Assembly (NCBI GenBank): GCA_041228285.1
Contig: CP166133.1
Span: 2,265,380 to 2,329,379, forward strand
Direction: 5' to 3'
From: Neisseriaceae bacterium CLB008
Lineage (GTDB): Bacteria > Pseudomonadota > Gammaproteobacteria > Burkholderiales > Neisseriaceae
DNA: 64,000 nucleotides
The position numbers and the translations under genes are program-made. Under the pieces are notes generated by a model. That model searched no databases. It saw nothing but the letters and a program-made list of their open reading frames with translations, and was not told where the DNA came from. This document shows, piece by piece, positions 1-64,000 of this stretch (the stretch's first letter is position 1; every line of letters begins with the position of its first letter).

Positions 1-416
1 CTGGCCCAAGCGCCCACTCGAGAGGCATAGGGCCGGGACGCAAAATACTCATCTGAAACAGCTTCGCTGGCCTTGGCCACCGTGCCCTCAATCCGCACCG
101 AGCGCTCTAGCTCCGGCCAAAAAAACGTCAGCGCCGCAAATGGATGAGCGCCTAAGGCCTGGCCTTTACGGCTTTCGTAATTGGTAAAGAACACAAAGCC
201 GCCCTCAGCCACTTCTTTGAGCAACACCACCCGCGCCGTCGGTCGACCATCGGCGCCGACCGTGGCCAAATTCATGGCCGTGGGCTCGTTTACTTGAGCA
301 TTCATGGCTTCTTTTAACCACACTTCAAACTGACTCACCGGCGACGGCAAACACTCTTTAATGGACAGCTCCTTCTTAGAGTAATCCTGTCTGATCTCGT
401 GTAAATCCAAACTCAT
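1..416 (-). CDS. pdxH: Pyridoxamine/pyridoxine 5'-phosphate oxidase, 3' part cut off by the window edge
   Basis: Makes pyridoxal 5'-phosphate from PNP or PMP using FMN and oxygen, the last step of vitamin B6 synthesis and salvage in the cytoplasm. The visible N-terminal 138 residues start [17 protein letters not shown] and contain the FMN-phosphate-binding run RVVLLK, then [10 protein letters not shown] and [14 protein letters not shown], in the order typical of PdxH (full length about 210-220 aa). The start ATG at 414-416 follows a GGGAGCAG-like ribosome site. The gene runs off the left end, so the C-terminal substrate-binding part cannot be judged. It is divergent from hemA, with about 145 bases between them. 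Identification is secure from motif order. Confidence 0.93.
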
Positions 417-501
417 TCTCTGCTCCCGTAAAGCGATTAGTGACACCAATATACGCTGTTTTCAGCCCTTAGAGCGGCCTTTTTAAACGCATGCTTTGGC
501 T

Positions 502-530
502 TTGTTTTCTTGTCATTTTTGGCGTATAAT
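502..530 (+). promoter_or_regulatory. Sigma70-type promoter of hemA
   Basis: TTGTTT (502-507), a 17-base spacer and a perfect TATAAT (525-530) lie about 30 bases before the hemA start codon. The predicted start of transcription, near 537, leaves a leader of only about 25 bases. This also argues against the longer TTG-initiated reading of hemA, whose start would lie upstream of the -35 box. Confidence 0.7.
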
Positions 531-561
531 ACCGTGTTTTATCTTGAAACTTGACCCCGAC

Positions 562-1812
562 ATGCAATTATCAGTGATTGGTTTAAATCATCAAACAGCA
601 CCCGTCAGTATTCGCGAACGCTTGGCGTTTGCGGCACAAGTGTTGCCTGATGCTTTACAAGAGATGGTCAAAGAGCGCGTGGCCAATGAGGCCGCGATCT
701 TGTCTACCTGCAATCGTACTGAAATTTACTGCGTGGCCAAGCCCGAACACGTCATTCAGTGGCTGGCAAAATTCCACCACATCCCTGAAGCCGACATCCG
801 CCCTTATTTATACACCCTCGACAGCGAAAAAACCATTCGCCACGCCTTTCGCGTGTCCTGTGGTTTGGATTCTATGGTTTTGGGCGAACCACAAATTTTG
901 GGTCAAATTAAAGATGCGGTGCGCATAGCGCAAGAACAAAACACCATTGAAACCACGCTGAACACCTTATTTCAGCGCACGTTTGCAGTGGCCAAAGAGG
1001 TTCGCTCCACCACGGCGGTAGGCGAAAGCTCGGTGTCTATGGCGGCCGCTTCGGTCAAAATGGCCGAGCGTATTTTCCCTGACATTTCTGATTTAAACGT
1101 GTTGTTTGTGGGCGCAGGTGAAATGATTGAACTAGTGGCCACCTATTTTGCGGCCAAAAACCCCAAACACATGATGGTCGCCAACCGCACCCTTAAGCGC
1201 GCGCAAGAACTGTGCCAAATGATTGGCCAAAATGCGCAAGCTTGCTTACTCAATGACTTGCCAGACATTTTAAGCCGCTACGATGTGGTGGTTTCTTCCA
1301 CCGCTAGCCCTTTGCCCATCATCGGCAAAGGCATGGTTGAGCGCGCCCTCAAAGGCCGCCGCAAAAACCCCATGTTCTTGCTCGACTTAGCCGTACCGCT
1401 AGACATTGAACGTGAAGTGGGCGAATTAAGCGACGCTTTCTTATACACCGTCGACGACATTGCCAGCATTGTCGAAATCGGCAAAGAAGCACGCCAGCAG
1501 GCCGCTTCTGAGGCCGAAGGCATCATTGATGAGCGCGTGCATGATTTTCTGGCCTGGCAGGCCGCACGCAAAAACGTGCCCCTCATTGTCTCGCTCAAAG
1601 ACGAAGGCGAGCGCGCGCGCCGCTACGTATTGGCCAACGCCATCAAACAGCTCAATAAAGGCATGTCTCCTGAAGACGTGCTCGAACGCTTGTCGGTGCA
1701 GCTCACCAATAAGCTCTTACATGCGCCTACGCGCGCCCTCTCGCAAGCCCAAACTCAAGACAACGACACGGTAGAAGCCATTGCCCAGGTCTACCACCTA
1801 CGGAACGATTAA
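562..1812 (+). CDS. hemA: Glutamyl-tRNA reductase
   Basis: Reduces glutamyl-tRNA(Glu) with NADPH to glutamate-1-semialdehyde, the first committed step of C5-pathway tetrapyrrole (haem) synthesis. The 416-residue protein has the N-terminal catalytic domain with the nucleophile Cys50 in LSTCNRTE. It also has the SCGLDSMVLGEPQILGQ signature, a Rossmann NADPH domain (VLFVGAGEM, where many homologues have GAGET) and a C-terminal helical dimerisation domain. I place the start at the ATG at 562 (MQLSVIGLNHQTAP) because this matches the family N-terminus; an in-frame TTG at 496 lies upstream of the promoter. It is followed after 6 bases by prfA, so the two are almost certainly co-transcribed, the same order as in many proteobacteria. 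Confidence 0.96.
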   Translation: MQLSVIGLNHQTAPVSIRERLAFAAQVLPDALQEMVKERVANEAAILSTCNRTEIYCVAKPEHVIQWLAKFHHIPEADIRPYLYTLDSEKTIRHAFRVSCGLDSMVLGEPQILGQIKDAVRIAQEQNTIETTLNTLFQRTFAVAKEVRSTTAVGESSVSMAAASVKMAERIFPDISDLNVLFVGAGEMIELVATYFAAKNPKHMMVANRTLKRAQELCQMIGQNAQACLLNDLPDILSRYDVVVSSTASPLPIIGKGMVERALKGRRKNPMFLLDLAVPLDIEREVGELSDAFLYTVDDIASIVEIGKEARQQAASEAEGIIDERVHDFLAWQAARKNVPLIVSLKDEGERARRYVLANAIKQLNKGMSPEDVLERLSVQLTNKLLHAPTRALSQAQTQDNDTVEAIAQVYHLRND

Positions 1813-1818
1813 ACACCC

Positions 1819-2895
1819 ATGAAAGCTTCTTTATTATCGAAACTTCAACACCTTTCTGAGCGTCTTGAAGAGGTCACCCACCTTTTGGCCAGCGAACAGG
1901 CCACCAACGATATGGATCAATACCGCAAGCTTACTCGTGAGCATTCGGACATTACCCCCATCGTGGAAACCTACCACCAATACCTACAGGCCAAACAAGA
2001 TCAGGTCGACGCCGAAGAAATGCTCAGCGACCCGGACATGAAAGAATTTGCGCAAGAAGAACTTCAAAGCGCCAAAGAGCGCTTAGAGCACATTGAATTT
2101 GAGCTACAAAAACAGCTGTTGCCTAAAGATGCCGACGACGACAAAAACATCTTTATCGAGGTGCGTGCGGGCACGGGCGGCGATGAGGCAGCCCTATTTG
2201 CAGGCGACCTCTTACGCATGTACACCCGCTTTGCTGAGCGCAACCGCTGGAAGGTGGAAATTGTGTCTGAACATGAATCCGACCTAGGCGGCTACAAAGA
2301 AGTGATTGCGCGTATTGAAGGCTTTGGCGCCTTCAGTAAATTAAAGTTTGAGTCTGGCGGCCACCGCGTCCAGCGTGTGCCCGACACCGAAAGCCAAGGC
2401 CGTATTCACACCTCGGCCTGTACCGTTGCGGTCATGCCCGAAGCAGACGAACTAGACGAGGTGATTTTAAACCCAGCCGACTTGCGCATCGATACCTTCC
2501 GCGCCAGCGGCGCCGGTGGTCAGCACGTGAACAAAACCGACTCAGCCATTCGCATCACCCACTTACCCAGCGGCATCGTGGTAGAGTGCCAAGACGACCG
2601 CTCGCAGCATAAAAACAAAGCCCGAGCCTTAAGCGTTTTAGCGGCGCGCATTAACGACATCAAGCGGCGCGAACAGCAAGACAAAGAAGCGGCCGAACGC
2701 AAGAGCCTCATCGGCAGCGGCGATCGCTCTGAACGCATCCGCACCTACAACTACCCACAAGGCCGCGTGTCAGATCACCGCATCAACCTGACCTTACATA
2801 AATTAGACTACATTATGGACGGCGATCTTACCGAACTGACCGACGCCTTGATTTCAGAACATCAGGCCGAGCTACTGGCTAGCCTAGGCGATTAA
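1819..2895 (+). CDS. prfA: Peptide chain release factor 1
   Basis: Recognises UAA and UAG stop codons and triggers hydrolysis of peptidyl-tRNA on the ribosome. The protein is 358 residues, normal for RF1. The catalytic GGQ motif lies in [15 protein letters not shown] with the methylated glutamine at residue 235, the same position as in E. coli. The codon-recognition domain precedes it, and [21 protein letters not shown] follows as expected. It is second gene of the hemA-prfA unit and ends just before a strong terminator. No prmC (the methylase that often follows) is present here. Confidence 0.97.
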
Positions 2896-2914
2896 ATCCC
2901 CAACCTCATTCTTC

Positions 2915-2942
2915 TACCCCAGCCGCGCTGGGGTATTTTTTT
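2915..2942 (+). terminator. Rho-independent terminator of hemA-prfA
   Basis: Perfect 9-bp stem TACCCCAGC/GCTGGGGTA with a 3-base loop followed by a run of seven Ts. Confidence 0.9.
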
Positions 2943-2961
2943 CTCTCTCTCACAGAAGCTG

Positions 2962-3450
2962 ATGATGTCTCCCCTGTACCGTATCGATACCCTCACCCAG
3001 CTAGCAGCACCAAGCCTAGATGCTCTACTATCAGAAAGCCAAGCAGAAGGCTTTCGCTTCGTGGCTAAGCTCCTCAAAGCCTATGAGCAAGGCAGCAATC
3101 GCTTTGACCAAGCAGGTGAATGCCTCCTCGGCATGTTCACTCACGACAATGAGCTGGTGGCCATAGGCGGCTTGAATCAAGACCCTTATCAACAGAAACC
3201 ACATCAGGGTCGGCTACGCCACTTTTATGTTTTATCGGCCCATCGCCAGCAAGGCCTAGGCTCTGCGCTATTGATGGCTTTAATTAACGCTGCTGTGCCA
3301 CACTTCACTCACCTCACGCTCAGAACGCCAGGCACCCAGGCATCAGCCCGTTTTTATGAACGCCATGGCTTTTTACCCGTCACCTCTGAACACAACAGCC
3401 ATTGCTTGGCTTTAGTGCGTTCAGACATTCATCCACAAAAAACCCATTAA
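2962..3450 (+). CDS. GNAT-family N-acetyltransferase
   Basis: A 162-residue single-domain acetyltransferase of the GNAT fold. The acetyl-CoA pyrophosphate-binding motif is seen as RQQGLGSALL (about residues 94-103). It is preceded by the beta-4 strand LRHFYVLSAHR and followed by the usual ARFYERHGF element near the C terminus. The substrate cannot be told from sequence; such stand-alone GNATs act on small amines, antibiotics or protein N-termini. The first two codons are both ATG and either could be used. It has its own terminator and sits between convergent units, so it is probably monocistronic. Confidence 0.8.
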   Translation: MMSPLYRIDTLTQLAAPSLDALLSESQAEGFRFVAKLLKAYEQGSNRFDQAGECLLGMFTHDNELVAIGGLNQDPYQQKPHQGRLRHFYVLSAHRQQGLGSALLMALINAAVPHFTHLTLRTPGTQASARFYERHGFLPVTSEHNSHCLALVRSDIHPQKTH

Positions 3451-3469
3451 GCTTAACTTAATGGGTTTT
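3437..3469. terminator. Bidirectional terminator between GNAT gene and tmm
   Basis: AAAACCCATTAAG pairs with CTTAATGGGTTTT around a 5-base loop. The stop codon of the GNAT gene lies in the left arm. T-runs on both strands suit the two convergent genes. Confidence 0.75.
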
Positions 3470-3490
3470 GATATTCATCCGTCCAAAGCC

Positions 3491-4861
3491 TTAGGCCGAT
3501 TTTTTTGCTGGGGGCACAAAATCATGGGCCATAAACGAAGCCAAGGAATCATCCTTAATGTCTAGCCACGGCTTAGGCAAGGCATGAGCCATGGTACCGG
3601 TCACGGTTGAGCGATAGCAGCGGTTCCTAAACCCCATGATGTCTTCTTGCTTGTGACGCAACCATTGCTTAAACAACTCACCCTGAGCCTCAACGTGAAA
3701 CTCTGGATAGTCGGTTTTTTCCCACAGATCTTTAATATAGGCGGCCTGAAAATCAATGTGTTCATCATCAGTTTCCGTGGCCGCATATTTGGCCAACCAA
3801 GCATCTTCATCCTGCTGACGCTCTTCCATATTGGGTAACTGCAAGCGGCCACACATCACATCGCGGGCAAACCAAGCCTGAGTGTCAAACATATTAAAGG
3901 TGAAATACTGATCTTGCATGCCCAGATACATCAATTTAGGCTGGCTTTGATAGAAAATGCCTTTGTACAGTTTTTTAGGATAGAGGCAATTATCCGTCTG
4001 CAAGCGTAAATGGTCGGGTAAAAACGGAAACGAAAACTGATAGCCTGTGCAAAATACAATGGCGTCAACGTCGGTATGACTGCCATCAATAAAGTAGGCG
4101 GTTTTGCCCTCAATGCGCGACAGCTGCGGGCGCTCTTCAAAACCTTCGGGCCAATCAAAGCCTAAGGGTTGGCTGCGATAGCTGTAGACAATGGAATCAG
4201 CACCATATTTATAACACTGTGAGCCGATGTCTTCAGCCGAATAGCTACTGCCCACCAGCAGTAAACGCTTGCCGGTAAACTCTTGCGCATCGCGAAAATC
4301 ATGGGCGTGTAATACGCGGCCGGGGAAGCGGCTTAAGCCGGCCACTTCTGGATAGCTTGGCGTGGAAAAGTGGCCCGTTGCCACCACTACATAGTCAAAC
4401 GTTTCCGTAACCTGTTCGTCTTTTTCGTGGTCCATTACCGTGACCGAAAAGGTCTCGGTTTCGGCCGAGTAGTCCACCCAACGTACGGCGGTATTAAAGC
4501 GGATGTATTGGCGAATGTGGTTTTTTTCTACCCGCCCAACAATATAGTCTTTCAGCACCGCCCGTGGCAAATACGAGGGCATAGGCTGTTCAAAATGTTG
4601 ATCAAATGAATAGTCGGCAAACTCTAGGCCTTCCTTGGGGCCGTTCGACCACAGGTAGCGATACATACTGCCGTGCACGGGCTCTCCGTGCCGATCCAAA
4701 CCGGTCTCCCAGTTGTAACGCCATAATCCGCCCCAGTCGGCCTGTTTTTCAAAGCACACAATGTCGGGAATATCATGGCCTTGATCGCGCATCGCGGCAA
4801 AGGCTCGTAACTGTGCTAAGCCACTCGGGCCTGCACCTAAAATAGCGACTCTTTTTTTCAA
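3491..4861 (-). CDS. tmm: Flavin-containing monooxygenase, trimethylamine monooxygenase type
   Basis: Class B flavoprotein monooxygenase predicted to oxidise trimethylamine to its N-oxide with NADPH and O2. It carries an N-terminal FAD motif (GAGPSGLAQLR), the FMO signature region FPGRVLHAHDF, a second Rossmann motif (LLLVGSSYSAEDIG) and FCTGYQFSFPF. The runs SMYRYLWSNGPKEGLEFADY and YLGMQDQYFTFNMFDTQAWF resemble, from memory, the characterised bacterial Tmm enzymes much more than general FMOs. I choose the TTG at 4861 as start: AAGGAG lies 6 bases before it and the protein then begins MKKRVAILGAGPSG like Tmm. The ATG at 4876 would put the Shine-Dalgarno inside the gene. No TMAO demethylase, TMA methyltransferase or torA-like gene is nearby. 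Related substrates (dimethyl sulfide, indole) are possible. Confidence 0.85.
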   Translation of the reverse strand: MKKRVAILGAGPSGLAQLRAFAAMRDQGHDIPDIVCFEKQADWGGLWRYNWETGLDRHGEPVHGSMYRYLWSNGPKEGLEFADYSFDQHFEQPMPSYLPRAVLKDYIVGRVEKNHIRQYIRFNTAVRWVDYSAETETFSVTVMDHEKDEQVTETFDYVVVATGHFSTPSYPEVAGLSRFPGRVLHAHDFRDAQEFTGKRLLLVGSSYSAEDIGSQCYKYGADSIVYSYRSQPLGFDWPEGFEERPQLSRIEGKTAYFIDGSHTDVDAIVFCTGYQFSFPFLPDHLRLQTDNCLYPKKLYKGIFYQSQPKLMYLGMQDQYFTFNMFDTQAWFARDVMCGRLQLPNMEERQQDEDAWLAKYAATETDDEHIDFQAAYIKDLWEKTDYPEFHVEAQGELFKQWLRHKQEDIMGFRNRCYRSTVTGTMAHALPKPWLDIKDDSLASFMAHDFVPPAKKSA

Positions 4862-4876
4862 ACGGTTCTCCTTCAT

Positions 4877-5386
4877 TCATACTAAATCGCTCTTTACCTT
4901 ACAGATATTTTTTTTGCGCCACAATGTTGCCAAACACCACCATCCATGTTAATCCCCATATTATTCAATCACCTATAATACACCATAAAATGACAAAAGT
5001 ATAAAATTTCATAGGCATGATTTTACCCCGTTAAAATCGCATGGTAGAGCCAGAGAAAGACCACCGTGAACACGCCTTTAAAAGCCCATACTCGCCTCTT
5101 ATCTAACACCCATTCAATCGGCGAGTGCCCCTAGCCCACCTAGCCTAGCGACGAATCAAGGTCACATCGATGGCCAAAACCTAGGCCGCGAACACAGAAG
5201 CCAATCCAGCTGCGGCTTGAGCACTTCTAAGCGCCCGTTTCATAGCGGCGACAGGCCGTTAAAAGAGCCGTCTCAACGCCGTCAAACCACACTTATATTG
5301 ATTGTCAATAACTATCAATATTTAAATATTCGATAATATTTACAATCAAAAAAAGCCTTTTTATTTAAAAAACGCAGCCAAAAACC
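4877..5386. other. Gene-free stretch with possible decayed coding remnants
   Basis: About 510 bases with no credible intact gene. The part next to tmm is AT-rich and probably holds its promoter. On the minus strand, short open runs are broken by stops. One is about 34 codons ending at 5023 (ends FKGVFTVVFLWLYHAILTG, membrane-like) and another lies near 5180-5240 (contains RSAQAAAGLASVFAA). They may be remnants of a dead gene or chance. Bases 5290-5370 are very AT-rich. Confidence 0.3.
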
Positions 5387-5411
5387 AAAAAAAAACGGCC
5401 TTGACGGCCGC
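5387..5411 (-). terminator. Terminator of the oligopeptidase gene
   Basis: Read on the minus strand: CGGCC-GTCAA-GGCCG stem followed by a run of Ts (seen as the A-run before 5396). Confidence 0.7.
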
Positions 5412-5452
5412 TTTTCTTATTCAAAAATCATTAAAACAGGATGATTTTAACC

Positions 5453-7528
5453 TTAATCACCCCGTTTTACCCCGGTATAAGCCTGGTCTTCGGCCACAAT
5501 AAAGCTGTAGGCCATGGCCAATTCGGTGAGCCGATTTTGGCCATAGCTGTGGCCGCTATTCATGTCGGTATGCAATAAGATGGGGGCCTTACCCTGCTGA
5601 TGACGCTTCAGTTTGGCCACCCACTTGGCCTGCTCCCAGTACGGCACCTGCGTGTCAAAACGGCCTGAAGTCACCAAAAGGGCTGGGTAAGCCTGTTTTT
5701 TAACCTGCTCATAAGGCGCATAGCTACGAATATAAGCGCCATACTCAGGCTGATTAGGATTGCCCCACTCTGAATACTCTTGCTTAGTCAGGGGTAAAGT
5801 ATCGTCCATCAAGGTATTCAATACATCCACAAACGGGCGCTGCGCCACGATGGCTCGATAGCGCTCAGGCGCCTCATTCGCCACCACGCCCATCACCAGC
5901 CCACCCGCGCTTTCGCCCATGGCATAGGTGCGCTTAGGGTCGCCATAGCCGGCTGCCTGTAGGCCAATGGTGCTTTGAATAAAATCGTCAAAGCTGTGCT
6001 TTTTGCTCAAGCCTTTGCCTGCCTCATGCCAGGCGCTGCCAAGCTCACCCCCGCCGCGTACGTGTACAATGGCGTAAACAAAGCCGCGATCCAAAAAGCT
6101 TAAGCGATTGGCACTAAAGCGTGGTGCCATATTGCTGCCATAGGCGCCGTAGGCATAAACAATCAACGGGTTTTTACCCGCCTGAAACAGGCTTTTTTTA
6201 TACACCAAGGTCACCGGCACCTTGACGCCATCGCTGCTGGGCAACCACAGGTATTCACTGGCGTAGTCTGCCGCCACATAGCTCGCGACGGCTTTATCTG
6301 ACTCAACGCGCAAGTGATTGCTGCTTAAATCCAGCGCCTCAATGCGGCTCGGCGTGGTTAATGACGTGTATTGATAGCGTAAGGTATTGTCCCCCTCGCT
6401 GTGGCCAGTTTTTAACTCAATCAAATAGTTGGGATCATTAAAGCTTAAAGCCTCGCGCTGAGCGCTGTGGCGGTTAATCTTGGTCAACACGGGGCGGCCT
6501 TGATCACGGGTAAGCACCACCCACCAATCTTTTAACACCACATAATCTTCGACCTCACCTAAACCTTGACTGACGTTCTGCCAGCCATCGGCCAAATTTT
6601 TGGCCGTATACAGCGCAAACTCACCATCGCGATTGCTGTGCAGATAAAAATCTTCGCCCACGTGCGCCACATAATACTCAACCTTGGCCTGCAAGGGCCG
6701 TACCAAGCGTGGCTGAGCTTGGGCAGCATTTTGGCCACGATCAATCAACAGGCTTTGCGAGGCGGTGGCGCCTGAATCATTAATCACCAAATAGGCGTCT
6801 GAAGTGCTCAGATACAGGCCCAGATTATGATGATCATTCATGGCCTCATACACCAACACATCGGCGCTGACGGGCGAACCTAAGCGGTGGCGATAAACTT
6901 GATAGGGCCGAATGGTCTGGGCTTCGTTTTTCACGTAATACACCCAAGCCCCATCGCGTGAAAAATAGGCCTGACCGTTGGTTTGGGCGATCTTTTCTGG
7001 CAGCGCTTTTTGGGTTTGGGCATCATAAAAATGCAGCGTGTATTCACGCGTCCCCACTCTATCCTCACCAATGGCCAACACCGTGCCTTGCGCATTCAAA
7101 CGAGCTTGGCCTGCGGCATAATACCTGCCCTTTTCTACCTTTGGCGTATACACTGAGCGCCACGGAGCGGCTTGGTTAGACTGAGCCAGCGGCCTGATCT
7201 GATAGGCTTTTTGCGCGCTGCGTGGGCCGCCCACGGGGCAGCTTTGCAATTGGTAGGCACCGCTTAAAGTCACGTCGCAGTCTTGCGCCTGAGGCGGGCT
7301 GACTTGGGCCTGCATTTCGCCCAAAATCGTTTGATATAGGCCGTCATGGCGTTTGAAATAGGCCTGACTCAGCTGGTTTTCTTGAGCCAAATAATCAGCC
7401 ACGGGCGCGCTTAAGGCTTCGCCTTTGTTTTTCAGCCAGTCATCGCTCACTGGCGTGCGCGCCTGAACGTTGGAGAGGCTAGCCGCCATCGCGGCCAGCA
7501 GTACAATAGAAGATATAGATTGATTCAT
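5453..7528 (-). CDS. Periplasmic S9A-family prolyl oligopeptidase, oligopeptidase B-like
   Basis: Serine peptidase expected to cut short peptides, in the oligopeptidase B family after basic residues. The protein is 691 residues: an N-terminal signal peptide (MNQSISSIVLLAAMAASL, cleavage near NVQA-RT), a beta-propeller gating domain, then the alpha/beta-hydrolase domain. The catalytic triad is visible: Ser540 in GESAGG, Asp625 in SGRFDTQVPYW and His660 in DMNSGHSYG. The stretch QRPFVDVLNTLMDDTLPLT is typical of the PtrB group. Cytoplasmic PtrB has no signal peptide, so a periplasmic location is a notable difference. It follows the haem-receptor/chaN pair but a terminator separates them, so co-regulation is uncertain. 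No strong Shine-Dalgarno precedes the ATG. Confidence 0.88.
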   Translation of the reverse strand: MNQSISSIVLLAAMAASLSNVQARTPVSDDWLKNKGEALSAPVADYLAQENQLSQAYFKRHDGLYQTILGEMQAQVSPPQAQDCDVTLSGAYQLQSCPVGGPRSAQKAYQIRPLAQSNQAAPWRSVYTPKVEKGRYYAAGQARLNAQGTVLAIGEDRVGTREYTLHFYDAQTQKALPEKIAQTNGQAYFSRDGAWVYYVKNEAQTIRPYQVYRHRLGSPVSADVLVYEAMNDHHNLGLYLSTSDAYLVINDSGATASQSLLIDRGQNAAQAQPRLVRPLQAKVEYYVAHVGEDFYLHSNRDGEFALYTAKNLADGWQNVSQGLGEVEDYVVLKDWWVVLTRDQGRPVLTKINRHSAQREALSFNDPNYLIELKTGHSEGDNTLRYQYTSLTTPSRIEALDLSSNHLRVESDKAVASYVAADYASEYLWLPSSDGVKVPVTLVYKKSLFQAGKNPLIVYAYGAYGSNMAPRFSANRLSFLDRGFVYAIVHVRGGGELGSAWHEAGKGLSKKHSFDDFIQSTIGLQAAGYGDPKRTYAMGESAGGLVMGVVANEAPERYRAIVAQRPFVDVLNTLMDDTLPLTKQEYSEWGNPNQPEYGAYIRSYAPYEQVKKQAYPALLVTSGRFDTQVPYWEQAKWVAKLKRHQQGKAPILLHTDMNSGHSYGQNRLTELAMAYSFIVAEDQAYTGVKRGD

Positions 7529-7544
7529 ATGGGCGTACTTTAAT

Positions 7545-7570
7545 TAAAAAAGCCGCTGTTTCCAACGGCT
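7545..7570 (-). terminator. Terminator after chaN
   Basis: Minus strand: AGCCGTT-GGAAAC-AGCGGCT (7 bp, one G-T pair) followed by six Ts. It separates the iron-uptake unit from the peptidase gene. Confidence 0.7.
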
Positions 7571-7583
7571 GTGTTTTGATCCC

Positions 7584-8429
7584 TTAATTAGGGGCATACC
7601 AAACGTAATCTGCATGCTCTGGCAATACTTTGGCCTCGGGCTGGGCCAAAATCACTACTTTCACCTCAGCCCGATTACCCAAGTCCTGTAGATGCAGCGG
7701 CGCGCCTAGGTTTTTCACCACATGGTAGGCGCCAGCAATCAGCATCGTTGGCTTAGGTGCCGCCATCACGGCCTCGGCCATTTTTCGGTCACGGTGCTGC
7801 TGCACCGCCAGCATGGCGTCTAAGTCGGCGCCTTCATGCATGCCATCAATGACTTTGGCTAATTCAGCCTTCACTTCGGGACGAGCATGTAAGCGGCCCG
7901 ACAGCACCGGTTTGTCTTGATAAATCTGCCTCATCGGCTCACGATCAAGATTGGCTTCCAGTACGGGCGCAGGCTGACGTAGCAGCTGATTCATCAGATC
8001 CCGGTACTGCGTCCACGTCCAGCCCGTTTGCCAGTCGGTCGCCTGCACCACTTTATCCGCACGCAGATGACCGCCACCGTTTAAAAATGTCTGCGTTTTG
8101 CTGACTTTAGCCTGTTGCTTGGGCTGCAGCATTTCCAACACAAAGCTCCCCTGAGGCCGTGCTTGCGGTAAAGTAGCCACCAGCCACTGCTCCATCTGAT
8201 GGTGTGTGATCTGGTCGTGCTTCTCGCCCACCAACACGATGTCGGCCTTGGCCAACTCAACCGCCAACTGCGCGGGCGTCAGCGTGGCTTGCGTGCGTAA
8301 ATCCACGATGCGGCCGCTGCTGGCAACGGCTTCTAGGCTGGCTTGATCCACCGCTGGCGGCGGTGCAATGCTGCTGCAGGCGCTTAAGGCTAAGGTGCTG
8401 GCCAAAACGATGGCTAATTTTTTCAACAT
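7584..8429 (-). CDS. chaN: ChaN family lipoprotein, probable haem-binding
   Basis: A 281-residue lipoprotein with signal sequence and lipobox LSAC (lipidated Cys18), followed by a ChaN/DUF399 domain. The Tiki-like motif GEKHD (residues 68-72) near the domain start and the C-terminal AGAYHVV are the family hallmarks. Campylobacter ChaN was described as an outer-membrane-associated haem-binding protein linked to iron uptake. Here the gene lies 9 bases downstream of a TonB-dependent receptor gene and shares its Fur-type promoter region, which supports a role in haem or iron acquisition at the outer membrane. The exact ligand is inferred. Confidence 0.85.
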   Translation of the reverse strand: MLKKLAIVLASTLALSACSSIAPPPAVDQASLEAVASSGRIVDLRTQATLTPAQLAVELAKADIVLVGEKHDQITHHQMEQWLVATLPQARPQGSFVLEMLQPKQQAKVSKTQTFLNGGGHLRADKVVQATDWQTGWTWTQYRDLMNQLLRQPAPVLEANLDREPMRQIYQDKPVLSGRLHARPEVKAELAKVIDGMHEGADLDAMLAVQQHRDRKMAEAVMAAPKPTMLIAGAYHVVKNLGAPLHLQDLGNRAEVKVVILAQPEAKVLPEHADYVWYAPN

Positions 8430-8438
8430 GGTGCCTCC

Positions 8439-10625
8439 TTAAAATTTCATTGATAGGCCAAGGCTGTAGGTACGGCCGCTGCCGGTGCCGGCGTCCATAG
8501 GCGAACCCAAGGTCGCACGGCTTAAGGCATGAGAATGCTGTTTATTGGCGACGTTGGTTACGTTTACCGTCACAACGGCCTCTTTACCAAAGGTATAAGT
8601 CGCAAACAAATCAACCAGTTTAGGATTTTTACGCAAAGGTTGGTCAATTAACTCTTGGTTGTCGAAATCATAGCCGCCAGGCGCTAAACTATGACCAGTG
8701 TGACTGATTCGAGTACCCAAAACCAACGCATCATTTAGCCAGCGGCTGCCCAAAGTTACATCCCAATACGTTTCAGGCAAGTCACTGATGCGGCCTACGC
8801 CAAATTCGGCCATAAAATCGCGTGGCAAATTGGTTTCTGTTTTACTCCAGCTCACCGTCGCATACACACGACCTATGTCATAGCGTCCTTCTACCTCAAA
8901 ACCTTTAATGGTTGATGTCCCAGGTGCATTTGCATACAGGCCATAAGCGCCATCGAGGCCATCATCATCAATACCACATGTGATAGGCAGGCCTAAACCC
9001 GTATCACATAAGTAGTACTGCTCATTAAAGATGTAATTTTTAATTTTATTATTAAAATAGTTTACTTTTAAACGTAAGCTGTCGTCGCTGTGTAAAAATC
9101 CATTTTTAAACACGTTAAAGCCTAGCTCTCGGTTCTCTGAGCTTTCAGGCTTTAAAAAGATGTTCATCCCAATGGGGCGATTATGCAAATCAGGGTAAAA
9201 CACTTCTTGTATCGTGGGTGAACGGCTTGTTTTAGACCATTTACTATAAACTTGTAACCAATCTGTAGCCTGATAGGCTAGGCTCACGCTGGGGTTAAAG
9301 TCATGGGATTTAGTGTATTCTTGAGCACCGCCTAAGGTACCCGTTAATTGAGCACACACCAAAACGTATTCACCACAGGCTGCCGTATTTCCTTTAAGCT
9401 GATAGCGATTATGAGCCAACCCAAATGCACCGGACCAAGCGCCTTTTTCCCAATCCAAAGCCGTAAACAGGCTTTTTTGTAGACTTTCCCCATGCGATAG
9501 GTCTCGCTGCTGTTCTTGAGCCAAATTACTTTCATAACGTACTCGATGCAGCTTAAGGCCATTTACCCATTTAAAATCTACATCGCCCACCTGCCACTCA
9601 CTGGTATTCTGTAACGTCATCCCCACAGCAGGGCTAGTGGTCTTTTTACCATGCATACGGTCATGGGTATTTTTGTCCGTATAAAACTGCGACATTTTAT
9701 TATAGTTGAGGTTAAATGCCACCTTCACCCAATCAGACATCGGGTCATATTCATATTTCAAATAATTCGTTCGATTCACCACCTTCATCGGGGTTAAGTT
9801 ATTTTCAAACTCACTGCGATTCACCAAATGGCTCAACTCTATGCTTTGTTCTTCATCTGGCCGAATATGAATTTTAAACAATTCAGACTGAGCATCTTTA
9901 TTACTGCTCTGATAAATATTTTCTTCTCCAGCAGCATTTTCATACTGACTCGTTTTACGCTGCGTTCCTGCAAAAATGGCACCCACAGAACCCTGCCCGC
10001 CAAAAGCGGTTTCTTTAAATGCCGCACTGAGTAAATTATTATAACCATAGCCATTACTGCCAAAACGATACAGAGCCTTTGCCCCCCAGCGGCGGCCATC
10101 TTGAACCAAATCATCTACGCCAATGGTTCTAAAATTCACGGCACCACCCAAAGAGCCAGCACCATCAGCACCATTAACGCCACCGCGCTGCACGTCTATA
10201 CCTACTAAAAGATTTTCATCAACATAAGCCGTCGTGCCGCTAGAGCCATGCGCAGGATTACTTTGAAAGCCAGCCTGCTGCACGCCATCAATCATGGTAT
10301 TCACGCGGCCAAAGCCTTCCATGCCACGGATGTTCACCTGTATCCCTGGTTGGCCCACGTCGTGCTGGGTAAACGTGCCTGGAATGCCCCTTAAAATGCT
10401 GGTGGCGCCCTCGCCTAGGGTATCTTCACCACGATGGCTGACGCCCCCTATGGTTTTAAACGGTTTGTCGGCAGGCGTGACCTTTTTGCCGATGACGACG
10501 ACGGTGTCTAATTTAGCGGTGTCGGCTTCTGCTTTGGCTTCGTCGGCCCAAGCCATGTTTTGACCCAAAAACGGCAACAACAAGCCCAATAAAATCTTAT
10601 TGGGCTTAAACGGTGAAACAGTCAT
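8439..10625 (-). CDS. TonB-dependent outer-membrane receptor, probably for haem/haemoprotein
   Basis: A 728-residue receptor with signal peptide (to about AWA-DE), a TonB-box-like segment DTVVVIG, an N-terminal plug domain (about residues 55-170, with IRGMEGFGRVNTMIDGVQQ and GADGAGSLGGAVNFRT) and a 22-strand-type beta barrel ending in aromatic Phe (LGLSMKF). The plug contains NIRG and a glycine-rich end as in HasR/HmbR/HpuB-type haem receptors. The ligand is inferred from the co-transcribed ChaN lipoprotein 9 bases downstream; a siderophore cannot be excluded. A Fur-type box lies 44 bases before the start codon, so iron-repressed expression is expected. Confidence 0.85.
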   Translation of the reverse strand: MTVSPFKPNKILLGLLLPFLGQNMAWADEAKAEADTAKLDTVVVIGKKVTPADKPFKTIGGVSHRGEDTLGEGATSILRGIPGTFTQHDVGQPGIQVNIRGMEGFGRVNTMIDGVQQAGFQSNPAHGSSGTTAYVDENLLVGIDVQRGGVNGADGAGSLGGAVNFRTIGVDDLVQDGRRWGAKALYRFGSNGYGYNNLLSAAFKETAFGGQGSVGAIFAGTQRKTSQYENAAGEENIYQSSNKDAQSELFKIHIRPDEEQSIELSHLVNRSEFENNLTPMKVVNRTNYLKYEYDPMSDWVKVAFNLNYNKMSQFYTDKNTHDRMHGKKTTSPAVGMTLQNTSEWQVGDVDFKWVNGLKLHRVRYESNLAQEQQRDLSHGESLQKSLFTALDWEKGAWSGAFGLAHNRYQLKGNTAACGEYVLVCAQLTGTLGGAQEYTKSHDFNPSVSLAYQATDWLQVYSKWSKTSRSPTIQEVFYPDLHNRPIGMNIFLKPESSENRELGFNVFKNGFLHSDDSLRLKVNYFNNKIKNYIFNEQYYLCDTGLGLPITCGIDDDGLDGAYGLYANAPGTSTIKGFEVEGRYDIGRVYATVSWSKTETNLPRDFMAEFGVGRISDLPETYWDVTLGSRWLNDALVLGTRISHTGHSLAPGGYDFDNQELIDQPLRKNPKLVDLFATYTFGKEAVVTVNVTNVANKQHSHALSRATLGSPMDAGTGSGRTYSLGLSMKF

Positions 10626-10668
10626 GATTTTTATCTACCCGGTGTGTGTGATTGCAAATAGTAATGTG

Positions 10669-10687
10669 AATGAGAACGATTATTATT
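10669..10687 (-). promoter_or_regulatory. Fur-type iron box upstream of the haem receptor
   Basis: AATGAGAACGATTATTATT matches about 11 of 19 positions of the Fur consensus on the opposite strand. It shares the pattern AATGAGAA-N(2)-AT with the box before the second TonB receptor (49819-49837). Confidence 0.6.
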
Positions 10688-10783
10688 TTAATAAAAGGTC
10701 GAAGTTTATAGTGAATGAAGTAAATCTGCAATCTTTTTTAGCCGCGTTCGTTCACACCGTTGTCACACCCAAGCGGCAGGCAT

Positions 10784-10812
10784 AAAAAAAGCCGCCTCAA
10801 ACGAGGCGGCTT
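10784..10812 (-). terminator. Terminator of ppsA
   Basis: Minus strand: GCCGCCTC paired with GAGGCGGC around a 4-base loop, followed by seven Ts (the A-run at 10784-10790). Confidence 0.9.
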
Positions 10813-10833
10813 CCTACATGCACAAGACATGGA

Positions 10834-13227
10834 TTATTTTGCTGGATTCATTTCTTTAGCCAAATACATATGGGTTTCCACCACGGTATCTGGGTTCAAA
10901 GAGATGGTTTCAATGCCTTCTTCAACCAACCACTTAGCGAAGTCTTGGTGGTCAGAGGGGCCTTGGCCACAAATACCGATGTACTTATTGGCTTTGCGAC
11001 AGGCGCTGATGGCCAAATGCAGCATGGCTTTCACCGCAGGGTCGCGCTCATCGAAGGTCGCGGCAATTGGGCCACCGCTGTCACGGTCCACGCCCAAGGT
11101 TAGCTGGGTCATGTCGTTAGAGCCGATAGAGAAACCATCAAAGAAGGCCAAGAATTGGTCAGCCAAAATCGCATTGGTTGGCAACTCGCACATCATGATC
11201 AAGCGTAGGCCGTTTTTACCGCGCTCTAAGCCATTCTCTTTCAGTGCTGCCACAACTAATTCAGCTTCTTTTAGGGTACGCACAAACGGAATCATGATTT
11301 CGACGTTGGTTAAACCCATCTCGTCACGAACGCGTTTCAAGGCTTGGCACTCTAAAGCGAAGCAGTCTTTGAAGTCTTCAGACACGTAACGTGCTGCACC
11401 ACGGAAGCCCAACATTGGGTTTTCTTCGTGTGGTTCGTAAGCAGCGCCACCAATCAAGTTCGCGTATTCGTTTGATTTAAAATCAGACATGCGCACAATC
11501 ACTTTACGTGGGTACACAGAGGCGGCCAAAGTAGACACGCCTTCGGTGATTTTATCCACGAAGAAGTCAACTGGCGTGGCGTAACCGGCGATACGGTCAG
11601 TGATCACCTGTTGCAAACCAGAATCTTGCTTGTCAAACTCAATCAAAGCTTTCGGGTGAATGCCGATTTGACGGTTGATGATGAACTCCATACGCGCCAG
11701 GCCAATGCCTTCGCTAGGCAGGCTGGCAAAGCTAAACGCCAACTCTGGATTGCCCACGTTCATCATGATTTTCACTGGAGACTCAGGCATATTGCCCAAG
11801 GCCAAATCAATCACTTCAACATTTAACAAACCTTCGTAGATCAAGCCGCTGTCGCCTTCGGCACAGCTCACGGTCACTTCTTGGCCTTCAGTCAAGACTT
11901 GAGTAGCGTCGCCACAGCCCACCACGGCAGGAATGCCTAATTCACGGGCGATAATCGCCGCGTGACAGGTACGACCACCACGGTTGGTCACGATGGCGGC
12001 AGCACGCTTCATCACTGGCTCCCAATCTGGGTCAGTCATGTCGGTCACCAACACGTCACCAGGCTTAACCTGATCCATTTGCGACGCATCTTTAATCAAG
12101 CGTACGCGGCCTTGGCCTACTTTTTGGCCAATCGCGCGGCCTTCACACAACACCGCAGATTTCTCGTTAATGCGGTAGCGACGCAAGGTCTCTACGCGGC
12201 CTTCTTGAGATTTAACGGTTTCAGGACGGGCTTGCAAAATGTAGATTTTGCCATCCAAGCCATCACGACCCCACTCGATGTCCATCGGACGACCGTAATG
12301 AGATTCAATGGTCAAGGCGTATTGTGCCAATTCGTTGACTTCTTCGTTGTTGATCGAGAACAGTTTACGATCAGCTTCATCAACGTCAACGGTGCGTACA
12401 GAACGACCGGCCTGAGCGGCATCGGTGAATTCCATACGGATTAATTTAGAACCCATGGTTTTGCGCAGAATCGCAGGGCGACCGGCTTTTAAGGTTGGTT
12501 TGTGTACGTAGAATTCATCAGGATTCACCGCACCTTGAACCACGGTTTCGCCTAGGCCGTAAGATGAAGTGATGAACACCACGTCTTCAAAACCAGACTC
12601 AGTGTCGATGGTAAACATCACGCCAGAAGCACCCTTATCAGAGCGAACCATGCGCTGTACACCAGCAGACAAAGCCACGTCGGCATGGGCAAAGCCCTTG
12701 TGCACGCGGTAAGAAATGGCGCGGTCATTGTATAAAGAAGCAAATACGTGTTTCATGGCTTCTTTAACGTTGTCCAAACCATTAATGTTTAGGTAAGACT
12801 CTTGCTGACCCGCAAATGACGCATCAGGCAAGTCCTCAGCCGTAGCAGAAGAACGAACGGCCACAGAAATTTCTGCGCCATTAGCATCGGCCACCATTTT
12901 GTCCCAAGCCTCTTTAATGTCGGCATCCAACTGCTCTGGGAATGGCGTGTCGATAATCCATTGGCGGATTTCTTTGCCCACTCGAGCAAGTTCGTTCACA
13001 TCATCGACATCTAATGCATCTAATGCTTGGTTAATTTTGTCATTTAAGCCATTGTGCGCCAAAAAGACACGGTATGCTTCAGCAGTGGTCGCAAAACCAC
13101 CTGGGACGCGAACGCCTTTAGAAGCCAATTGACTAATCATTTCGCCTAAAGAGGCATTTTTACCGCCCACGCTTTCGACATCAGTCATGCGCAAGTTTTC
13201 AAACCAAATAACGTAGTTTTCAGCCAT
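10834..13227 (-). CDS. ppsA: Phosphoenolpyruvate synthase (pyruvate, water dikinase)
   Basis: Converts pyruvate + ATP + water to PEP + AMP + phosphate, the entry to gluconeogenesis from C3 compounds. The 797 residues show the N-terminal ATP-grasp domain ([30 protein letters not shown]), the phosphohistidine swivelling domain with catalytic His422 in [19 protein letters not shown], and the C-terminal PEP/pyruvate barrel ([30 protein letters not shown]). Length and motif spacing equal those of E. coli PpsA. It is divergent from ppsR, whose product controls it, a common arrangement in proteobacteria. Relevant physiology here: two acetate-activation modules and PDH lie in the same window. Confidence 0.97.
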
Positions 13228-13599
13228 GTTGTAACATCCAGAAGGAAGATTGGGGAAATTAAAGAAAATTCAGGGGTACATTCTAGCCCTTACAGGCTTT
13301 TATGTCATGCCCTTTTGTCAATTTAATCCCTCAGTCAATTTTAAAGGTCCGCTGATTTTCATCAATAAAGATTAAAAGGGGGTTGTATCCACTTGTAAAC
13401 ACAGTAGAATCAAAAGTTGTCGCATAAATTGGCCTGAAACAGAAAACGACCAATTCGTTGTATTTAATATAATATGTCAAAAACAACCGTAATTCTTAAG
13501 CAGATAAAGAAAAATATTCATCTGGAAAAACATTATGCCAGATCAAGCCTTTTGCTCTGCTGTTTTTAACAACATCAGCCTAACTCAGGAACCTCCATC
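13228..13599. promoter_or_regulatory. Divergent ppsA/ppsR promoter region
   Basis: About 370 AT-rich bases between divergent genes. A TATAAT-like hexamer at 13468-13473 could be the -10 box of ppsR, but no convincing -35 box stands at 17 bases. A Shine-Dalgarno-like AGGAAC precedes ppsR. I see no other structured element. Confidence 0.4.
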
Positions 13600-14430
13600 A
13601 TGACGCAGCCTATCCGCCACGCTTTTTTTGTCTCCGACCGTACCGGCATTACTTCAGAAGGCCTAGGGGATGCGCTTTTAAATCAGTTTGAACAATTTCA
13701 ATTTAAAAGAACCACCTTCCCTTTCGTTGATTCTGAAGAAAAAGCCCGTGAAGTCGTGCGTAAAATCAACGAAGTGGCCACCCAAAGCGAAAAGAACCCC
13801 TTGGTATTCTCCAGCATCGTAGACCAGGCCACCCGTGATTTAATTAAATCCAGTAAGGCCACTCACTATGACTTTTACGATGCCTTCATCACCAATATGG
13901 AAAACGAACTACAGGCCAAAGCCACCCGCGCCGTCGGCCGTACCCACGGCATCAGCAATACAGAAGCCTACGATGCCCGTATGGATGCGGTGAACTTCAC
14001 CCTCAACCACGACGACGGCATCAGCTCGAAAGAGCTACAGCTGGCCGACGTGATTTTAGTGGGCGTGTCGCGCTCAGGTAAAACCCCAACCTGTTTATAC
14101 TTAGCCTTACAGTATGGCATTCGCGCCGCTAACTATCCCTTAACCCCTGACGATTTGGATTTAGGCAGCAGCGAGCTGCCGAAAATGCTTAAGCCCTACC
14201 GCCACAAGCTGTTTGGCCTCACCATTGAACCGGCACGATTACACCAAATTCGGACTGAGCGTCGCCCAAACTCTAAATACGCCAGTATTGAAAACTGTCG
14301 CTCTGAAGTCAACGAAGCGGAATCCATGTTCCGTCAGCACGGCATTGAGTTTCTCAGCACCACGCATAAATCGGTCGAAGAATTGGCCGCCAGCATTTTG
14401 CAGCAAACAGGCCTAGAGCGCCGCTGCTAA
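13600..14430 (+). CDS. ppsR: PEP synthase regulatory protein (bifunctional kinase/phosphorylase, DUF299)
   Basis: Switches PpsA off by ADP-dependent phosphorylation of an active-site threonine and on again by phosphate-dependent dephosphorylation. The 276-residue protein begins with the family-typical [18 protein letters not shown]. It carries the P-loop GVSRSGKT at residues 155-162 and the C-terminal [17 protein letters not shown] segment. Being divergent from its target ppsA fits the role. A weak terminator follows about 50 bases downstream. Confidence 0.95.
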
Positions 14431-14480
14431 GCTGAGCTAGCCCCGCTTCCCATCGCGTCACCCCAGCCTAAAATCACACG

Positions 14481-14502
14481 AGCGCTGGCGTGGCGCTTTT
14501 TC
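14481..14502 (+). terminator. Probable terminator of ppsR
   Basis: AGCGC/GCGCT 5-bp stem with a 7-base loop followed by TTTTTC-like sequence; short but correctly placed. Confidence 0.5.
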
Positions 14503-14654
14503 TATGCCGCACGCTTTGTCTCATTCATATCGGGGTATTTAGCCCAACACCCAGCGTCTTTTGCCCTACCCAGCAATGGAACCTTTTACCTATTGCTGGC
14601 TCAGTACAATCATGATTTAATCTTTTCATCCCTCATTTGTGAATAAAATCAACA

Positions 14655-15179
14655 ATGAAAACACACTTATTATATGCACTATTACTGGCCACTTTAGTGG
14701 TTGCAGGCTGTTCATCATCAACCAAGCCGATCACTAAACCCCGCCCGAACCAAGTCTCAACTGCCTATAACTACAACCATCAAAATCACGTCTTGTCTTA
14801 TCAAGACCCTGAATACGACCGCTTAGAAATGATGGTGGGGCTAGAGCTGAACATAGACCCCCGCTTAATTGGCGCCATCCGTGTGGCGGGCGAGCGCTCT
14901 AACGCCAACCAAATCTCACGCTCTGGCGCCCGCACCGTCTACCAAATTCTGCCCAAAACCCGCGCCGCCTTAATTAAGTTGTATAAAGTTGATCCATATC
15001 AATCTTCCTATCATGCCGCACTTGGCGCCGGCTATTTATTAAAAGAGAATCTGATTCGTAATCAGGGCAACGTTGATGCGGCCGTCGGTGAATACAACAG
15101 CGGCCTGTATCGAGAAAACTGGACCCAATCTACGCAGAATTATCGCCAGCGGGTGCAGCAATACCTCAACCAGCTGTAA
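14655..15179 (+). CDS. Lipoprotein with lytic-transglycosylase-like (SLT) domain
   Basis: A 174-residue protein with a lipoprotein signal (MKTHLLYALLLATLVVAGC, Cys19) and a lysozyme-like SLT fold. Seen in order are IDPRLIGAIRVAGERSNANQ with a candidate catalytic Glu, SRSGARTVYQILPKTRAAL, and AALGAGYLLKE...DAAVGEYNSG. The version GERSN...SGARTVYQI resembles phage- and plasmid-associated transglycosylases rather than MltC/EmtA-type enzymes. It probably acts on peptidoglycan from the inner or outer membrane face in the periplasm. No phage genes surround it. A stand-alone gene between ppsR and fabI. Confidence 0.75.
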   Translation: MKTHLLYALLLATLVVAGCSSSTKPITKPRPNQVSTAYNYNHQNHVLSYQDPEYDRLEMMVGLELNIDPRLIGAIRVAGERSNANQISRSGARTVYQILPKTRAALIKLYKVDPYQSSYHAALGAGYLLKENLIRNQGNVDAAVGEYNSGLYRENWTQSTQNYRQRVQQYLNQL

Positions 15180-15228
15180 CCCTATGCCAGAAATAATGCC
15201 GTCGAAAAACAATTAAACCCATAGGGTT

Positions 15229-15257
15229 TTGTGTTTACGGCCGTATTTGGCTATAAT
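15229..15257 (+). promoter_or_regulatory. Sigma70-type promoter of fabI
   Basis: TTGTGT (15229-15234), a 17-base spacer and a perfect TATAAT (15252-15257), about 38 bases before the fabI start codon. Confidence 0.7.
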
Positions 15258-15295
15258 TCAAACTTTATCTTTATTGATACTCAAGGATGCACAGC

Positions 15296-16087
15296 ATGGG
15301 CTTTTTGCAAGGCAAAAAAATCTTAATCACCGGTATGATTTCAGAGCGTTCTATTGCGCATGGCATCGCCAAAGCGTGTCATGAACAAGGGGCTGAATTG
15401 GCCTTCACCTACGTGGTAGATAAATTAGAAGAACGCGTGCGCAAAATGGCCGCCGAGTTTGGTTCTGATTTGGTGTTCCGCTGCGACGTTCAGAACGACG
15501 ACGAAATCACCGCCCTATTCACCGACCTCGCCAAGCACTGGGATGGTCTGGACGGCCTGGTTCACGCCATTGCGTTTGCACCGCGTGAATCACTTAACGG
15601 CGACTTCCTAGACAGCCTCAGCCGCGAAGCTTTCCAAGTGTCTCACGATGTGTCTAGCTACAGCTTCCCAGCCTTGGCTAAGGCCGCTCGCCCGATGATG
15701 CGAGGCCGTAAATCCTCACTATTGGCCTTAACCTACCTAGGCGCCGTACGCGCCATTCCGAACTACAACGTCATGGGTTTGGCCAAAGCCAGCTTAGAAG
15801 CCTCGATTCGCTTCACCGCTGCCGCAGTCGGTAAAGACGGCATTCGCTGTAATGGCATTTCTGCTGGCCCGATTAAAACCTTGGCCGCCTCTGGCATCGC
15901 CAACTTTGGTAAATTATTGAGCCACGTAGCCGAACAAAACCCATTGGGCCGCAACGTGACCACTGAAGAAGTCGGCAACGTAGCCGCCTTCTTGATGTCT
16001 GACTTAGCCTCTGGCGTCACCGGTGAAATCACCTATGTTGACGGTGGCTACAGCGTCAATGCCTTAAGCGTGCCTGAAGAACAGTAA
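15296..16087 (+). CDS. fabI: Enoyl-[acyl-carrier-protein] reductase (NADH)
   Basis: Reduces enoyl-ACP in the last step of each fatty acid elongation cycle; the target of triclosan. It is 263 residues with the FabI-type start MGFLQGKKILITGMISERSIAHGIA. The SDR-variant active site Tyr-(6)-Tyr-(6)-Lys arrangement is seen in TYLGAVRAIPNYNVMGLAK. GITGEITYVDGGY-type C-terminal residues are present (GVTGEITYVDGGYSVN). I start at the ATG at 15296 because AAGGA lies 8 bases before it; the ATG at 15287 would overlap that site. It is monocistronic between its own promoter and a strong terminator. Confidence 0.96.
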   Translation: MGFLQGKKILITGMISERSIAHGIAKACHEQGAELAFTYVVDKLEERVRKMAAEFGSDLVFRCDVQNDDEITALFTDLAKHWDGLDGLVHAIAFAPRESLNGDFLDSLSREAFQVSHDVSSYSFPALAKAARPMMRGRKSSLLALTYLGAVRAIPNYNVMGLAKASLEASIRFTAAAVGKDGIRCNGISAGPIKTLAASGIANFGKLLSHVAEQNPLGRNVTTEEVGNVAAFLMSDLASGVTGEITYVDGGYSVNALSVPEEQ

Positions 16088-16110
16088 TCGATCATCAGAC
16101 ACTCCATACA

Positions 16111-16143
16111 ACGACGCCTTGACCTTAAGGCGTCGTTTTTTAT
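16111..16143 (+). terminator. Terminator of fabI
   Basis: ACGACGCCTT pairs with AAGGCGTCGT around a 6-base loop, followed by six Ts. Confidence 0.92.
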
Positions 16144-16248
16144 CGCCCCATACTGGGAAAATCTGCTTAAAAATGGCACAATCGCTGCAAGCCTGAGGCA
16201 GACATGCCCAAGCCATACTGCTAACTACCCCCTGACCAGAAAGCCAGC

Positions 16249-17160
16249 ATGCCGACGTCGAGCACCAAAGCCACCCTTTACGGCTTAATCGCCATTTTAC
16301 TGTGGAGCACCGTAGTGGGCATGATCCGCAGCGTCAGTGAGCATTTTGGCCCTATTGGTGGCGCAGCGCTGATCTACACCGTGGGCAGCATTGGCTTATT
16401 GCTCGTCCTAGGTCGCCCAAGGCTCAGCCAATTTCCTAAAGCCTATCTCTGGCTTGGCAGCCTTCTCTTTGTCGCTTATGAGCTGTGTTTGTCGCTATCG
16501 CTTGGCTTTGCCGACAATCGCCATCAGGCCATTGAGGTCAGCATGCTGAACTATTTATGGCCCTGCTTTACCCTCGTGCTGGCCCTCATACTCAACCGTC
16601 AAAAAATACGCTGGTGGCTCTACCCTGGTATCCTGCTGTCGCTGTTTGGCATTGGCTGGATTCTCAGCGGTGAAGGCAGTTGGTCGCCACAAAACATGTT
16701 GGCCAACGTCATCAGCAACCCCTTAAGCTATGGCCTCGCCTTTAGCGGCGCCGTCATCTGGGCCATCTACTGCAACCTTACTCAACGTCTGGCAAAGGGC
16801 CACAATGGCATCACCTTCTTCTTTATGTTGACTGCCCTGGCCCTGTGGATACAATATGGTTCCAGCCACGAACCAGCACTGCACGTTAACTGGTCGGGCG
16901 CCATAGCCGTTGGCTTTGCTGGCGCAGCTATGGCCTGCGCCAACGGTCTGTGGAACGTGGGCATGTTGCGCGGCAACCTCACCCTACTGGCCACCGCGTC
17001 TTACTTTACGCCGGTGTTGTCTACTTTTTTTGCCGCCACCTTGCTCAGCCAAAGCCTGTCGTGGACGTTTTGGCAAGGCGTACTGATGGTGACGCTAGGC
17101 TCACTCTTATGCTGGTTAGCCACTCGTTCGCCCGCTCCCACTCCCCCCATTAAACCTTAA
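16249..17160 (+). CDS. yddG: Aromatic amino acid exporter, YddG-type DMT transporter
   Basis: Inner-membrane protein of the drug/metabolite transporter superfamily, with ten predicted helices in two EamA repeats over 303 residues. Sequence landmarks match E. coli YddG closely: ATLYGLIAILLWSTVVGMIR, HQAIEVSMLNYLWP, GLWNVGMLRGNLTLLATASYFTPVLS and GSLLCWLATR. YddG exports phenylalanine, tyrosine, tryptophan and some analogues; the same substrates are inferred here. The downstream small helix-hairpin-helix gene starts 9 bases after the stop and is probably co-transcribed, although no functional link is obvious. Confidence 0.9.
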   Translation: MPTSSTKATLYGLIAILLWSTVVGMIRSVSEHFGPIGGAALIYTVGSIGLLLVLGRPRLSQFPKAYLWLGSLLFVAYELCLSLSLGFADNRHQAIEVSMLNYLWPCFTLVLALILNRQKIRWWLYPGILLSLFGIGWILSGEGSWSPQNMLANVISNPLSYGLAFSGAVIWAIYCNLTQRLAKGHNGITFFFMLTALALWIQYGSSHEPALHVNWSGAIAVGFAGAAMACANGLWNVGMLRGNLTLLATASYFTPVLSTFFAATLLSQSLSWTFWQGVLMVTLGSLLCWLATRSPAPTPPIKP

Positions 17161-17169
17161 GGATGCCTC

Positions 17170-17406
17170 ATGCCCTTTTCTGATCAAGACAAAACCGCCC
17201 TGCTGGCCCTTAAAGGCGTCGGCCCTACCATCATCAAACGCCTAGAAGAAATGGGCTTTCACGATTTGGCTGCGCTTAGTCAGGCCAATGTGGCCGACAT
17301 CACCCAAATGGCGTCTGAAATCACGGGTTCTACCTGCTGGCGCAACAGTCCTCAGGCCAAGGCTGCTATAGCCTCTGTAATAAATTATGCAAAAAGTCAG
17401 ATTTAA
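17170..17406 (+). CDS. Small helix-hairpin-helix protein (Cdd1-like)
   Basis: A 78-residue protein with a HhH motif (ALLALKGVGPTIIKRLEEMGF, residues about 9-30) followed by helices and a conserved-looking SEITGSTCWRNSPQAKAAI segment. This arrangement fits the Cdd1/pathogenicity-locus family of small HhH proteins, whose function is not established. HhH motifs usually bind DNA non-specifically. AAGGA precedes the ATG by 7 bases. It lies directly behind yddG. DNA binding is inferred only. Confidence 0.75.
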   Translation: MPFSDQDKTALLALKGVGPTIIKRLEEMGFHDLAALSQANVADITQMASEITGSTCWRNSPQAKAAIASVINYAKSQI

Positions 17407-17478
17407 TCTGGCTCTCTACTCTAATATTGATTAGAATTGCTTTGTCTTAAACCAACTATTACTTATAGGTACCCAATC

Positions 17479-17946
17479 ATGTCTTTTGTTAAAGAGTTTC
17501 GCGATTTCGCCATGCGTGGCAACGTTATTGATTTAGCAGTGGGTGTGGTGATCGGTGGCGCATTCAGCGGCATCGTGAAATCACTGGTGGACGATGTCAT
17601 CATGCCACCTATTGGCTATGTCCTCGGCGGCGTGGATTTTTCCAATCTGTTTTTCACCATTAAAGAAGGCGCCACGGTCGCTGGCCCCTATCCTTCCGTT
17701 GCCGCCGCTCAGGCAGCCGGTGCCGTTACCCTAAACATTGGTCTCTTTATCAATGCCCTCATCAGCTTCTTAATCGTGGCCTTCGCCATTTTCATGCTGA
17801 TTAAGGCCATCAATAAAATCACCCATGCCCAGAAAAAAGAAGCCGAACTGGCGCCAGCGCCCGAAACCAAAGAATGCCCTCGCTGCCTTTCTAGCGACAT
17901 TCCGGTCAAGGCCACTCGCTGTTCACACTGTACTTCTGACCTATAA
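17479..17946 (+). CDS. mscL: Large-conductance mechanosensitive channel with C-terminal zinc ribbon
   Basis: Homopentameric inner-membrane channel that opens at high membrane tension to release solutes on hypo-osmotic shock. The 155-residue protein has the N-terminal amphipathic helix MSFVKEFRDFAMRGNVIDLA, TM1 (VGVVIGGAFSGIVKSLVDDV), a periplasmic loop, TM2 (NALISFLIVAFAIFMLIKAI) and a cytoplasmic helix. After an Ala/Pro/Glu linker comes CPRC-(12)-CSHC, a four-cysteine zinc-ribbon-like tail absent in E. coli MscL but seen in some bacterial homologues. I take the ATG at 17479, as the upstream in-frame start at 17437 adds an unlikely leader. Confidence 0.95.
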   Translation: MSFVKEFRDFAMRGNVIDLAVGVVIGGAFSGIVKSLVDDVIMPPIGYVLGGVDFSNLFFTIKEGATVAGPYPSVAAAQAAGAVTLNIGLFINALISFLIVAFAIFMLIKAINKITHAQKKEAELAPAPETKECPRCLSSDIPVKATRCSHCTSDL

Positions 17947-17963
17947 GGTTTAGGCGTTTTTAA

Positions 17964-17997
17964 ATAAATAAAGCCAGCATATGCTGGCTTTATTTAT
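17964..17997. terminator. Bidirectional terminator between mscL and the SDR gene
   Basis: A 17-bp perfect palindrome, ATAAATAAAGCCAGCAT and its complement, with T-rich ends on both strands between two convergent genes. Confidence 0.85.
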
Positions 17998-18009
17998 GGC
18001 TAAAAATCC

Positions 18010-18765
18010 TTACAGCAAGGCTTCTGGCGACTCAGGCAGAATCTGGCCACCATCAATAATAATGGTTTGGCCGGTGATGAATGCGGCCTCTTTAGAGGCT
18101 AAGAAGCAGGCTGCATGGCCAATATCCTCTGGCGTACCTAAAGTATGGGTGGGCACTGCCGCCTTCATTTGATTTAAATACGCATCGCCCTGAGCCTGTA
18201 GGCCAGCGGTTAAGATATTGCCCGGCATCACCGCATTCACCGTAACCCCCACCTTGGCATATTCTAGCGCCGCGCTGCGCATAAAGCCGAGCTGGCCAGC
18301 CTTACTCGCACCATAATGGCTCCAACCAGGAAAGCCGGTCACGGCCCCGGTAATAGAAGAAGTAATCACCACGCGACCATAGCCTTGAGAGGCCATTACT
18401 TTTAATGCTGCTTGAACCACAAAGAACATACCCTTGAGGTTAACGTCGTGCATTAAATCCCAATCTGCCTCCGTCATGTCGGCCAAAGTGGCCTGCGGGA
18501 AAATACCGGTATTCGAACACAAAATATCTAAGCGCCCTTCTTCTGCCACAATCTCTTTGACCACGTCTTGGCAGGCTTTTTGATCAGTGACGTTCAATGG
18601 CTTAAATACCCCATTAATTGCCGCAGCCGCCTGAGGGCCTGCGATCGCGTCAATATCGGCAATCACCACCTTTGCCCCAGCACGTGCCAATACGGTGGCA
18701 ATGCCCAAACCAATGCCGTTGGCGCCGCCCGTGACTAAGGCCACCTGATTATTTAATTTAAACAT
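18010..18765 (-). CDS. Short-chain dehydrogenase/reductase
   Basis: A 251-residue classical SDR. The cofactor motif TGGANGIGLGIA sits at about residues 12-23, the NAG-like motif is altered to CSNTG, and the catalytic Ser-Tyr-Lys set is in SSITGAVTGFPGWSHYGASKAG. The C-terminal TGQTIIIDGGQILPESPEAL resembles FabG-like paralogues of unknown substrate found in proteobacteria. An acidic residue after the second beta strand (ADID) suggests NAD(H) preference. The substrate is not deducible. It lies 98 bases downstream of a LysR-family gene on the same strand, which may regulate or be co-transcribed with it. Confidence 0.85.
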   Translation of the reverse strand: MFKLNNQVALVTGGANGIGLGIATVLARAGAKVVIADIDAIAGPQAAAAINGVFKPLNVTDQKACQDVVKEIVAEEGRLDILCSNTGIFPQATLADMTEADWDLMHDVNLKGMFFVVQAALKVMASQGYGRVVITSSITGAVTGFPGWSHYGASKAGQLGFMRSAALEYAKVGVTVNAVMPGNILTAGLQAQGDAYLNQMKAAVPTHTLGTPEDIGHAACFLASKEAAFITGQTIIIDGGQILPESPEALL

Positions 18766-18863
18766 TAACGCCTCCTATTAATTAATATTAATAACAAACC
18801 TACGCCATCCCTCAGCCAGCGTCTGGCCATCAATCAACCACGCCCTCTTGATTTGGCCCTGAC

Positions 18864-19751
18864 CTAAACGACGGCATCCGCCCAGATGTGATGAATGCCC
18901 GCCTTTAATAGCTGTAGCATTTCATTTTCTTCTTGGCCTTCTGGGTAAATAAACGACAGCTGCTCGGTCATAAAATACGCAGGCAATACCTTAATCAAAC
19001 CCTTTTGCTGCGCCTCTAAAGCCTCATCCTCACGCACCAAAGCTAAGCCCACTTCGGCTGCAACCAAGTCGATGGCGGCAGAGATGTGGTCGCAGGTGGT
19101 CACGTGTTTGGGGCTAAAGTTGTGTTGGCGATAAAACTCGATCATGAGTTTACCTAGGGATAAAAACTGTGAAAACTGAATCCATGGATAATGAGCCAAA
19201 GCGTCATCTTCGGCATCAGCTAAGGCCCCATACCAAGCAGCCGGGCAAATCAGCACGTAGCGAAACTCTGACAACACGAGACTGTGCACGTTACGGTAGG
19301 GGTTTTTACCCAGGTAGAAGCCAGCGTCCAATTCTTTTTTACGCACCTGATTCAAGACAGCGCCGCTGATGTCGATGCTCAACTGAATGTCTAGAGTCGG
19401 GATTTGCTGCAGTAAAAACTGCACCAGATGGCCGATCTTAAGTGAAGGAGTGGGATGGATCATGCCGATTTTCACCTGAGCAACATAGTCTTCACTCAAG
19501 CGTTTAGCAAACAGTTCAACTTGATAAACCTGATTCAAGAGATGCTCGGCCTTAGGTAAAAAGGCCGCTCCTGCGGGCGTGGGCACCATGCCTTGTGCCG
19601 TACGCAAAAACAGCGCCACATCTAGTTTTTTTTCCATGGCCTTGATCTGTGCCGTCACGGCAGGCTGGGACAAGTGCAAGGTTTCTGCCGCTTGAGTGAG
19701 GTTACCGTGGTTGGCCACCGCAATGAAACTTTTGATCTGGTTTAAATCCAT
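18864..19751 (-). CDS. LysR-family transcriptional regulator
   Basis: A 295-residue regulator with an N-terminal winged helix-turn-helix (NLTQAAETLHLSQPAVTAQIKAMEKKLDVALFLRT, about residues 16-50) and a periplasmic-binding-protein-like effector domain. TQAAETLHLSQPAVTAQIK and LPKAEHLL are typical of the family; it resembles CysB/NAC-like members only generally. The effector is unknown. It is upstream of, and on the same strand as, the SDR gene, and divergent from the flavoprotein gene about 570 bases away, so either could be its target. Confidence 0.9.
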   Translation of the reverse strand: MDLNQIKSFIAVANHGNLTQAAETLHLSQPAVTAQIKAMEKKLDVALFLRTAQGMVPTPAGAAFLPKAEHLLNQVYQVELFAKRLSEDYVAQVKIGMIHPTPSLKIGHLVQFLLQQIPTLDIQLSIDISGAVLNQVRKKELDAGFYLGKNPYRNVHSLVLSEFRYVLICPAAWYGALADAEDDALAHYPWIQFSQFLSLGKLMIEFYRQHNFSPKHVTTCDHISAAIDLVAAEVGLALVREDEALEAQQKGLIKVLPAYFMTEQLSFIYPEGQEENEMLQLLKAGIHHIWADAVV

Positions 19752-20323
19752 AAAGCTCCTTTCTCCCCTTTTACTCTAGTGAACAAAGGGTTTTATGATT
19801 CTTTTTGTCTCTCTACTTTACCCTAAAATCATTGGGGCATCTATGCCAAATGTTTGTGCAGCACACAATCTTAAAGCCATCATGCGCACGACCACATCAG
19901 CGTATTTTCCAGAGTCATGCTGCATCAAACCCTATAGGCAGCTTGATTACCCTCTAGCCAGCCAGTCCTCTAGGCCTGTATTTTGAAGCTCATCAATGAC
20001 CATGCTGTGCTTTATCTAGCCAATCAACCCTCGCCCACCTGAGCCACATACCCATTGCCCACCTCAGCCTTGAGCAATTGCACCAATTTCGCCACAATCA
20101 AGTAAAAACCCTCAATTAACCAAGGTTAAGATTGCATTCTTACAGCAGCTGTGTTCTATTCATTCATATTGTATATATAACATGATAAAAATCAGATTAC
20201 CCAATAGCTTAATCACAAAAAAGGAGTGTATTCAATCAGCTTTTAATTGGCCTACGCAGTCGTTTATTCAGCTTTCATCATGTTTCGTCCCGATTAATGT
20301 CCTTCATACACGCTGGAGTACTC
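19752..20323. other. Gene-free region between LysR gene and the flavoprotein gene
   Basis: About 570 bases with divergent-promoter character. Bases 20160-20215 are AT-rich (ATTGTATATATAACATG). AAAAAAGGAG at 20217-20226 looks like a ribosome site, but no plausible gene follows it. A 63-codon open frame from 19795 has no family features and is probably chance. Confidence 0.4.
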
Positions 20324-21514
20324 ATGAAAAAAAGAATCTTAATCGTCGGTGGCGGCACCGGCGGTACCATGTTGGCCAACCTATTGGCCCGTAAGCTACA
20401 AAAAGAAATCCTGGGTAAACAGGTTGACTTAACCCTACTCTCGGATTCGCCTGTCCACTATTACAAACCGGCCTTTATGTATGTGGCCTTTAATATGTTC
20501 TTCAAAGAAGAACTACAGCGCCCACAGCAAAGCCTGTTGCGCCCAGAAATTAATTTCATTGTGGATAAGGCCATTTCTTTCGACCTACCCAATAACACCT
20601 TAAAAACCCAATCAGGCAAACAATACGGCTACGACATTTTGGTCTTTGCTACCGGCTGCGTCCCTCGTCCTGACCGCATTGAGGGCCTATCCGAAGCGGG
20701 CGACCATTTCTATCAATACGCTGCTTCACGCCAATTAGCGGACAAACTGGCCACGATCGAAAAAGGCCGCATTTTCATCACCGTTACCTTCCCTGAAACG
20801 CCAAACGTGCCGCACCAGTGTGGCATCGCCCCGATTGAAACCACGCTGATGCTGGACGACTACCTACGCAAGCGAGGCGTTCGTGACGCCATTGAAATCG
20901 TCTACACCTACCCAACCGTGTCTCAGCTCTTACGCAACTGCTTATTCTTACAGCGCCCTGTTGGCGAAGCCATGCCCAGCATATTTGCCAGCAAAGGCAT
21001 CCAGAGCAACCGCGGTTTTACCTTAGATCGAGTAGATCCTGATCGCAAAATTGCCTATTCCAAAGAAGGTACGGAAGAGCCGTTTGACATTCTCATGAGT
21101 ACGCCGCCGATCACCGCAGTCGAGGCCGTGCGTAATCTAGGCATCAGCCCCTATGAAAATGGCGAGGGCTGGCTGCCCACCGACCACCAAACGCTACAGG
21201 TTTACGGCCAACCGGGCGTCTACGTCATCGGCGATACGGTGGACCTACCCGTCAGCAAGGCTGGCGGTACCTGCCACAACCAGGCGGGCGTCATTGCTGA
21301 CAACATCTGCGCCGAACTGCGCATTGGCTATCCCATCAGCCACTACGATGGCAAGGTACAGGCCGTGGCCCAAATGGGCCTCAATGCTGGGATGCCGTTA
21401 CAGTATGACTACCTCAACGACGTGATCCCAACCCCGCCCACCAAGGTAGGCGGCATGTTGCGTAACGGCTTTAATCGTGGACTATACTGGGCCGCCATTC
21501 GCGGTCTGGTTTAA
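20324..21514 (+). CDS. Sulfide:quinone-reductase-like FAD oxidoreductase
   Basis: A 396-residue flavoprotein of the NDH-2/SQR superfamily: N-terminal FAD motif VGGGTGGTMLAN (residues 8-19), FATGC at about 109-112, the C-terminal FAD-binding VIGDTVDLPVSKAG, and an amphipathic end (GGMLRNGFNRGLYWAAIRG). Three cysteines at residues 112, 166 (PHQCGIAP) and 317 (GGTCHNQAG) are spaced in the manner of the redox cysteines of SQR, so oxidation of sulfide or another sulfur species to membrane quinone is plausible. A quinone reductase with another donor is the alternative. GGAG precedes the ATG at 20324. The DUF1641 gene follows after 10 bases; the pair probably forms a complex or pathway. Confidence 0.75.
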   Translation: MKKRILIVGGGTGGTMLANLLARKLQKEILGKQVDLTLLSDSPVHYYKPAFMYVAFNMFFKEELQRPQQSLLRPEINFIVDKAISFDLPNNTLKTQSGKQYGYDILVFATGCVPRPDRIEGLSEAGDHFYQYAASRQLADKLATIEKGRIFITVTFPETPNVPHQCGIAPIETTLMLDDYLRKRGVRDAIEIVYTYPTVSQLLRNCLFLQRPVGEAMPSIFASKGIQSNRGFTLDRVDPDRKIAYSKEGTEEPFDILMSTPPITAVEAVRNLGISPYENGEGWLPTDHQTLQVYGQPGVYVIGDTVDLPVSKAGGTCHNQAGVIADNICAELRIGYPISHYDGKVQAVAQMGLNAGMPLQYDYLNDVIPTPPTKVGGMLRNGFNRGLYWAAIRGLV

Positions 21515-21524
21515 GGAGCATCAG

Positions 21525-21941
21525 ATGAACGAAACCCCAACCCCAAACAGCACCCATACTGATCCTTTATCAATCTTAAAAACCTTAGAGAATGATCAAG
21601 GTTTGGCTGAGCTGCTGACCAAATTACATCCGCTGATCGCCGGCAACCGCTTGCATAATTTAGTCGATGTCCTGTCTCTCATGTCCGACTTGGTAGACAT
21701 TTCCGACAACGCCATCGTCGAAAAACTCTCTGGCGTTTTTGAAGGCGTGGTCAGCACCACATGGGAAGCCGGCAGCGCCCTAAGCATGGCTCACACCGAG
21801 CTACAGTTTAACCAAGAGAAGCATACACTGCGCTCGACCTACGCCCTACTCAAGCAGCCAGATACACTTAGAGGCATCGCTCTGGTACTGCGTACCTTGC
21901 AAATCATTGGTAAGCGCATTCCCGAACAGCCTTTGCCCTAG
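21525..21941 (+). CDS. DUF1641 protein, partner of the SQR-like flavoprotein
   Basis: A 138-residue, mostly helical soluble protein with the DUF1641 core (LLTKLHPLIAGNRLHNLVDVLSLMSDLVDISDNAIVEKL). The family has no established biochemical role but is frequently next to SQR-like or FAD/NAD(P) oxidoreductases; here it follows one at 10 bases with AAGGAG before its ATG. It ends directly before a strong terminator, so the operon is two genes. Proposed accessory or assembly subunit, by association only. Confidence 0.75.
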   Translation: MNETPTPNSTHTDPLSILKTLENDQGLAELLTKLHPLIAGNRLHNLVDVLSLMSDLVDISDNAIVEKLSGVFEGVVSTTWEAGSALSMAHTELQFNQEKHTLRSTYALLKQPDTLRGIALVLRTLQIIGKRIPEQPLP

Positions 21942-21952
21942 GCCTGAAAATC

Positions 21953-21985
21953 AAACAAGCCTCGTGTACACACGAGGCTTGTTTT
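21953..21985. terminator. Bidirectional terminator after the DUF1641 gene
   Basis: AAACAAGCCTCGTG pairs with CACGAGGCTTGTTT around a 4-base loop between convergent genes. Confidence 0.85.
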
Positions 21986-22002
21986 GGTACCCACCTTATC
22001 GC

Positions 22003-22335
22003 TTATGCTTTCGCAGTCAAATCGATGACTTCAGCAATGGGGGCATTGCGCTTCACTGAAGCGATGCCGTTGTCGCGCGTACTGGCTGAAGCATAGCTTT
22101 GGCTACTGCCTATGACTTGGCCATTATCCAAAGATTTAAGGTTAAAATGGGTGTCGGTGGTGACGTAGGCGTGATCGTGCGGGGCGTTTTTCTTGACCGA
22201 AGCCACCCCATTCTTACAGTTTGCCTTTGTTGTATAGCCTTCACTTTGCAAAATGATTTGGCCATTTTCGGCCTTTAATCGAAAATAAAATTCCTTACTT
22301 TTTTCACTCTGAAAAATCTCGAACTTGCTGCTCAT
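22003..22335 (-). CDS. YegP-like protein with two DUF1508 repeats
   Basis: A 110-residue protein made of two copies of the short DUF1508 unit. The first is FEIFQSEKSKEFYFRLKAENGQIILQSEGY...NGVASVKKNA (about residues 5-51), and the second is FNLKSLDNGQVIGSSQSYAS...NGIASVKRNA (about 63-98). E. coli YegP has the same tandem architecture; its function is not known. It is small, soluble and monocistronic, with a GGAG ribosome site upstream. Confidence 0.85.
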   Translation of the reverse strand: MSSKFEIFQSEKSKEFYFRLKAENGQIILQSEGYTTKANCKNGVASVKKNAPHDHAYVTTDTHFNLKSLDNGQVIGSSQSYASASTRDNGIASVKRNAPIAEVIDLTAKA

Positions 22336-22944
22336 GGCCTGGACTCCTTCAAAAATGAAACCGAATGACTGCCAACACCGTCCGTTTAACGGCTTGGTCA
22401 GAGAACTTTACCTACTTTATCAATTAAACACAGTTGATATTAAAAGTAAATATTTTCGATCCGACCGTGCTTTTTGACCCCACCATGTGTGGTTTAAAAT
22501 ACCATTTATATATCATTCAACCATATGCTTTATGACTGTAAGCCCCTATCGAACCAAGCCTCATCGAGGTTTTTATGCGCACGCTGTGATTCACCCACCA
22601 GCCTCTACTGGCCCAGCAACAGATTTAAGCAGCCAATAGGCACAATCATCCGCAACATCACCACCGTCAGCTCACCACAACATGCTGCCGTATTCATGAA
22701 TTTCGCATCTTATCGCTCCTTTTAACGCAGTGCAGCATAAATAATTTCAACCTTAAATTTATTTAAAATAATTCATTTTTAACTTATTTATCAACAACTA
22801 ATAAGACATCATCAGCCAAACCGATGCCCGCTATCAAAAAATAAAATTAGGCAATCTACACTAATTTATTTTAAATGGCCCTACGCAAACAAAATAATCA
22901 GTGCGTCAAGTGTACAAAAGAGAGAACCAACCAGGAGAACGATT
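22336..22944. other. Upstream region of the first acetate module
   Basis: About 600 gene-free bases. The part from 22735 to 22915 is strongly AT-rich and probably contains the promoter and operator sites of the DUF485-actP-acs unit. A 66-codon open frame from 22525 has no recognisable features and I do not call it. Confidence 0.4.
22834..22854 (+). promoter_or_regulatory. Element shared by both acetate modules (copy 1)
   Basis: TATCAAAAAATAAAATTAGG, about 90-110 bases before the DUF485 start, closely resembles TCATCAAAAATAAAAATTAG at 27114-27133 before the second module. It is either a common regulatory site or a relic of the duplication. Confidence 0.4.
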
Positions 22945-23265
22945 ATGGAACAACAAGAAGTCGTTAAGAAAGTGCTGGAAAACCCTGACTTTAAGGCCAT
23001 GGCCAAGCAAAAAAGCCGTCTAGGCTGGTCATTTTCCTTCGTCATGTTTGTATTTTACGTGATCTATATTTTATACATCGGCATTAGCCCCGAAACCTTT
23101 GCCCAACCCGTTGCGGCCGGAATGACCACCACCATTGGCATTTATGCTGGTTTGTTCATCATCGTGTTCGCCGTTGCCATTACCGGCATTTACGTTCGTA
23201 AAGCCAATGGCAAATACGAAGACGCAACGCGCAAAGTCGTTAAGGAGGTTATGAACCATGAATAA
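22945..23265 (+). CDS. yjcH: DUF485 inner-membrane protein, acetate-permease partner (copy 1)
   Basis: A 106-residue protein with two predicted transmembrane helices ([18 protein letters not shown] and [22 protein letters not shown]) and the DUF485 start [18 protein letters not shown]. Homologous to E. coli YjcH, encoded between acs and actP. Its exact function is unknown, but it is almost always coupled to ActP. GGAGA lies before the ATG, and its last codons overlap the actP start by 8 bases, implying translational coupling. Confidence 0.88.
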
Positions 23266-24913
23266 ATTACTACCCCTTGCCCTATTGGGCTTTAGCTTAC
23301 CTGCTTGGGCCGATGCCTTAACCGGCGAAGTCGAAAAACAACCGCTCAATATAGCCGCCATTGTGATGTTCTTTATTTTTGTGGCCGCCACCCTCTACAT
23401 TACCTATTGGGCGGCCAAACAAAACAAGTCGACCAAAGACTTTTACACCGCTGGCGGTGGTATTTCTGGCTTCCAAAATGGCTTGGCCATTGCCGGTGAC
23501 TTTATGTCTGCCGCATCATTTCTGGGTATTTCTGCCATGGTGTACACCACCGGCTACGATGGCTTGATCTACTCAACCGGCTTCTTAGTGGGCTGGCCCA
23601 TCGTGCTGTTCTTAATCGCAGAACGCTTACGCAACTTAGGTAAATTTACGTTTTCAGACGTAGTCGCCTATCGCTTAAAAGGCACCCCCGTACGCCTATT
23701 TGCCGCGGGCGGCACCATGTCTGTGGTGTTAATTTACTTAATTGCTCAAGTGGTGGGTGCAGGCAAGTTGATCCAATTACTGTTCGGCATGAATTACATT
23801 TGGGCGGTGATCATCGTGGGCGTGTTGATGGTGCTGTACGTGCTTTTTGGCGGCATGTTGGCCACCACTTGGGTACAAATCATCAAAGCCGTGATGCTGC
23901 TGTCTGGCGCCTCGTTCATGGCCTTCATGGTATTGAAAACCGTTGGCTTTAGCCCTGAAGCGATGTTCAAGAAAGCCGTTGACGTTCACCCTAAAGGCAT
24001 CGACATCATGAAGCCTGGCGGACTCGTCGCCAATCCGATTGATGCATTGTCCTTGGGCTTGGCCTTGATGTTTGGTACCGCTGGCCTGCCTCATATTCTG
24101 ATGCGTTTCTTCACCGTCAAAGACGCTAAAGAAGCCCGTAAATCAGTATTTGTGGCCACCGGCTTTATTGGTTACTTCTACATTTTGACCTTCATCATCG
24201 GCTTTGGCGCCATCATGTTGGTGTACAACAACCCTCAGTTTATGGAGCCTGGCAGCGACAATGTCTTGATCGGTGGCGTGAATATGGCCGCAGTACATTT
24301 ATCGGCAGCCGTGGGCGGCAACCTCTTCTTAGGCTTTATTTCAGCCGTTGCCTTCGCCACTATTTTAGCCGTCGTCGCAGGTTTGACCTTATCTGGTGCG
24401 TCAGCGGTTAGCCATGACCTATACGCCTCAGTGATTAAAAAAGGCAAAGCGTCACAAAAAGAAGAGATGTTGGTGTCACGCATGACCACCTTAGGCTTAG
24501 GCGTTGTGGCCATTGTGTTAGGGATTGCGTTTGAAAACCAAAACGTGGCGTTTATGGTGGGCTTGGCCTTTGCCATCGCAGCATCGGCAAACTTCCCCAT
24601 CCTATTCTTGTCTATGTTCTGGAAAGGTTTGACCACACGCGGTGCCGTTGTGGGTGGGGCAGCCGGTTTAATCGTGGCGGTGGTGTTGATCATCTTAGGC
24701 CCAACTGTTTGGGTGTCGGTGATGCATCATGAAAAAGCCATCTTCCCTTACTCTAACCCTGCACTATTCACCATTCCACTGGCCTTCATCGTGGCTTGGT
24801 TGTTCTCAATCACCGATCGCTCTGAGCGCGCCGCAATTGACAAAGCGGGCTTTGAGCAACAATATGTTCGTTCGATGACCGGTATTGGCGCCTCTGACGC
24901 CCAAGACCACTAA
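23258..24913 (+). CDS. actP: Cation/acetate symporter ActP (copy 1)
   Basis: Sodium:solute symporter family permease that imports acetate (and glycolate in E. coli) with a cation. It has 551 residues with an N-terminal signal-like segment ([17 protein letters not shown]) and about 13 transmembrane helices. The SSF motifs [33 protein letters not shown] and the [24 protein letters not shown] block are present, as is [18 protein letters not shown]. It overlaps the DUF485 gene and is followed after 95 bases by acs, giving uptake plus activation in one operon. Confidence 0.94.
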
Positions 24914-25008
24914 GGCATTGAACCCATAGCACGGAGCAAAACCAAAGGCGCATCAGGTCAACATGATGCCTGATGCGCCATTTGCACAACAAAAACAAAG
25001 GAGTTGTC

Positions 25009-26976
25009 ATGTCTGCAATTGAATCAGTATTGAAAGAAACGCGAATTTTCAATCCATCCGATGAGTTCGTCACCCACGCCAACGTTAAGGGCATGGCAGG
25101 ATACAACGCCTTATGCGACCAAGCCAACGAAGATTACGAAGGGTTTTGGGCTGGCCTTGCACGCGAACACATCGACTGGCATAAGCCATTTACCCAAACC
25201 TTTGACGGCAGCAATGCGCCCTATTTCAAATGGTTTGCCGATGGCGAACTGAATATTTCCTACAACTGTATCGACCGCCACCTACCCGAAAAGGCCAATA
25301 AAACCGCCATTATTTTCGAACAGGATGACGGCACCAGCGAACACATTACCTACAAACAGCTATACGAGCGCGTATGCCAATTCGCCAACGGCCTAAAAAG
25401 CCTAGGCGTTAACCGCGGCGACCGCGTGGTGATCTACATGCCCATGGTGGCCGATGCCGTTGTGGCCATGCAGGCCTGTGCCCGTATTGGCGCCATTCAC
25501 TCGGTGGTTTTTGGTGGGTTTTCTTCTGGTGCCGTATCGGATCGCGTGAACGACGCCGAAGCCAAAATCATCATCACGGCCAATGAAGGCCTGCGTGGGG
25601 GTAAGAAAACGCCACTTAAATCTACCGTCGATGAGGCCGTCGCTAATGGCAAATGCCCATCTGTTGAAAAAGTCGTTGTGCTACAGCGCACCGATTCAGA
25701 CACCGAATGGTTTGCCGAGCGCGACATCTGGTGGCACGACTTAATTGCCCATAAAGACAAAGAGTGTGAGCCTGAATGGATGAGTGCAGAAGACCCTTTG
25801 TTTATTTTGTACACATCGGGCAGTACTGGTAAGCCTAAAGGCGTACAGCACAGCATTGGCGGCTATTTATTGGGCGGCATCACCACCATGAAGTGGGTAT
25901 TCGACAATAAAGACAACGACGTTTTCTGGTGTACCGCCGACGTAGGCTGGATTACCGGCCACACCTATGTGTGCTACGGCCCACTGGCCATTGGCACCAC
26001 CCAAGTGATTTTTGAAGGCATTCCCACCTACCCAGATGCGGGACGCTTCTGGCAAATGATCGAGCGCCATAAAGTCACGGTGTTTTACACCGCGCCAACG
26101 GCGATTCGCTCCTTGATTAAACTGGGCAGCGACCTGCCTAAAAAATACGATCTGACCTCATTGCGCCTCCTAGGCTCTGTGGGTGAGCCGATTAACCCAG
26201 AAGCGTGGATGTGGTTTTACGAAACCGTGGGCGCCAGTCGCTGCCCCATCGTCGACACCTGGTGGCAAACCGAAACCGGTTCAAACAGCATCGCCCCGCT
26301 GCCCGGCGCGATTGCGATTAAGCCCGGCTCTTGTACCCTACCGCTGCCCGGCATCATGGCCGACGTTGTGGATGAATCTGGTGCTGCGGTCGACACTGGC
26401 AACGGCGGCTTTTTGGTGATTAAACGCCCGTTTCCATCGCTCTTACGCACGATCTGGCGCGACGACAAGCGTTTTGCCAGCACCTACTTCCCCGATGAGT
26501 TCGGTGGCCAATACTATGTGGCCGGTGATTCAGCCTACCGCGATGAAAACGGCTACATCTGGATCATGGGTCGGATGGACGACGTATTGAACGTCTCTGG
26601 CCATCGCTTAGGCACGATGGAGATTGAATCTGCCTTAGTGGCCAACCCTCTGGTGGCTGAAGCCGCCGTCGTGGGTAAACCGCATGAGATTAAAGGCGAA
26701 GCCGTCGTGGCCTTTGTGGTGTTAAAAGACGACCGTCCAGAAGGTGAAGAAGCCAAACGCATTGCGGCCGAACTCAAGAGCTGGGTCGCCCATGAAATCG
26801 GTAAGATCGCCCAACCGGACGACATTCGCTTTGGCGAAAACCTACCCAAAACCCGCTCGGGTAAGATCATGCGTCGCCTCTTGCGTTCATTAGCCAAAGG
26901 CGAAACCATTACCCAAGACATTTCCACCTTGGAAAACCCACAAATCATGGCACAGCTGTCCGAAGAAGCCAAGTAA
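25009..26976 (+). CDS. acs: Acetyl-CoA synthetase (copy 1)
   Basis: Activates acetate with ATP and CoA to acetyl-CoA through acetyl-AMP. The 655-residue AMP-forming ligase carries the P-loop [25 protein letters not shown] (A5), [19 protein letters not shown] (A7/A8 hinge) and the C-terminal [14 protein letters not shown]. Lys619 in that last motif is the residue normally inactivated by acetylation. I start at the ATG at 25009 ([11 protein letters not shown]), which has AAAGGAG 6 bases ahead; an upstream ATG at 24973 lacks a ribosome site. A strong terminator follows. Confidence 0.96.
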
Positions 26977-27000
26977 ACACAGGCCTCAGCAGCAGCCTCT

Positions 27001-27027
27001 AGCAGCCCCGATCGGGGCTGCTTTTTT
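27001..27027 (+). terminator. Terminator of acetate module 1
   Basis: AGCAGCCCCGATCGGGGCTGCT, a perfect palindrome, followed by six Ts. Confidence 0.93.
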
Positions 27028-27143
27028 ATGCCCAAAACATTCCCCCCTCTAGCCTCAACCATTCACCCCACCAGCCCTTTAAATTCCATAATCATAATCA
27101 TCACAAATGATGGTCATCAAAAATAAAAATTAGACAGCATAAA

Positions 27144-27177
27144 GGATTACCCCGTAAAAATTAAGTTGGCGTAATCC
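27144..27177 (+). promoter_or_regulatory. Inverted repeat upstream of acetate module 2
   Basis: GGATTAC (27144-27150) and GTAATCC (27171-27177) face each other across 20 bases, 25 bases before the second DUF485 start codon. Possible operator or leader structure; absent before module 1. Confidence 0.4.
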
Positions 27178-27201
27178 TGCGCCATTCAAAGGGGACTATA
27201 G

Positions 27202-27531
27202 ATGAATAAAAACAATATTGACCACCGCGTCATGGCGCATCCTGAATTTCAGGCCATGGCTCGTGCAAAAAGCATCTTAGGATGGTCGCTTACGGCCATG
27301 ATGATCAGCATATACGTGATTTATATTTTGTATATCGGCGCTTCACCCGCCACTTTTGCCCAAACCGTGGGCGACAGCGCCGTCACCGTCGGCATCTATG
27401 CTGGCTTATTTGTGATTCTGTTCGCCATTCTGATTACCGGCATCTACGTGCATCGCGCCAACGGTATTTATGAAACCATCACCCAAAAAGTGGTTCGTGA
27501 AGTCACCCAAGCGGAGGTGACGCATGAATAA
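27202..27531 (+). CDS. yjcH: DUF485 inner-membrane protein, acetate-permease partner (copy 2)
   Basis: A 109-residue paralogue of the protein at 22945. It has the same [18 protein letters not shown] start and two membrane helices ([15 protein letters not shown] and [22 protein letters not shown]). The helices are well conserved between copies while both ends have diverged. It overlaps actP copy 2 by 8 bases exactly as in module 1. AAAGGGGA precedes the ATG. Confidence 0.87.
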
Positions 27532-29170
27532 GCACACAGGGCTGCTATGGGCCTTACTCAGCTTCAGCCTTTACCCCGGTATTGCCTATGCCGCTGATGG
27601 CCGTGCGGCCAACATCCCAGCCATCATCATGTTCTTTATTTTCGTCATCGCCACGCTGGGCATCACCTATTGGGCCGCCCAGCGCAATAAATCCACCAGC
27701 GACTTCTACACCGCAGGTGGCGGCATCACCGGCTTTAAAAATGGCTTGGCCATCGCTGGAGACTATATGTCGGCCGCGTCCTTTTTAGGGATTTCCGGCA
27801 TGGTGTTTGCAGTAGGCTACGATGGCCTAATTTACTCCACAGGCTTTTTAGTCGGTTGGCCCATCGTCTTATTCATCATCGCCGAGCGCCTGCGTAATTT
27901 AGGGCGCTTTACCTTTTCCGACGTCGCTGCCTACCGCCTCAGCGCCACGCCTTTACGCATTTTGTCCGCCTCAGGCACTTTGTCCGTCGTCTTGGTGTAT
28001 TTGATCGCCCAAGTCGTCGGCGCAGGCAAGTTGATTGAGCTTTTATTTGGCATCCAATACTACTGGGCCGTCATCATCGTCAGCGTGTTGATGATCCTCT
28101 ACGTCCTGTTCGGCGGTATGCTGGCCACCACTTGGGTGCAGATCATCAAAGCCGTTTTATTACTGTTTGGCGCCAGCTTTATGTCGCTGATGGTGTTGAT
28201 CGCCGTAGACTTTAGCTTTGACACCCTATTCACTACGGCCATTAATGCCCATACCCAAGGCGAAAAAATCATGGGCCCTGGCGGGCTAGTCGCCAATCCC
28301 ATTGATGCCTTGTCGCTCGGCATTGCCCTGATGTTCGGCACTGCGGGTCTGCCGCATATTTTGATGCGTTTTTTCACCGTCAAAGACGCCAAACAGGCAC
28401 GTAAATCTGTCTTTGTGGCAACGGCTTTTATTGGCTATTTCTATATTTTGACCTTCATCATCGGCTTTGGCGCCATCATGTTCTTGTCTAACAATCCTGC
28501 CTATATGGGCGAAGGTGGAGACTTGGTTGGCGGCATCAATATGGCGGCCGTGCATTTGGCAGCTGCCGTTGGCGGCAACCTCTTCCTCGGCTTTATTTCC
28601 GCCGTGGCCTTTGCCACGATTTTGGCCGTGGTCGCAGGCCTCACCCTTTCCGGCGCATCAGCCGTCAGCCACGACCTATACGCCTCGGTGATTAAAAAAG
28701 GCCAAGCCTCACAAAAGCAAGAGCTGTTGGTCTCGCGCATGGCCACCTTGGCGCTGGGGGTGATTGCAATCGTGCTGGGGCTGGCGTTTGAGTTTCAAAA
28801 CGTGGCCTTTATGGTTGGCCTTGCGTTTGCCATTGCCGCCTCGGCTAACTTCCCTATTTTGGTCCTGTCGATGTTCTGGCGCGGTTTAACCACGCGCGGC
28901 GCCACCGTGGGCGGGTTTGCAGGCCTTATCGCCGCCGTGGTGTTGATCATTTTGGGCCCCACCGTCTGGGTCTCCGTGATGCACAATGACCAAGCTATTT
29001 TCCCCTACGGTAACCCTGCCTTATTCAGCATCCCGACCGCCTTCATCGTTGCCTGGCTGTTCTCGGTCACCGACAAGTCTGACCGCGCCCGCATCGACAA
29101 AGCAGGCTTTGAACAACAATATGTACGCTCAGTAACCGGCATTGGTGCCTCTGGCGCTGAAAAACATTAA
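27524..29170 (+). CDS. actP: Cation/acetate symporter ActP (copy 2)
   Basis: A 548-residue sodium:solute symporter, very similar to ActP copy 1 through the membrane domain. It has the SSF signature [33 protein letters not shown] and the C-terminal [12 protein letters not shown]. Differences concentrate in the signal-like N-terminus and in the loop around residues 225-245 and 315-330. By eye, the nucleotide sequence of this copy is richer in G/C at third codon positions than copy 1, so the duplication is old or one copy was acquired from a relative. Substrate specificity may have shifted to another short carboxylate. Confidence 0.92.
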
Positions 29171-29228
29171 TCATCCGTATCGGCGCACGCCCTCTCTGGA
29201 CGTGCGCCCTAGCATAAGGAGACTCATC

Positions 29229-31199
29229 ATGTCTGGCATCACTTCCGTTTTAAAAGAAACCCGCCGCTTCTCTCCTAGCACCGACTTTGTCGCTCAGGCC
29301 AATGTTCAAGGCATGACGCAATACCAAGCGCTGTGCGAGCAAGCAGACGCTAATTACGAAGGCTATTGGGCCCAGCTAGCGCGGCGCCACATCAGCTGGC
29401 AAACGCCGTTTACCCTAGTCTTTGACGGCAGCAACGCCCCCTTATATCAATGGTTCGGCGATGGCACCCTCAACCTCTCTTACAACTGTCTCGACCGCCA
29501 CCTCCCCGAAAAAGCCGACCAAACAGCGTTGATTTTTGAACACGACAACGGCACCAGCGAACGCATCAGCTATCAAAGCCTTTACGAACGGGTGTGTCGC
29601 TTTGCCAATGGCTTAAAAAAACTGGGCGTGGGCAAAGGCGATCGCGTCGCGATTTATCTGCCCATGGTGCCGGATGCCATTGTCGCCATACAGGCCTGTG
29701 CCCGCATCGGCGCCATCCATTCCGTAGTGTTTGCTGGTTTTTCGGGCACATCCTTACGCGAACGCATTCAAGACGCTGAGGCCAAAGTCGTCATCACCGC
29801 CACCGAAGGCATTCGCGGCGGTAAGCACATTCCCTTAAAAAACATGGTGGATCAAGCCTTGGGGGCAGACGAATGCCCCAGCGTTACCGCCGTCGTCGTG
29901 CTCAGACACACCGACATTGAGCTTAACTGGGTAACGCATCGGGATCATTGGTGGCATGAGCTGGTGGCCAACGAAGCCGCCAGCTGTACGCCTGAATGGC
30001 TCAGCGCCGAAGACGTGGCCTTTATTTTGTACACCTCAGGCAGCACCGGTAAACCTAAAGGCGTCGTACACAGCGTCGGCGGCTACTTACTCGGGGCCAT
30101 CTTAACCATGAAATGGGTGTTTGATCACCGGGCCAACGATGTCTTTTGGTGTACCGCCGACGTAGGCTGGATCACTGGCCACACCTATGTGGCCTATGGC
30201 CCCTTAGCCGTAGGCGCTACTCAAGTCATTTTTGAGGGCGTGCCAACCTTCCCCAACGCCCACCGTTTTTGGCAAGTCATCGCCAAACATCAGGTGTCGG
30301 TTTTCTATACTGCCCCCACCGCCATTCGCGCCTTGATCAAGCTTGGCCACGATTTCCCTAGCCAGCACGACCTTTCCTCCCTACGGCTCTTGGGCACCGT
30401 GGGCGAACCGATTAATCCTGAAGCATGGATGTGGTATCACAACGTGGTCGGCCAAGGCCGCTGCCCCATCGTCGACACCTGGTGGCAAACCGAAACCGGC
30501 GCCAACGCCATTACGCCCCTGCCAGGCGTGGTCGACACTAAGCCTGGCTCATGCACCCTGCCGCTCCCCGGCATTGCCGCCGACATTGTGGATGAGGCAG
30601 GTCACCCCGTGGCTGCAGGCACGGGCGGTCTCTTGGTGATCAAAAAGCCCTTTCCCTTTTTATTGCGCACGCTGTGGCGTGATCCGGAACGGTTCAAAAA
30701 AACCTATTACCCCAGTGAATTAGGTGGCCGAACCTATTTAGCCGGCGACTCTGCCTATCGAGACGAACAGGGCTATTTTTGGATCATGGGCCGCGTCGAC
30801 GATGTCCTCAGCGTGTCTGGTCATCGCTTGGGCACCATGGAGATAGAATCGGCTTTAGTGGCCAACCCCTTAGTGGCCGAGGCCGCCGTAGTCAGTAAGC
30901 CTGATCCGATTACCGGTGAGGCCATCGTGGCCTTTGTGGTGCTTAAAGCCGCCTTACCCGAAGCAGAAGACGCTCAGCGCATTGCTCAAGAACTCAAAAC
31001 ATGGGTGGCGCATGAAATCGGCAAAATCGCTCAGCCGCACGACATTCGCTTTGGCGACGGCCTCCCCAAAACCCGTTCTGGCAAAATCATGCGCCGACTG
31101 CTGCGTACCGTAGCCAAAGGAGAAGAACTGACCCAAGACATTTCCACCCTTGAAAACCCACAAATCATGGCCCAGTTAGCCAAAGTCATCAGTCAATAA
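29229..31199 (+). CDS. acs: Acetyl-CoA synthetase or related short-chain acyl-CoA synthetase (copy 2)
   Basis: A 656-residue AMP-forming ligase paralogous to the product of 25009-26976, with the same motif set: [44 protein letters not shown] and [14 protein letters not shown] with regulatory Lys619. The N-terminal half has diverged more than the core. The residues that set acyl-pocket size in Acs ([10 protein letters not shown] and DTWWQTETG regions) are alike in both copies, which favours acetate for both. I start at the ATG at 29229 because AAGGAG stands before it; a longer in-frame start at 29142 would run back into actP. It ends the second module. Confidence 0.94.
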
Positions 31200-31203
31200 A
31201 CCC

Positions 31204-31228
31204 AAAAGGCCGTCACACGTGACGGCCT
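31204..31228 (-). terminator. Terminator between acs copy 2 and the DUF445 gene
   Basis: AGGCCGTCAC/GTGACGGCCT, a 10-bp stem with 2-base loop. The short T-run is on the minus strand, so it mainly serves the DUF445 gene; weaker on the plus side. Confidence 0.65.
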
Positions 31229-31232
31229 AAGC

Positions 31233-32579
31233 TTAGGGCAGCTGCGGTAAATAATGACTCACAAAATAAATCAGCAGGCCTACTAAGCCGCCAACCAGGG
31301 TCCCGTTAATGCGGATGTACTGTAGTTCTTTGCCTACACTCAGCTCCAGCTTCTGCACCCAGGTCCGCTGATCCCAAGCGGCGACCTTATCCGATACAAA
31401 CTGACTCACCACTGATTTATACTGATTCACCAGCTGCTTCACCCACAGCGCCAAACGCATGTCCAGGCGCCGTAACAACCGCGGCTGTGCCAGCAGTTGG
31501 CGGCAGCCATAGCCAAGCAATGCCTGAATTTTCGAGGCCATAAACCCCTGTTGATTGGCCACATCCGCCTCAGCCCAATCCTGTACGCTGACCCAAAACG
31601 CGGCCAGCATGGCCTGAAACTGCGCATCGTCGCTGAGCTGATCTTTCCATTCACCCAGCTGACGCGCCCATTTTTTACTGCGCGACAGCCGCAACACAAT
31701 CAGGCTTAAACGTGTCTCAAGGCTTTGCCGCAGCTCATGCTCAGGGTTGTCTAAGACATTTTGTAGATAATCATCGGCCCAGGCCAAGATTTTCTTGGCC
31801 AACCAATCATCGACCATGTCTACAGCGCTGCCTTTAACCGCCGCCACAATCTTGTCCCACGTGCTGGGGGCATCGGTTTTCACCTTACGCACCCATTCAT
31901 TGATGTTGTGCTCCAACATGGTTTGGGTGGCCTCAAGGCGTAGCCATTTTTGCGCCTGCTTCAGCACCACGTCGGTGGCCAAACGGTGTTGACCATGCCC
32001 TTGCACAAACACTAAGCCCTTGGCCAAGGCAGAGGCCAAAGCCTCGCCCGAGTAATGTTTTTTTAATAGCTGGCCCGCAAACTCAGCCATTACGTTTGGC
32101 GGCACTTGCTGCAACAGCACCGGCAGCTGCTTGGCTAAACCCTCTGCCAGCTGCTGCTGATTGGCGTCTTGCGCCAGCCACCCCAAAGCTTTATCCGAGG
32201 GACGTAGTCGATAAACCCGATTGGCAATCACATTGCCCTGCAGGAAATTACGCTCAATAAACACCCCAATTTGCGCCGCCAAGCGCGCCTGTTTACGCGG
32301 CAAAATAGCGGTGTGCGGAATCGGCAAGCCCAGTGGCCGCTTAAACAGCGCCACCACCGCAAACCAATCGGCCAAGGCGCCCACCATGGCCGCTTCAGTA
32401 AAGGCTTTCACATAGACAAAGCCCTGCCAAGCAGCCCCAAAAACATGGGCCAATACAAACACCAAGGCCACCAAAATCAACAGGCCAGTGGCAAAAAACC
32501 GCATTCGTCGCAGCTGTGCTTTGGCCACACGATCAGGGTCAATGCTTAAGGCACGAGGGCTGGTTCGCCAAAAAGACAT
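31233..32579 (-). CDS. DUF445 inner-membrane protein
   Basis: A 448-residue protein with an N-terminal membrane pair (FFATGLLILVALVFVLAHVF, then AFTEAAMVGALADWFAVVALF). It carries the DUF445 hallmark ADWFAVVALFKRPLGLPIPHTAILPRKQ, a long helical cytoplasmic or periplasmic region, and a C-terminal membrane anchor (INGTLVGGLVGLLIYFVSHYL). The family (E. coli YjiN-like) has no proven function. Monocistronic between two terminators. A start with MSFWRTSP fits homologues. Confidence 0.83.
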   Translation of the reverse strand: MSFWRTSPRALSIDPDRVAKAQLRRMRFFATGLLILVALVFVLAHVFGAAWQGFVYVKAFTEAAMVGALADWFAVVALFKRPLGLPIPHTAILPRKQARLAAQIGVFIERNFLQGNVIANRVYRLRPSDKALGWLAQDANQQQLAEGLAKQLPVLLQQVPPNVMAEFAGQLLKKHYSGEALASALAKGLVFVQGHGQHRLATDVVLKQAQKWLRLEATQTMLEHNINEWVRKVKTDAPSTWDKIVAAVKGSAVDMVDDWLAKKILAWADDYLQNVLDNPEHELRQSLETRLSLIVLRLSRSKKWARQLGEWKDQLSDDAQFQAMLAAFWVSVQDWAEADVANQQGFMASKIQALLGYGCRQLLAQPRLLRRLDMRLALWVKQLVNQYKSVVSQFVSDKVAAWDQRTWVQKLELSVGKELQYIRINGTLVGGLVGLLIYFVSHYLPQLP

Positions 32580-32595
32580 ACGCTTCCTTTTTCAT

Positions 32596-32624
32596 CAAAA
32601 AAGCTGCCTAACACGCCGGCAGCT
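32596..32624 (-). terminator. Terminator of the lemA-TPM operon
   Basis: Minus strand: AGCTGCC/GGCAGCT stem around a 9-base loop, followed by TTTTTT. Confidence 0.75.
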
Positions 32625-32655
32625 CTTAACCCAGGGCAGGCGTGCACCCAAAGGC

Positions 32656-33162
32656 TTATTTTAACACCACCTCATCCGCCAATTCATTCACCAGCGGCGT
32701 GTCGCGCGGCAGATGGGCCAACAGCAAAGCATTGATGGCCGCCAAACCCTCAGTCAGCCCATCAGCGTAGGCTTTTTGGGCAAACTTAGCCTGAATCAAA
32801 GCGCACACTTCGGCCCACGCTTGGGGGTCAACCTGACGGTTAATGCCCCGATCGGCAATCACTTCAATCGCATGATCGGCCATACTGATGTAGACCAAAA
32901 CGCCGCTGTTGTGCTCGGTGTCCCACACCCGCAGCGAACCAAACCATTCTAAAGCCCGCTCCCGAGGCGTCATGCCCGAAAAAATCGCGGCCGCATTAAA
33001 TGACGACTCAATCACAAACCGTAGCTGGCCTTGATGCTGCTGCTCAGACGCACTGATGCCCGCCTCAATCTCGCGCAACAGTGTCTCCGGAAACAGCTGC
33101 CGTACGCGCCAGGTCGGCGTTACAAGGTGTCGACACCATCGCATTATTTTATTCATTACCAA
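32656..33162 (-). CDS. TPM-domain protein, cytoplasmic-type
   Basis: A 168-residue protein with a TPM (DUF477) fold: LRFVIESSFNA...RERALEWFGSLRVWDTEHNSGVLVYISMADHAIEVIADRGINRQV, then ILLA-type C-terminal helices. It lacks a signal peptide and the glycine-rich tail of its neighbour. It overlaps the preceding YgcG-like gene by 7 bases and is the last gene of a lemA-led operon. In homologous operons the two TPM proteins and LemA always travel together, but their role (membrane homeostasis, PSII repair in plants, phosphatase activity in one plant homologue) is not settled in bacteria. Confidence 0.82.
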   Translation of the reverse strand: MVMNKIMRWCRHLVTPTWRVRQLFPETLLREIEAGISASEQQHQGQLRFVIESSFNAAAIFSGMTPRERALEWFGSLRVWDTEHNSGVLVYISMADHAIEVIADRGINRQVDPQAWAEVCALIQAKFAQKAYADGLTEGLAAINALLLAHLPRDTPLVNELADEVVLK

Positions 33163-34022
33163 CTCCCCGACGAACCACCGCCGCCAAAGCTGCCGCCGCC
33201 ACCAGAGAAGCCGCCACCGCCACCGCCGAATCCGCCGCCACCGAAGCCGCCACCAGATCCTCCGCCAAAGCCGCCAGACCCAATAATGGCAGGCGACACT
33301 AAAAAGCTCAGGCCCAATACCGCCAGACCAATCAAAACACTAAAGCCCAGCGACAGCCCCATCAATAAGGCAATACCAAATCCTAGGCCGCCGCTGACCA
33401 CGCTGCCGAAGGTTTTGCCAAAAATAGCCTTAATAATGCGCCCAGCAAAAGCCCACAAGAAGAACACCAGCACCATCGCTGACTCTAGGCCAAAGCCTTC
33501 ATCAGCGGCTTGGCCCTGCTGAATCTCAGGCAAGTCTTCATTTAAAATCAGCTTTTGCAATTGGTGCGTCGCCACCACCAAGCCTTCATACACACGGTTT
33601 TCACGCATATAGGGTGCCAGCGTGTCCATCAAAATCCGCTTGGTGTAGATGTCGGGAATCGCGCCTTCTAGGCCGCGACCCACGGCAATGTGGCTCTTGC
33701 GTTCATCGCGTACCAATAACAGCAGCACACCATCGTCCACGCCTTGACGGCCCAAACGCCAGGCATCCATCACTCGGGTGGCGTAGTCAAATGGCGTTTC
33801 CGGCTCAATGGTTGCCACCGTCAACACCACCACTTGGCTGCCTTGCTCCTGCGCAAACGTGCGTAGCTGCTGCGACAGCTCTTGGCGTTCAGACGCACTG
33901 AGCATCTGAGCCGTGTCCATCACTGGGTCATTCAGTGTGGGCACCGCCACCAAGGCTGCCTGCGCCCAGCCCCATGAAAGGCTAAGCGCCAGCAGCAGGC
34001 CGTATTTAAACCATGTCGTCAT
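33156..34022 (-). CDS. YgcG-like TPM-domain membrane protein with glycine-rich tail
   Basis: A 288-residue protein. It has a signal peptide (LLLALSLSWGWAQA), a periplasmic TPM domain at about residues 30-150 (DTAQMLSASERQELSQQLRTFAQEQGSQVVVLTV, RDERKSHIAVGRGLEGAIPD), then hydrophobic segments (about 185-245). The C-terminus is a low-complexity Gly/Ser/Phe tail built from FGGGG and GGGFSGG units. This is the standard architecture of the YgcG family. It lies 2 bases from lemA and overlaps the second TPM gene, so all three are one operon. Confidence 0.87.
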   Translation of the reverse strand: MTTWFKYGLLLALSLSWGWAQAALVAVPTLNDPVMDTAQMLSASERQELSQQLRTFAQEQGSQVVVLTVATIEPETPFDYATRVMDAWRLGRQGVDDGVLLLLVRDERKSHIAVGRGLEGAIPDIYTKRILMDTLAPYMRENRVYEGLVVATHQLQKLILNEDLPEIQQGQAADEGFGLESAMVLVFFLWAFAGRIIKAIFGKTFGSVVSGGLGFGIALLMGLSLGFSVLIGLAVLGLSFLVSPAIIGSGGFGGGSGGGFGGGGFGGGGGGFSGGGGSFGGGGSSGSW

Positions 34023-34024
34023 GC

Positions 34025-34636
34025 CTATTGACCTGCAGGTGCAGGTGCCACGTCATCAAAATTCACCGTCGCAGGCTTGGCGATTGCAGCCTCATTTTCA
34101 ACCTTAAACTGTGGGCGGATCGACATGCCGGTCACTTTAGCCACGAGGTTGGTCGGGAACGAACGGACCGTAGTGTTGTATACCCGAACGGTTTCAATGT
34201 AGCGATTACGCGCTAAGGCAATGCGGTTTTCCGTACCTTCAAGCTGAGCCTGTAGGTCGCGGAAGTTGGCGTCGGCTTTCAAAGCAGGATAGTTTTCCGA
34301 CACCACCAACAAGCGCGACAGGGCTGAGCTAAGCTCTCCTTGAGCCGCTTGAAACTGTGCCAGCTGTGCCTCATCCAAAGGCTGGTCGGCATTAATCTGC
34401 ATTTGCCCTACTTTGGCGCGCGCTTCGGTCACTGCCACAAACACGCCTTCTTCATGCTTGGCATAACCTTTAACCGTATTCACTAGGTTAGGAATTAAAT
34501 CGGCACGACGTTGATATTGGTTCAGGACTTCTGACCAAGCGCCATTAGCTGCCTCATCTTGCTGCTGCATGGTGTTGTAACCACAACCGCTTAAACCCAA
34601 CACCATGACCGCCATTAATAGCCATTTCTTGAACAT
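34025..34636 (-). CDS. lemA: LemA family lipoprotein
   Basis: A 203-residue protein with a lipoprotein signal (MFKKWLLMAVMVLGLSGC, Cys18) and the LemA four-helix domain, including QYQRRADLIPNLVNTVKGYAKHEEGVF, ENYPALKADANFRDLQAQLEGTENRIALARNRYI and NTTVRSFPTNLVAKVTGM. I place the start at 34636, where GAGGG stands 5-6 bases before the ATG; an upstream in-frame start at 34678 would bury the signal peptide. First gene of the lemA-TPM-TPM operon. LemA is proposed as a membrane-associated factor, function unknown. Confidence 0.9.
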   Translation of the reverse strand: MFKKWLLMAVMVLGLSGCGYNTMQQQDEAANGAWSEVLNQYQRRADLIPNLVNTVKGYAKHEEGVFVAVTEARAKVGQMQINADQPLDEAQLAQFQAAQGELSSALSRLLVVSENYPALKADANFRDLQAQLEGTENRIALARNRYIETVRVYNTTVRSFPTNLVAKVTGMSIRPQFKVENEAAIAKPATVNFDDVAPAPAGQ

Positions 34637-34752
34637 ATTAGCCCTCTTTTTTAGTGGAGTGAATGAAAAGTAAAACACGTATCTTTCATATAATTTATTT
34701 ACAGATGATTGCCTTATTTGTCAACGTAAGGATGGTTTATTGGCCATTTGTA

Positions 34753-35060
34753 GGGTGGGCAAAGCGTAGCGTGCCCACCATTTTGAATCATTTGTTTCAT
34801 AATGCTTCGGCTATTTCGCTATTGATTAGTCGTTTTGTTTCGCCCCTTGGGCGACGTCATTTCTTTTGGATGTCCAAAAGAAACGAAGCAAAGAAAAAAC
34901 ACCCCACTTTATCCGCCCGCTACGCGGGTGCCCTCGTTGGCCCGCGCATTGCCGGCGGCAAGAACTCATATTTGAGCCTTCGGCCAAATACTCAAACATG
35001 CTTGCCTTAACCACCCCGGCCCTGCACGAACCGCCTCGGCGGCTAAAAAGGGGACGGTAC
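34753..35060. repeat. Hairpin-rich intergenic, probable dispersed-repeat sequence
   Basis: Non-coding stretch with dense inverted repeats. GGTGGGCA (34754-34761) pairs with TGCCCACC (34772-34779). TTTCTTTTGGA (34860-34870) pairs perfectly with TCCAAAAGAAA (34873-34883). CCCGC/GCGGG follows near 34916, and CCGCC-TCGG-CGG near 35033. The wording GTGGGCA...TGCCCAC and the CTTTTGGA/TCCAAAAG arm are of a kind I know from dispersed intergenic repeats of proteobacteria. Short frames on both strands here are byproducts of the repeats. Only this copy is visible in the window. Confidence 0.5.
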
Positions 35061-35442
35061 TTCACCTAATGGAGACGTGGTGAGTTGTCACACAAGGTAG
35101 CTAAAGGCAACTTTCAACCAATAGCAAAATAATCGAAGGAGTAGCGGTTGTTTTCATATTTTAGATACCTCCGCACAATGCCAACAAACCATCTTCTTCA
35201 GCTCATTTTACCCCCGCCACAGCGACCATTTTCAGCCACACGCAATCTTAAACACATATTATAAAGTCCTACGCCTTATCCCCATAGACTCAAGCGGACT
35301 TGCCGCATCCATACGACACTTAATCCATGCGCGCCACACATTCGCACCCTGATGGTTGACGCTCATCATTGAGGGGCGTATAAGTACTACCCACTAAGTC
35401 ATCATTACTTAATTATCATAAACAGAAAGCACGTGAATCACC

Positions 35443-35511
35443 ATGCCTGACCCCGCTTATGCCGGCGCGCCCACTGCGGCAGCCTCATTTCATTTAAAGA
35501 ACCCCGCTTAA
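35443..35511 (+). CDS. Candidate mgtA leader peptide 1
   Basis: A 22-codon frame beginning MPDPAYAGAP and ending NPA-stop, about 570 bases upstream of mgtA. The Met-Pro-Asp-Pro start recalls the EPDP of the E. coli MgtL leader peptide. The ribosome site is weak (GAAAG 12 bases upstream), so translation is uncertain. Read as part of the mgtA leader; chance is a real alternative. Confidence 0.3.
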   Translation: MPDPAYAGAPTAAASFHLKNPA

Positions 35512-35587
35512 CGGTTCGTCACGCTGCTTCGTGCTCGATTTTTCGGTTACAGAACGCCTGACGACTGTTTAGGCCAGAGTAACCACC

Positions 35588-35695
35588 ATGCAAAAACCAT
35601 TGATCTTCACTCCCTATTTTTTCGCTTCTCGGCGCTTGGCCTTAGCCTTTTTGCGCCCGTCGCTCACGCCCCCTTTAGAACCCCCTAGTCGCTGA
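35588..35695 (+). CDS. Candidate mgtA leader peptide 2
   Basis: A 35-codon frame (starts MQKPLIFTPYFF) whose last codons read TPPLEPPSR-stop, a run of proline pairs of the kind that slows ribosomes. It is followed by two strong hairpins (35707-35728 and 35764-35791). The ribosome site is poor (CAGAG), so confidence is low. If translated, stalling at the proline pairs would place a ribosome just before the first hairpin. Confidence 0.3.
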   Translation: MQKPLIFTPYFFASRRLALAFLRPSLTPPLEPPSR

Positions 35696-35706
35696 CTAAG
35701 GCTCTA

Positions 35707-35791
35707 TGGGCGCGACACTTTGCGCCCACCCACGTCTGGATGATCACCCTCATCGGACGCGCTGCGTCAATCGTTCTCGGATGATTGACGC
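35707..35791 (+). promoter_or_regulatory. Two stable hairpins in the mgtA leader
   Basis: TGGGCGC (35707-35713) pairs with GCGCCCA (35722-35728). GCGTCAATC (35764-35772) pairs perfectly with GATTGACGC (35783-35791) around a 10-base loop. They lie between the second and third short leader frames. Neither has a T-run, so they are not simple terminators. Confidence 0.5.
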
Positions 35792-35829
35792 CGGCAACCG
35801 CTATCCCCACCCACAAAAAGGAAACCCTC

Positions 35830-35952
35830 ATGGACGACGACCCCAGGCCGCTCATCGCGCCCTTGCCGGCACAGCAAGCGGCGTCGAGCGCATTCAACCT
35901 AACCTGTGCCCCATTAATTTGCTTCGCATCCGCATCAACCGCTCGTAGCTGA
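35830..35952 (+). CDS. Probable mgtA leader peptide 3, acidic/proline start
   Basis: A 40-codon frame with a good ribosome site (AAAAAGGA, 7 bases before the ATG) that begins MDDDPRPLIAPLPAQQ. E. coli MgtL begins MEPDPTPLP; acidic-plus-proline starts are known to destabilise translating ribosomes when Mg2+ is low, which raises mgtA expression. The frame ends 59 bases before mgtA and its TGA lies inside a sequence complementary to the mgtA start region. I infer a Mg2+-sensing leader peptide; no homologue is known to me. Confidence 0.55.
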   Translation: MDDDPRPLIAPLPAQQAASSAFNLTCAPLICFASASTARS

Positions 35953-36012
35953 CGCCTAGTCCTTAGGCTCGCCCTGTCGCGCGTTGGTGTCTGCGACAAG
36001 GAGTAAGCGTCA
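35950..36012 (+). promoter_or_regulatory. Stem-loop enclosing the mgtA ribosome-binding site
   Basis: TGACGC (35950-35955, including the stop of the leader frame) pairs with GCGTCA (36007-36012, including the A of the mgtA ATG). Inside lie GCCTA/TAGGC (35954-35968) and TGTCGC/GCGACA (35975-35998), the latter touching the AAGGAG ribosome site at 35998-36003. A ribosome at the leader stop codon would open the outer stem, suggesting translational coupling. Confidence 0.5.
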
Positions 36013-38729
36013 TGACGCAATCCCAACACAACGCGGCTCACCCACACAACAAAGCCGCCCCCAAGCAAGACAAACTTTCCATGCTCGCGCTACAGGAAAC
36101 CCAACACAGCCTTGAGGCCTCTTTTCAACGCTTAGCCAGTAATCCTGACGGTTTAACTCAGGCTGAAGCGGCCGATCGCCTCCAAAAAAATGGCCCCAAT
36201 GAAGTGGCTCATGACAAACCGCCTTTTGTCCTGATTCAGCTGTTATTGGCGTTTAAAAACCCCTTTATCTTTGTGCTGTTGATCTTGGCCATCATCAGCG
36301 TGGTCACCGACTATTGGCTACCGCTACAGGAAGGTGAAGAAACCGACCTCACCGGCGCCTTAATCATTTTCACCATGGTGATCTTAAGCGGCCTGTTGCG
36401 GTTTTGGCAGGAATACCGCTCGGCCAAAACGGCTCAGTCGCTTAAATCCATGGTCAAAACCACGGCCACGGTACGCCGACGGCGTGATTCACGCTCTCCC
36501 TCAAAACTCATCGAAGTGGGCATGGCCGACCTAGTTAAAGGCGACATCGTCCATTTGTCTGCCGGTGACATGATTCCCGCCGACATCCGCCTCATCGATT
36601 CACGCGATCTGTACATTAGCCAAGCCGTCCTCACCGGCGAATCGCTGCCGGTGGAAAAGTACGACACATTAGGCGACGTGGCCGAAAAATCAGCCACCGC
36701 CTCTGGCGACCAGCACACAGGTCCGCTGGATCAGCCCAATATCTGCTTCATGGGCACCAACGTGGTCAGCGGCACCGCCACGGCCCTAGTCGTCGCCACC
36801 GGCGGGCAAACCTATTTCGGCTCTTTGGCTAAATCCATTACCGGCGGCCGCCCACAAACCTCTTTTGACAAGGGCGTGAACAGCGTCAGTTGGCTGTTGA
36901 TTCGATTCATGCTGGTGATGGTGCCCGTGGTCTTATTGATTAACGGCTTCACTAAAGGCGATTGGACCGAGGCATTTTTGTTTGCCCTAGCCGTAGCCGT
37001 TGGCCTCACGCCTGAAATGTTGCCCATGATCGTCAGCACCAATTTGGCTAAGGGCGCAATGGCCATGGCCAAAAACAAAGCCGTCGTCAAGCGCTTGAAT
37101 GCGATTCAAAACCTAGGCGCCATGGACGTGCTGTGCACCGACAAAACCGGCACCCTCACCCAAGACCAAATCATCTTGGCCCACCATCTCAACACCAGCG
37201 GCCATGCCGACCCACACATCCTCAGCTTAGCCTGGCTGAACAGCCATCACCAAAGCGGCATGCGCAACTTGATGGATAAGGCCGTCATTCAGTTCGCCGA
37301 TGCCGACCACAACTTAGTCAAGCCCCACGCCTATTTAAAAGTCGATGAGCTGCCGTTTGATTTTGTACGCCGGCGTCTGTCCATCATCGTGCAACAGCAA
37401 ACCAACGAACATCTGCTCATCTGTAAAGGGGCGGTAGAGGAAATGCTGCACATCAGCACCCACATTCGGCTCAATGGCCAAGTAGAGCCACTGAATGCCG
37501 GTAACAGCGCCACGCTGAACGCCCTGTCTCAGCAATATAATGAAGATGGGTTTCGGGTGTTGCTGATCGCCACCAAGCGCTTTGGCCCAGACGCACTCAA
37601 AGACAACTACCACACCAGCGATGAAAACGGCCTCGTCATCGAAGGCCTACTGACCTTTCTTGATCCGCCCAAAGAAACCGCTGGCCCGGCCTTAACTGCT
37701 TTAAGCGACATCGGCATTACGGTTAAAGTCCTCACCGGCGACAACGAAGTGATCAGCGCCAAAGTGTGCCAGCAGGTTGGCCTGATGCCGGGCACGCCGA
37801 TACTCGGCCATGAGATCGAGGCCATGGACGACGAAGCCCTACGACAAGTGGTAGAAGAACGCACCATTTTCGCCAAGCTCACGCCGCTGCAAAAATCACG
37901 GGTTTTAAAAGCCTTACAGCAAAATGGCCACACCGTCGGTTTCTTAGGCGACGGCATCAATGATGCTGCGGCCTTACGCGATGCCGACGTCGGCATTTCG
38001 GTCGACAGCGGCACCGACATCGCCAAAGAGTCAGCCGACATCATTCTGTTAGAAAAAAGCTTGATGGTGTTGGAAGAAGGCGTGCTCAAAGGCCGAGAAA
38101 CCTTTGGCAACATCATGAAATACCTCAACATGACGGCCAGCTCTAATTTTGGCAACGTGTTTTCCGTTTTGGTCGCCAGCGCCTTTATTCCTTTTCTCCC
38201 TATGTTGGCCATCCATTTATTGATTCAAAACCTGATGTATGACATTTCCCAGCTGGCATTGCCTTGGGATACGGTCGACGAAGAATATTTGAAAAAGCCC
38301 CGTAAATGGGACGCTCCCAATATTGGCCGCTTCATGCTGTGGATTGGGCCAACCTCATCAATCTTCGACATGACCACGTTTGCGCTGATGTGGTATGTAT
38401 TTGCCGCCAATGCGCCAGAATTCCAGTCCTTGTTCCAATCTGGCTGGTTTATTGAAGGGCTGCTGTCGCAAACCTTGGTCGTACACATGCTGCGTACCCG
38501 TAAAATCCCCTTCATTCAAAGCACGGCCACGCTGCCGGTCATGCTGATGAGTATCGTGGTGATGGGTCTGGGCATTTACATCCCCTTCTCGCCCCTAGGT
38601 GCGATGGTGGGGCTACAGCCGCTGCCTTGGTCTTACTTCCCTTGGCTCGTTCTCACCCTATTGAGCTATTGCCTCGTGGCACAGGGCATGAAAACGATTT
38701 ACCTGCGTCGCTTCAAAACCTGGTATTAA
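36012..38729 (+). CDS. mgtA: Magnesium-translocating P-type ATPase
   Basis: Inner-membrane P3B-type ATPase importing Mg2+ at the expense of ATP when external Mg2+ is scarce. The 905 residues match MgtA/MgtB. There is a cytoplasmic N-terminal part (ALQETQHSLEASFQRLASNPDGLTQAEAADRLQKNGPNEV), a first membrane pair, the actuator domain with VLTGESLPVEK, and the phosphorylation motif CTDKTGTLTQ with Asp377. GDGINDAAALRDADVGISVDSGTDIAKE and a C-terminal bundle of membrane helices follow. AAGGAG stands 8 bases before the ATG. It is monocistronic with a strong terminator and an unusually long leader containing short frames and hairpins. Confidence 0.96.
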   Translation: MTQSQHNAAHPHNKAAPKQDKLSMLALQETQHSLEASFQRLASNPDGLTQAEAADRLQKNGPNEVAHDKPPFVLIQLLLAFKNPFIFVLLILAIISVVTDYWLPLQEGEETDLTGALIIFTMVILSGLLRFWQEYRSAKTAQSLKSMVKTTATVRRRRDSRSPSKLIEVGMADLVKGDIVHLSAGDMIPADIRLIDSRDLYISQAVLTGESLPVEKYDTLGDVAEKSATASGDQHTGPLDQPNICFMGTNVVSGTATALVVATGGQTYFGSLAKSITGGRPQTSFDKGVNSVSWLLIRFMLVMVPVVLLINGFTKGDWTEAFLFALAVAVGLTPEMLPMIVSTNLAKGAMAMAKNKAVVKRLNAIQNLGAMDVLCTDKTGTLTQDQIILAHHLNTSGHADPHILSLAWLNSHHQSGMRNLMDKAVIQFADADHNLVKPHAYLKVDELPFDFVRRRLSIIVQQQTNEHLLICKGAVEEMLHISTHIRLNGQVEPLNAGNSATLNALSQQYNEDGFRVLLIATKRFGPDALKDNYHTSDENGLVIEGLLTFLDPPKETAGPALTALSDIGITVKVLTGDNEVISAKVCQQVGLMPGTPILGHEIEAMDDEALRQVVEERTIFAKLTPLQKSRVLKALQQNGHTVGFLGDGINDAAALRDADVGISVDSGTDIAKESADIILLEKSLMVLEEGVLKGRETFGNIMKYLNMTASSNFGNVFSVLVASAFIPFLPMLAIHLLIQNLMYDISQLALPWDTVDEEYLKKPRKWDAPNIGRFMLWIGPTSSIFDMTTFALMWYVFAANAPEFQSLFQSGWFIEGLLSQTLVVHMLRTRKIPFIQSTATLPVMLMSIVVMGLGIYIPFSPLGAMVGLQPLPWSYFPWLVLTLLSYCLVAQGMKTIYLRRFKTWY

Positions 38730-38759
38730 GCTCCTTCTCGAGCCTTAGCCCTAAACGCA

Positions 38760-38787
38760 AAAAAACCCAGCCTAGGCTGGGTTTTTT
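38760..38787. terminator. Bidirectional terminator between mgtA and the PEBP-like gene
   Basis: Perfect palindrome AACCCAGCCTAGGCTGGGTT flanked by A- and T-runs, between convergent genes. Confidence 0.92.
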
Positions 38788-38798
38788 ATTCAGCTTAT

Positions 38799-39278
38799 TT
38801 ACTGACCAAAATAGGCGGTGAAGCTCGCCTTAGCCAAAGTTTTGAAATGCAGGTTAAAGCCCGTGGCCGCAGTGGTGATGTCGGCAGGTAAATCCAAAGC
38901 CTCTTCGCTGATCGCCATCACGGTGAAAATATAGCGATGCGGCTGATCACCTTTAGGGGGATTAGCGCCGCCAAAACAGTAGTCGCCGTAATCGCTGCGC
39001 ATTTGGCGCGCGCCGGCTGGCAGTAAGCTGTTGTCCACGCGCCCAGCATCGGCCGGCAACTCTGTCACGCTGGCCGGAATATTGATCACCATCCAATGCC
39101 AAAAACCAGAGCCGGTTGGGGCATCAGGATCATAGCAAGAGATGGCATAGCTCTTGGTGCCCTCTGGCGCACCGCTCCAGCTCAAGGGTAAAGACTGATT
39201 GCCACCTTCAAAGACAGCACTCATCGGCAAGGTACCGCCGTCTGCGACTAAAGGGCTGCTTAAACGAAATTCACTCAT
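38799..39278 (-). CDS. YbhB/YbcL family Raf-kinase-inhibitor-like protein (PEBP fold)
   Basis: A 159-residue soluble protein with the bacterial PEBP motifs PLSWSGAPEGTKSYAISCYDPDAPTGSGFWHWMVINIP and YGGPCPP-equivalent YCFGGANPPKGDQPHRYIFTVMAI. The Asp-Pro-Asp and His-Trp residues of the ligand pocket are present. Function in bacteria is unknown; anion or phospholipid-headgroup binding is inferred from the fold. It follows uvrB by 35 bases on the same strand and may be read from the uvrB promoter. Confidence 0.88.
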   Translation of the reverse strand: MSEFRLSSPLVADGGTLPMSAVFEGGNQSLPLSWSGAPEGTKSYAISCYDPDAPTGSGFWHWMVINIPASVTELPADAGRVDNSLLPAGARQMRSDYGDYCFGGANPPKGDQPHRYIFTVMAISEEALDLPADITTAATGFNLHFKTLAKASFTAYFGQ

Positions 39279-39313
39279 GTCACACTCCTATTCTGATCAA
39301 AAGGGCTGAGCCC

Positions 39314-41332
39314 TTATTCTGCACCAAACAACAGGTGCTCTTTAATGTGGCGGATGCGGTCACGCAATGCCGCAGCTTCTTCAAAAGCCAAATCGCGCGC
39401 CGCTTGGGCCATGGCTTTTTCAAGCTTGGCGATTTCTTTAATGGCGTCTTCTTCACTGCGAATGTCAGTGCCCTTAAGCTTTCCTTTACTGCCTTTTTTA
39501 CCGTCGTCGTGGGCGTACACGCCGTCGATCAGGTCGCGCACCTTCTTATTAATCTGGGTAGGGGTAATGCCGTTGGCTAGGTTAAAGGCGATTTGTTTCT
39601 CACGCCGACGCTCGGTTTCTTCGATGGCTAAGCGCATCGACTCGGTAATTCTATTAGCATACAGCAAAGCTTGGCCGTTGACATTACGCGCGGCACGGCC
39701 AATGGTCTGAATCAGGCTGCGGTGGCTACGCAAAAAGCCCTCTTTATCGGCATCCAAAATCGCCACCAAAGACACTTCAGGAATGTCCAAGCCTTCGCGC
39801 AAGAGGTTAATCCCGACCAAAACGTCAAATAGGCCTAAGCGTAAATCACGAATGATTTCCACCCGCTCTACCGTGTCGATGTCGCTGTGTAAATAACGCA
39901 CTTTAATGCCCAACTCGGTATAGTAATCGGTGAGCTGCTCGGCCATGCGCTTGGTCAAGGTGGTCACCAACACCCGCTCACCCTTGTCGATGCGCAGATT
40001 AATTTCACTTAATAAATCGTCTACCTGAGTATCCACAGGACGGATGATGATGGTTGGATCCAGTAGACCGGTTGGTCGCACCACTTGCTCCACCACTTGG
40101 CCAGCATGTTCGCCCTCATATTTCGACGGCGTGGCCGACACAAAAATGGCTTGCGGAATGATTTTCTCAAACTCTTCAAATTTAAGCGGTCGATTGTCCA
40201 TCGCCGTTGGCAAGCGAAAACCATAATCGACCAAGTTGGCCTTACGCGCCGCATCGCCTTTGTACATGGCGCCAATTTGCGGCACGGTGACGTGACTCTC
40301 ATCTAGGAACATGAGGGCGTTTTTAGGTAAATAATCCAGCAAGGTGGGGGGCGGTTCGCCGCGTGGGCGCCCGCTGAAGTGGTGAGAATAGTTTTCAATG
40401 CCCTTACAAAAACCCATTTCGTACAGCATTTCCAAATCAAAGCGGGTTCGCTGCTCGATCCGCTTGGTCTCAACCAAACGCCCTTCCTTAGTGAACCATT
40501 CGATGCGGTCGGCCAATTCAGTTTTAATTGTCTCACAGGCGCGCAGCACGGTTTCGCGTGGCGTCACGTAATGGCTAGACGGGAACACGGTAAAGCGGCC
40601 CACCCGCTGTTTGGTGGCGCCGGTAAGCGGATCAAACAAGGTGAGGCTTTCAATTTCATCGTCAAACAGGCTGATGCGCACGGCAGTTTCGGCGCTCTCG
40701 GCTGGGTACACGTCGATCACATCGCCGCGCACGCGAAACGAGCCGCGCTTAAAGTCCATGTCGCCGCGATCATACTGCATCGCCACCAAGCGGCTGATGA
40801 TGGCCCGCTGGTCCATGGTTTCATGTTCTTTCAGATGCAAAATCATCTGATGATATTCAGAAGGGTCACCAATACCGTAAATGGCCGACACTGTCGCCAC
40901 AATGATCACGTCCTGGCGCTCCATCAGGCTTTTAGTCGCCGACAAACGCATTTGTTCAATGTGTTCGTTGATGCTGGAATCTTTTTCAATGAAGAGGTCG
41001 CGGCTAGGCACATAGGCCTCTGGCTGATAGTAATCATAATAAGACACAAAGTACTCAATGGCATTATTGGGAAAAAACTCACGCATTTCCGCATACAGCT
41101 GCGCCGCCAAGGTTTTATTGTGCGCCATGATGATGGCCGGACGGCCACTTTGGGCAATCACATTGGCCATGGTGTAGGTTTTACCCGAGCCGGTCACGCC
41201 TAATAAGGTTTGAAACGACAGGCCATCCGCCAAGCCCTCAACCAAGCTTGCGATTGCCGTGGGCTGATCCCCCGCCGGTTCAAACGGGCGGTTTAGCTGG
41301 TAGGGACTATTGGGAAATTGAATCAAATTCAT
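39314..41332 (-). CDS. uvrB: Excinuclease ABC subunit B
   Basis: Central helicase-like component of nucleotide excision repair; with UvrA it loads at damage and with UvrC it makes the incisions. The 672 residues contain Walker A GVTGSGKT (residues 45-52), the beta-hairpin region [24 protein letters not shown]-like helicase motifs ([21 protein letters not shown]) and a C-terminal UVR domain that would bind UvrC ([25 protein letters not shown]). I start at the ATG at 41332 ([11 protein letters not shown]); a TTG at 41344 would add four residues. The length equals E. coli UvrB almost exactly. Confidence 0.97.
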
Positions 41333-41433
41333 AAGCAACGGCAACCATTCTTGAAATAAATAATAAGGCAGTACAAGACATTAGATGGGGCTAAGCGCCG
41401 AAAAGACAAGGCCGGCGGCGCGATTTAAGATCA

Positions 41434-41817
41434 TCAAGCTGCGTGCGCCAACCGCTTAGCCTTAGCTTCTTTTTGCCACAGCATGGTGCCCCAAACCGCA
41501 GCAGCATAAAGGCCGATGAAGACAAAGCCCGTAAATAAATTCGACCACCCTTCTACGCCATCAAACAGCGCATCGCCGAGGGCAAACCACATCATCGCTT
41601 TGGACACGATGAAATAAGCCAACAGCAGCCATGCGGCCACGCGACTTTTATTGAATATACCCACGCCGAACAGGGCAATAATGGCCACATCAAGCCAATA
41701 ATAAGGGCTATACAGGAGCGCAATCGTCACCGTGGCTAAAACGCTTAATAAAGCACCGATCCAACCGCAACGAATGCCGATCAGCGCCTTTTTTTGTGTA
41801 GGGGTATGGTCGTTCAT
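41434..41817 (-). CDS. Small integral membrane protein of unknown function
   Basis: A 127-residue protein with four predicted transmembrane helices (about residues 15-37, 40-55, 61-82, 92-115), a short charged N-terminus (MNDHTPTQKK) and a basic C-terminal tail (KEAKAKRLAHAA). I do not recognise the family. Alone between uvrB and a LysR gene on the same strand, without close coupling to either. Confidence 0.6.
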   Translation of the reverse strand: MNDHTPTQKKALIGIRCGWIGALLSVLATVTIALLYSPYYWLDVAIIALFGVGIFNKSRVAAWLLLAYFIVSKAMMWFALGDALFDGVEGWSNLFTGFVFIGLYAAAVWGTMLWQKEAKAKRLAHAA

Positions 41818-41895
41818 GTGTGTTTTGAGCTTTCTGGAAAATAAACCAGTAAAAACCTTAAGGGTACAATAAAATACGGGGCTGATAAAGCGGCT

Positions 41896-42855
41896 TTAAA
41901 CCGCCGTCACGTCTGCACCATCGGCGCTGCCTGGACGCAATAAATCTTGATACAGATCGGCCAAAACGCCGCCAGGCGCAAACGCCTGCTCTAGCCAATA
42001 GCTAAACTCACCCTTTAACTCCTGCTTAATGACCAATAGCTGCTTAGACGGCTGGCGTGGATTCTTAATTTTTTTCGCCACCAAACGCCCATCGGCTAAC
42101 TCTTGCTGCACCATGCTGGCCGGCACAAAGCCGATGCCCGTCCCCATCATCTGTAGCCGTTTTTTGGTTTCCCAATCGGTGACCTTAATCACCTCCTGCC
42201 CATATAAAAGCCAGCCCACCCGTTTATTAACGCGTTGGGCGGTATCGGCAATGAACACATTTGGATAAGAACGCAGCGTGCTTTCCGCAATTGGCTCAGG
42301 CGCTTTGGCCAAAGGATGATCAGGCGCCACCACAAACAGCCAATCAATGTAGCCAATGTCGGTGTAGTTTAAGCCGCCGCCGTCGATCACAATACCTGGG
42401 GCGCCAATGGCCACGTCGGCCGACTGATGTAAGAGTGCATCCCACACGCCGTTATACACTTCGGTGCTGATGCTGAACTCACACAAAGGAAAACGACGCT
42501 TCAAATGCGTGAGCAGCTCGGCGGTATGATGGGGCGTATGCAAAAGATTATTCAGGCACAGTCGGATTTTCAAAGCAATATTGGCATCGATGCTCTCAAT
42601 GCTGCGTTTAATCGCTCCAAACTCATCCAACAGCATGGTGGTTTTTTTAAGTAAGTATTCGCCCGAATGGGTTAAGGTCACGGTGCGCGCTTGGCGGGTA
42701 AACAAAGGCGCATCCAAATAGGTTTCAATACGCTTGATGCTGTGGCTCACCGCAGAAGGCGTCAGCCCCAAGGCCTGCGCTGCTGCGGTAAAACTACCCG
42801 TCACAGCAACTTGTTCAAAAATCTTCAGTATATCTTCTGAAAAAATAGATTTCAT
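41896..42855 (-). CDS. LysR-family regulator divergent from the fdrA operon
   Basis: A 319-residue LysR protein. Its winged helix-turn-helix is at about residues 18-60 (GSFTAAAQALGLTPSAVSHSIKRIETYLDAPLFTRQARTV), followed by an effector-binding domain. It is transcribed away from fdrA, with 276 bases between, the classical layout for a LysR activator of the adjacent catabolic operon. In E. coli the related genes sit in the allantoin regulon under AllR/AllS (AllS is also LysR-type). Its inducer is unknown. Confidence 0.88.
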   Translation of the reverse strand: MKSIFSEDILKIFEQVAVTGSFTAAAQALGLTPSAVSHSIKRIETYLDAPLFTRQARTVTLTHSGEYLLKKTTMLLDEFGAIKRSIESIDANIALKIRLCLNNLLHTPHHTAELLTHLKRRFPLCEFSISTEVYNGVWDALLHQSADVAIGAPGIVIDGGGLNYTDIGYIDWLFVVAPDHPLAKAPEPIAESTLRSYPNVFIADTAQRVNKRVGWLLYGQEVIKVTDWETKKRLQMMGTGIGFVPASMVQQELADGRLVAKKIKNPRQPSKQLLVIKQELKGEFSYWLEQAFAPGGVLADLYQDLLRPGSADGADVTAV

Positions 42856-42937
42856 TGATTTTCCTTAATGTTCAATGCGATAGATCATACCTTGAATCTT
42901 TTTCATCCACTCATCCCAAATCATCAAGTTATATTCA

Positions 42938-42957
42938 AACCTCTAGGCTAATAGGTT
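42938..42957. promoter_or_regulatory. Candidate LysR operator
   Basis: AACCTCTAGGCTAATAGGTT: AACCT and AGGTT face each other across 10 bases, giving a T-N11-A-type dyad in the divergent region, 83 bases before the LysR start codon and 175 before fdrA. Confidence 0.4.
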
Positions 42958-43131
42958 AAATACGGACACACTAACCATAACAACACGCACATGATTAAGC
43001 CATTCAGCATCCTAACCGATTGCCTCAGCCTAATCCACACGCCGGAGCCTTCAAAGCTCAGGGCGCGCAGTAGATTCTGGTTTGAACCTTATTGACGACA
43101 TTCATTCACCTTACTCTTTAAAGGATTGATT

Positions 43132-44667
43132 ATGTATATTAAAGCAGAAATAAAATCCAATACCTACGTTGACTCCATGTCCCTCATGGCGCTGTCAACC
43201 AAGGTCAATCAGCTGCCGCTGGTCCAGCAGGCCATGATTGGCATGGGCACCGACATGAACAAACAGGTCATCGACAACGTTGGCCTCGGCACCGACGCCA
43301 TTCGCAACGCCACTAAAACCGACTTAATCATCGTGGTTCAGGCCGCTAACGAAGCCGATGCAGAGACCGTTTTTGCCCAAATCGCCGAACTACAGGCGCA
43401 AAGCGCCCAAGGTGATTCAGGCCAGAGCAATACCTTCAATACTTTAAAGCAAGCTCTTAAACAGCAAACCGACGCCAATCTCGTTCTGTTCTCCATTCCG
43501 GGTGAATACGTGGCGGCAGAAGCCAAATTGGCCTTACAGCAAGACAAACACGTGATGATCTTCAGCGACAACGTCAGCGTCGAAGAAGAAATCGCCCTCA
43601 AACAGCTGGCCCACGAACGCGGCCTCTTGGTCATGGGCCCCGACTGCGGCACCGCCATCATCAACGGCGCCGGCCTTTGCTTTGCCAACCAAGTGCGTCG
43701 CGGCAACATTGGCGTGGTTGCGGCTTCAGGCACCGGTAGCCAAGAGCTCAGCGTGCAGGTCGACGCCATGGGCCAAGGCATCAGCCAGTTGATCGGCGTG
43801 GGCGGGCGCGACCTAAGCGAAGCCGTCGGCGGCATCATGATGACCGATGGCTTTAATATGCTGCTGGCCGATGACGCCACCCAAGTCATTATTTTATTGT
43901 CTAAACCCCCAGCACAAAGCGTGCAAGACAAAATGATCGCGCTGGCCAAGGCGGCGCATAAACCTGTGGTGCTGTGCTTTATCGGCGCCAACCTCAGCGG
44001 CAGCGAAGGCAACATCACCTATGCGCGCCACAGCCAAGAGGCCGCGCAGCTGGCCGTTCAGCTGGCCACCGGCCAAGCGCCCAAAGACCAAGGACAAGCA
44101 CGCCTAGACGCCATTTTGGCCCAGGCCAGTCCGAAGGCTGCCCCCTGGGTACGCGGCCTATTTGCCGGTGGCACCATCTGTGACGAGGTATTCTACACCG
44201 TAAAAGCCGTCAGCTCAGACGTCTACTCTAACGTCGCTGGCCCAGAAGCCGAACGCATTCGCTTTGGCCAAGCCCCCCACCATCACGCCATGATCGATTT
44301 TGGCGACGACGACTACACTCAAGGCCGGCCTCATCCCATGATCGACGCCACCTTCCGCGCCCAAGCCCTCATCGAAACGGCTAAAGACGCCGACGTCGGC
44401 ACCATCTTACTGGACTTTGAGCTGGGCTACGGCGCCAACGCCGACCCCATCGGCGCCATGCTGCCCGCCATTGAAGAAGCACAGCGCTTGGCCAAGGCCG
44501 ACAACCGTCCGCTCAATGTCATTGCCTATGTTTTGGGCACCGATGCCGACGTTCAAAATAAGCAGCGCCAACAGCAGCGTCTCACAGAAGCAGGCGTGTT
44601 TTTAGTCGACAGCGCCGTTCACCTAGGCGTCGCCGCTGCCCAACTGATTCAACGAAATAAGGAGTAA
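43132..44667 (+). CDS. fdrA: FdrA-like acyl-CoA-synthetase-fold protein (oxamate carbamoyltransferase subunit homologue)
   Basis: A 511-residue protein with two succinyl-CoA-synthetase-like halves. The first is a CoA-binding Rossmann part (about residues 100-200, MGPDCGTAIINGAGLCFANQ and GVVAASGTGSQELSVQ). The second is a flavodoxin-like part (GGRDLSEAVGGIMM, LLDFELGYGANADPIGAML). E. coli FdrA (AllF) with YlbE and YlbF has been reported as oxamate carbamoyltransferase, forming carbamoyl phosphate in anaerobic allantoin use. The same three-gene set follows here, so an analogous carbamoyl transfer is inferred. AAGGA lies 6 bases before the ATG at 43132; an upstream TTG is less likely. Confidence 0.85.
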   Translation: MYIKAEIKSNTYVDSMSLMALSTKVNQLPLVQQAMIGMGTDMNKQVIDNVGLGTDAIRNATKTDLIIVVQAANEADAETVFAQIAELQAQSAQGDSGQSNTFNTLKQALKQQTDANLVLFSIPGEYVAAEAKLALQQDKHVMIFSDNVSVEEEIALKQLAHERGLLVMGPDCGTAIINGAGLCFANQVRRGNIGVVAASGTGSQELSVQVDAMGQGISQLIGVGGRDLSEAVGGIMMTDGFNMLLADDATQVIILLSKPPAQSVQDKMIALAKAAHKPVVLCFIGANLSGSEGNITYARHSQEAAQLAVQLATGQAPKDQGQARLDAILAQASPKAAPWVRGLFAGGTICDEVFYTVKAVSSDVYSNVAGPEAERIRFGQAPHHHAMIDFGDDDYTQGRPHPMIDATFRAQALIETAKDADVGTILLDFELGYGANADPIGAMLPAIEEAQRLAKADNRPLNVIAYVLGTDADVQNKQRQQQRLTEAGVFLVDSAVHLGVAAAQLIQRNKE

Positions 44668-44673
44668 TTCATC

Positions 44674-46092
44674 ATGGCTCAAGGACTATTTCAACACACC
44701 CTCAACGTGGTCAACGTTGGCCCCAAATTATTTCTAGACGATTTAAATACTCAGGCCGTCAGCGCCAGCCAAGTGAACTGGACGCCACCGCGCCCAATCA
44801 GCGCAGAACTGGCCGCCGCCTTAGAGACGCTCCAGCGCCCAGAGGTTGCCGCCAAAATTGACGCCGCCAACCAAGAAGCGGTTGAGCGCATCATCACCGC
44901 CCACCCCGTCCTCATTGGCTACGAGCGTGCGCTAGACGTGGTGCCCGGCATGACTAAAAACACCATCATCCACGCAGGCCCACCGATTGCCTGGGCCGAT
45001 ATGTGTGGCGCCATGAAGGGGGCCATCACGGGCGCCATCGTGTTTGAAGGCTTGGCCAAAGACATCGCCGAAGCAGAACAGGTAGCGGCTTCAGGCCAAA
45101 TCATCTTCTCGCCTTGTCATGAACACGATTCGGTTGGCTCGATGGCCGGCGTGACCTCGGCATCGATGTATGTGCACATTGTCAAAAACAAAACCCACGG
45201 CAATGTGGCCTACACCAACCTTTCCGAACAGCTGGCCAAAATTTTACGCATGGGCGCCAACGACCAATCGGTGATTGATCGCCTGATCTGGATGCGCGAC
45301 GTATTCGGCCCCATGCTCAGCGCCGCTATGAAGCTCGCCGGCGAGATCGACTTACGCATGTTGCTGGCTCAAGCCATTCACATGGGCGATGAAGACCATA
45401 ACCGCAATAACGCCGGCACCTTGCTGCTGACGCAAAAGCTCACCCCTTATATCTTGCGTACCGACTTCAGCAATGAAGACAAGATTGCCGTATTTGAGTT
45501 TATTGAAAGCAGCGACTACTTTACCGGCCCCACCTGGATGGCCGTGTGTAAAGCCGCCATGGATGCCGCTCACGGCGTCAAGCACAGCTCCATCGTCACC
45601 ACCATGTGCCGTAACGGCGTGGAATTTGGCATCCGTCTGAGCCACTTCGAAGGCTTTAACTGGTTTATCGGCCCCGCTCAAAAAGTGATTGGCCCAATGA
45701 TGGCAAGCTTTAAGCCCGAAGACGCTGGCCTAGACATCGGCGACAGCGCCATCACCGAAACCTACGGCATCGGCGCCTTTGCCATGGCCGCCGCCCCCGC
45801 CATCGTGCCTTTAGTCGGCGGCACGGTTGAGGACGCCATCAACTATTCGAAAACCATGATGGACATCACCACCGCCACCAACCCCAACATCACCATTCCG
45901 TTGTTGAATTTCCGCGGTATTGCTTCTGGTATTGATGCCCGTAAGGTTTTAGACACCGGTATTTTGCCCATCATCAACACCGCCATCGCCCACAAAGACG
46001 CCGGCGTGGGCATGATTGGCACCGGCCTAACCAACCCTCCGTTTGAAGTTTTCGAACAGGCCTTAATCGCGCTGGCCAACGACTTTAACTAA
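44674..46092 (+). CDS. ylbE: DUF1116 protein (YlbE/AllG homologue)
   Basis: A 472-residue soluble protein covering the whole DUF1116 family. It includes ALDVVPGMTKNTIIHAGPPIAWADMCGAMKGA, FSPCHEHDSVGSMAGVTS, the acidic/histidine stretch MGDEDHNRNNAGT, and a C-terminal NFRGIASGIDARKVLDTGILPIINTAIAHKDAG. YlbE is one subunit of the E. coli FdrA-YlbE-YlbF enzyme. The gene begins 6 bases after fdrA, with AAGGAG upstream, so the two are translated together. The conserved His/Asp-rich segment may be catalytic, by inference only. Confidence 0.85.
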   Translation: MAQGLFQHTLNVVNVGPKLFLDDLNTQAVSASQVNWTPPRPISAELAAALETLQRPEVAAKIDAANQEAVERIITAHPVLIGYERALDVVPGMTKNTIIHAGPPIAWADMCGAMKGAITGAIVFEGLAKDIAEAEQVAASGQIIFSPCHEHDSVGSMAGVTSASMYVHIVKNKTHGNVAYTNLSEQLAKILRMGANDQSVIDRLIWMRDVFGPMLSAAMKLAGEIDLRMLLAQAIHMGDEDHNRNNAGTLLLTQKLTPYILRTDFSNEDKIAVFEFIESSDYFTGPTWMAVCKAAMDAAHGVKHSSIVTTMCRNGVEFGIRLSHFEGFNWFIGPAQKVIGPMMASFKPEDAGLDIGDSAITETYGIGAFAMAAAPAIVPLVGGTVEDAINYSKTMMDITTATNPNITIPLLNFRGIASGIDARKVLDTGILPIINTAIAHKDAGVGMIGTGLTNPPFEVFEQALIALANDFN

Positions 46093-46113
46093 CCGTCAGA
46101 CAAGGAATCGATC

Positions 46114-47016
46114 ATGCTGCTTACCTCTGCCACACGGCTGATTCAGCCATTGAGCCTAGATGATCGATTCCTATCGACCTTACGCCAAAGCGCGCGCTGG
46201 CACATTCACAGCGCCTTCGACAATACCGTCAACTTGACGGCACCTAACCTACCCTTGCTGACCCTCAGCAATCAAAAAACCGACAGCCTCCCCTTAAGCC
46301 TGATGACTCAGAACGTCAACTTCAGCAGCCTCAGCATCCAGATCGGCCAAGCCGTTCACCATGATGAGCACGCACTGTACCTACCCCATCACGATGCTTT
46401 TGCCCTAACGGCGAAACCACAATCCCATTCTTTAGCCGTGGCGACCGATGCGCTCGATGTCGCAGCGCTGTCCTCAGCGCTGGCGACGCTGCGCGCCACG
46501 CTCAAGCAACAGGCTAGCCCCGGCAGCTTCGTGCCCAGCGTCGGCGCCTCAGCCTTTGAGCTCGGCCTTAGCCGCTGCCTACACCAGCAGGCCCAAGCCC
46601 TACAGCAGACATTACGAACGGCGCAAGCGGCGCCGATCGATGCCGCCGTCTTGGGCTTACTCGGCCTCGGCGTGGGCCTCACCCCTTCGGGTGATGACTA
46701 TTTAGTTGGCGTTTTAGCCGCCCTACGCCTTAACCAGAGCGCTGCGCCAGCGGCCGCAGCCTTAAGCGCCAGCATCAGCCGCCACGCCGAACGACAAACC
46801 AACGCCATCAGCGTGCAGGCCTTAAGCTGCGCTAGCCAATACTATTTTAAATCCAGCCTGATCGATCTCATTCACAGCCTCGCTCAAGGGCAAACGCCGG
46901 CAGCGGTTCAGCACTTAAGCCAGCTGTTACAGACAGGATCCACCTCAGGCACCGACATCGCCTACGGCGTACTCGACACCCTCTTATTGTTTACTTTAGC
47001 AAAGGATGTACCATGA
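46114..47016 (+). CDS. ylbF: DUF2877 protein (YlbF/AllH homologue)
   Basis: A 300-residue protein with the DUF2877 signature LLGLGVGLTPSGDDYLVGVLAALR at about residues 186-209 and SGTDIAYGVLDTL near the C terminus. The N-terminal half is weakly conserved. It is the third component of the FdrA/YlbE/YlbF set. AAGGA precedes the ATG, and its stop overlaps the next gene's ATG (ATGA), so the downstream DUF1097 gene is translationally coupled. Confidence 0.82.
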   Translation: MLLTSATRLIQPLSLDDRFLSTLRQSARWHIHSAFDNTVNLTAPNLPLLTLSNQKTDSLPLSLMTQNVNFSSLSIQIGQAVHHDEHALYLPHHDAFALTAKPQSHSLAVATDALDVAALSSALATLRATLKQQASPGSFVPSVGASAFELGLSRCLHQQAQALQQTLRTAQAAPIDAAVLGLLGLGVGLTPSGDDYLVGVLAALRLNQSAAPAAAALSASISRHAERQTNAISVQALSCASQYYFKSSLIDLIHSLAQGQTPAAVQHLSQLLQTGSTSGTDIAYGVLDTLLLFTLAKDVP

Positions 47017-47504
47017 AAATCAATTGGCCCCTCATGATTTCGGCACTCGTGACCGGTTTTTTATGTGGACTCTGGGCAGGCGTGGCGCCACGCCTAAATC
47101 TGTCGATTTGGGCCGGCTTCGCCGGCTGCACCGCCTACTTCGCCAGCGGCAAACACCAGCTAGAAGGCATTAAAATGACGCTGTACACCACGTTACTGGG
47201 GTCATTTACTGCCTTTGCCATGATCTGGAGCGGCGACAACATCCTCTCGTTCCTGTCACCTAATATGGCCACCGGCATTGCCGTAGGCATCATCGTCGGC
47301 CTGATCGTGCTGTGCGGCGCACTGGATTTTGTGGCTTTTGTCCCGGGGATTTTTGTCGGCTGCTACAGCTATTTCGCCATTGACGGCCAGTGGCCCTTAC
47401 TGATCGCATCTTTGATTGCCGGCACCTTCCTTGGCTGGGCTTGCGATCAAGGCGGCACCAGCCTGACACAACGGCTAGGCCTGAGCCAGGCGCCCAGCCA
47501 GTAG
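47013..47504 (+). CDS. DUF1097 inner-membrane protein, possible transporter of the fdrA operon
   Basis: A 163-residue hydrophobic protein with five or six predicted membrane helices (LMISALVTGFLCGLWAGVAP, LSIWAGFAGCTAYFASG, IAVGIIVGLIVLCGALDFVAFVPGIFVGCYSYFAI, LLIASLIAGTFLGWACDQGG). It belongs to the DUF1097 family (E. coli YcdZ-like), whose substrates are unknown. The four-base overlap with the DUF2877 gene ties it to the operon; a small permease or channel for the substrate or product is the natural guess. No carbamate kinase follows; a terminator does. Confidence 0.78.
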   Translation: MKINWPLMISALVTGFLCGLWAGVAPRLNLSIWAGFAGCTAYFASGKHQLEGIKMTLYTTLLGSFTAFAMIWSGDNILSFLSPNMATGIAVGIIVGLIVLCGALDFVAFVPGIFVGCYSYFAIDGQWPLLIASLIAGTFLGWACDQGGTSLTQRLGLSQAPSQ

Positions 47505-47522
47505 CCTCATTTAGCACGCCTA

Positions 47523-47558
47523 AAAAAACGCCATTGGTCCACTGACCGATGGCGTTTT
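47523..47558. terminator. Bidirectional terminator between the fdrA operon and the second TonB receptor
   Basis: AAAACGCCAT...ATGGCGTTTT outer stem with inner GGTC/GACC pairing, between convergent units. Confidence 0.82.
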
Positions 47559-47584
47559 GGCTTAAGAATACTTAAGCTCTAGGC

Positions 47585-49780
47585 TTAAAAATCATAGCCC
47601 AACGACACCCACAGCTTACGACGGTCGATGTAGGTTCCGCTGTTGCTGCGGCTGGCCATAGAATATTCATACAAGACTTCTTCTTTACCTTTACTGTTGA
47701 TAAAGGTGCGGCTCTTATCAAACTTCTTATCCAATAGATTGTGCACACCGGCGGTGAGGCGCAGCTGCTTATTCATCTGGTAATTCACGCCCAAGTTCAC
47801 AATGGTGTAGCCTTTAAACTTATTGCCGGTTAAATCTTTAATAATGGCGTCATTATCCTTTACCGCGCCCTGATAGCGTTCGCGCGATGACTTATACTCC
47901 GCCTCTAGCCAACCGCTCAAGCGGTCATTGAAGTGGTAATTGGTCGACAAGTTCAAAGCATGGCGCGGGTTGCTCACCAAGTAATTGCCTTCATTGGCGC
48001 CAGATTTGGTTTCGGTTTTTAACCACGTATAAGTTCCTTTGATGGACCAGTCGGGCGTAATGTTGAACTTACTCGCCAACTCCAGGCCCTTAGTCTCGGC
48101 CTTATCAAGATTGACTTTGGTCCCAATGTCTTCTTGATCAGGGAAACCGCCGATGCTCATACAGCCTGGTAAATTAGGATTGTTAGCGTAATCACAGTTA
48201 GCGATGCTGTTGCCGCTGCCGATTTTATCCTTAAACTTATTCAAGAATATCGTCGCCGTGGTGTCAAAGCTGCCTTCTGTAAAGTTAGCGCTTAACTCGT
48301 AATTGGTGGTTTTTTCAGGCTTTAAGTCTGGGCTACCCAAGGTGATTTTTTTACCTTGAGAGGTAAAGCCATTAATGCCATCGTGTAAATCATTCAAGGT
48401 CGGCACTCTATAGCCCGTGCTCACGCCCCCTTTAAGCGTCCATTGTTCGGTCGCGTTCCAGGTCAAATAAGCACGCGGCGTAAACTCACCGCCAAAGGCC
48501 TTATGGTCTTCATAACGCCCGCCCAAGGTCAGGTTAAACTTCGGCAAGAATTGCCAGCTGTCTTCGGCAAATACGGCCCATGAGTCCTGTTTAAAGGTAT
48601 TGCCACGGCCGGCTGCCGCATCTTCGGTTTTATTGTCTTGATACTCAAGGCCGGCTGTGAGGCTATGCGCGCCAAGCTGAGTTCGAAACTTGGTTTGAAA
48701 CAGGGTATCGGTATTTTTCAGTAAGCGTGACTCACCGCCCTTATAGACATAGCCCCACTGCGGATTATTGCCGCCAGGGAGCGTACGGCCTTTGGTTTCG
48801 GTACGCACTTGGCTGACATAGCTTTCCCAATCCCCAATCTCAAACTCAGCCTTATGGCCAATGGCGTACTGTTCACGTAAAAACTCTAGGCGATCTTCAT
48901 AGCCAGAAATATTATTAGGCCTACCATCGTCATGATAAGTGTCTAAGCTACCCAAACGGCTGTCGCGGTTGTCGTACCACTGTTTGGCGGTACCAACGTC
49001 GGCCCAAACGGTGTGAGTGTCATTCACGTTCCACGACAGTTTGGCGCCAAAATCATAGTTTTCACCCCGTCCTGGACGCGGATCACGGCCAGAAGCATTT
49101 GGATTGAGGCGCTCAGAGGACTCCCGATTAAAGAAACGGCCGCGCAGCTCTAAGCCCAATTTGTCCTGTACCAAGGGGCCGCTGGTTTGAATATTAATCG
49201 ATTGGGTGTTCGCGGCCTTACTGTCTTGCTGCAGCTCGGTCTGTACCGTTACATTACCGCCCCACTCGCGCGTGGACACGGGCTTAGTGATAATGTTGAT
49301 GACACCGCCCATGGCGTCAGAGCCGTATAGCGTCGACATGGGCCCACGAATCACCTCAATGCGTTTAATGGCCGACATTGGTGGCATAAAACCAAAACTG
49401 GTGCCGCTAAAGCCATTTGGCGTAACCTCTCCAGACGTGTTTTGACGCCGTCCGTCGATCATGATCAAAGTGTATTCTGATGGCATGCCTCGAATTTCCA
49501 CGCTAAGGTTGCCGGTTTTATCCGTCCCGTTGCGCACATCCACCCCAGGGATGTCTTTTAACACTTCAGCTAAGCTGGTGGCGTTTTTTTGTTTTAATTC
49601 TTCTTCCGTCACCACCGTAATGCTGGCGGGTGCATTTTTTACTTTTTGCTCAAAGCCTGTCGCCGTCACCACCACGTCGCCAATCTTTGCTTCACCGTCC
49701 GTTTGTGCCCAAGCAGCCATCGGCAATAGGCTCGCAGCCAAAACCGTTAACGCCCCAATGCGTATATTTTTCATCTCCAT
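47585..49780 (-). CDS. TonB-dependent receptor, catecholate-siderophore type
   Basis: A 731-residue outer-membrane receptor of the FepA/CirA/BfrA kind. It has a signal peptide (ALTVLAASLLPMAAWA), TonB box GDVVVTATGFEQ, and a plug domain with APASITVVTEEELKQKNATSLAEVLKDIPGVDV, IEVIRGPMSTLYGSDAMGGVINIITKP. The barrel ends LWVSLGYDF with C-terminal Phe. The extended plug wording YTLIMIDGRRQNTSG is shared with ferric enterobactin/colicin I receptors, so a catecholate ligand is likely but unproved. I choose the ATG at 49780 (MEMKN, GGGA upstream); the longer frame to 49867 runs through the Fur box. Iron-repressed expression is expected. Confidence 0.88.
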   Translation of the reverse strand: MEMKNIRIGALTVLAASLLPMAAWAQTDGEAKIGDVVVTATGFEQKVKNAPASITVVTEEELKQKNATSLAEVLKDIPGVDVRNGTDKTGNLSVEIRGMPSEYTLIMIDGRRQNTSGEVTPNGFSGTSFGFMPPMSAIKRIEVIRGPMSTLYGSDAMGGVINIITKPVSTREWGGNVTVQTELQQDSKAANTQSINIQTSGPLVQDKLGLELRGRFFNRESSERLNPNASGRDPRPGRGENYDFGAKLSWNVNDTHTVWADVGTAKQWYDNRDSRLGSLDTYHDDGRPNNISGYEDRLEFLREQYAIGHKAEFEIGDWESYVSQVRTETKGRTLPGGNNPQWGYVYKGGESRLLKNTDTLFQTKFRTQLGAHSLTAGLEYQDNKTEDAAAGRGNTFKQDSWAVFAEDSWQFLPKFNLTLGGRYEDHKAFGGEFTPRAYLTWNATEQWTLKGGVSTGYRVPTLNDLHDGINGFTSQGKKITLGSPDLKPEKTTNYELSANFTEGSFDTTATIFLNKFKDKIGSGNSIANCDYANNPNLPGCMSIGGFPDQEDIGTKVNLDKAETKGLELASKFNITPDWSIKGTYTWLKTETKSGANEGNYLVSNPRHALNLSTNYHFNDRLSGWLEAEYKSSRERYQGAVKDNDAIIKDLTGNKFKGYTIVNLGVNYQMNKQLRLTAGVHNLLDKKFDKSRTFINSKGKEEVLYEYSMASRSNSGTYIDRRKLWVSLGYDF

Positions 49781-49818
49781 GACGTCCCTATAGTTAAATG
49801 ATTCAAAAATGAAACAAG

Positions 49819-49837
49819 AATGAGAATAATACTTATT
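49819..49837 (-). promoter_or_regulatory. Fur-type iron box upstream of the second TonB receptor
   Basis: AATGAGAATAATACTTATT, 39 bases before the start codon, matches about 11 of 19 Fur consensus positions and resembles the box at 10669-10687. Confidence 0.65.
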
Positions 49838-50014
49838 ATTATAAAAAACGCCACATATATTATTCAAATAAGCTAGTTTAGTCTCATTATGGCGACAAAA
49901 TAAAAGATTAAGGTATTAAAATACAAAATAGCGTAAATATTAATTTAATAGTAAGAATCATTAAAAATAAAAGCTTCTGAGCCCAAAAATCTTAGAAGGC
50001 CAGATTCTTTGACA

Positions 50015-50044
50015 CAAAAAAAAGCACCCTTTTGCAAGGGTGCT
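50015..50044 (-). terminator. Terminator of lysC
   Basis: Minus strand: AGCACCCTT-GCAA-AAGGGTGCT stem, followed by eight Ts. Confidence 0.9.
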
Positions 50045-50084
50045 CAGATCCGTGTTTATTGATTTTGGCTTAAGTATGATCGGC

Positions 50085-51314
50085 TTAAGAAGGGGCGTTT
50101 TCTAAGCCAAAGGCTTTATGCAGCACCCGCGTTGCCAACTCTAAGTATTTTTCGTCGATCAAAACAGAAACCTTAATTTCAGACGTACTGATCATTTGAA
50201 TGTTGATGCCTTCTTCCGCTAAGGTGCGGAACATGGTCGAGGCCACGCCGCAGTGTGAGCGCATGCCCACGCCGACGATGGAAATTTTGGCCACGGTGTC
50301 GTCACCGTCGACTTTGGCCGCGCCGATGTTCTTTTGCACTTCGCTCAAGATGCGCATCGCACGATTGTATTCGCCTTTGGGCACGGTAAAGGAGAAGTCG
50401 GTGGTGCCATGTTCACCCACGTTTTGGATGATCATGTCCACTTCAATATTGGCGTCCGACACGGCGCCTAAAATTTGAAACGCGATGCCTGGCTTATCTG
50501 GCACGCCCTTCACGTTAATTCTTGCCTCGTTTTTATCAAACGCAATGCCTGCCACTACTGCTTTTTCCATGTCGCCATCTTCCTCAAATGTGATCAACGT
50601 GCCTTCACCTTCATCTTGAAGGCTGCTGAGCACACGCAATCTAACTTTATATTTACCCGCAAACTCGACCGCGCGAATTTGCAAAACCTTAGAGCCTAAG
50701 CTGGCCAATTCCAACATTTCTTCAAACGTAATCGTTTTTAAGCGGCGCGCTTCTGGCACCACGCGTGGATCGGTGGTGTACACCCCATCCACGTCGGTAT
50801 AAATTTGGCACTCGTCCGCCTTCAAGGCGGCCGCAATCGCCACCGCTGACGTATCTGAACCACCGCGCCCTAAGGTCGTGATCTCACCCTGGCTGTCGAC
50901 CCCTTGGAAGCCAGCCACTACCACCACACGTCCCGCATTTAAATCAGCGCGAATTTTTTCGTCGTCAATGCTCTCAATTCGGGCTTTACCGTGGGCTGAA
51001 TCGGTGTGCATCGCCACCTGCCAACCACAGTAGCTTTTAGCGTCGACGCCGATGCTTTGTAAAGCCATACACAATAGACCAATGGTCACTTGCTCACCGG
51101 TTGCCACCACTACGTCTAATTCACGCGGGTCTGGATAAGGCTGAATTTCGTTGGCCAATGCGATCAAACGGTTGGTTTCACCACTCATGGCAGACAGCAC
51201 CACCACCACATCGTGACCTTCGGCTTTAAATTTTGCGACACGTCTGGCCACATTTTTAATACGATCAGTAGAACCTACAGAAGTACCACCATACTTTTGG
51301 ACAATTAGTGCCAT
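50085..51314 (-). CDS. lysC: Aspartate kinase
   Basis: Phosphorylates aspartate, the first step to lysine, threonine, methionine and diaminopimelate. The 409 residues contain the kinase domain (MALIVQKYGGTSVGSTDRIKNVARRV; TTLGRGGSDTSAVAIAAALKA; YTDVDGVYTTDPRVVPEA) and two C-terminal ACT domains (about 265-340 and 345-405) for feedback by lysine and/or threonine. This length and the MALIVQKYGGTSV start are typical of the betaproteobacterial/Pseudomonas-type single-function enzyme. The 226 bases upstream show no lysine riboswitch that I can recognise. Monocistronic. Confidence 0.96.
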   Translation of the reverse strand: MALIVQKYGGTSVGSTDRIKNVARRVAKFKAEGHDVVVVLSAMSGETNRLIALANEIQPYPDPRELDVVVATGEQVTIGLLCMALQSIGVDAKSYCGWQVAMHTDSAHGKARIESIDDEKIRADLNAGRVVVVAGFQGVDSQGEITTLGRGGSDTSAVAIAAALKADECQIYTDVDGVYTTDPRVVPEARRLKTITFEEMLELASLGSKVLQIRAVEFAGKYKVRLRVLSSLQDEGEGTLITFEEDGDMEKAVVAGIAFDKNEARINVKGVPDKPGIAFQILGAVSDANIEVDMIIQNVGEHGTTDFSFTVPKGEYNRAMRILSEVQKNIGAAKVDGDDTVAKISIVGVGMRSHCGVASTMFRTLAEEGINIQMISTSEIKVSVLIDEKYLELATRVLHKAFGLENAPS

Positions 51315-51507
51315 TTTCTTTTCTTCTTTGCAGAATGTTTGTTAACAAAAATGTTGAGCTAGAATTAGTACCACTTTTTAAGCACACTGACAAGAAGCAA
51401 GCCTTAAGAACCGCCGCTTTGTCAGCATATATGACGATTACGCCAAAAAATCACGCTCATTACGCAACATTCGGCGGCAAAGTGATCCAGACGCTGGCTT
51501 AAACGCA

Positions 51508-51533
51508 ATAAAAAAGCAGCCACGAGGGCTGCT
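51508..51533 (-). terminator. Terminator of rph
   Basis: Minus strand: AGCAGCC-CTCGT-GGCTGCT followed by TTTTTTATT. Confidence 0.85.
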
Positions 51534-51540
51534 GAATACC

Positions 51541-52269
51541 TTAAGCGGCGGCAAGAGCCTGCTGCTGTAGAACCAATAGACTGCGAATGCCCGCTTCGCC
51601 TAAATCCAACAGCTGATTCAGCTCAGCGCGGCTAAACGCTTCGCCCTCTGCCGTACCTTGAACTTCAACCATACGCCCAGAGGCCGTCATGACGATGTTC
51701 ATGTCGGTGTCGCAGCCAGAATCTTCAACATAGTCTAAATCCAACAGCGCCTGACCCTGAAACACGCCCACCGAAATCGCCGCCACCGCCTCTTTAATCG
51801 GGTTTTCAGTCAATAAGCCTTTAGCCAAAAGCTGGTTTACTGCCAATTGCAAGGCCACAAAGGCGCCGGTGATGCTGGCGGTACGGGTTCCCCCATCGGC
51901 CTGAATCACATCACAATCGATCAAAATTTGGCGCTCGCCCAGCTTGTCCATGTCCACCACCGCGCGCAAAGAGCGGCCGATCAGGCGTTGGATCTCTTGG
52001 GTGCGGCCACTTTGCTTGCCCGCTGCGGCTTCACGCCGCATACGGCTATTGGTAGAACGCGGCAACATGCCGTATTCGGCCGTCACCCAACCCTTACCTT
52101 GGCCCCGTAAAAAAGGCGGCACGCTTTCTTCCACCGACGCCGTACAAATCACCTTGGTTTGGCCACACTCAATCAGCACCGAGCCTTCGGCCTGCGGTAA
52201 AAAATGCGGGGTCAGGGTCAAAGCACGTAATTCATCAGGCTGGCGATTGCTGCGTTGGTAGGGCGTCAT
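51541..52269 (-). CDS. rph: Ribonuclease PH
   Basis: Phosphorolytic 3'-exoribonuclease that trims tRNA 3' ends. The 242-residue protein contains the family features [63 protein letters not shown] and [19 protein letters not shown], with the conserved phosphate-binding Arg residues. I take the ATG at 52269 ([10 protein letters not shown]), which has AAGGA 6 bases upstream; the ATG at 52275 would touch that site. It is divergent from yicC, a frequent neighbour of rph in proteobacteria. Confidence 0.95.
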
Positions 52270-52481
52270 GTACATTCCTTAAATAAGCATTCAGTGGCTC
52301 AGCGCCACTTTAAAGTCAAAATGATACCGTTGATTGACATAAAGCTCAAAGATAAATGCCCGCACCCCACCGCAAAGAGCCAACGACACTGGCCTAGGCA
52401 GAGCCCTTTATTGTATATTGAAGGCCTGCGTTTAAAGCATGAAGCGTTTAAGCGCCCTTTCAATCGTACAAAGGTTTCCCC

Positions 52482-53348
52482 ATGATCCATAGCATGACAG
52501 GCTTTGCCAGCGCCAGCGGTGAATTTGCCCAAACCCGCATCAATCTCGAACTACGCGCCGTCAACCATCGCTACCTCGACATTCAATTCAAAGCGCCTGA
52601 AGAAGTCCGTGTGCTTGAAGGCACCATGCGCGAGGCCATCAGCCAGCACGCCTTTCGCGGTAAAATCGAATGCCGCATCCACATCAATGTATTACACGAC
52701 CAGCAAACCGAACTGCGCTACAACCATGAATTAATCAACAACCTCAGCCAGCTGAATCAAACCCTTTTAGCCGAACATCCTCAGCTACAGGCCTTAAGCG
52801 TGTCCGATATTTTGCGCTTCCCAGGCGTACTGAGCGAAAGCAGCATTGACCAAGAGGCCATTAATCAGGCCGTATTGGGCTTGCTTAGCCAAGCCCTCAC
52901 CGACTTCGCCCAAAGCCGCGCACGCGAGGGAGAAGGCCTGCAACAGCACATTCTGAGCCGCCTAGAGCAAATGGAAGCAGTGATGAGCAATATCGAAGGC
53001 CTATTCCCCAGCCTGGTGGCCCAGCACATCCAAAAAGCAGAAGAGCGCCTACGCGAAGCCGTGGCCAATATTGAGGACGACAGACTCAAACAAGAGTTCG
53101 CCATTTTCATGCAAAAAGCCGACGTTGACGAAGAGCTGTCGCGCTTAAAAAGCCACATTAAAGAAGTGCGCCGCACGGTTTCGGGTAAAGGCTCGGTCGG
53201 CAAACGCCTCGATTTTCTGATGCAAGAATTGAATCGCGAAGCCAATACCCTAGGCAGTAAGGCGATTGCCACCGAATGTACCCAAGCTTCGGTTGAACTT
53301 AAGGTGTTGATTGAACAAATGCGCGAGCAGGTTCAAAACATCGAATAA
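52482..53348 (+). CDS. yicC: YicC family endoribonuclease
   Basis: A 288-residue protein with the YicC N-terminal domain (MIHSMTGFASASGEF, NLELRAVNHRYLDIQFKAPEEVR) and the C-terminal DUF1732 domain (SRLKSHIKEVRRTVSGKGSVGKRLDFLMQELNREANTLGSKA). E. coli YicC is an endoribonuclease implicated in small-RNA decay. Stand-alone transcription unit divergent from rph and closed by a strong terminator. Confidence 0.94.
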   Translation: MIHSMTGFASASGEFAQTRINLELRAVNHRYLDIQFKAPEEVRVLEGTMREAISQHAFRGKIECRIHINVLHDQQTELRYNHELINNLSQLNQTLLAEHPQLQALSVSDILRFPGVLSESSIDQEAINQAVLGLLSQALTDFAQSRAREGEGLQQHILSRLEQMEAVMSNIEGLFPSLVAQHIQKAEERLREAVANIEDDRLKQEFAIFMQKADVDEELSRLKSHIKEVRRTVSGKGSVGKRLDFLMQELNREANTLGSKAIATECTQASVELKVLIEQMREQVQNIE

Positions 53349-53356
53349 ACACCCAC

Positions 53357-53398
53357 AAAAAGGCCGTCCTGCTTATGTACAAGCAGGACGGCCTTTTT
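53357..53398. terminator. Bidirectional terminator after yicC
   Basis: AGGCCGTCCTGCTT pairs with AAGCAGGACGGCCT around a 6-base loop, flanked by A- and T-runs. It also serves the convergent repeat-protein gene. Confidence 0.93.
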
Positions 53399-53464
53399 TA
53401 TCGTGACTGATGAGCATTGAGTTTGTGCAGTATGTTCCAGCATACGGCTCTTTTTCAACAGCGT

Positions 53465-54775
53465 TTACTGCTTCACGCTCGCCCCATAGCGGCGTTCTTT
53501 AAACATCATCGCCTGGGTAAGACAGCTTTGCACATCGGGCACCAGGCTATGCTGATACAGCGCAATGAGCCGATCGTATGTGGCACTGGCTGCCTCAATC
53601 CGCCCAAGCTGGCCCAACACAATGCCTTTATTCAGCATTGCGCAGGCCACACAGGCCATCACTCGTTCATGCGATTCGTCACCAAAACGTTCAATGAAGG
53701 CACAAAAGCCATCGACTTTATCCTGATGAACATCATGCCGCAGCAACAGCCGGTTCAGCATGGCCTGAGCCAAATAGCCCTGTAGCTCTACACCAAGGCT
53801 GTCGTCAAAGCGTGCAATCATCTGATCATAGGTCCGCAACGCCTCTTTAGGCTGCTGTAAGCCTGTATAAGTCAACGCTAGATTCAGCCACGTTTGGGCC
53901 ACACAAACGGCGACCTCTCCCTCTTCTTGCCCCTGAAAACGCTGGATCAAGCTGTGGTAAATGGCCATCTGCGCCTGCGGCTGCTGTAGCACGCCATAGG
54001 TAGCGCCCTGATTCATCAAGGCCTTGACCAAATACACACGCATTTCCTCGTTCGGCAACGGCGTGAGCCAATCGATCAACGCCTGATAGCTGGCCAACTC
54101 GGCTTCGTGCTGGCCCAAAGCGGCCAAAGCCAGTCCTTTATTCAGCATCAGTTTGGCAACGTATTGCTGTAAAGGCGCGTGATCGGTGTGCAAAAAACGC
54201 TGAATCATTTGATCGTAGGCCAAGAGCTGCGCCGTCCACTGGCCTAAGTCCCCCAGCAGAGTGATTTTATTCACCATCACGTGGGCCAGCTGAATCACCA
54301 TATCGTGCGCTTCTACCGCATAGAATTGCTGAATAATCTCATCGTAGAGCCTTAAGGCCGCCCCAGCCTGAGTCAGCTCAGCCAGCGTTGCTGCCTTATT
54401 CATCAAGGCCTGCATGCCCAACGATTGCAGTACGGGCTGAGGCTCAAAGCGGGCTAGATGCTGGACAAGATCGTCGTACAGACAAAGCTCTGCCGCCGTC
54501 TGCCCCATATCGCCCAGCGTCATGCCCTGATGCAGCATGGCGTAGGCCACAAAATACTGTACCGCGACATCATCGCTGTCTTGAAACCTCTGTAAAAGCT
54601 GCTGTAAAAGCGCCAGCTTGGTTTTAACACACCCTCTTTGCCCCTCCCGAATGGCCTGCTGAAACTGTGCTTCAGCCGCAGCAACCTGATTGATTTTGGC
54701 TGCCTGCCGCCGCCCCTGAGTCGACCCTCTCAGCCCACCAGCAGTGGGCAGGACCGTTTTCTTTTTAAGATTCAT
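53465..54775 (-). CDS. Tetratricopeptide-like repeat protein with 41-45-residue units
   Basis: A 436-residue soluble protein without signal peptide. After a basic N-terminus (about 1-30) it is built of roughly nine repeats of 41-45 residues. Each follows the plan V-x-x-x-V-A-x-A-M-L-N-K-G-x-T-L-G-x-L-G-Q, then A-x-x-x-Y-D-x-x-I-x-R-F. Clear copies begin near residues 115, 159, 202, 245, 288 and 373. The unit is a TPR helix pair plus a third helix, longer than the canonical 34 residues. Such arrays act as protein-binding scaffolds; the partner is unknown. It is transcribed alone; no enzymatic domain is present. Confidence 0.8.
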   Translation of the reverse strand: MNLKKKTVLPTAGGLRGSTQGRRQAAKINQVAAAEAQFQQAIREGQRGCVKTKLALLQQLLQRFQDSDDVAVQYFVAYAMLHQGMTLGDMGQTAAELCLYDDLVQHLARFEPQPVLQSLGMQALMNKAATLAELTQAGAALRLYDEIIQQFYAVEAHDMVIQLAHVMVNKITLLGDLGQWTAQLLAYDQMIQRFLHTDHAPLQQYVAKLMLNKGLALAALGQHEAELASYQALIDWLTPLPNEEMRVYLVKALMNQGATYGVLQQPQAQMAIYHSLIQRFQGQEEGEVAVCVAQTWLNLALTYTGLQQPKEALRTYDQMIARFDDSLGVELQGYLAQAMLNRLLLRHDVHQDKVDGFCAFIERFGDESHERVMACVACAMLNKGIVLGQLGRIEAASATYDRLIALYQHSLVPDVQSCLTQAMMFKERRYGASVKQ

Positions 54776-55027
54776 TATTCGGTCTTTTCGTTGTTTGTTA
54801 AATAAGCCACGGGGGCCAAGTCTTTATTCGTTAAATCTTCTGCAAAAAAATGATTTCAATATAAACAACCACTTAAATAAAACAGAAGACCTGAATTCAT
54901 GCTCAGCTTATCCTAGATTCTAGGCAAAATCGTGACAACACCCCGCAATCTTTACCTTATTTTGCACAACGCAGACCAAAGTAGCCGGCTATACGCCTAA
55001 GCTACCCCATTGCTTATGCCCATAAAA
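54776..55027. other. Upstream region of the repeat-protein gene
   Basis: AT-rich stretch of about 250 bases between the lpdA terminator and the repeat-protein gene, expected to hold the latter's promoter on the minus strand. No clear -35/-10 pair and no small gene seen. Confidence 0.4.
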
Positions 55028-55058
55028 AACCCCACCCTGTTTTAAAACAGGATGGGGT
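55028..55058 (-). terminator. Terminator of the aceE-aceF-lpdA operon
   Basis: Minus strand: ACCCCATCCTGTTTT pairs with AAAACAGGGTGGGGT (one mismatch), followed by TTTTTT. Confidence 0.88.
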
Positions 55059-55081
55059 GATCTCACAATTAGGGACTAAAA

Positions 55082-56854
55082 CTAGCGCTTACGCATCGGT
55101 GGTAAGTCGGTGCACACGCCTAAGGCTACTTCGGCCGCCATGCCGATGCTCTCACCCAAGGTTGGGTGGGGGTGAATGGTTTTACCAATGTCTTCTGCAT
55201 CACAGCCCATTTCAATCGCCAAGCACAGCTCGCCAATCATGTCGCCGGCGTTGGTGCCCACGATGCTGCCCCCGATGATGAGGCCACTTTCAGCGTCAAA
55301 AATCAGCTTCGTCATGCCTTCGTCACGGCCGTTGGCAATGGCGCGACCAGAAGCAGCCCAAGGGAAGACGGCTTTGGTGATGGCGATGCCTTTTTCCTTG
55401 GCCAAATCTTCGGTCATACCCACCCATGCCACTTCAGGGTCGGTGTAGGCCACGCCAGGAATCACGCGGGCGTCGAAATAGGCTTTATGGCCGGCAGCGT
55501 TCTCAGCGGCTACATGACCTTCATGTACGGCCTTATGCGCCAACATAGGCTGGCCTACAATGTCGCCAATGGCAAAGATGTGCGGCACATTGGTGCGCAT
55601 TTGCTTGTCGACCTCGATGAAGCCGCGATCAGTCACGGCCACGCCCGCCTTATCGGCACCGATGAGTAAGCCATTAGGCGCACGGCCGGCGGCCACTAGA
55701 ACCAAATCATAGCGCTGTGGTTCAGCTGGTGCTTTAGCGCCTTCGAAGGTCACATAAATGCCGTCTTCTTTGGCCTCTACTGCCGTGGTCTTGGTGTTCA
55801 GCATGATGTTGTCAAAGCGAGGCGCATTCATTTTTTGCCACACTTTAACCAAGTCGCGGTCGGCGCCTTGCATCAAGCCATCTTGCATTTCCACCACGTC
55901 TAGGCGTGCGCCTAGGGTAGAGTATACGGTGCCCATTTCTAGGCCGATGATGCCGCCACCAATGATCAACATTTTTTCAGGAATGCTGGCCAACTCAAGA
56001 GCACCGGTTGAATCCACAATGCGTGGGTCTTGCGGGATAAACGGCAGATTCACCACGCGGCTACCGGCCGCAATGATGGCTTGTTTAAAGCGCACTACCT
56101 GTTTTTCACCCGTTTGCGCTTGGCCCTCACCGCTGGTCAAGGCCACTTCTAAATGATGTGCGCCTGCAAACTGTGCCAAACCACGAATCACGTCGACTTT
56201 ACGGGCCTTGGCCATGCCGGCCAAACCAGTGGTCAATTTACCGGTTACGCTGCTTTTGTACGCGCGTAATGCGTCTAAATCAATTTCTGGCTCAGGATAT
56301 TTAATCCCGTTTTTGGCCAAATGTTTGACTTCATCAATCACCGCAGCATTGTGCAGCAAGGCTTTAGAGGGAATACACCCCACGTTCAAACACACGCCGC
56401 CTAAAGTGGCGTAACGCTCAACCAAGGCCACTTTCAAGCCTAAGTCGGCGGCTCTAAAGGCGGCAGAGTAACCACCAGGGCCTGCGCCCAACACCACTAA
56501 ATCGTAATCAGCATCAGCACTACCGGCAAATTCAGCAGCGGCAGGCGCGGCCTTAGCTGCAGCAGGTGCAGCCGCCGCAGGCGCTTCGACCGTTTTGGTT
56601 TCGGCCTGAGCCGCACCAGCGGCTTCGATCAGGGCGATCACATCGCCTTCGCTGACCTTATCGCCGACTTTAATCTTCACCGCCGTCACCACGCCAGCCT
56701 GATCAGCAGGCACGTCCATGGTGGCTTTATCGGTTTCTAAGGTGATCAAGCCATCTTCTAGGGCAACGGTGTCGCCAACCTGAATCATCACGTCAATCAC
56801 GTCCACGTTGGCACTGCCGCCAATATCAGGGACTTTTAATTCAATTACGCTCAT
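55082..56854 (-). CDS. lpdA: Dihydrolipoyl dehydrogenase with N-terminal lipoyl domain (PDH E3)
   Basis: Reoxidises dihydrolipoamide in the pyruvate dehydrogenase complex with FAD and NAD+. The 590 residues begin with a lipoyl domain (about 1-80; lipoylated Lys43 in ETDKATM). An Ala/Pro linker (about 81-120) and the E3 flavoprotein follow. The latter has the redox pair Cys155 and Cys160 in GGVCLNVGCIPS, a GGGIIGLEMG NAD motif and the C-terminal His-Glu in HPHPTLGE. A lipoyl domain fused to E3 is known in Neisseria and some other betaproteobacteria. I choose the ATG at 56854 (MSVIELKVPDIGG). Last gene of the operon, 69 bases after aceF. Confidence 0.95.
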   Translation of the reverse strand: MSVIELKVPDIGGSANVDVIDVMIQVGDTVALEDGLITLETDKATMDVPADQAGVVTAVKIKVGDKVSEGDVIALIEAAGAAQAETKTVEAPAAAAPAAAKAAPAAAEFAGSADADYDLVVLGAGPGGYSAAFRAADLGLKVALVERYATLGGVCLNVGCIPSKALLHNAAVIDEVKHLAKNGIKYPEPEIDLDALRAYKSSVTGKLTTGLAGMAKARKVDVIRGLAQFAGAHHLEVALTSGEGQAQTGEKQVVRFKQAIIAAGSRVVNLPFIPQDPRIVDSTGALELASIPEKMLIIGGGIIGLEMGTVYSTLGARLDVVEMQDGLMQGADRDLVKVWQKMNAPRFDNIMLNTKTTAVEAKEDGIYVTFEGAKAPAEPQRYDLVLVAAGRAPNGLLIGADKAGVAVTDRGFIEVDKQMRTNVPHIFAIGDIVGQPMLAHKAVHEGHVAAENAAGHKAYFDARVIPGVAYTDPEVAWVGMTEDLAKEKGIAITKAVFPWAASGRAIANGRDEGMTKLIFDAESGLIIGGSIVGTNAGDMIGELCLAIEMGCDAEDIGKTIHPHPTLGESIGMAAEVALGVCTDLPPMRKR

Positions 56855-56923
56855 AAGTTTTCCTTTACTTACCACAAAAGGCAAACGACCCAGCACCATC
56901 ACGGGCTGAGTCGTTAAGCGGCA

Positions 56924-58567
56924 TTACAGAACCAAGCGACGAATGTCACCTAATAGTTTGGCCAAGTACACGGTAAAGCGCGCTGCTGCTGCGCCATCGA
57001 TCACGCGGTGATCAAACGACAACGACAGTGGGCACATCAAGCGTGGCTCAAATTCTTTGCCATTCCATACGGGTTTCATTTGTGACTTACACACGCCCAA
57101 AATGGCCACTTCTGGCGCATTAATGATAGGTGTAAAGCTGGTGCCGCCAATGCCGCCCAAGCTAGAAATGGTAAAGCCAGCGCCTTGCATGTCGGTGATG
57201 CCTAATTTGCCTTCGCGGGCTTTCAACGACAGCTCGGTTAACTCTTGCGAAATTTCTTTCAGGCCTTTTTTGTCCACGTTTTTGATCACGGGCACAACCA
57301 AACCGTTAGGCGTGTCGGCCGCAAAGCCGATATTGAAGTATTTCTTCAAGATCAAATCGTCGCCGTCTAGAGAAGAATTAAACTCTGGGAAGGCTTTTAA
57401 AGCTTCAACCGACGCTTTAATGATGAAGGCCAAAGGCGACATCTTGGTGCCTTCGCGCGCCCACTCTTGATTCATTTGCTGACGGAAGGCTTCTAGCTCG
57501 GTCATGTCCGCTTCGTCGTTAAAGGTCACATGAGGGATCATGGCCCAGTTACGAGACAGGTTCTGACCTGAAATGCGCTGAATTTTGCTCAATGGCTGTA
57601 CTTCGACTTCACCGAACTTACTGAAGTCAACTTTTGGCCATGGCAATAGATCAAGACCGCCGCCTAGGCTGCCGACGCTGCTGGCTTTGCTGCCAGAGTC
57701 GGTGGCTTGCATCACGCCTTTCACAAAGCCTTTAACGTCTTCGGCGATCACGCGCTTTTTATGGCCAGTGCCCTGCACACGGCCTAGATCAACGCCTAAT
57801 TCACGCGCTAGTTTACGCACCGATGGACCGGCATGCGCTTTAGCAAACGCTTCTTCGTTAATAGGGCTGTGGCCATAGCTTTCGATTGGGCGCGGCGCGT
57901 CCACTGCTGCAGCAGGCTTCGCCTTCACGCTGTTTTCATCAGACTTGGCTCGGGTTTCAGCGGTACTGGTGTCCACGGCCTTTGCTGGCGCGGCCGCTGG
58001 GGCTGAGCCGCTGCTTTCAACGGTAAGGATCACGCTGCCTTGGCTGACTTTATCACCCACGCTGACCTTCACGCTTTTCACCACGCCCGCCTTAGTGCTG
58101 GGTACGTCCATGGTGGCTTTGTCGGTTTCTAGGGTAATCAAAGTGTCGTCCACGGCAATGGTGTCGCCCACTTTAACCGCCACATCAATCACGTCTACAT
58201 TTTCAGAGCCGCCGATGTCTGGCACGACTTCGTTCACGACCTCGGTTGCTGCGGTTGCGGCAGCAGGCGCTGCAGCGGGTTCAGCAGTTTCGGCTGCCGG
58301 TGCGGACTCAGCAGCCGCTTGAGCGCCAGCGGCCTCAACCACCACCAAGACGTCGCCTTGGCTCACTTTACCGCCTACGGCGATTTTGATTTCTTTCACC
58401 ACGCCGGCCTGTTCGGCTGGCACGTCCATGGTGGCTTTGTCGGTTTCCAACGTCACTAAGGTGTCATCTACGGCAACGGTATCACCCACGCTCACCGCCA
58501 CATCAATCACGTCTACATTTTCTGCACCGCCAATGTCTGGGACCACTAATTCAATTGTTTGGCTCAT
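56924..58567 (-). CDS. aceF: Dihydrolipoyllysine-residue acetyltransferase (PDH E2)
   Basis: Core of the pyruvate dehydrogenase complex; transfers the acetyl group from lipoamide to CoA. The 547 residues contain two lipoyl domains (lipoylated Lys44 and Lys150, both in LETDKATMDVP) joined by Ala/Pro-rich linkers. A peripheral-subunit-binding domain follows (about 243-280, GPSVRKLARELGVDLGRVQGTGHKKRV), then the catalytic acyltransferase domain with His520 in FDHRVIDGAAAARF. Three lipoyl domains is the E. coli number, two is common in betaproteobacteria; with the lipoyl domain of LpdA the complex again has three kinds. Confidence 0.96.
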   Translation of the reverse strand: MSQTIELVVPDIGGAENVDVIDVAVSVGDTVAVDDTLVTLETDKATMDVPAEQAGVVKEIKIAVGGKVSQGDVLVVVEAAGAQAAAESAPAAETAEPAAAPAAATAATEVVNEVVPDIGGSENVDVIDVAVKVGDTIAVDDTLITLETDKATMDVPSTKAGVVKSVKVSVGDKVSQGSVILTVESSGSAPAAAPAKAVDTSTAETRAKSDENSVKAKPAAAVDAPRPIESYGHSPINEEAFAKAHAGPSVRKLARELGVDLGRVQGTGHKKRVIAEDVKGFVKGVMQATDSGSKASSVGSLGGGLDLLPWPKVDFSKFGEVEVQPLSKIQRISGQNLSRNWAMIPHVTFNDEADMTELEAFRQQMNQEWAREGTKMSPLAFIIKASVEALKAFPEFNSSLDGDDLILKKYFNIGFAADTPNGLVVPVIKNVDKKGLKEISQELTELSLKAREGKLGITDMQGAGFTISSLGGIGGTSFTPIINAPEVAILGVCKSQMKPVWNGKEFEPRLMCPLSLSFDHRVIDGAAAARFTVYLAKLLGDIRRLVL

Positions 58568-58630
58568 TGTCTTTCCTTTTACAGGCTGTTACTCAGCCTC
58601 AGTTGACATACTTTAACGCTATGCTTTTAC

Positions 58631-58679
58631 GTGCCCTGCACCGTGTTTAATGGCTCAGGGCACACCCTATTGAATAGGG
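58631..58679 (-). promoter_or_regulatory. Tandem hairpins between aceE and aceF
   Basis: GTGCCCTG (58631-58638) pairs with CAGGGCAC (58656-58663). CCCTATT (58665-58671) pairs with AATAGGG (58673-58679). Neither is followed by a T-run. They could stabilise or process the operon mRNA and set the E1:E2 ratio. Confidence 0.45.
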
Positions 58680-58680
58680 C

Positions 58681-61353
58681 TTAGCACAACCAGCTAGCAG
58701 TTTTGTCTGCGTTGATTTCGTATTTCGCAATGGCCTCAGCCACCACTTTCTTATCAACTTTGCCTTGTTTTGCTAAAGCATGTAAGGCGGCAATCACAAC
58801 GTGGTAGCGGTTCACCTCAAAGAATTCACGCAAGTTGGCGCGTGAATCACTGCGGCCAAAGCCATCGGTACCCAACACCACATAGTCGTGTTTTAAGTAG
58901 GCACGGATGCTTTCGGCTTGGGCGCGGATGTAGTCCGTGGTCGCCACAACAGGACCTTCACGGCCTTCAAGCTGCTGTACCACAAACGGTACTTTTTCTT
59001 CGTCTAATGGGTGTAAGCGGTTGTGGCGCTCAATGGCCATGGCTTCACGTTGCAACTCATTAAATGAAGTCACGCTCCAAATGTCGGCATCCACACCGAA
59101 ATCGGCCTTCAATAGGTCGGCAGCGGCAATCGCTTCATTCAAGATCACGCCAGAACCCATTAATTGTACTTTCAGCTTGCCTTGTTCGCCTTCTTTCAAG
59201 CAGTACATACCCTTAATGATTTCTTCTTTAATGCCTTCTTTTTCAGGCATGGCTGGGTGAGCGTAGTTTTCATTCATCAAGGTCAAGTAGTAGAACACGT
59301 CTTCTTGTTCTACGTACATACGACGCAAGCCATCTTGAATGATCACGGCTAACTCATAGGCAAACGTTGGGTCGTAGCTCACGCAGTTCGGAATCAGCGC
59401 CGCTTGAATCAAGCTGTGGCCATCTTCGTGCTGTAAGCCTTCACCGTTCAAGGTGGTCCGACCAGCGGTGCCGCCGAGCAAGAAGCCACGGGCACGCATG
59501 TCGCCCGCTGCCCAGGCTAAGTCGCCCACGCGTTGGAAGCCAAACATTGAGTAGTAGATGTAGAACGGAATCATCGGGGTGTCGTTGTTGGCATAGCTGG
59601 TGGCCGCAGCAATCCATGAACTCATGGCGCCTGGCTCGTTAATGCCCTCTTGGAACACTTGACCGTCTTTAGATTCTTTATAGAACATCAGTTGATCGTG
59701 GTCTTGTGGCACGTAGTTTTGGCCTTTGGTGTTCCAAATGCCGTACTGACGGAACATGCCTTCCATACCAAAGGTACGGCTTTCGTCCGGTACGATGGGC
59801 ACGATGCGCTTGCCAACCTGTTTGTCTTTCAGCAAGGTGTTCAAAATACGAACAAAGGCCATCGTGGTCGAGAACTCACGCTCACCGCTGGATTTAAGCT
59901 GGGCGTCAAAGGCAGACAGCGCAGGAATCGGCAGGGCTTCCGTGCTCGGCACGCGACGAGGTAAATAGCCACCTAAAGCAGCGCGGCGTTCGCGCAAATA
60001 CTTCATTTCTGGGCTGTCTTCGTCTGGACGGTAGTAAGGAGGGTTGGTTTCCAACTGTTCGTCGGTAACCGGGATATTGAAGCGGTCACGGAAGCGACGC
60101 AGCGATTCAATGTCCATTTTCTTGGCTTGGTGAGCGGTATTTTGTGCTTCACCAGAAGCGCCCATGCCGTAACCTTTAATGGTTTTGGCCAAAATCACGG
60201 TCGGACGACCGTTGGCGTTACGGGTGGCTTCATGGTAGGCCGCGTACACTTTATGTGGGTCATGACCACCGCGGTTCAAGTGCCAAACTTCTTCGTCTGA
60301 CATGTTTGCCACCATGGCTTTTAGTTCAGGGTATTTACCAAAGAACTCTTCGCGTACATAAGCACCGTCGCGAGATTTAAAGGTTTGGTAGTCACCGTCA
60401 ACGCACTCTTCCATGCGCTGTTTCAATAGATTATCGTGGTCTTGCGCCAACAACGCATCCCAACGGCTGCCCCAGATCACTTTTAATACGTTCCAGCCGG
60501 CGCCGCGGAAGTTGCCTTCTAGCTCTTGAATGATTTTGCCGTTACCGCGTACAGGGCCGTCAAGGCGCTGTAGGTTACAGTTAACCACAAAAATCAAGTT
60601 GTCTAGGCCTTCGCGAGAAGCCAATGAAATCGCGCCTTTACTTTCAGGCTCATCCATTTCGCCATCGCCACAGAATACCCAAACCTTACGGCCTTTGGTC
60701 TTGGCTAGGCCACGAGACTCTAAGTATTTCAAGAAGCGGGCTTGATAGATCGCCATCAATGGGCCCAAGCCCATAGACACGGTTGGGAACTGCCAGAAGT
60801 CCGGCATCAACCATGGGTGTGGATAAGAAGGAATGCCTTCGCCGTCAACTTCTTGACGGAAGTTGTCCAACTGCTTCTCTTCTAGGCGGCCTTCTAAGAA
60901 CGCACGGGCGTAAATACCAGGCGAAGAATGGCCTTGGATGAATACTAGATCGCCTTCATGGTCATCGCTCTTCGCGCGCCAGAAGTGGTTAAAGCCTACG
61001 TCGTATAGGGTGGCGGCAGACTGGAAGGAGGCAATATGGCCACCTAGCTCTAAGTCTTTTTCACCAGCACGTAAAACCATAGCAATGGCATTCCAACGAA
61101 TGAAAGAGCGCAAGCGGTGCTCTAATTCATGGTCTCCCGGTGATTTTTGCTCTTTGCCCACCGGAATGGTGTTCAAGTAAGCGGTGGTCGCATCAAAAGG
61201 CAGGTGGACGCCTCGGCGACGGGTGTACTTAACCAGGTTCTCCAACAGGTAGTGTGCCCGCTCTGGGCCTTCGGCCTCTAAAACTGAAGCAATTGAATCT
61301 AACCATTCTTGAGTTTCAATCGGATCGATGTCGTTGGTGATGTTCGTTGCCAT
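58681..61353 (-). CDS. aceE: Pyruvate dehydrogenase E1 component (homodimeric type)
   Basis: ThDP-dependent decarboxylation of pyruvate and transfer of the acetyl unit to E2-lipoamide. The 890 residues show the AceE start NDIDPIETQEWLDSIASVLE, HFWRAKSDDHEGDLVFIQGHSSPGIYARAFLEGR, the ThDP/Mg motif GDGEMDEPESKG...NCNLQRLDGPVRGNGKI and QDGLRRMYVEQEDVFYYLTLMNENY. Length and order equal E. coli AceE. First gene of aceE-aceF-lpdA; the promoter and a 16-bp palindrome lie upstream. No pdhR-like regulator is adjacent. Confidence 0.97.
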   Translation of the reverse strand: MATNITNDIDPIETQEWLDSIASVLEAEGPERAHYLLENLVKYTRRRGVHLPFDATTAYLNTIPVGKEQKSPGDHELEHRLRSFIRWNAIAMVLRAGEKDLELGGHIASFQSAATLYDVGFNHFWRAKSDDHEGDLVFIQGHSSPGIYARAFLEGRLEEKQLDNFRQEVDGEGIPSYPHPWLMPDFWQFPTVSMGLGPLMAIYQARFLKYLESRGLAKTKGRKVWVFCGDGEMDEPESKGAISLASREGLDNLIFVVNCNLQRLDGPVRGNGKIIQELEGNFRGAGWNVLKVIWGSRWDALLAQDHDNLLKQRMEECVDGDYQTFKSRDGAYVREEFFGKYPELKAMVANMSDEEVWHLNRGGHDPHKVYAAYHEATRNANGRPTVILAKTIKGYGMGASGEAQNTAHQAKKMDIESLRRFRDRFNIPVTDEQLETNPPYYRPDEDSPEMKYLRERRAALGGYLPRRVPSTEALPIPALSAFDAQLKSSGEREFSTTMAFVRILNTLLKDKQVGKRIVPIVPDESRTFGMEGMFRQYGIWNTKGQNYVPQDHDQLMFYKESKDGQVFQEGINEPGAMSSWIAAATSYANNDTPMIPFYIYYSMFGFQRVGDLAWAAGDMRARGFLLGGTAGRTTLNGEGLQHEDGHSLIQAALIPNCVSYDPTFAYELAVIIQDGLRRMYVEQEDVFYYLTLMNENYAHPAMPEKEGIKEEIIKGMYCLKEGEQGKLKVQLMGSGVILNEAIAAADLLKADFGVDADIWSVTSFNELQREAMAIERHNRLHPLDEEKVPFVVQQLEGREGPVVATTDYIRAQAESIRAYLKHDYVVLGTDGFGRSDSRANLREFFEVNRYHVVIAALHALAKQGKVDKKVVAEAIAKYEINADKTASWLC

Positions 61354-61483
61354 AACTTTGTCCTTATCATGCTGATGTACCCCATAAAACAGGCTATCTC
61401 CTGAATTATTATGATTAACCTGTACGCTTTAGGGGGCCAAAACAAACACTCATGTTTTAATATGAACGTCTATGAAAATTATT

Positions 61484-61499
61484 TTTTCGAATTCGAAAA
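61484..61499. promoter_or_regulatory. 16-bp perfect palindrome downstream of the aceE promoter
   Basis: TTTTCGAATTCGAAAA, located about +13 to +28 relative to the predicted start of transcription. Its position fits a repressor operator. It does not match the PdhR consensus of E. coli. Confidence 0.45.
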
Positions 61500-61518
61500 C
61501 AAACGCATTCTTACGCTC

Positions 61519-61547
61519 ATTCTAACCGTTTTTTTGATTATGGGTAA
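61519..61547 (-). promoter_or_regulatory. Candidate promoter of aceE-aceF-lpdA
   Basis: On the minus strand TTACCC (61547-61542), a 17-base spacer and TAGAAT (61524-61519). The -10 box is good and the -35 box poor, suggesting activator help or a moderate basal promoter. Confidence 0.45.
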
Positions 61548-61766
61548 GTATTTGCCTTCATTTGTCGTCACTTTGGCGACATATTGCGCTGCAACACGCT
61601 GTATTCCCTAGCCAATTCAGACTGGGGTTTTGGCGTTTTGATGCGCATGGCAAAATCCATTCACCAAAATCTTATCTTAGCACTTCAGAGCACAAACTCT
61701 ATAAAAAATAATTTTAAGCCAAAATTTATGTTCAAAAAACAACATATTAACCACATCGTCAAAACA

Positions 61767-61797
61767 TAAAAAAAGGCACGACCTAAACGGCCATGCC
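61767..61797 (-). terminator. Terminator of ubiJ-ubiB
   Basis: Minus strand: GGCATGGCC-GTTTA-GGTCGTGCC (9 bp with two G-T pairs), followed by seven Ts. Confidence 0.8.
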
Positions 61798-61817
61798 TTT
61801 CCTTTTAGCGCTTCATG

Positions 61818-63350
61818 CTAGCGAAATAATTGCCAAAGCAATAAAGCCAGCAACAAACAGCTAATCACACCCAAATAAAAATTTTGTTTCTTTTGGGTGC
61901 GCATCAGCTCAATATAGCCGTTAATCAGCAGTGCTTGCTTGTCATCATTGACCAATTCCGAGATTCGCCGCGGCAACGTGGGCAAAATCGTCGCCCATTC
62001 TGGCGCCTCATGCTTGAGCGTTCGCCACAGTGCTTTAGGCCCTACCTGCCCTGACATCCAACGGGTTAGGAACGGCTTAGCCGTAGCCCATAAATCCAGC
62101 TCAGGATCTAGCTCGCGCCCTAGCCCCTCAATGTTCAACAAAGTTTTTTGCAGCAACACCAGCTGTGGTTGAATCTCAACGTCGAAACGGCGGCTGGTTT
62201 CAAATAAGCGCATCAACACCAAGCCAAACGATATTTGCGCCAAAGGCTTGTTAAAAATCGGCTCACACACGGTACGCACCGCTGCGGCCAATTCTTCTGG
62301 GTGCGTGTCTTTAGGTACCCAGCCCGACTCAATGTGGGCCGTGGCCACGCGATGGTAATCGCGGTTAAAGAAGGCCAAAAAGTTAATCGCCAAATAGCGC
62401 TTGTCGTATTCGGTCAAGGTGCCGACAATGCCAAAATCGATGGCAATGTAACGGCCATCGTCGGCCACCATGATGTTGCCTGGATGCATATCGGCATGAA
62501 AAAATCCATTTTTAAAGACTTGGGTAAAGAAGATCTCCACCCCAAAGCGCGCCAACTGCTTGAAATCGATGTTTTTGGCTCTGAGGGTCTCCACATCAGA
62601 AATCGGCGTGCCGTCCATCCACTCGATGGTCAACACATTGCGCGCGCAATAGTCAAAATACACGTCGGGCACGATCAGCATGTCGCTGTCTTTAAACTGA
62701 CGCCCCAATAGGCTGGCGTTGGCCGCCTCGTTCATTAGGTCTAATTCGTCATGCAGGTATTTATCGAACTCGGCCACCACTTCGCGCGGGCGCAAACGCT
62801 TGCCGTCGGGTAAAAAGCGCTCGGCCAAGCGTGCGAATACGCCCAAAAGCGCCAAATCCTGCTCAATAATCGGCTTGATTTTAGGGCGCAAGACCTTCAC
62901 CGCCACTTTTTGCCCTTTGCCACCGTCCTCATCATATAGATAAGCTTGATGCACCTGCGCCACTGAAGCACTGGCCACAGGCTCAACCGTAAACTCGGCA
63001 TATAGCTCAGACACAGGGCGGCCAAAGGCCGCTTCTACAATGGCCTGCGCTTCGGCCCCGGCAAACGGGGGGACTTTATCCTGCAGCAGCGCCAGCTGAT
63101 CGGCATAGTCTGGCGGTAAGAGGTCGCGCCGAGTCGACAGCACTTGGCCAAACTTCACAAAGATGGGCCCTAGGCTCTCCAGCGCCAGATGCAGCCGTTG
63201 CGGCAGCGGCATGGCCTTACGCGGAATAGGCACGCAACGGCACAGCGTACGTAGCCAAAAACGATTTTTTAACTGGGGTAATAATAATTCAATCAGGCCA
63301 AACCGATACACGGTGCGGCTGATGGTGTAAAACCGACTGATCCATTTCAT
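61818..63350 (-). CDS. ubiB: Ubiquinone biosynthesis ATPase/kinase-like protein
   Basis: Atypical ADCK/ABC1 kinase-like ATPase required for ubiquinone synthesis, thought to help extract or organise lipid intermediates at the inner membrane. The 510-residue protein has the diagnostic KxGQ motif ([18 protein letters not shown]), the Lys of VAVKVLRP, the ExD motif in [19 protein letters not shown] and the DFG-like metal site [16 protein letters not shown]-terminal transmembrane anchor ([20 protein letters not shown]) follows. It follows ubiJ at 12 bases in the usual ubiE-ubiJ-ubiB order; ubiE would lie beyond the window. Confidence 0.95.
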
Positions 63351-63362
63351 GAGCTGTTCTTT

Positions 63363-63932
63363 TTATTTGGTTGGCGACGCCGTCGCGGTGAGTTTGGCTA
63401 AGCGGGCGTCCAATCTAGCCACGTCATCTTTGAGTTCATCAACGGCAGTAGACCACAGGTCGAAGTCGGCCTTCGCCACCATGGGCGCATTGGCCTCATG
63501 GGCATAGTCTTGTACTTGACCGACAAAACGTGATTTTCCCTGTAGCAGTTGCTGCTTGAGGCCATCTACGCGGCTCATGATGCTGCCGGCCAAGCCATCG
63601 CCCACCACGCGGGCTAAATCTTGCCCAGGGTAATAACGCACTTCACCTAAAATCGGCAACAGCGCCATGCCCAAACCATGATCGCCCGTGATCACCACAT
63701 CGCCCACGCTCGGGCTTTGCTGCTGGGCCACTTTGATTAAGGCACTGTCTAAAAACTGGACCGTCACTTCTGGCTCAGTCGTGGCCGCATCCACAAAGCC
63801 ATCGTGGGCAATCACAAGCGTGGCGCCCAAAAGCGGCGTATTGAGGGCAAAAACACGGCCGTGATGCACGCTCATGGCCTGCTTGAGTTCTGGATTTTGC
63901 TGTAATAAATGATTCAATAAGGCAGAGAACAT
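63363..63932 (-). CDS. ubiJ: Ubiquinone biosynthesis accessory factor UbiJ (SCP2 domain)
   Basis: A 189-residue protein with an N-terminal SCP2 lipid-binding domain (about residues 10-110: NTPLLGATLVIAHDGFVDAATTEPEVTVQF...VGDVVITGDHGLGMALLPILGEVRYYPGQDLARVVGD) and a C-terminal helical coiled segment (DFDLWSTAVDELKDDVARLDARLAKL). UbiJ with UbiK organises the soluble Ubi complex that modifies the quinone ring. Its place directly before ubiB supports the call. The 68 bases to the window end contain its upstream region. Confidence 0.9.
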   Translation of the reverse strand: MFSALLNHLLQQNPELKQAMSVHHGRVFALNTPLLGATLVIAHDGFVDAATTEPEVTVQFLDSALIKVAQQQSPSVGDVVITGDHGLGMALLPILGEVRYYPGQDLARVVGDGLAGSIMSRVDGLKQQLLQGKSRFVGQVQDYAHEANAPMVAKADFDLWSTAVDELKDDVARLDARLAKLTATASPTK

Positions 63933-64000
63933 ACGCTTACCTCAGATTAGTCAGGGCTCAATTGTACCATTAAGACCCTACGCCCTACTTCTTTAAATCA

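Follow-up and report, generated by a model that had tools for sequence, protein, structure and literature searches.

The question raised by this locus is whether a short reading frame just upstream of a Mg2+ pump gene encodes a regulatory leader peptide and, if so, how its translation would act on the pump. The window, meaning the whole stretch of 64,000 nucleotides that was analysed, belongs to a genome of 3.26 Mb in a single contig. The frame (uORF3) had been predicted as 40 codons with a strong ribosome site, ending 59 bases before mgtA, and these features were found to be correct; AAGGA is located 7 bases 5' of the ATG, and mgtA encodes a 905-residue ATPase (Table 1). The distance from the uORF3 start to mgtA is 182 nt, and the mgtA product scored 1651 bits against PRK15122 and 1373 bits against TIGR01524.

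Conservation was assessed in two Neisseriaceae MAGs. In L022, a sister species with an ATPase 93 % identical to that of the window, MDDDPRPLIAHLPAQ... is found 180 bases 5' of its own ATPase gene. Codons 1–10 of uORF3 differ between the two by two silent changes (GAC/GAT and AGG/AGA) and no replacement change, and AAGGA is retained despite altered surrounding bases and the loss of one base; the bases just 5' of this ribosome site are far less similar. After about codon 20 the tail has diverged in L022 through replacement changes, a gap of 3 bases and a frame change of 1 base; both frames nevertheless extend across arm 2 and end ahead of arm 3. This pattern of change indicates that the start, the ribosome site and the approximate end of uORF3 have been kept and the tail has not. 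The second genome, L021, has an ATPase identical to that of the window; the upstream kilobase shows just six base differences between the two, none of them in uORF3 and five within uORF2 (window 35605–35659), three silent and two replacement.

A chance frame without function, which the length of only 40 codons and the unconserved tail might suggest, is very hard to reconcile with the conservation of codons 1–10, together with the start and the ribosome site, within a leader that has diverged, or with the occurrence of similar frames before this gene in other classes, and is considered highly improbable. Retention of the start, AAGGA and MDDDPRPLIA in L022 confirms at sequence level that uORF3 is beyond chance. 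It agrees with the original prediction of a conserved leader peptide with an acidic, proline-containing start before a Mg2+ pump, and the loss of the frame or its first codons in relatives that would speak against this has not been seen so far.

Table 1. Pump gene and leader features in the window
Feature	Position	Strand	Description
Candidate sigma-70 promoter	35356–35384	+	TTGACG-17-TATAAG; conserved in L022 and six g6 Neisseriaceae
uORF1	35443–35511	+	22 aa, MPDPAYAGAPTAAASFHLKNPA (MPDPA...); start resembling MgtL
uORF2	35588–35695	+	35 aa, ending TPPLEPPSR
Ribosome-binding site of uORF3	35818–35822	+	AAGGA; kept in L022
uORF3	35830–35952	+	Candidate MgtQ-like leader peptide, MDDDPRPLIAPLP..., 40 aa (full peptide MDDDPRPLIAPLPAQQAASSAFNLTCAPLICFASASTARS); ATG 35830, TGA 35950–35952
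RNA arm 2	35925–35942	+	CGCATCCGCATCAACCGC; within the last uORF3 codons; if ribosome-free, paired to arm 3 in the minimum-energy folds of both window and L022
RNA arm 3	35972–35991	+	Pairs with arm 2 (35979–35991) or arm 4 (35972–35980)
RNA arm 4	35993–36003	+	Contains the mgtA ribosome-binding site AAGGAG (35998–36003)
mgtA/mgtB	36012–38729	+	Mg2+-importing P-type ATPase; 905 aa, full-length, intact; ATG 36012

The original prediction compared this peptide with MgtL, but the closest described type is mgtQ, upstream of Salmonella mgtB. In Salmonella, mgtQ has eight codons, among them Asp2 and Glu5, and lies in the gap between mgtC and mgtB; experiments have demonstrated that its acidic codons and alternative stems (1:2/3:4 versus 2:3) are needed for mgtB translation. 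Its authors also pointed to enterobacterial orthologues, whose length varies, and to a frame resembling mgtQ in Brucella (PMC8092293). Like mgtQ, uORF3 precedes an mgtB-type pump gene and has acidic codons near its start and a strong ribosome site, and the alternative stems predicted for its leader also bury or free the ribosome site of the pump. Among the features taken as diagnostic of the mgtQ type, uORF3 has its own strong site AAGGA and Asp2-Asp3-Asp4, all conserved in L022. Its place is also similar: the Salmonella gap is 219 nt long and mgtQ stands 51 nt into it, some 168 nt from mgtB, and the 182 nt of uORF3 fall inside the 120–230 nt used as the criterion of position. For the MgtQ peptide, the published text gives the positions Asp2, Pro4 and Glu5 (PMC8092293). 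The differences are that uORF3 has 40 codons instead of eight and that it is found in a promoter-proximal leader, whereas Salmonella mgtQ is located between mgtC and mgtB; the sole MgtC-family match in the genome is at 1371149, outside the window. Furthermore, uORF3 runs through arm 2, unlike mgtQ, and completion of the frame is therefore predicted to mean OFF.

MgtL of the E. coli and Salmonella mgtA leader (Chadani 2017, cited by PMC11282234) controls Rho-dependent transcription termination (PMC11282234). uORF3 shares with MgtL an acidic/proline nascent-chain start and a downstream Mg2+ pump, but the output predicted here is exposure or hiding of the ribosome site of the pump, not termination of the MgtL kind. 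Description of the peptide as unrelated, convergent and in a different class was also too strong, because leaders of this pump gene in alpha-, beta- and gammaproteobacteria have similar starts at a similar place. The long mgtP/mgtM leader of Salmonella mgtC likewise carries several short frames, and uORF2 ends TPPLEPPS; however, position and gene are different and the resemblance to uORF2 is in proline content only. A literature search, with most subscription journals outside it, found no such leader in Pseudomonas or Neisseriaceae; for P. aeruginosa mgtA, the sensor employed in a 2024 study was the mgtA leader of Salmonella (PMC11218974).

The possible output of the frame was examined by computed folding. 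A cruder accessibility test, in which a ribosome was masked and the whole leader plus 30 nt of coding sequence was folded, indicated no clear switch; it let upstream RNA and coding sequence interfere and was replaced by folding only the RNA 3' of the ribosome. In these folds, both the window and L022 formed a long hairpin of arm 2 with arm 3 when arm 2 was free, and AAGGAG was buried in both when only RNA 3' of the uORF3 stop was available. For the window, the cost of opening AAGGAG was 0.4–2.8 kcal/mol with free RNA from uORF nt 12–102 and 7.7–8.9 kcal/mol with free RNA only from nt 111–129, the stop being nt 120. Early drop-off thus corresponded to 1.8 kcal/mol and a finished frame to 8.9 kcal/mol, a difference of 7.1; the shuffle mean was −1.1 (sd 2.1), with a difference as large in 0/100 shuffles and in 0/300 of an earlier version, counts that are not strictly independent of the choice of test because the second folding test was chosen after the first. 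The values for L022 were 4.6 and 8.8 kcal/mol (difference 4.2), equalled in 1/100 and 1/300 shuffles. Folds and shuffles together predict alternative stems that bury or expose the ribosome site of the pump.

Comparable frames were found in other lineages. Short frames with acidic starts containing Pro, Ser or Arg precede the ATPase gene in Neisseriaceae, Burkholderiales, Pseudomonas, Phyllobacterium and Enterobacterales, at a distance similar to that of uORF3. They include MEEDSSRPFILL (20 aa, start MEEDSSRP) in six Neisseriaceae genomes of genus g6, MDDYPSRPAALL (45 aa, start MDDYPSRP) in Phyllobacterium, MDEPPSRPAACR (44 aa, start MDEPPSRP) in P. aeruginosa PA7, and frames of 43–46 aa starting MEEASSRFAA or MDEASSRFAA in many Pseudomonas. 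A further frame was MNSDDSSRLPLA (52 aa, start MNSDDSSR) in a Burkholderiales-like genome, and Enterobacterales-like genomes had MDEHPRWLGKPHPLE (15 aa) and MDDAPPPTRNEMLPME (16 aa), with an MDEHPRW start in one genus; the order names of these '-like' loci were inferred from group codes and kinship. One lineage encodes serine in the starts with TCG, where others use AGT, a difference in codon choice that indicates selection on the peptide. A recognizable acidic uORF was mostly absent before more distant ATPase relatives (<56 % identity), and no such frame precedes mgtA in Rahnella-type and some other relatives. Six Rahnella loci without a recognizable uORF (L036, L049, L050, L052, L075 and L097) have ACCGATCGC-like and GACAGGAG motifs before mgtA. 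Two Rhizobium species (L063 and L098) share a frame, MDTDIVWLVA..., that may start with TTG and span about 46 codons, located about 160 nt before mgtA.

Among frames recognized by pattern, a procedure that could miss unusual ones, acidic residues were present at positions 2–5 in 42/42 ATG frames of at least 18 codons. The predicted switch point tracked the stop codon across frames of 20 codons (g6), 40 (window), 43–46 (Pseudomonas and Phyllobacterium) and 52 (Burkholderiales-like), with the closing point of the ribosome site moving from nt 57–66 at 20 codons to nt 138–156 at 52. The switch difference was 5.3 kcal/mol in both the Burkholderiales-like leader (1/100 shuffles as large) and Phyllobacterium (0/100), 3.2–5.2 in Pseudomonas L043, L032, L034 and L069 (1–2/100) and 3.1 in g6 (3/100); P. 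aeruginosa PA7 had a small predicted switch of 1.1 kcal/mol (13/100). Ordinary coupling or reinitiation from the uORF, with no sensing by acidic codons, would suit the position of the pump start only 59 nt away and the fact that, in both sister species, the frame does not close before the end of arm 2. This explanation leaves the recurrence of acidic starts in all recognized long frames unaccounted for and is judged improbable.

The RNA structures were further analysed in an alignment of 28 long-frame leaders from Pseudomonas and Phyllobacterium. Three mutually exclusive helices were found, each supported by covariation: 1:2 (95.5 % of cells paired; both-sided changes in 3 pairs, 9 cells), 2:3 (83.1 %; 6 pairs, 22 cells) and 3:4 (83.6 %; 3 pairs, 9 cells), where both-sided counts refer to sequences rather than events and include several compensations from a single subclade (L069, L083 and L091). 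The observed paired cells, both-sided cells and covariation score were reached by no shuffle and by no slide of 1–3 columns. With the extra helix 1:2 of Pseudomonas, complete absence of a ribosome would be an intermediate state. A covariance model of the Pseudomonas leader, derived from this alignment, identified one site each in 13/59 Pseudomonas genomes, and all 12 sites fetched precede the ATPase gene; it also matches the site in the two Rhizobium loci (E about 0.001). The model, built without the window, had no match in the window leader, so window and Pseudomonas have an RNA architecture and a style of peptide in common but no recognizable RNA sequence, and RNA homology is not demonstrable. 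Direct sequence alignment of the window RNA with the Pseudomonas RNA failed, mixing up arms 1 and 2. The leader had no BLASTN match among plasmids.

Just 5' of the leader, 51 Pseudomonas, Phyllobacterium and Rahnella loci (e.g. L043:1368–1715, L086:1445–1714 and L036:1403–1684) encode a small conserved protein of about 90 aa (...WRVNPVNGRLEMRW...), which is absent from the window. It had no Pfam or NCBIfam match; the ORF had been suspected to be mgtC in Pseudomonas, which was rejected, the protein being unrelated.

The Pseudomonas lineage also contains natural variants of the frame. The P. fluorescens and P. fragi groups have 12-codon frames before the ATPase gene, with a switch difference of 0.3 kcal/mol (31–35/100 shuffles as large). 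The ATPase tree places a single shift from long frames to 12-codon ones at the root of the fluorescens/fragi clade and a single acidic loss (MDEASSSP to MNTSSSSP) inside this already-shortened clade. Shortening followed by acidic loss, although a single pair of events, fits the order expected if acidic codons have a role only in frames long enough to reach arm 2. The helix arms persist in one Pseudomonas clade with a short frame lacking acidic codons, and this persistence, together with the strong conserved helices, would suit a leader RNA that senses Mg2+ or another ligand directly, with the frame as a passenger or an aid to RNA melting. On this account the conservation of the frame start as peptide and the tracking of arm 2 by the frame end in four lineages would not be expected, and no Rfam family matched (none in the window at gathering score, and none in the leaders of eight relatives); direct RNA sensing is regarded as quite unlikely.

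The leader appears to be long and to contain further frames. The promoter candidate was missed by a pattern scan, since the scan demands T at the last −10 position, and boxes of the type TTGACG-17-TATAAA occur in L022 and in the six g6 genomes (TTGACG...CGTATAAA in g6). Conservation in two genera suggests that the window leader is probably about 620 nt. With the best promoter candidate so far about 470 bases 5' of uORF3, the predicted transcription start does not lie downstream of position 35952, the case that would have spoken against the original prediction. In L022, uORF1 is MPDPATGCSAPPIALLNLTHKP, with length and stop identical to those of the window, and uORF2 is a 35-aa frame ending TTPLEPPSC. 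These comparisons are no more than suggestive of uORF1 and uORF2 as leader frames.

As uORF1 (MPDPA) resembles MgtL more than uORF3 does, an MgtL-type attenuation was considered, in which translation of a leader frame, perhaps uORF1 and not uORF3, decides Rho termination before the pump. The leader of about 620 nt and an MPDP start about 50 nt 3' of the predicted transcription start, near the position of MgtL (nt 71–124 of a 264-nt leader; PMC6460261), are consistent with this. However, uORF1 has no strong ribosome site and that of uORF2 is weak, and the conserved structures around uORF3 are predicted to act on the ribosome site of the pump; attenuation of this type is considered unlikely.

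The preferred reading, given a probability of roughly 0.62, is that uORF3 acts as an MgtQ-like leader peptide through which translation of the downstream Mg2+ pump is controlled by a switch between early drop-off and completion. At sufficient Mg2+, ribosomes would complete uORF3 and cover arm 2, and the resulting 3:4 fold would bury the ribosome site of the pump and keep the pump off. At low Mg2+, ribosomes translating MDDDPRP would be destabilized and drop off early, arm 2 would pair with arm 3, and the exposed ribosome site would allow the pump to be made. The folding model indicates that failure of a ribosome to finish uORF3 probably turns the pump on, and loss of ribosomes over the acidic codons in low Mg2+ would be compatible with it. 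Translation of uORF3, its Mg2+ dependence, drop-off at the acidic codons and the direction of regulation are what we infer from these comparisons. The genome encodes an orthologue of EttA, which has been reported to act on acidic nascent chains (PMC11282234).

More tentatively, at somewhat less than even odds, these leaders may represent a widespread and largely undescribed class controlling mgtB-type pumps in alpha-, beta- and gammaproteobacteria, in which the stop codon would co-evolve with arm 2, finishing the frame would mean off and drop-off at the acidic start on, with stepwise dismantling in one Pseudomonas clade by frame shortening and later loss of acidic codons. If this is true, ribosome instability on acidic nascent chains would serve as a Mg2+ gauge well beyond Salmonella and E. 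coli, and the natural variants, of 12 to 52 codons and acidic or non-acidic, would separate the role of the acidic codons from that of the stop position.
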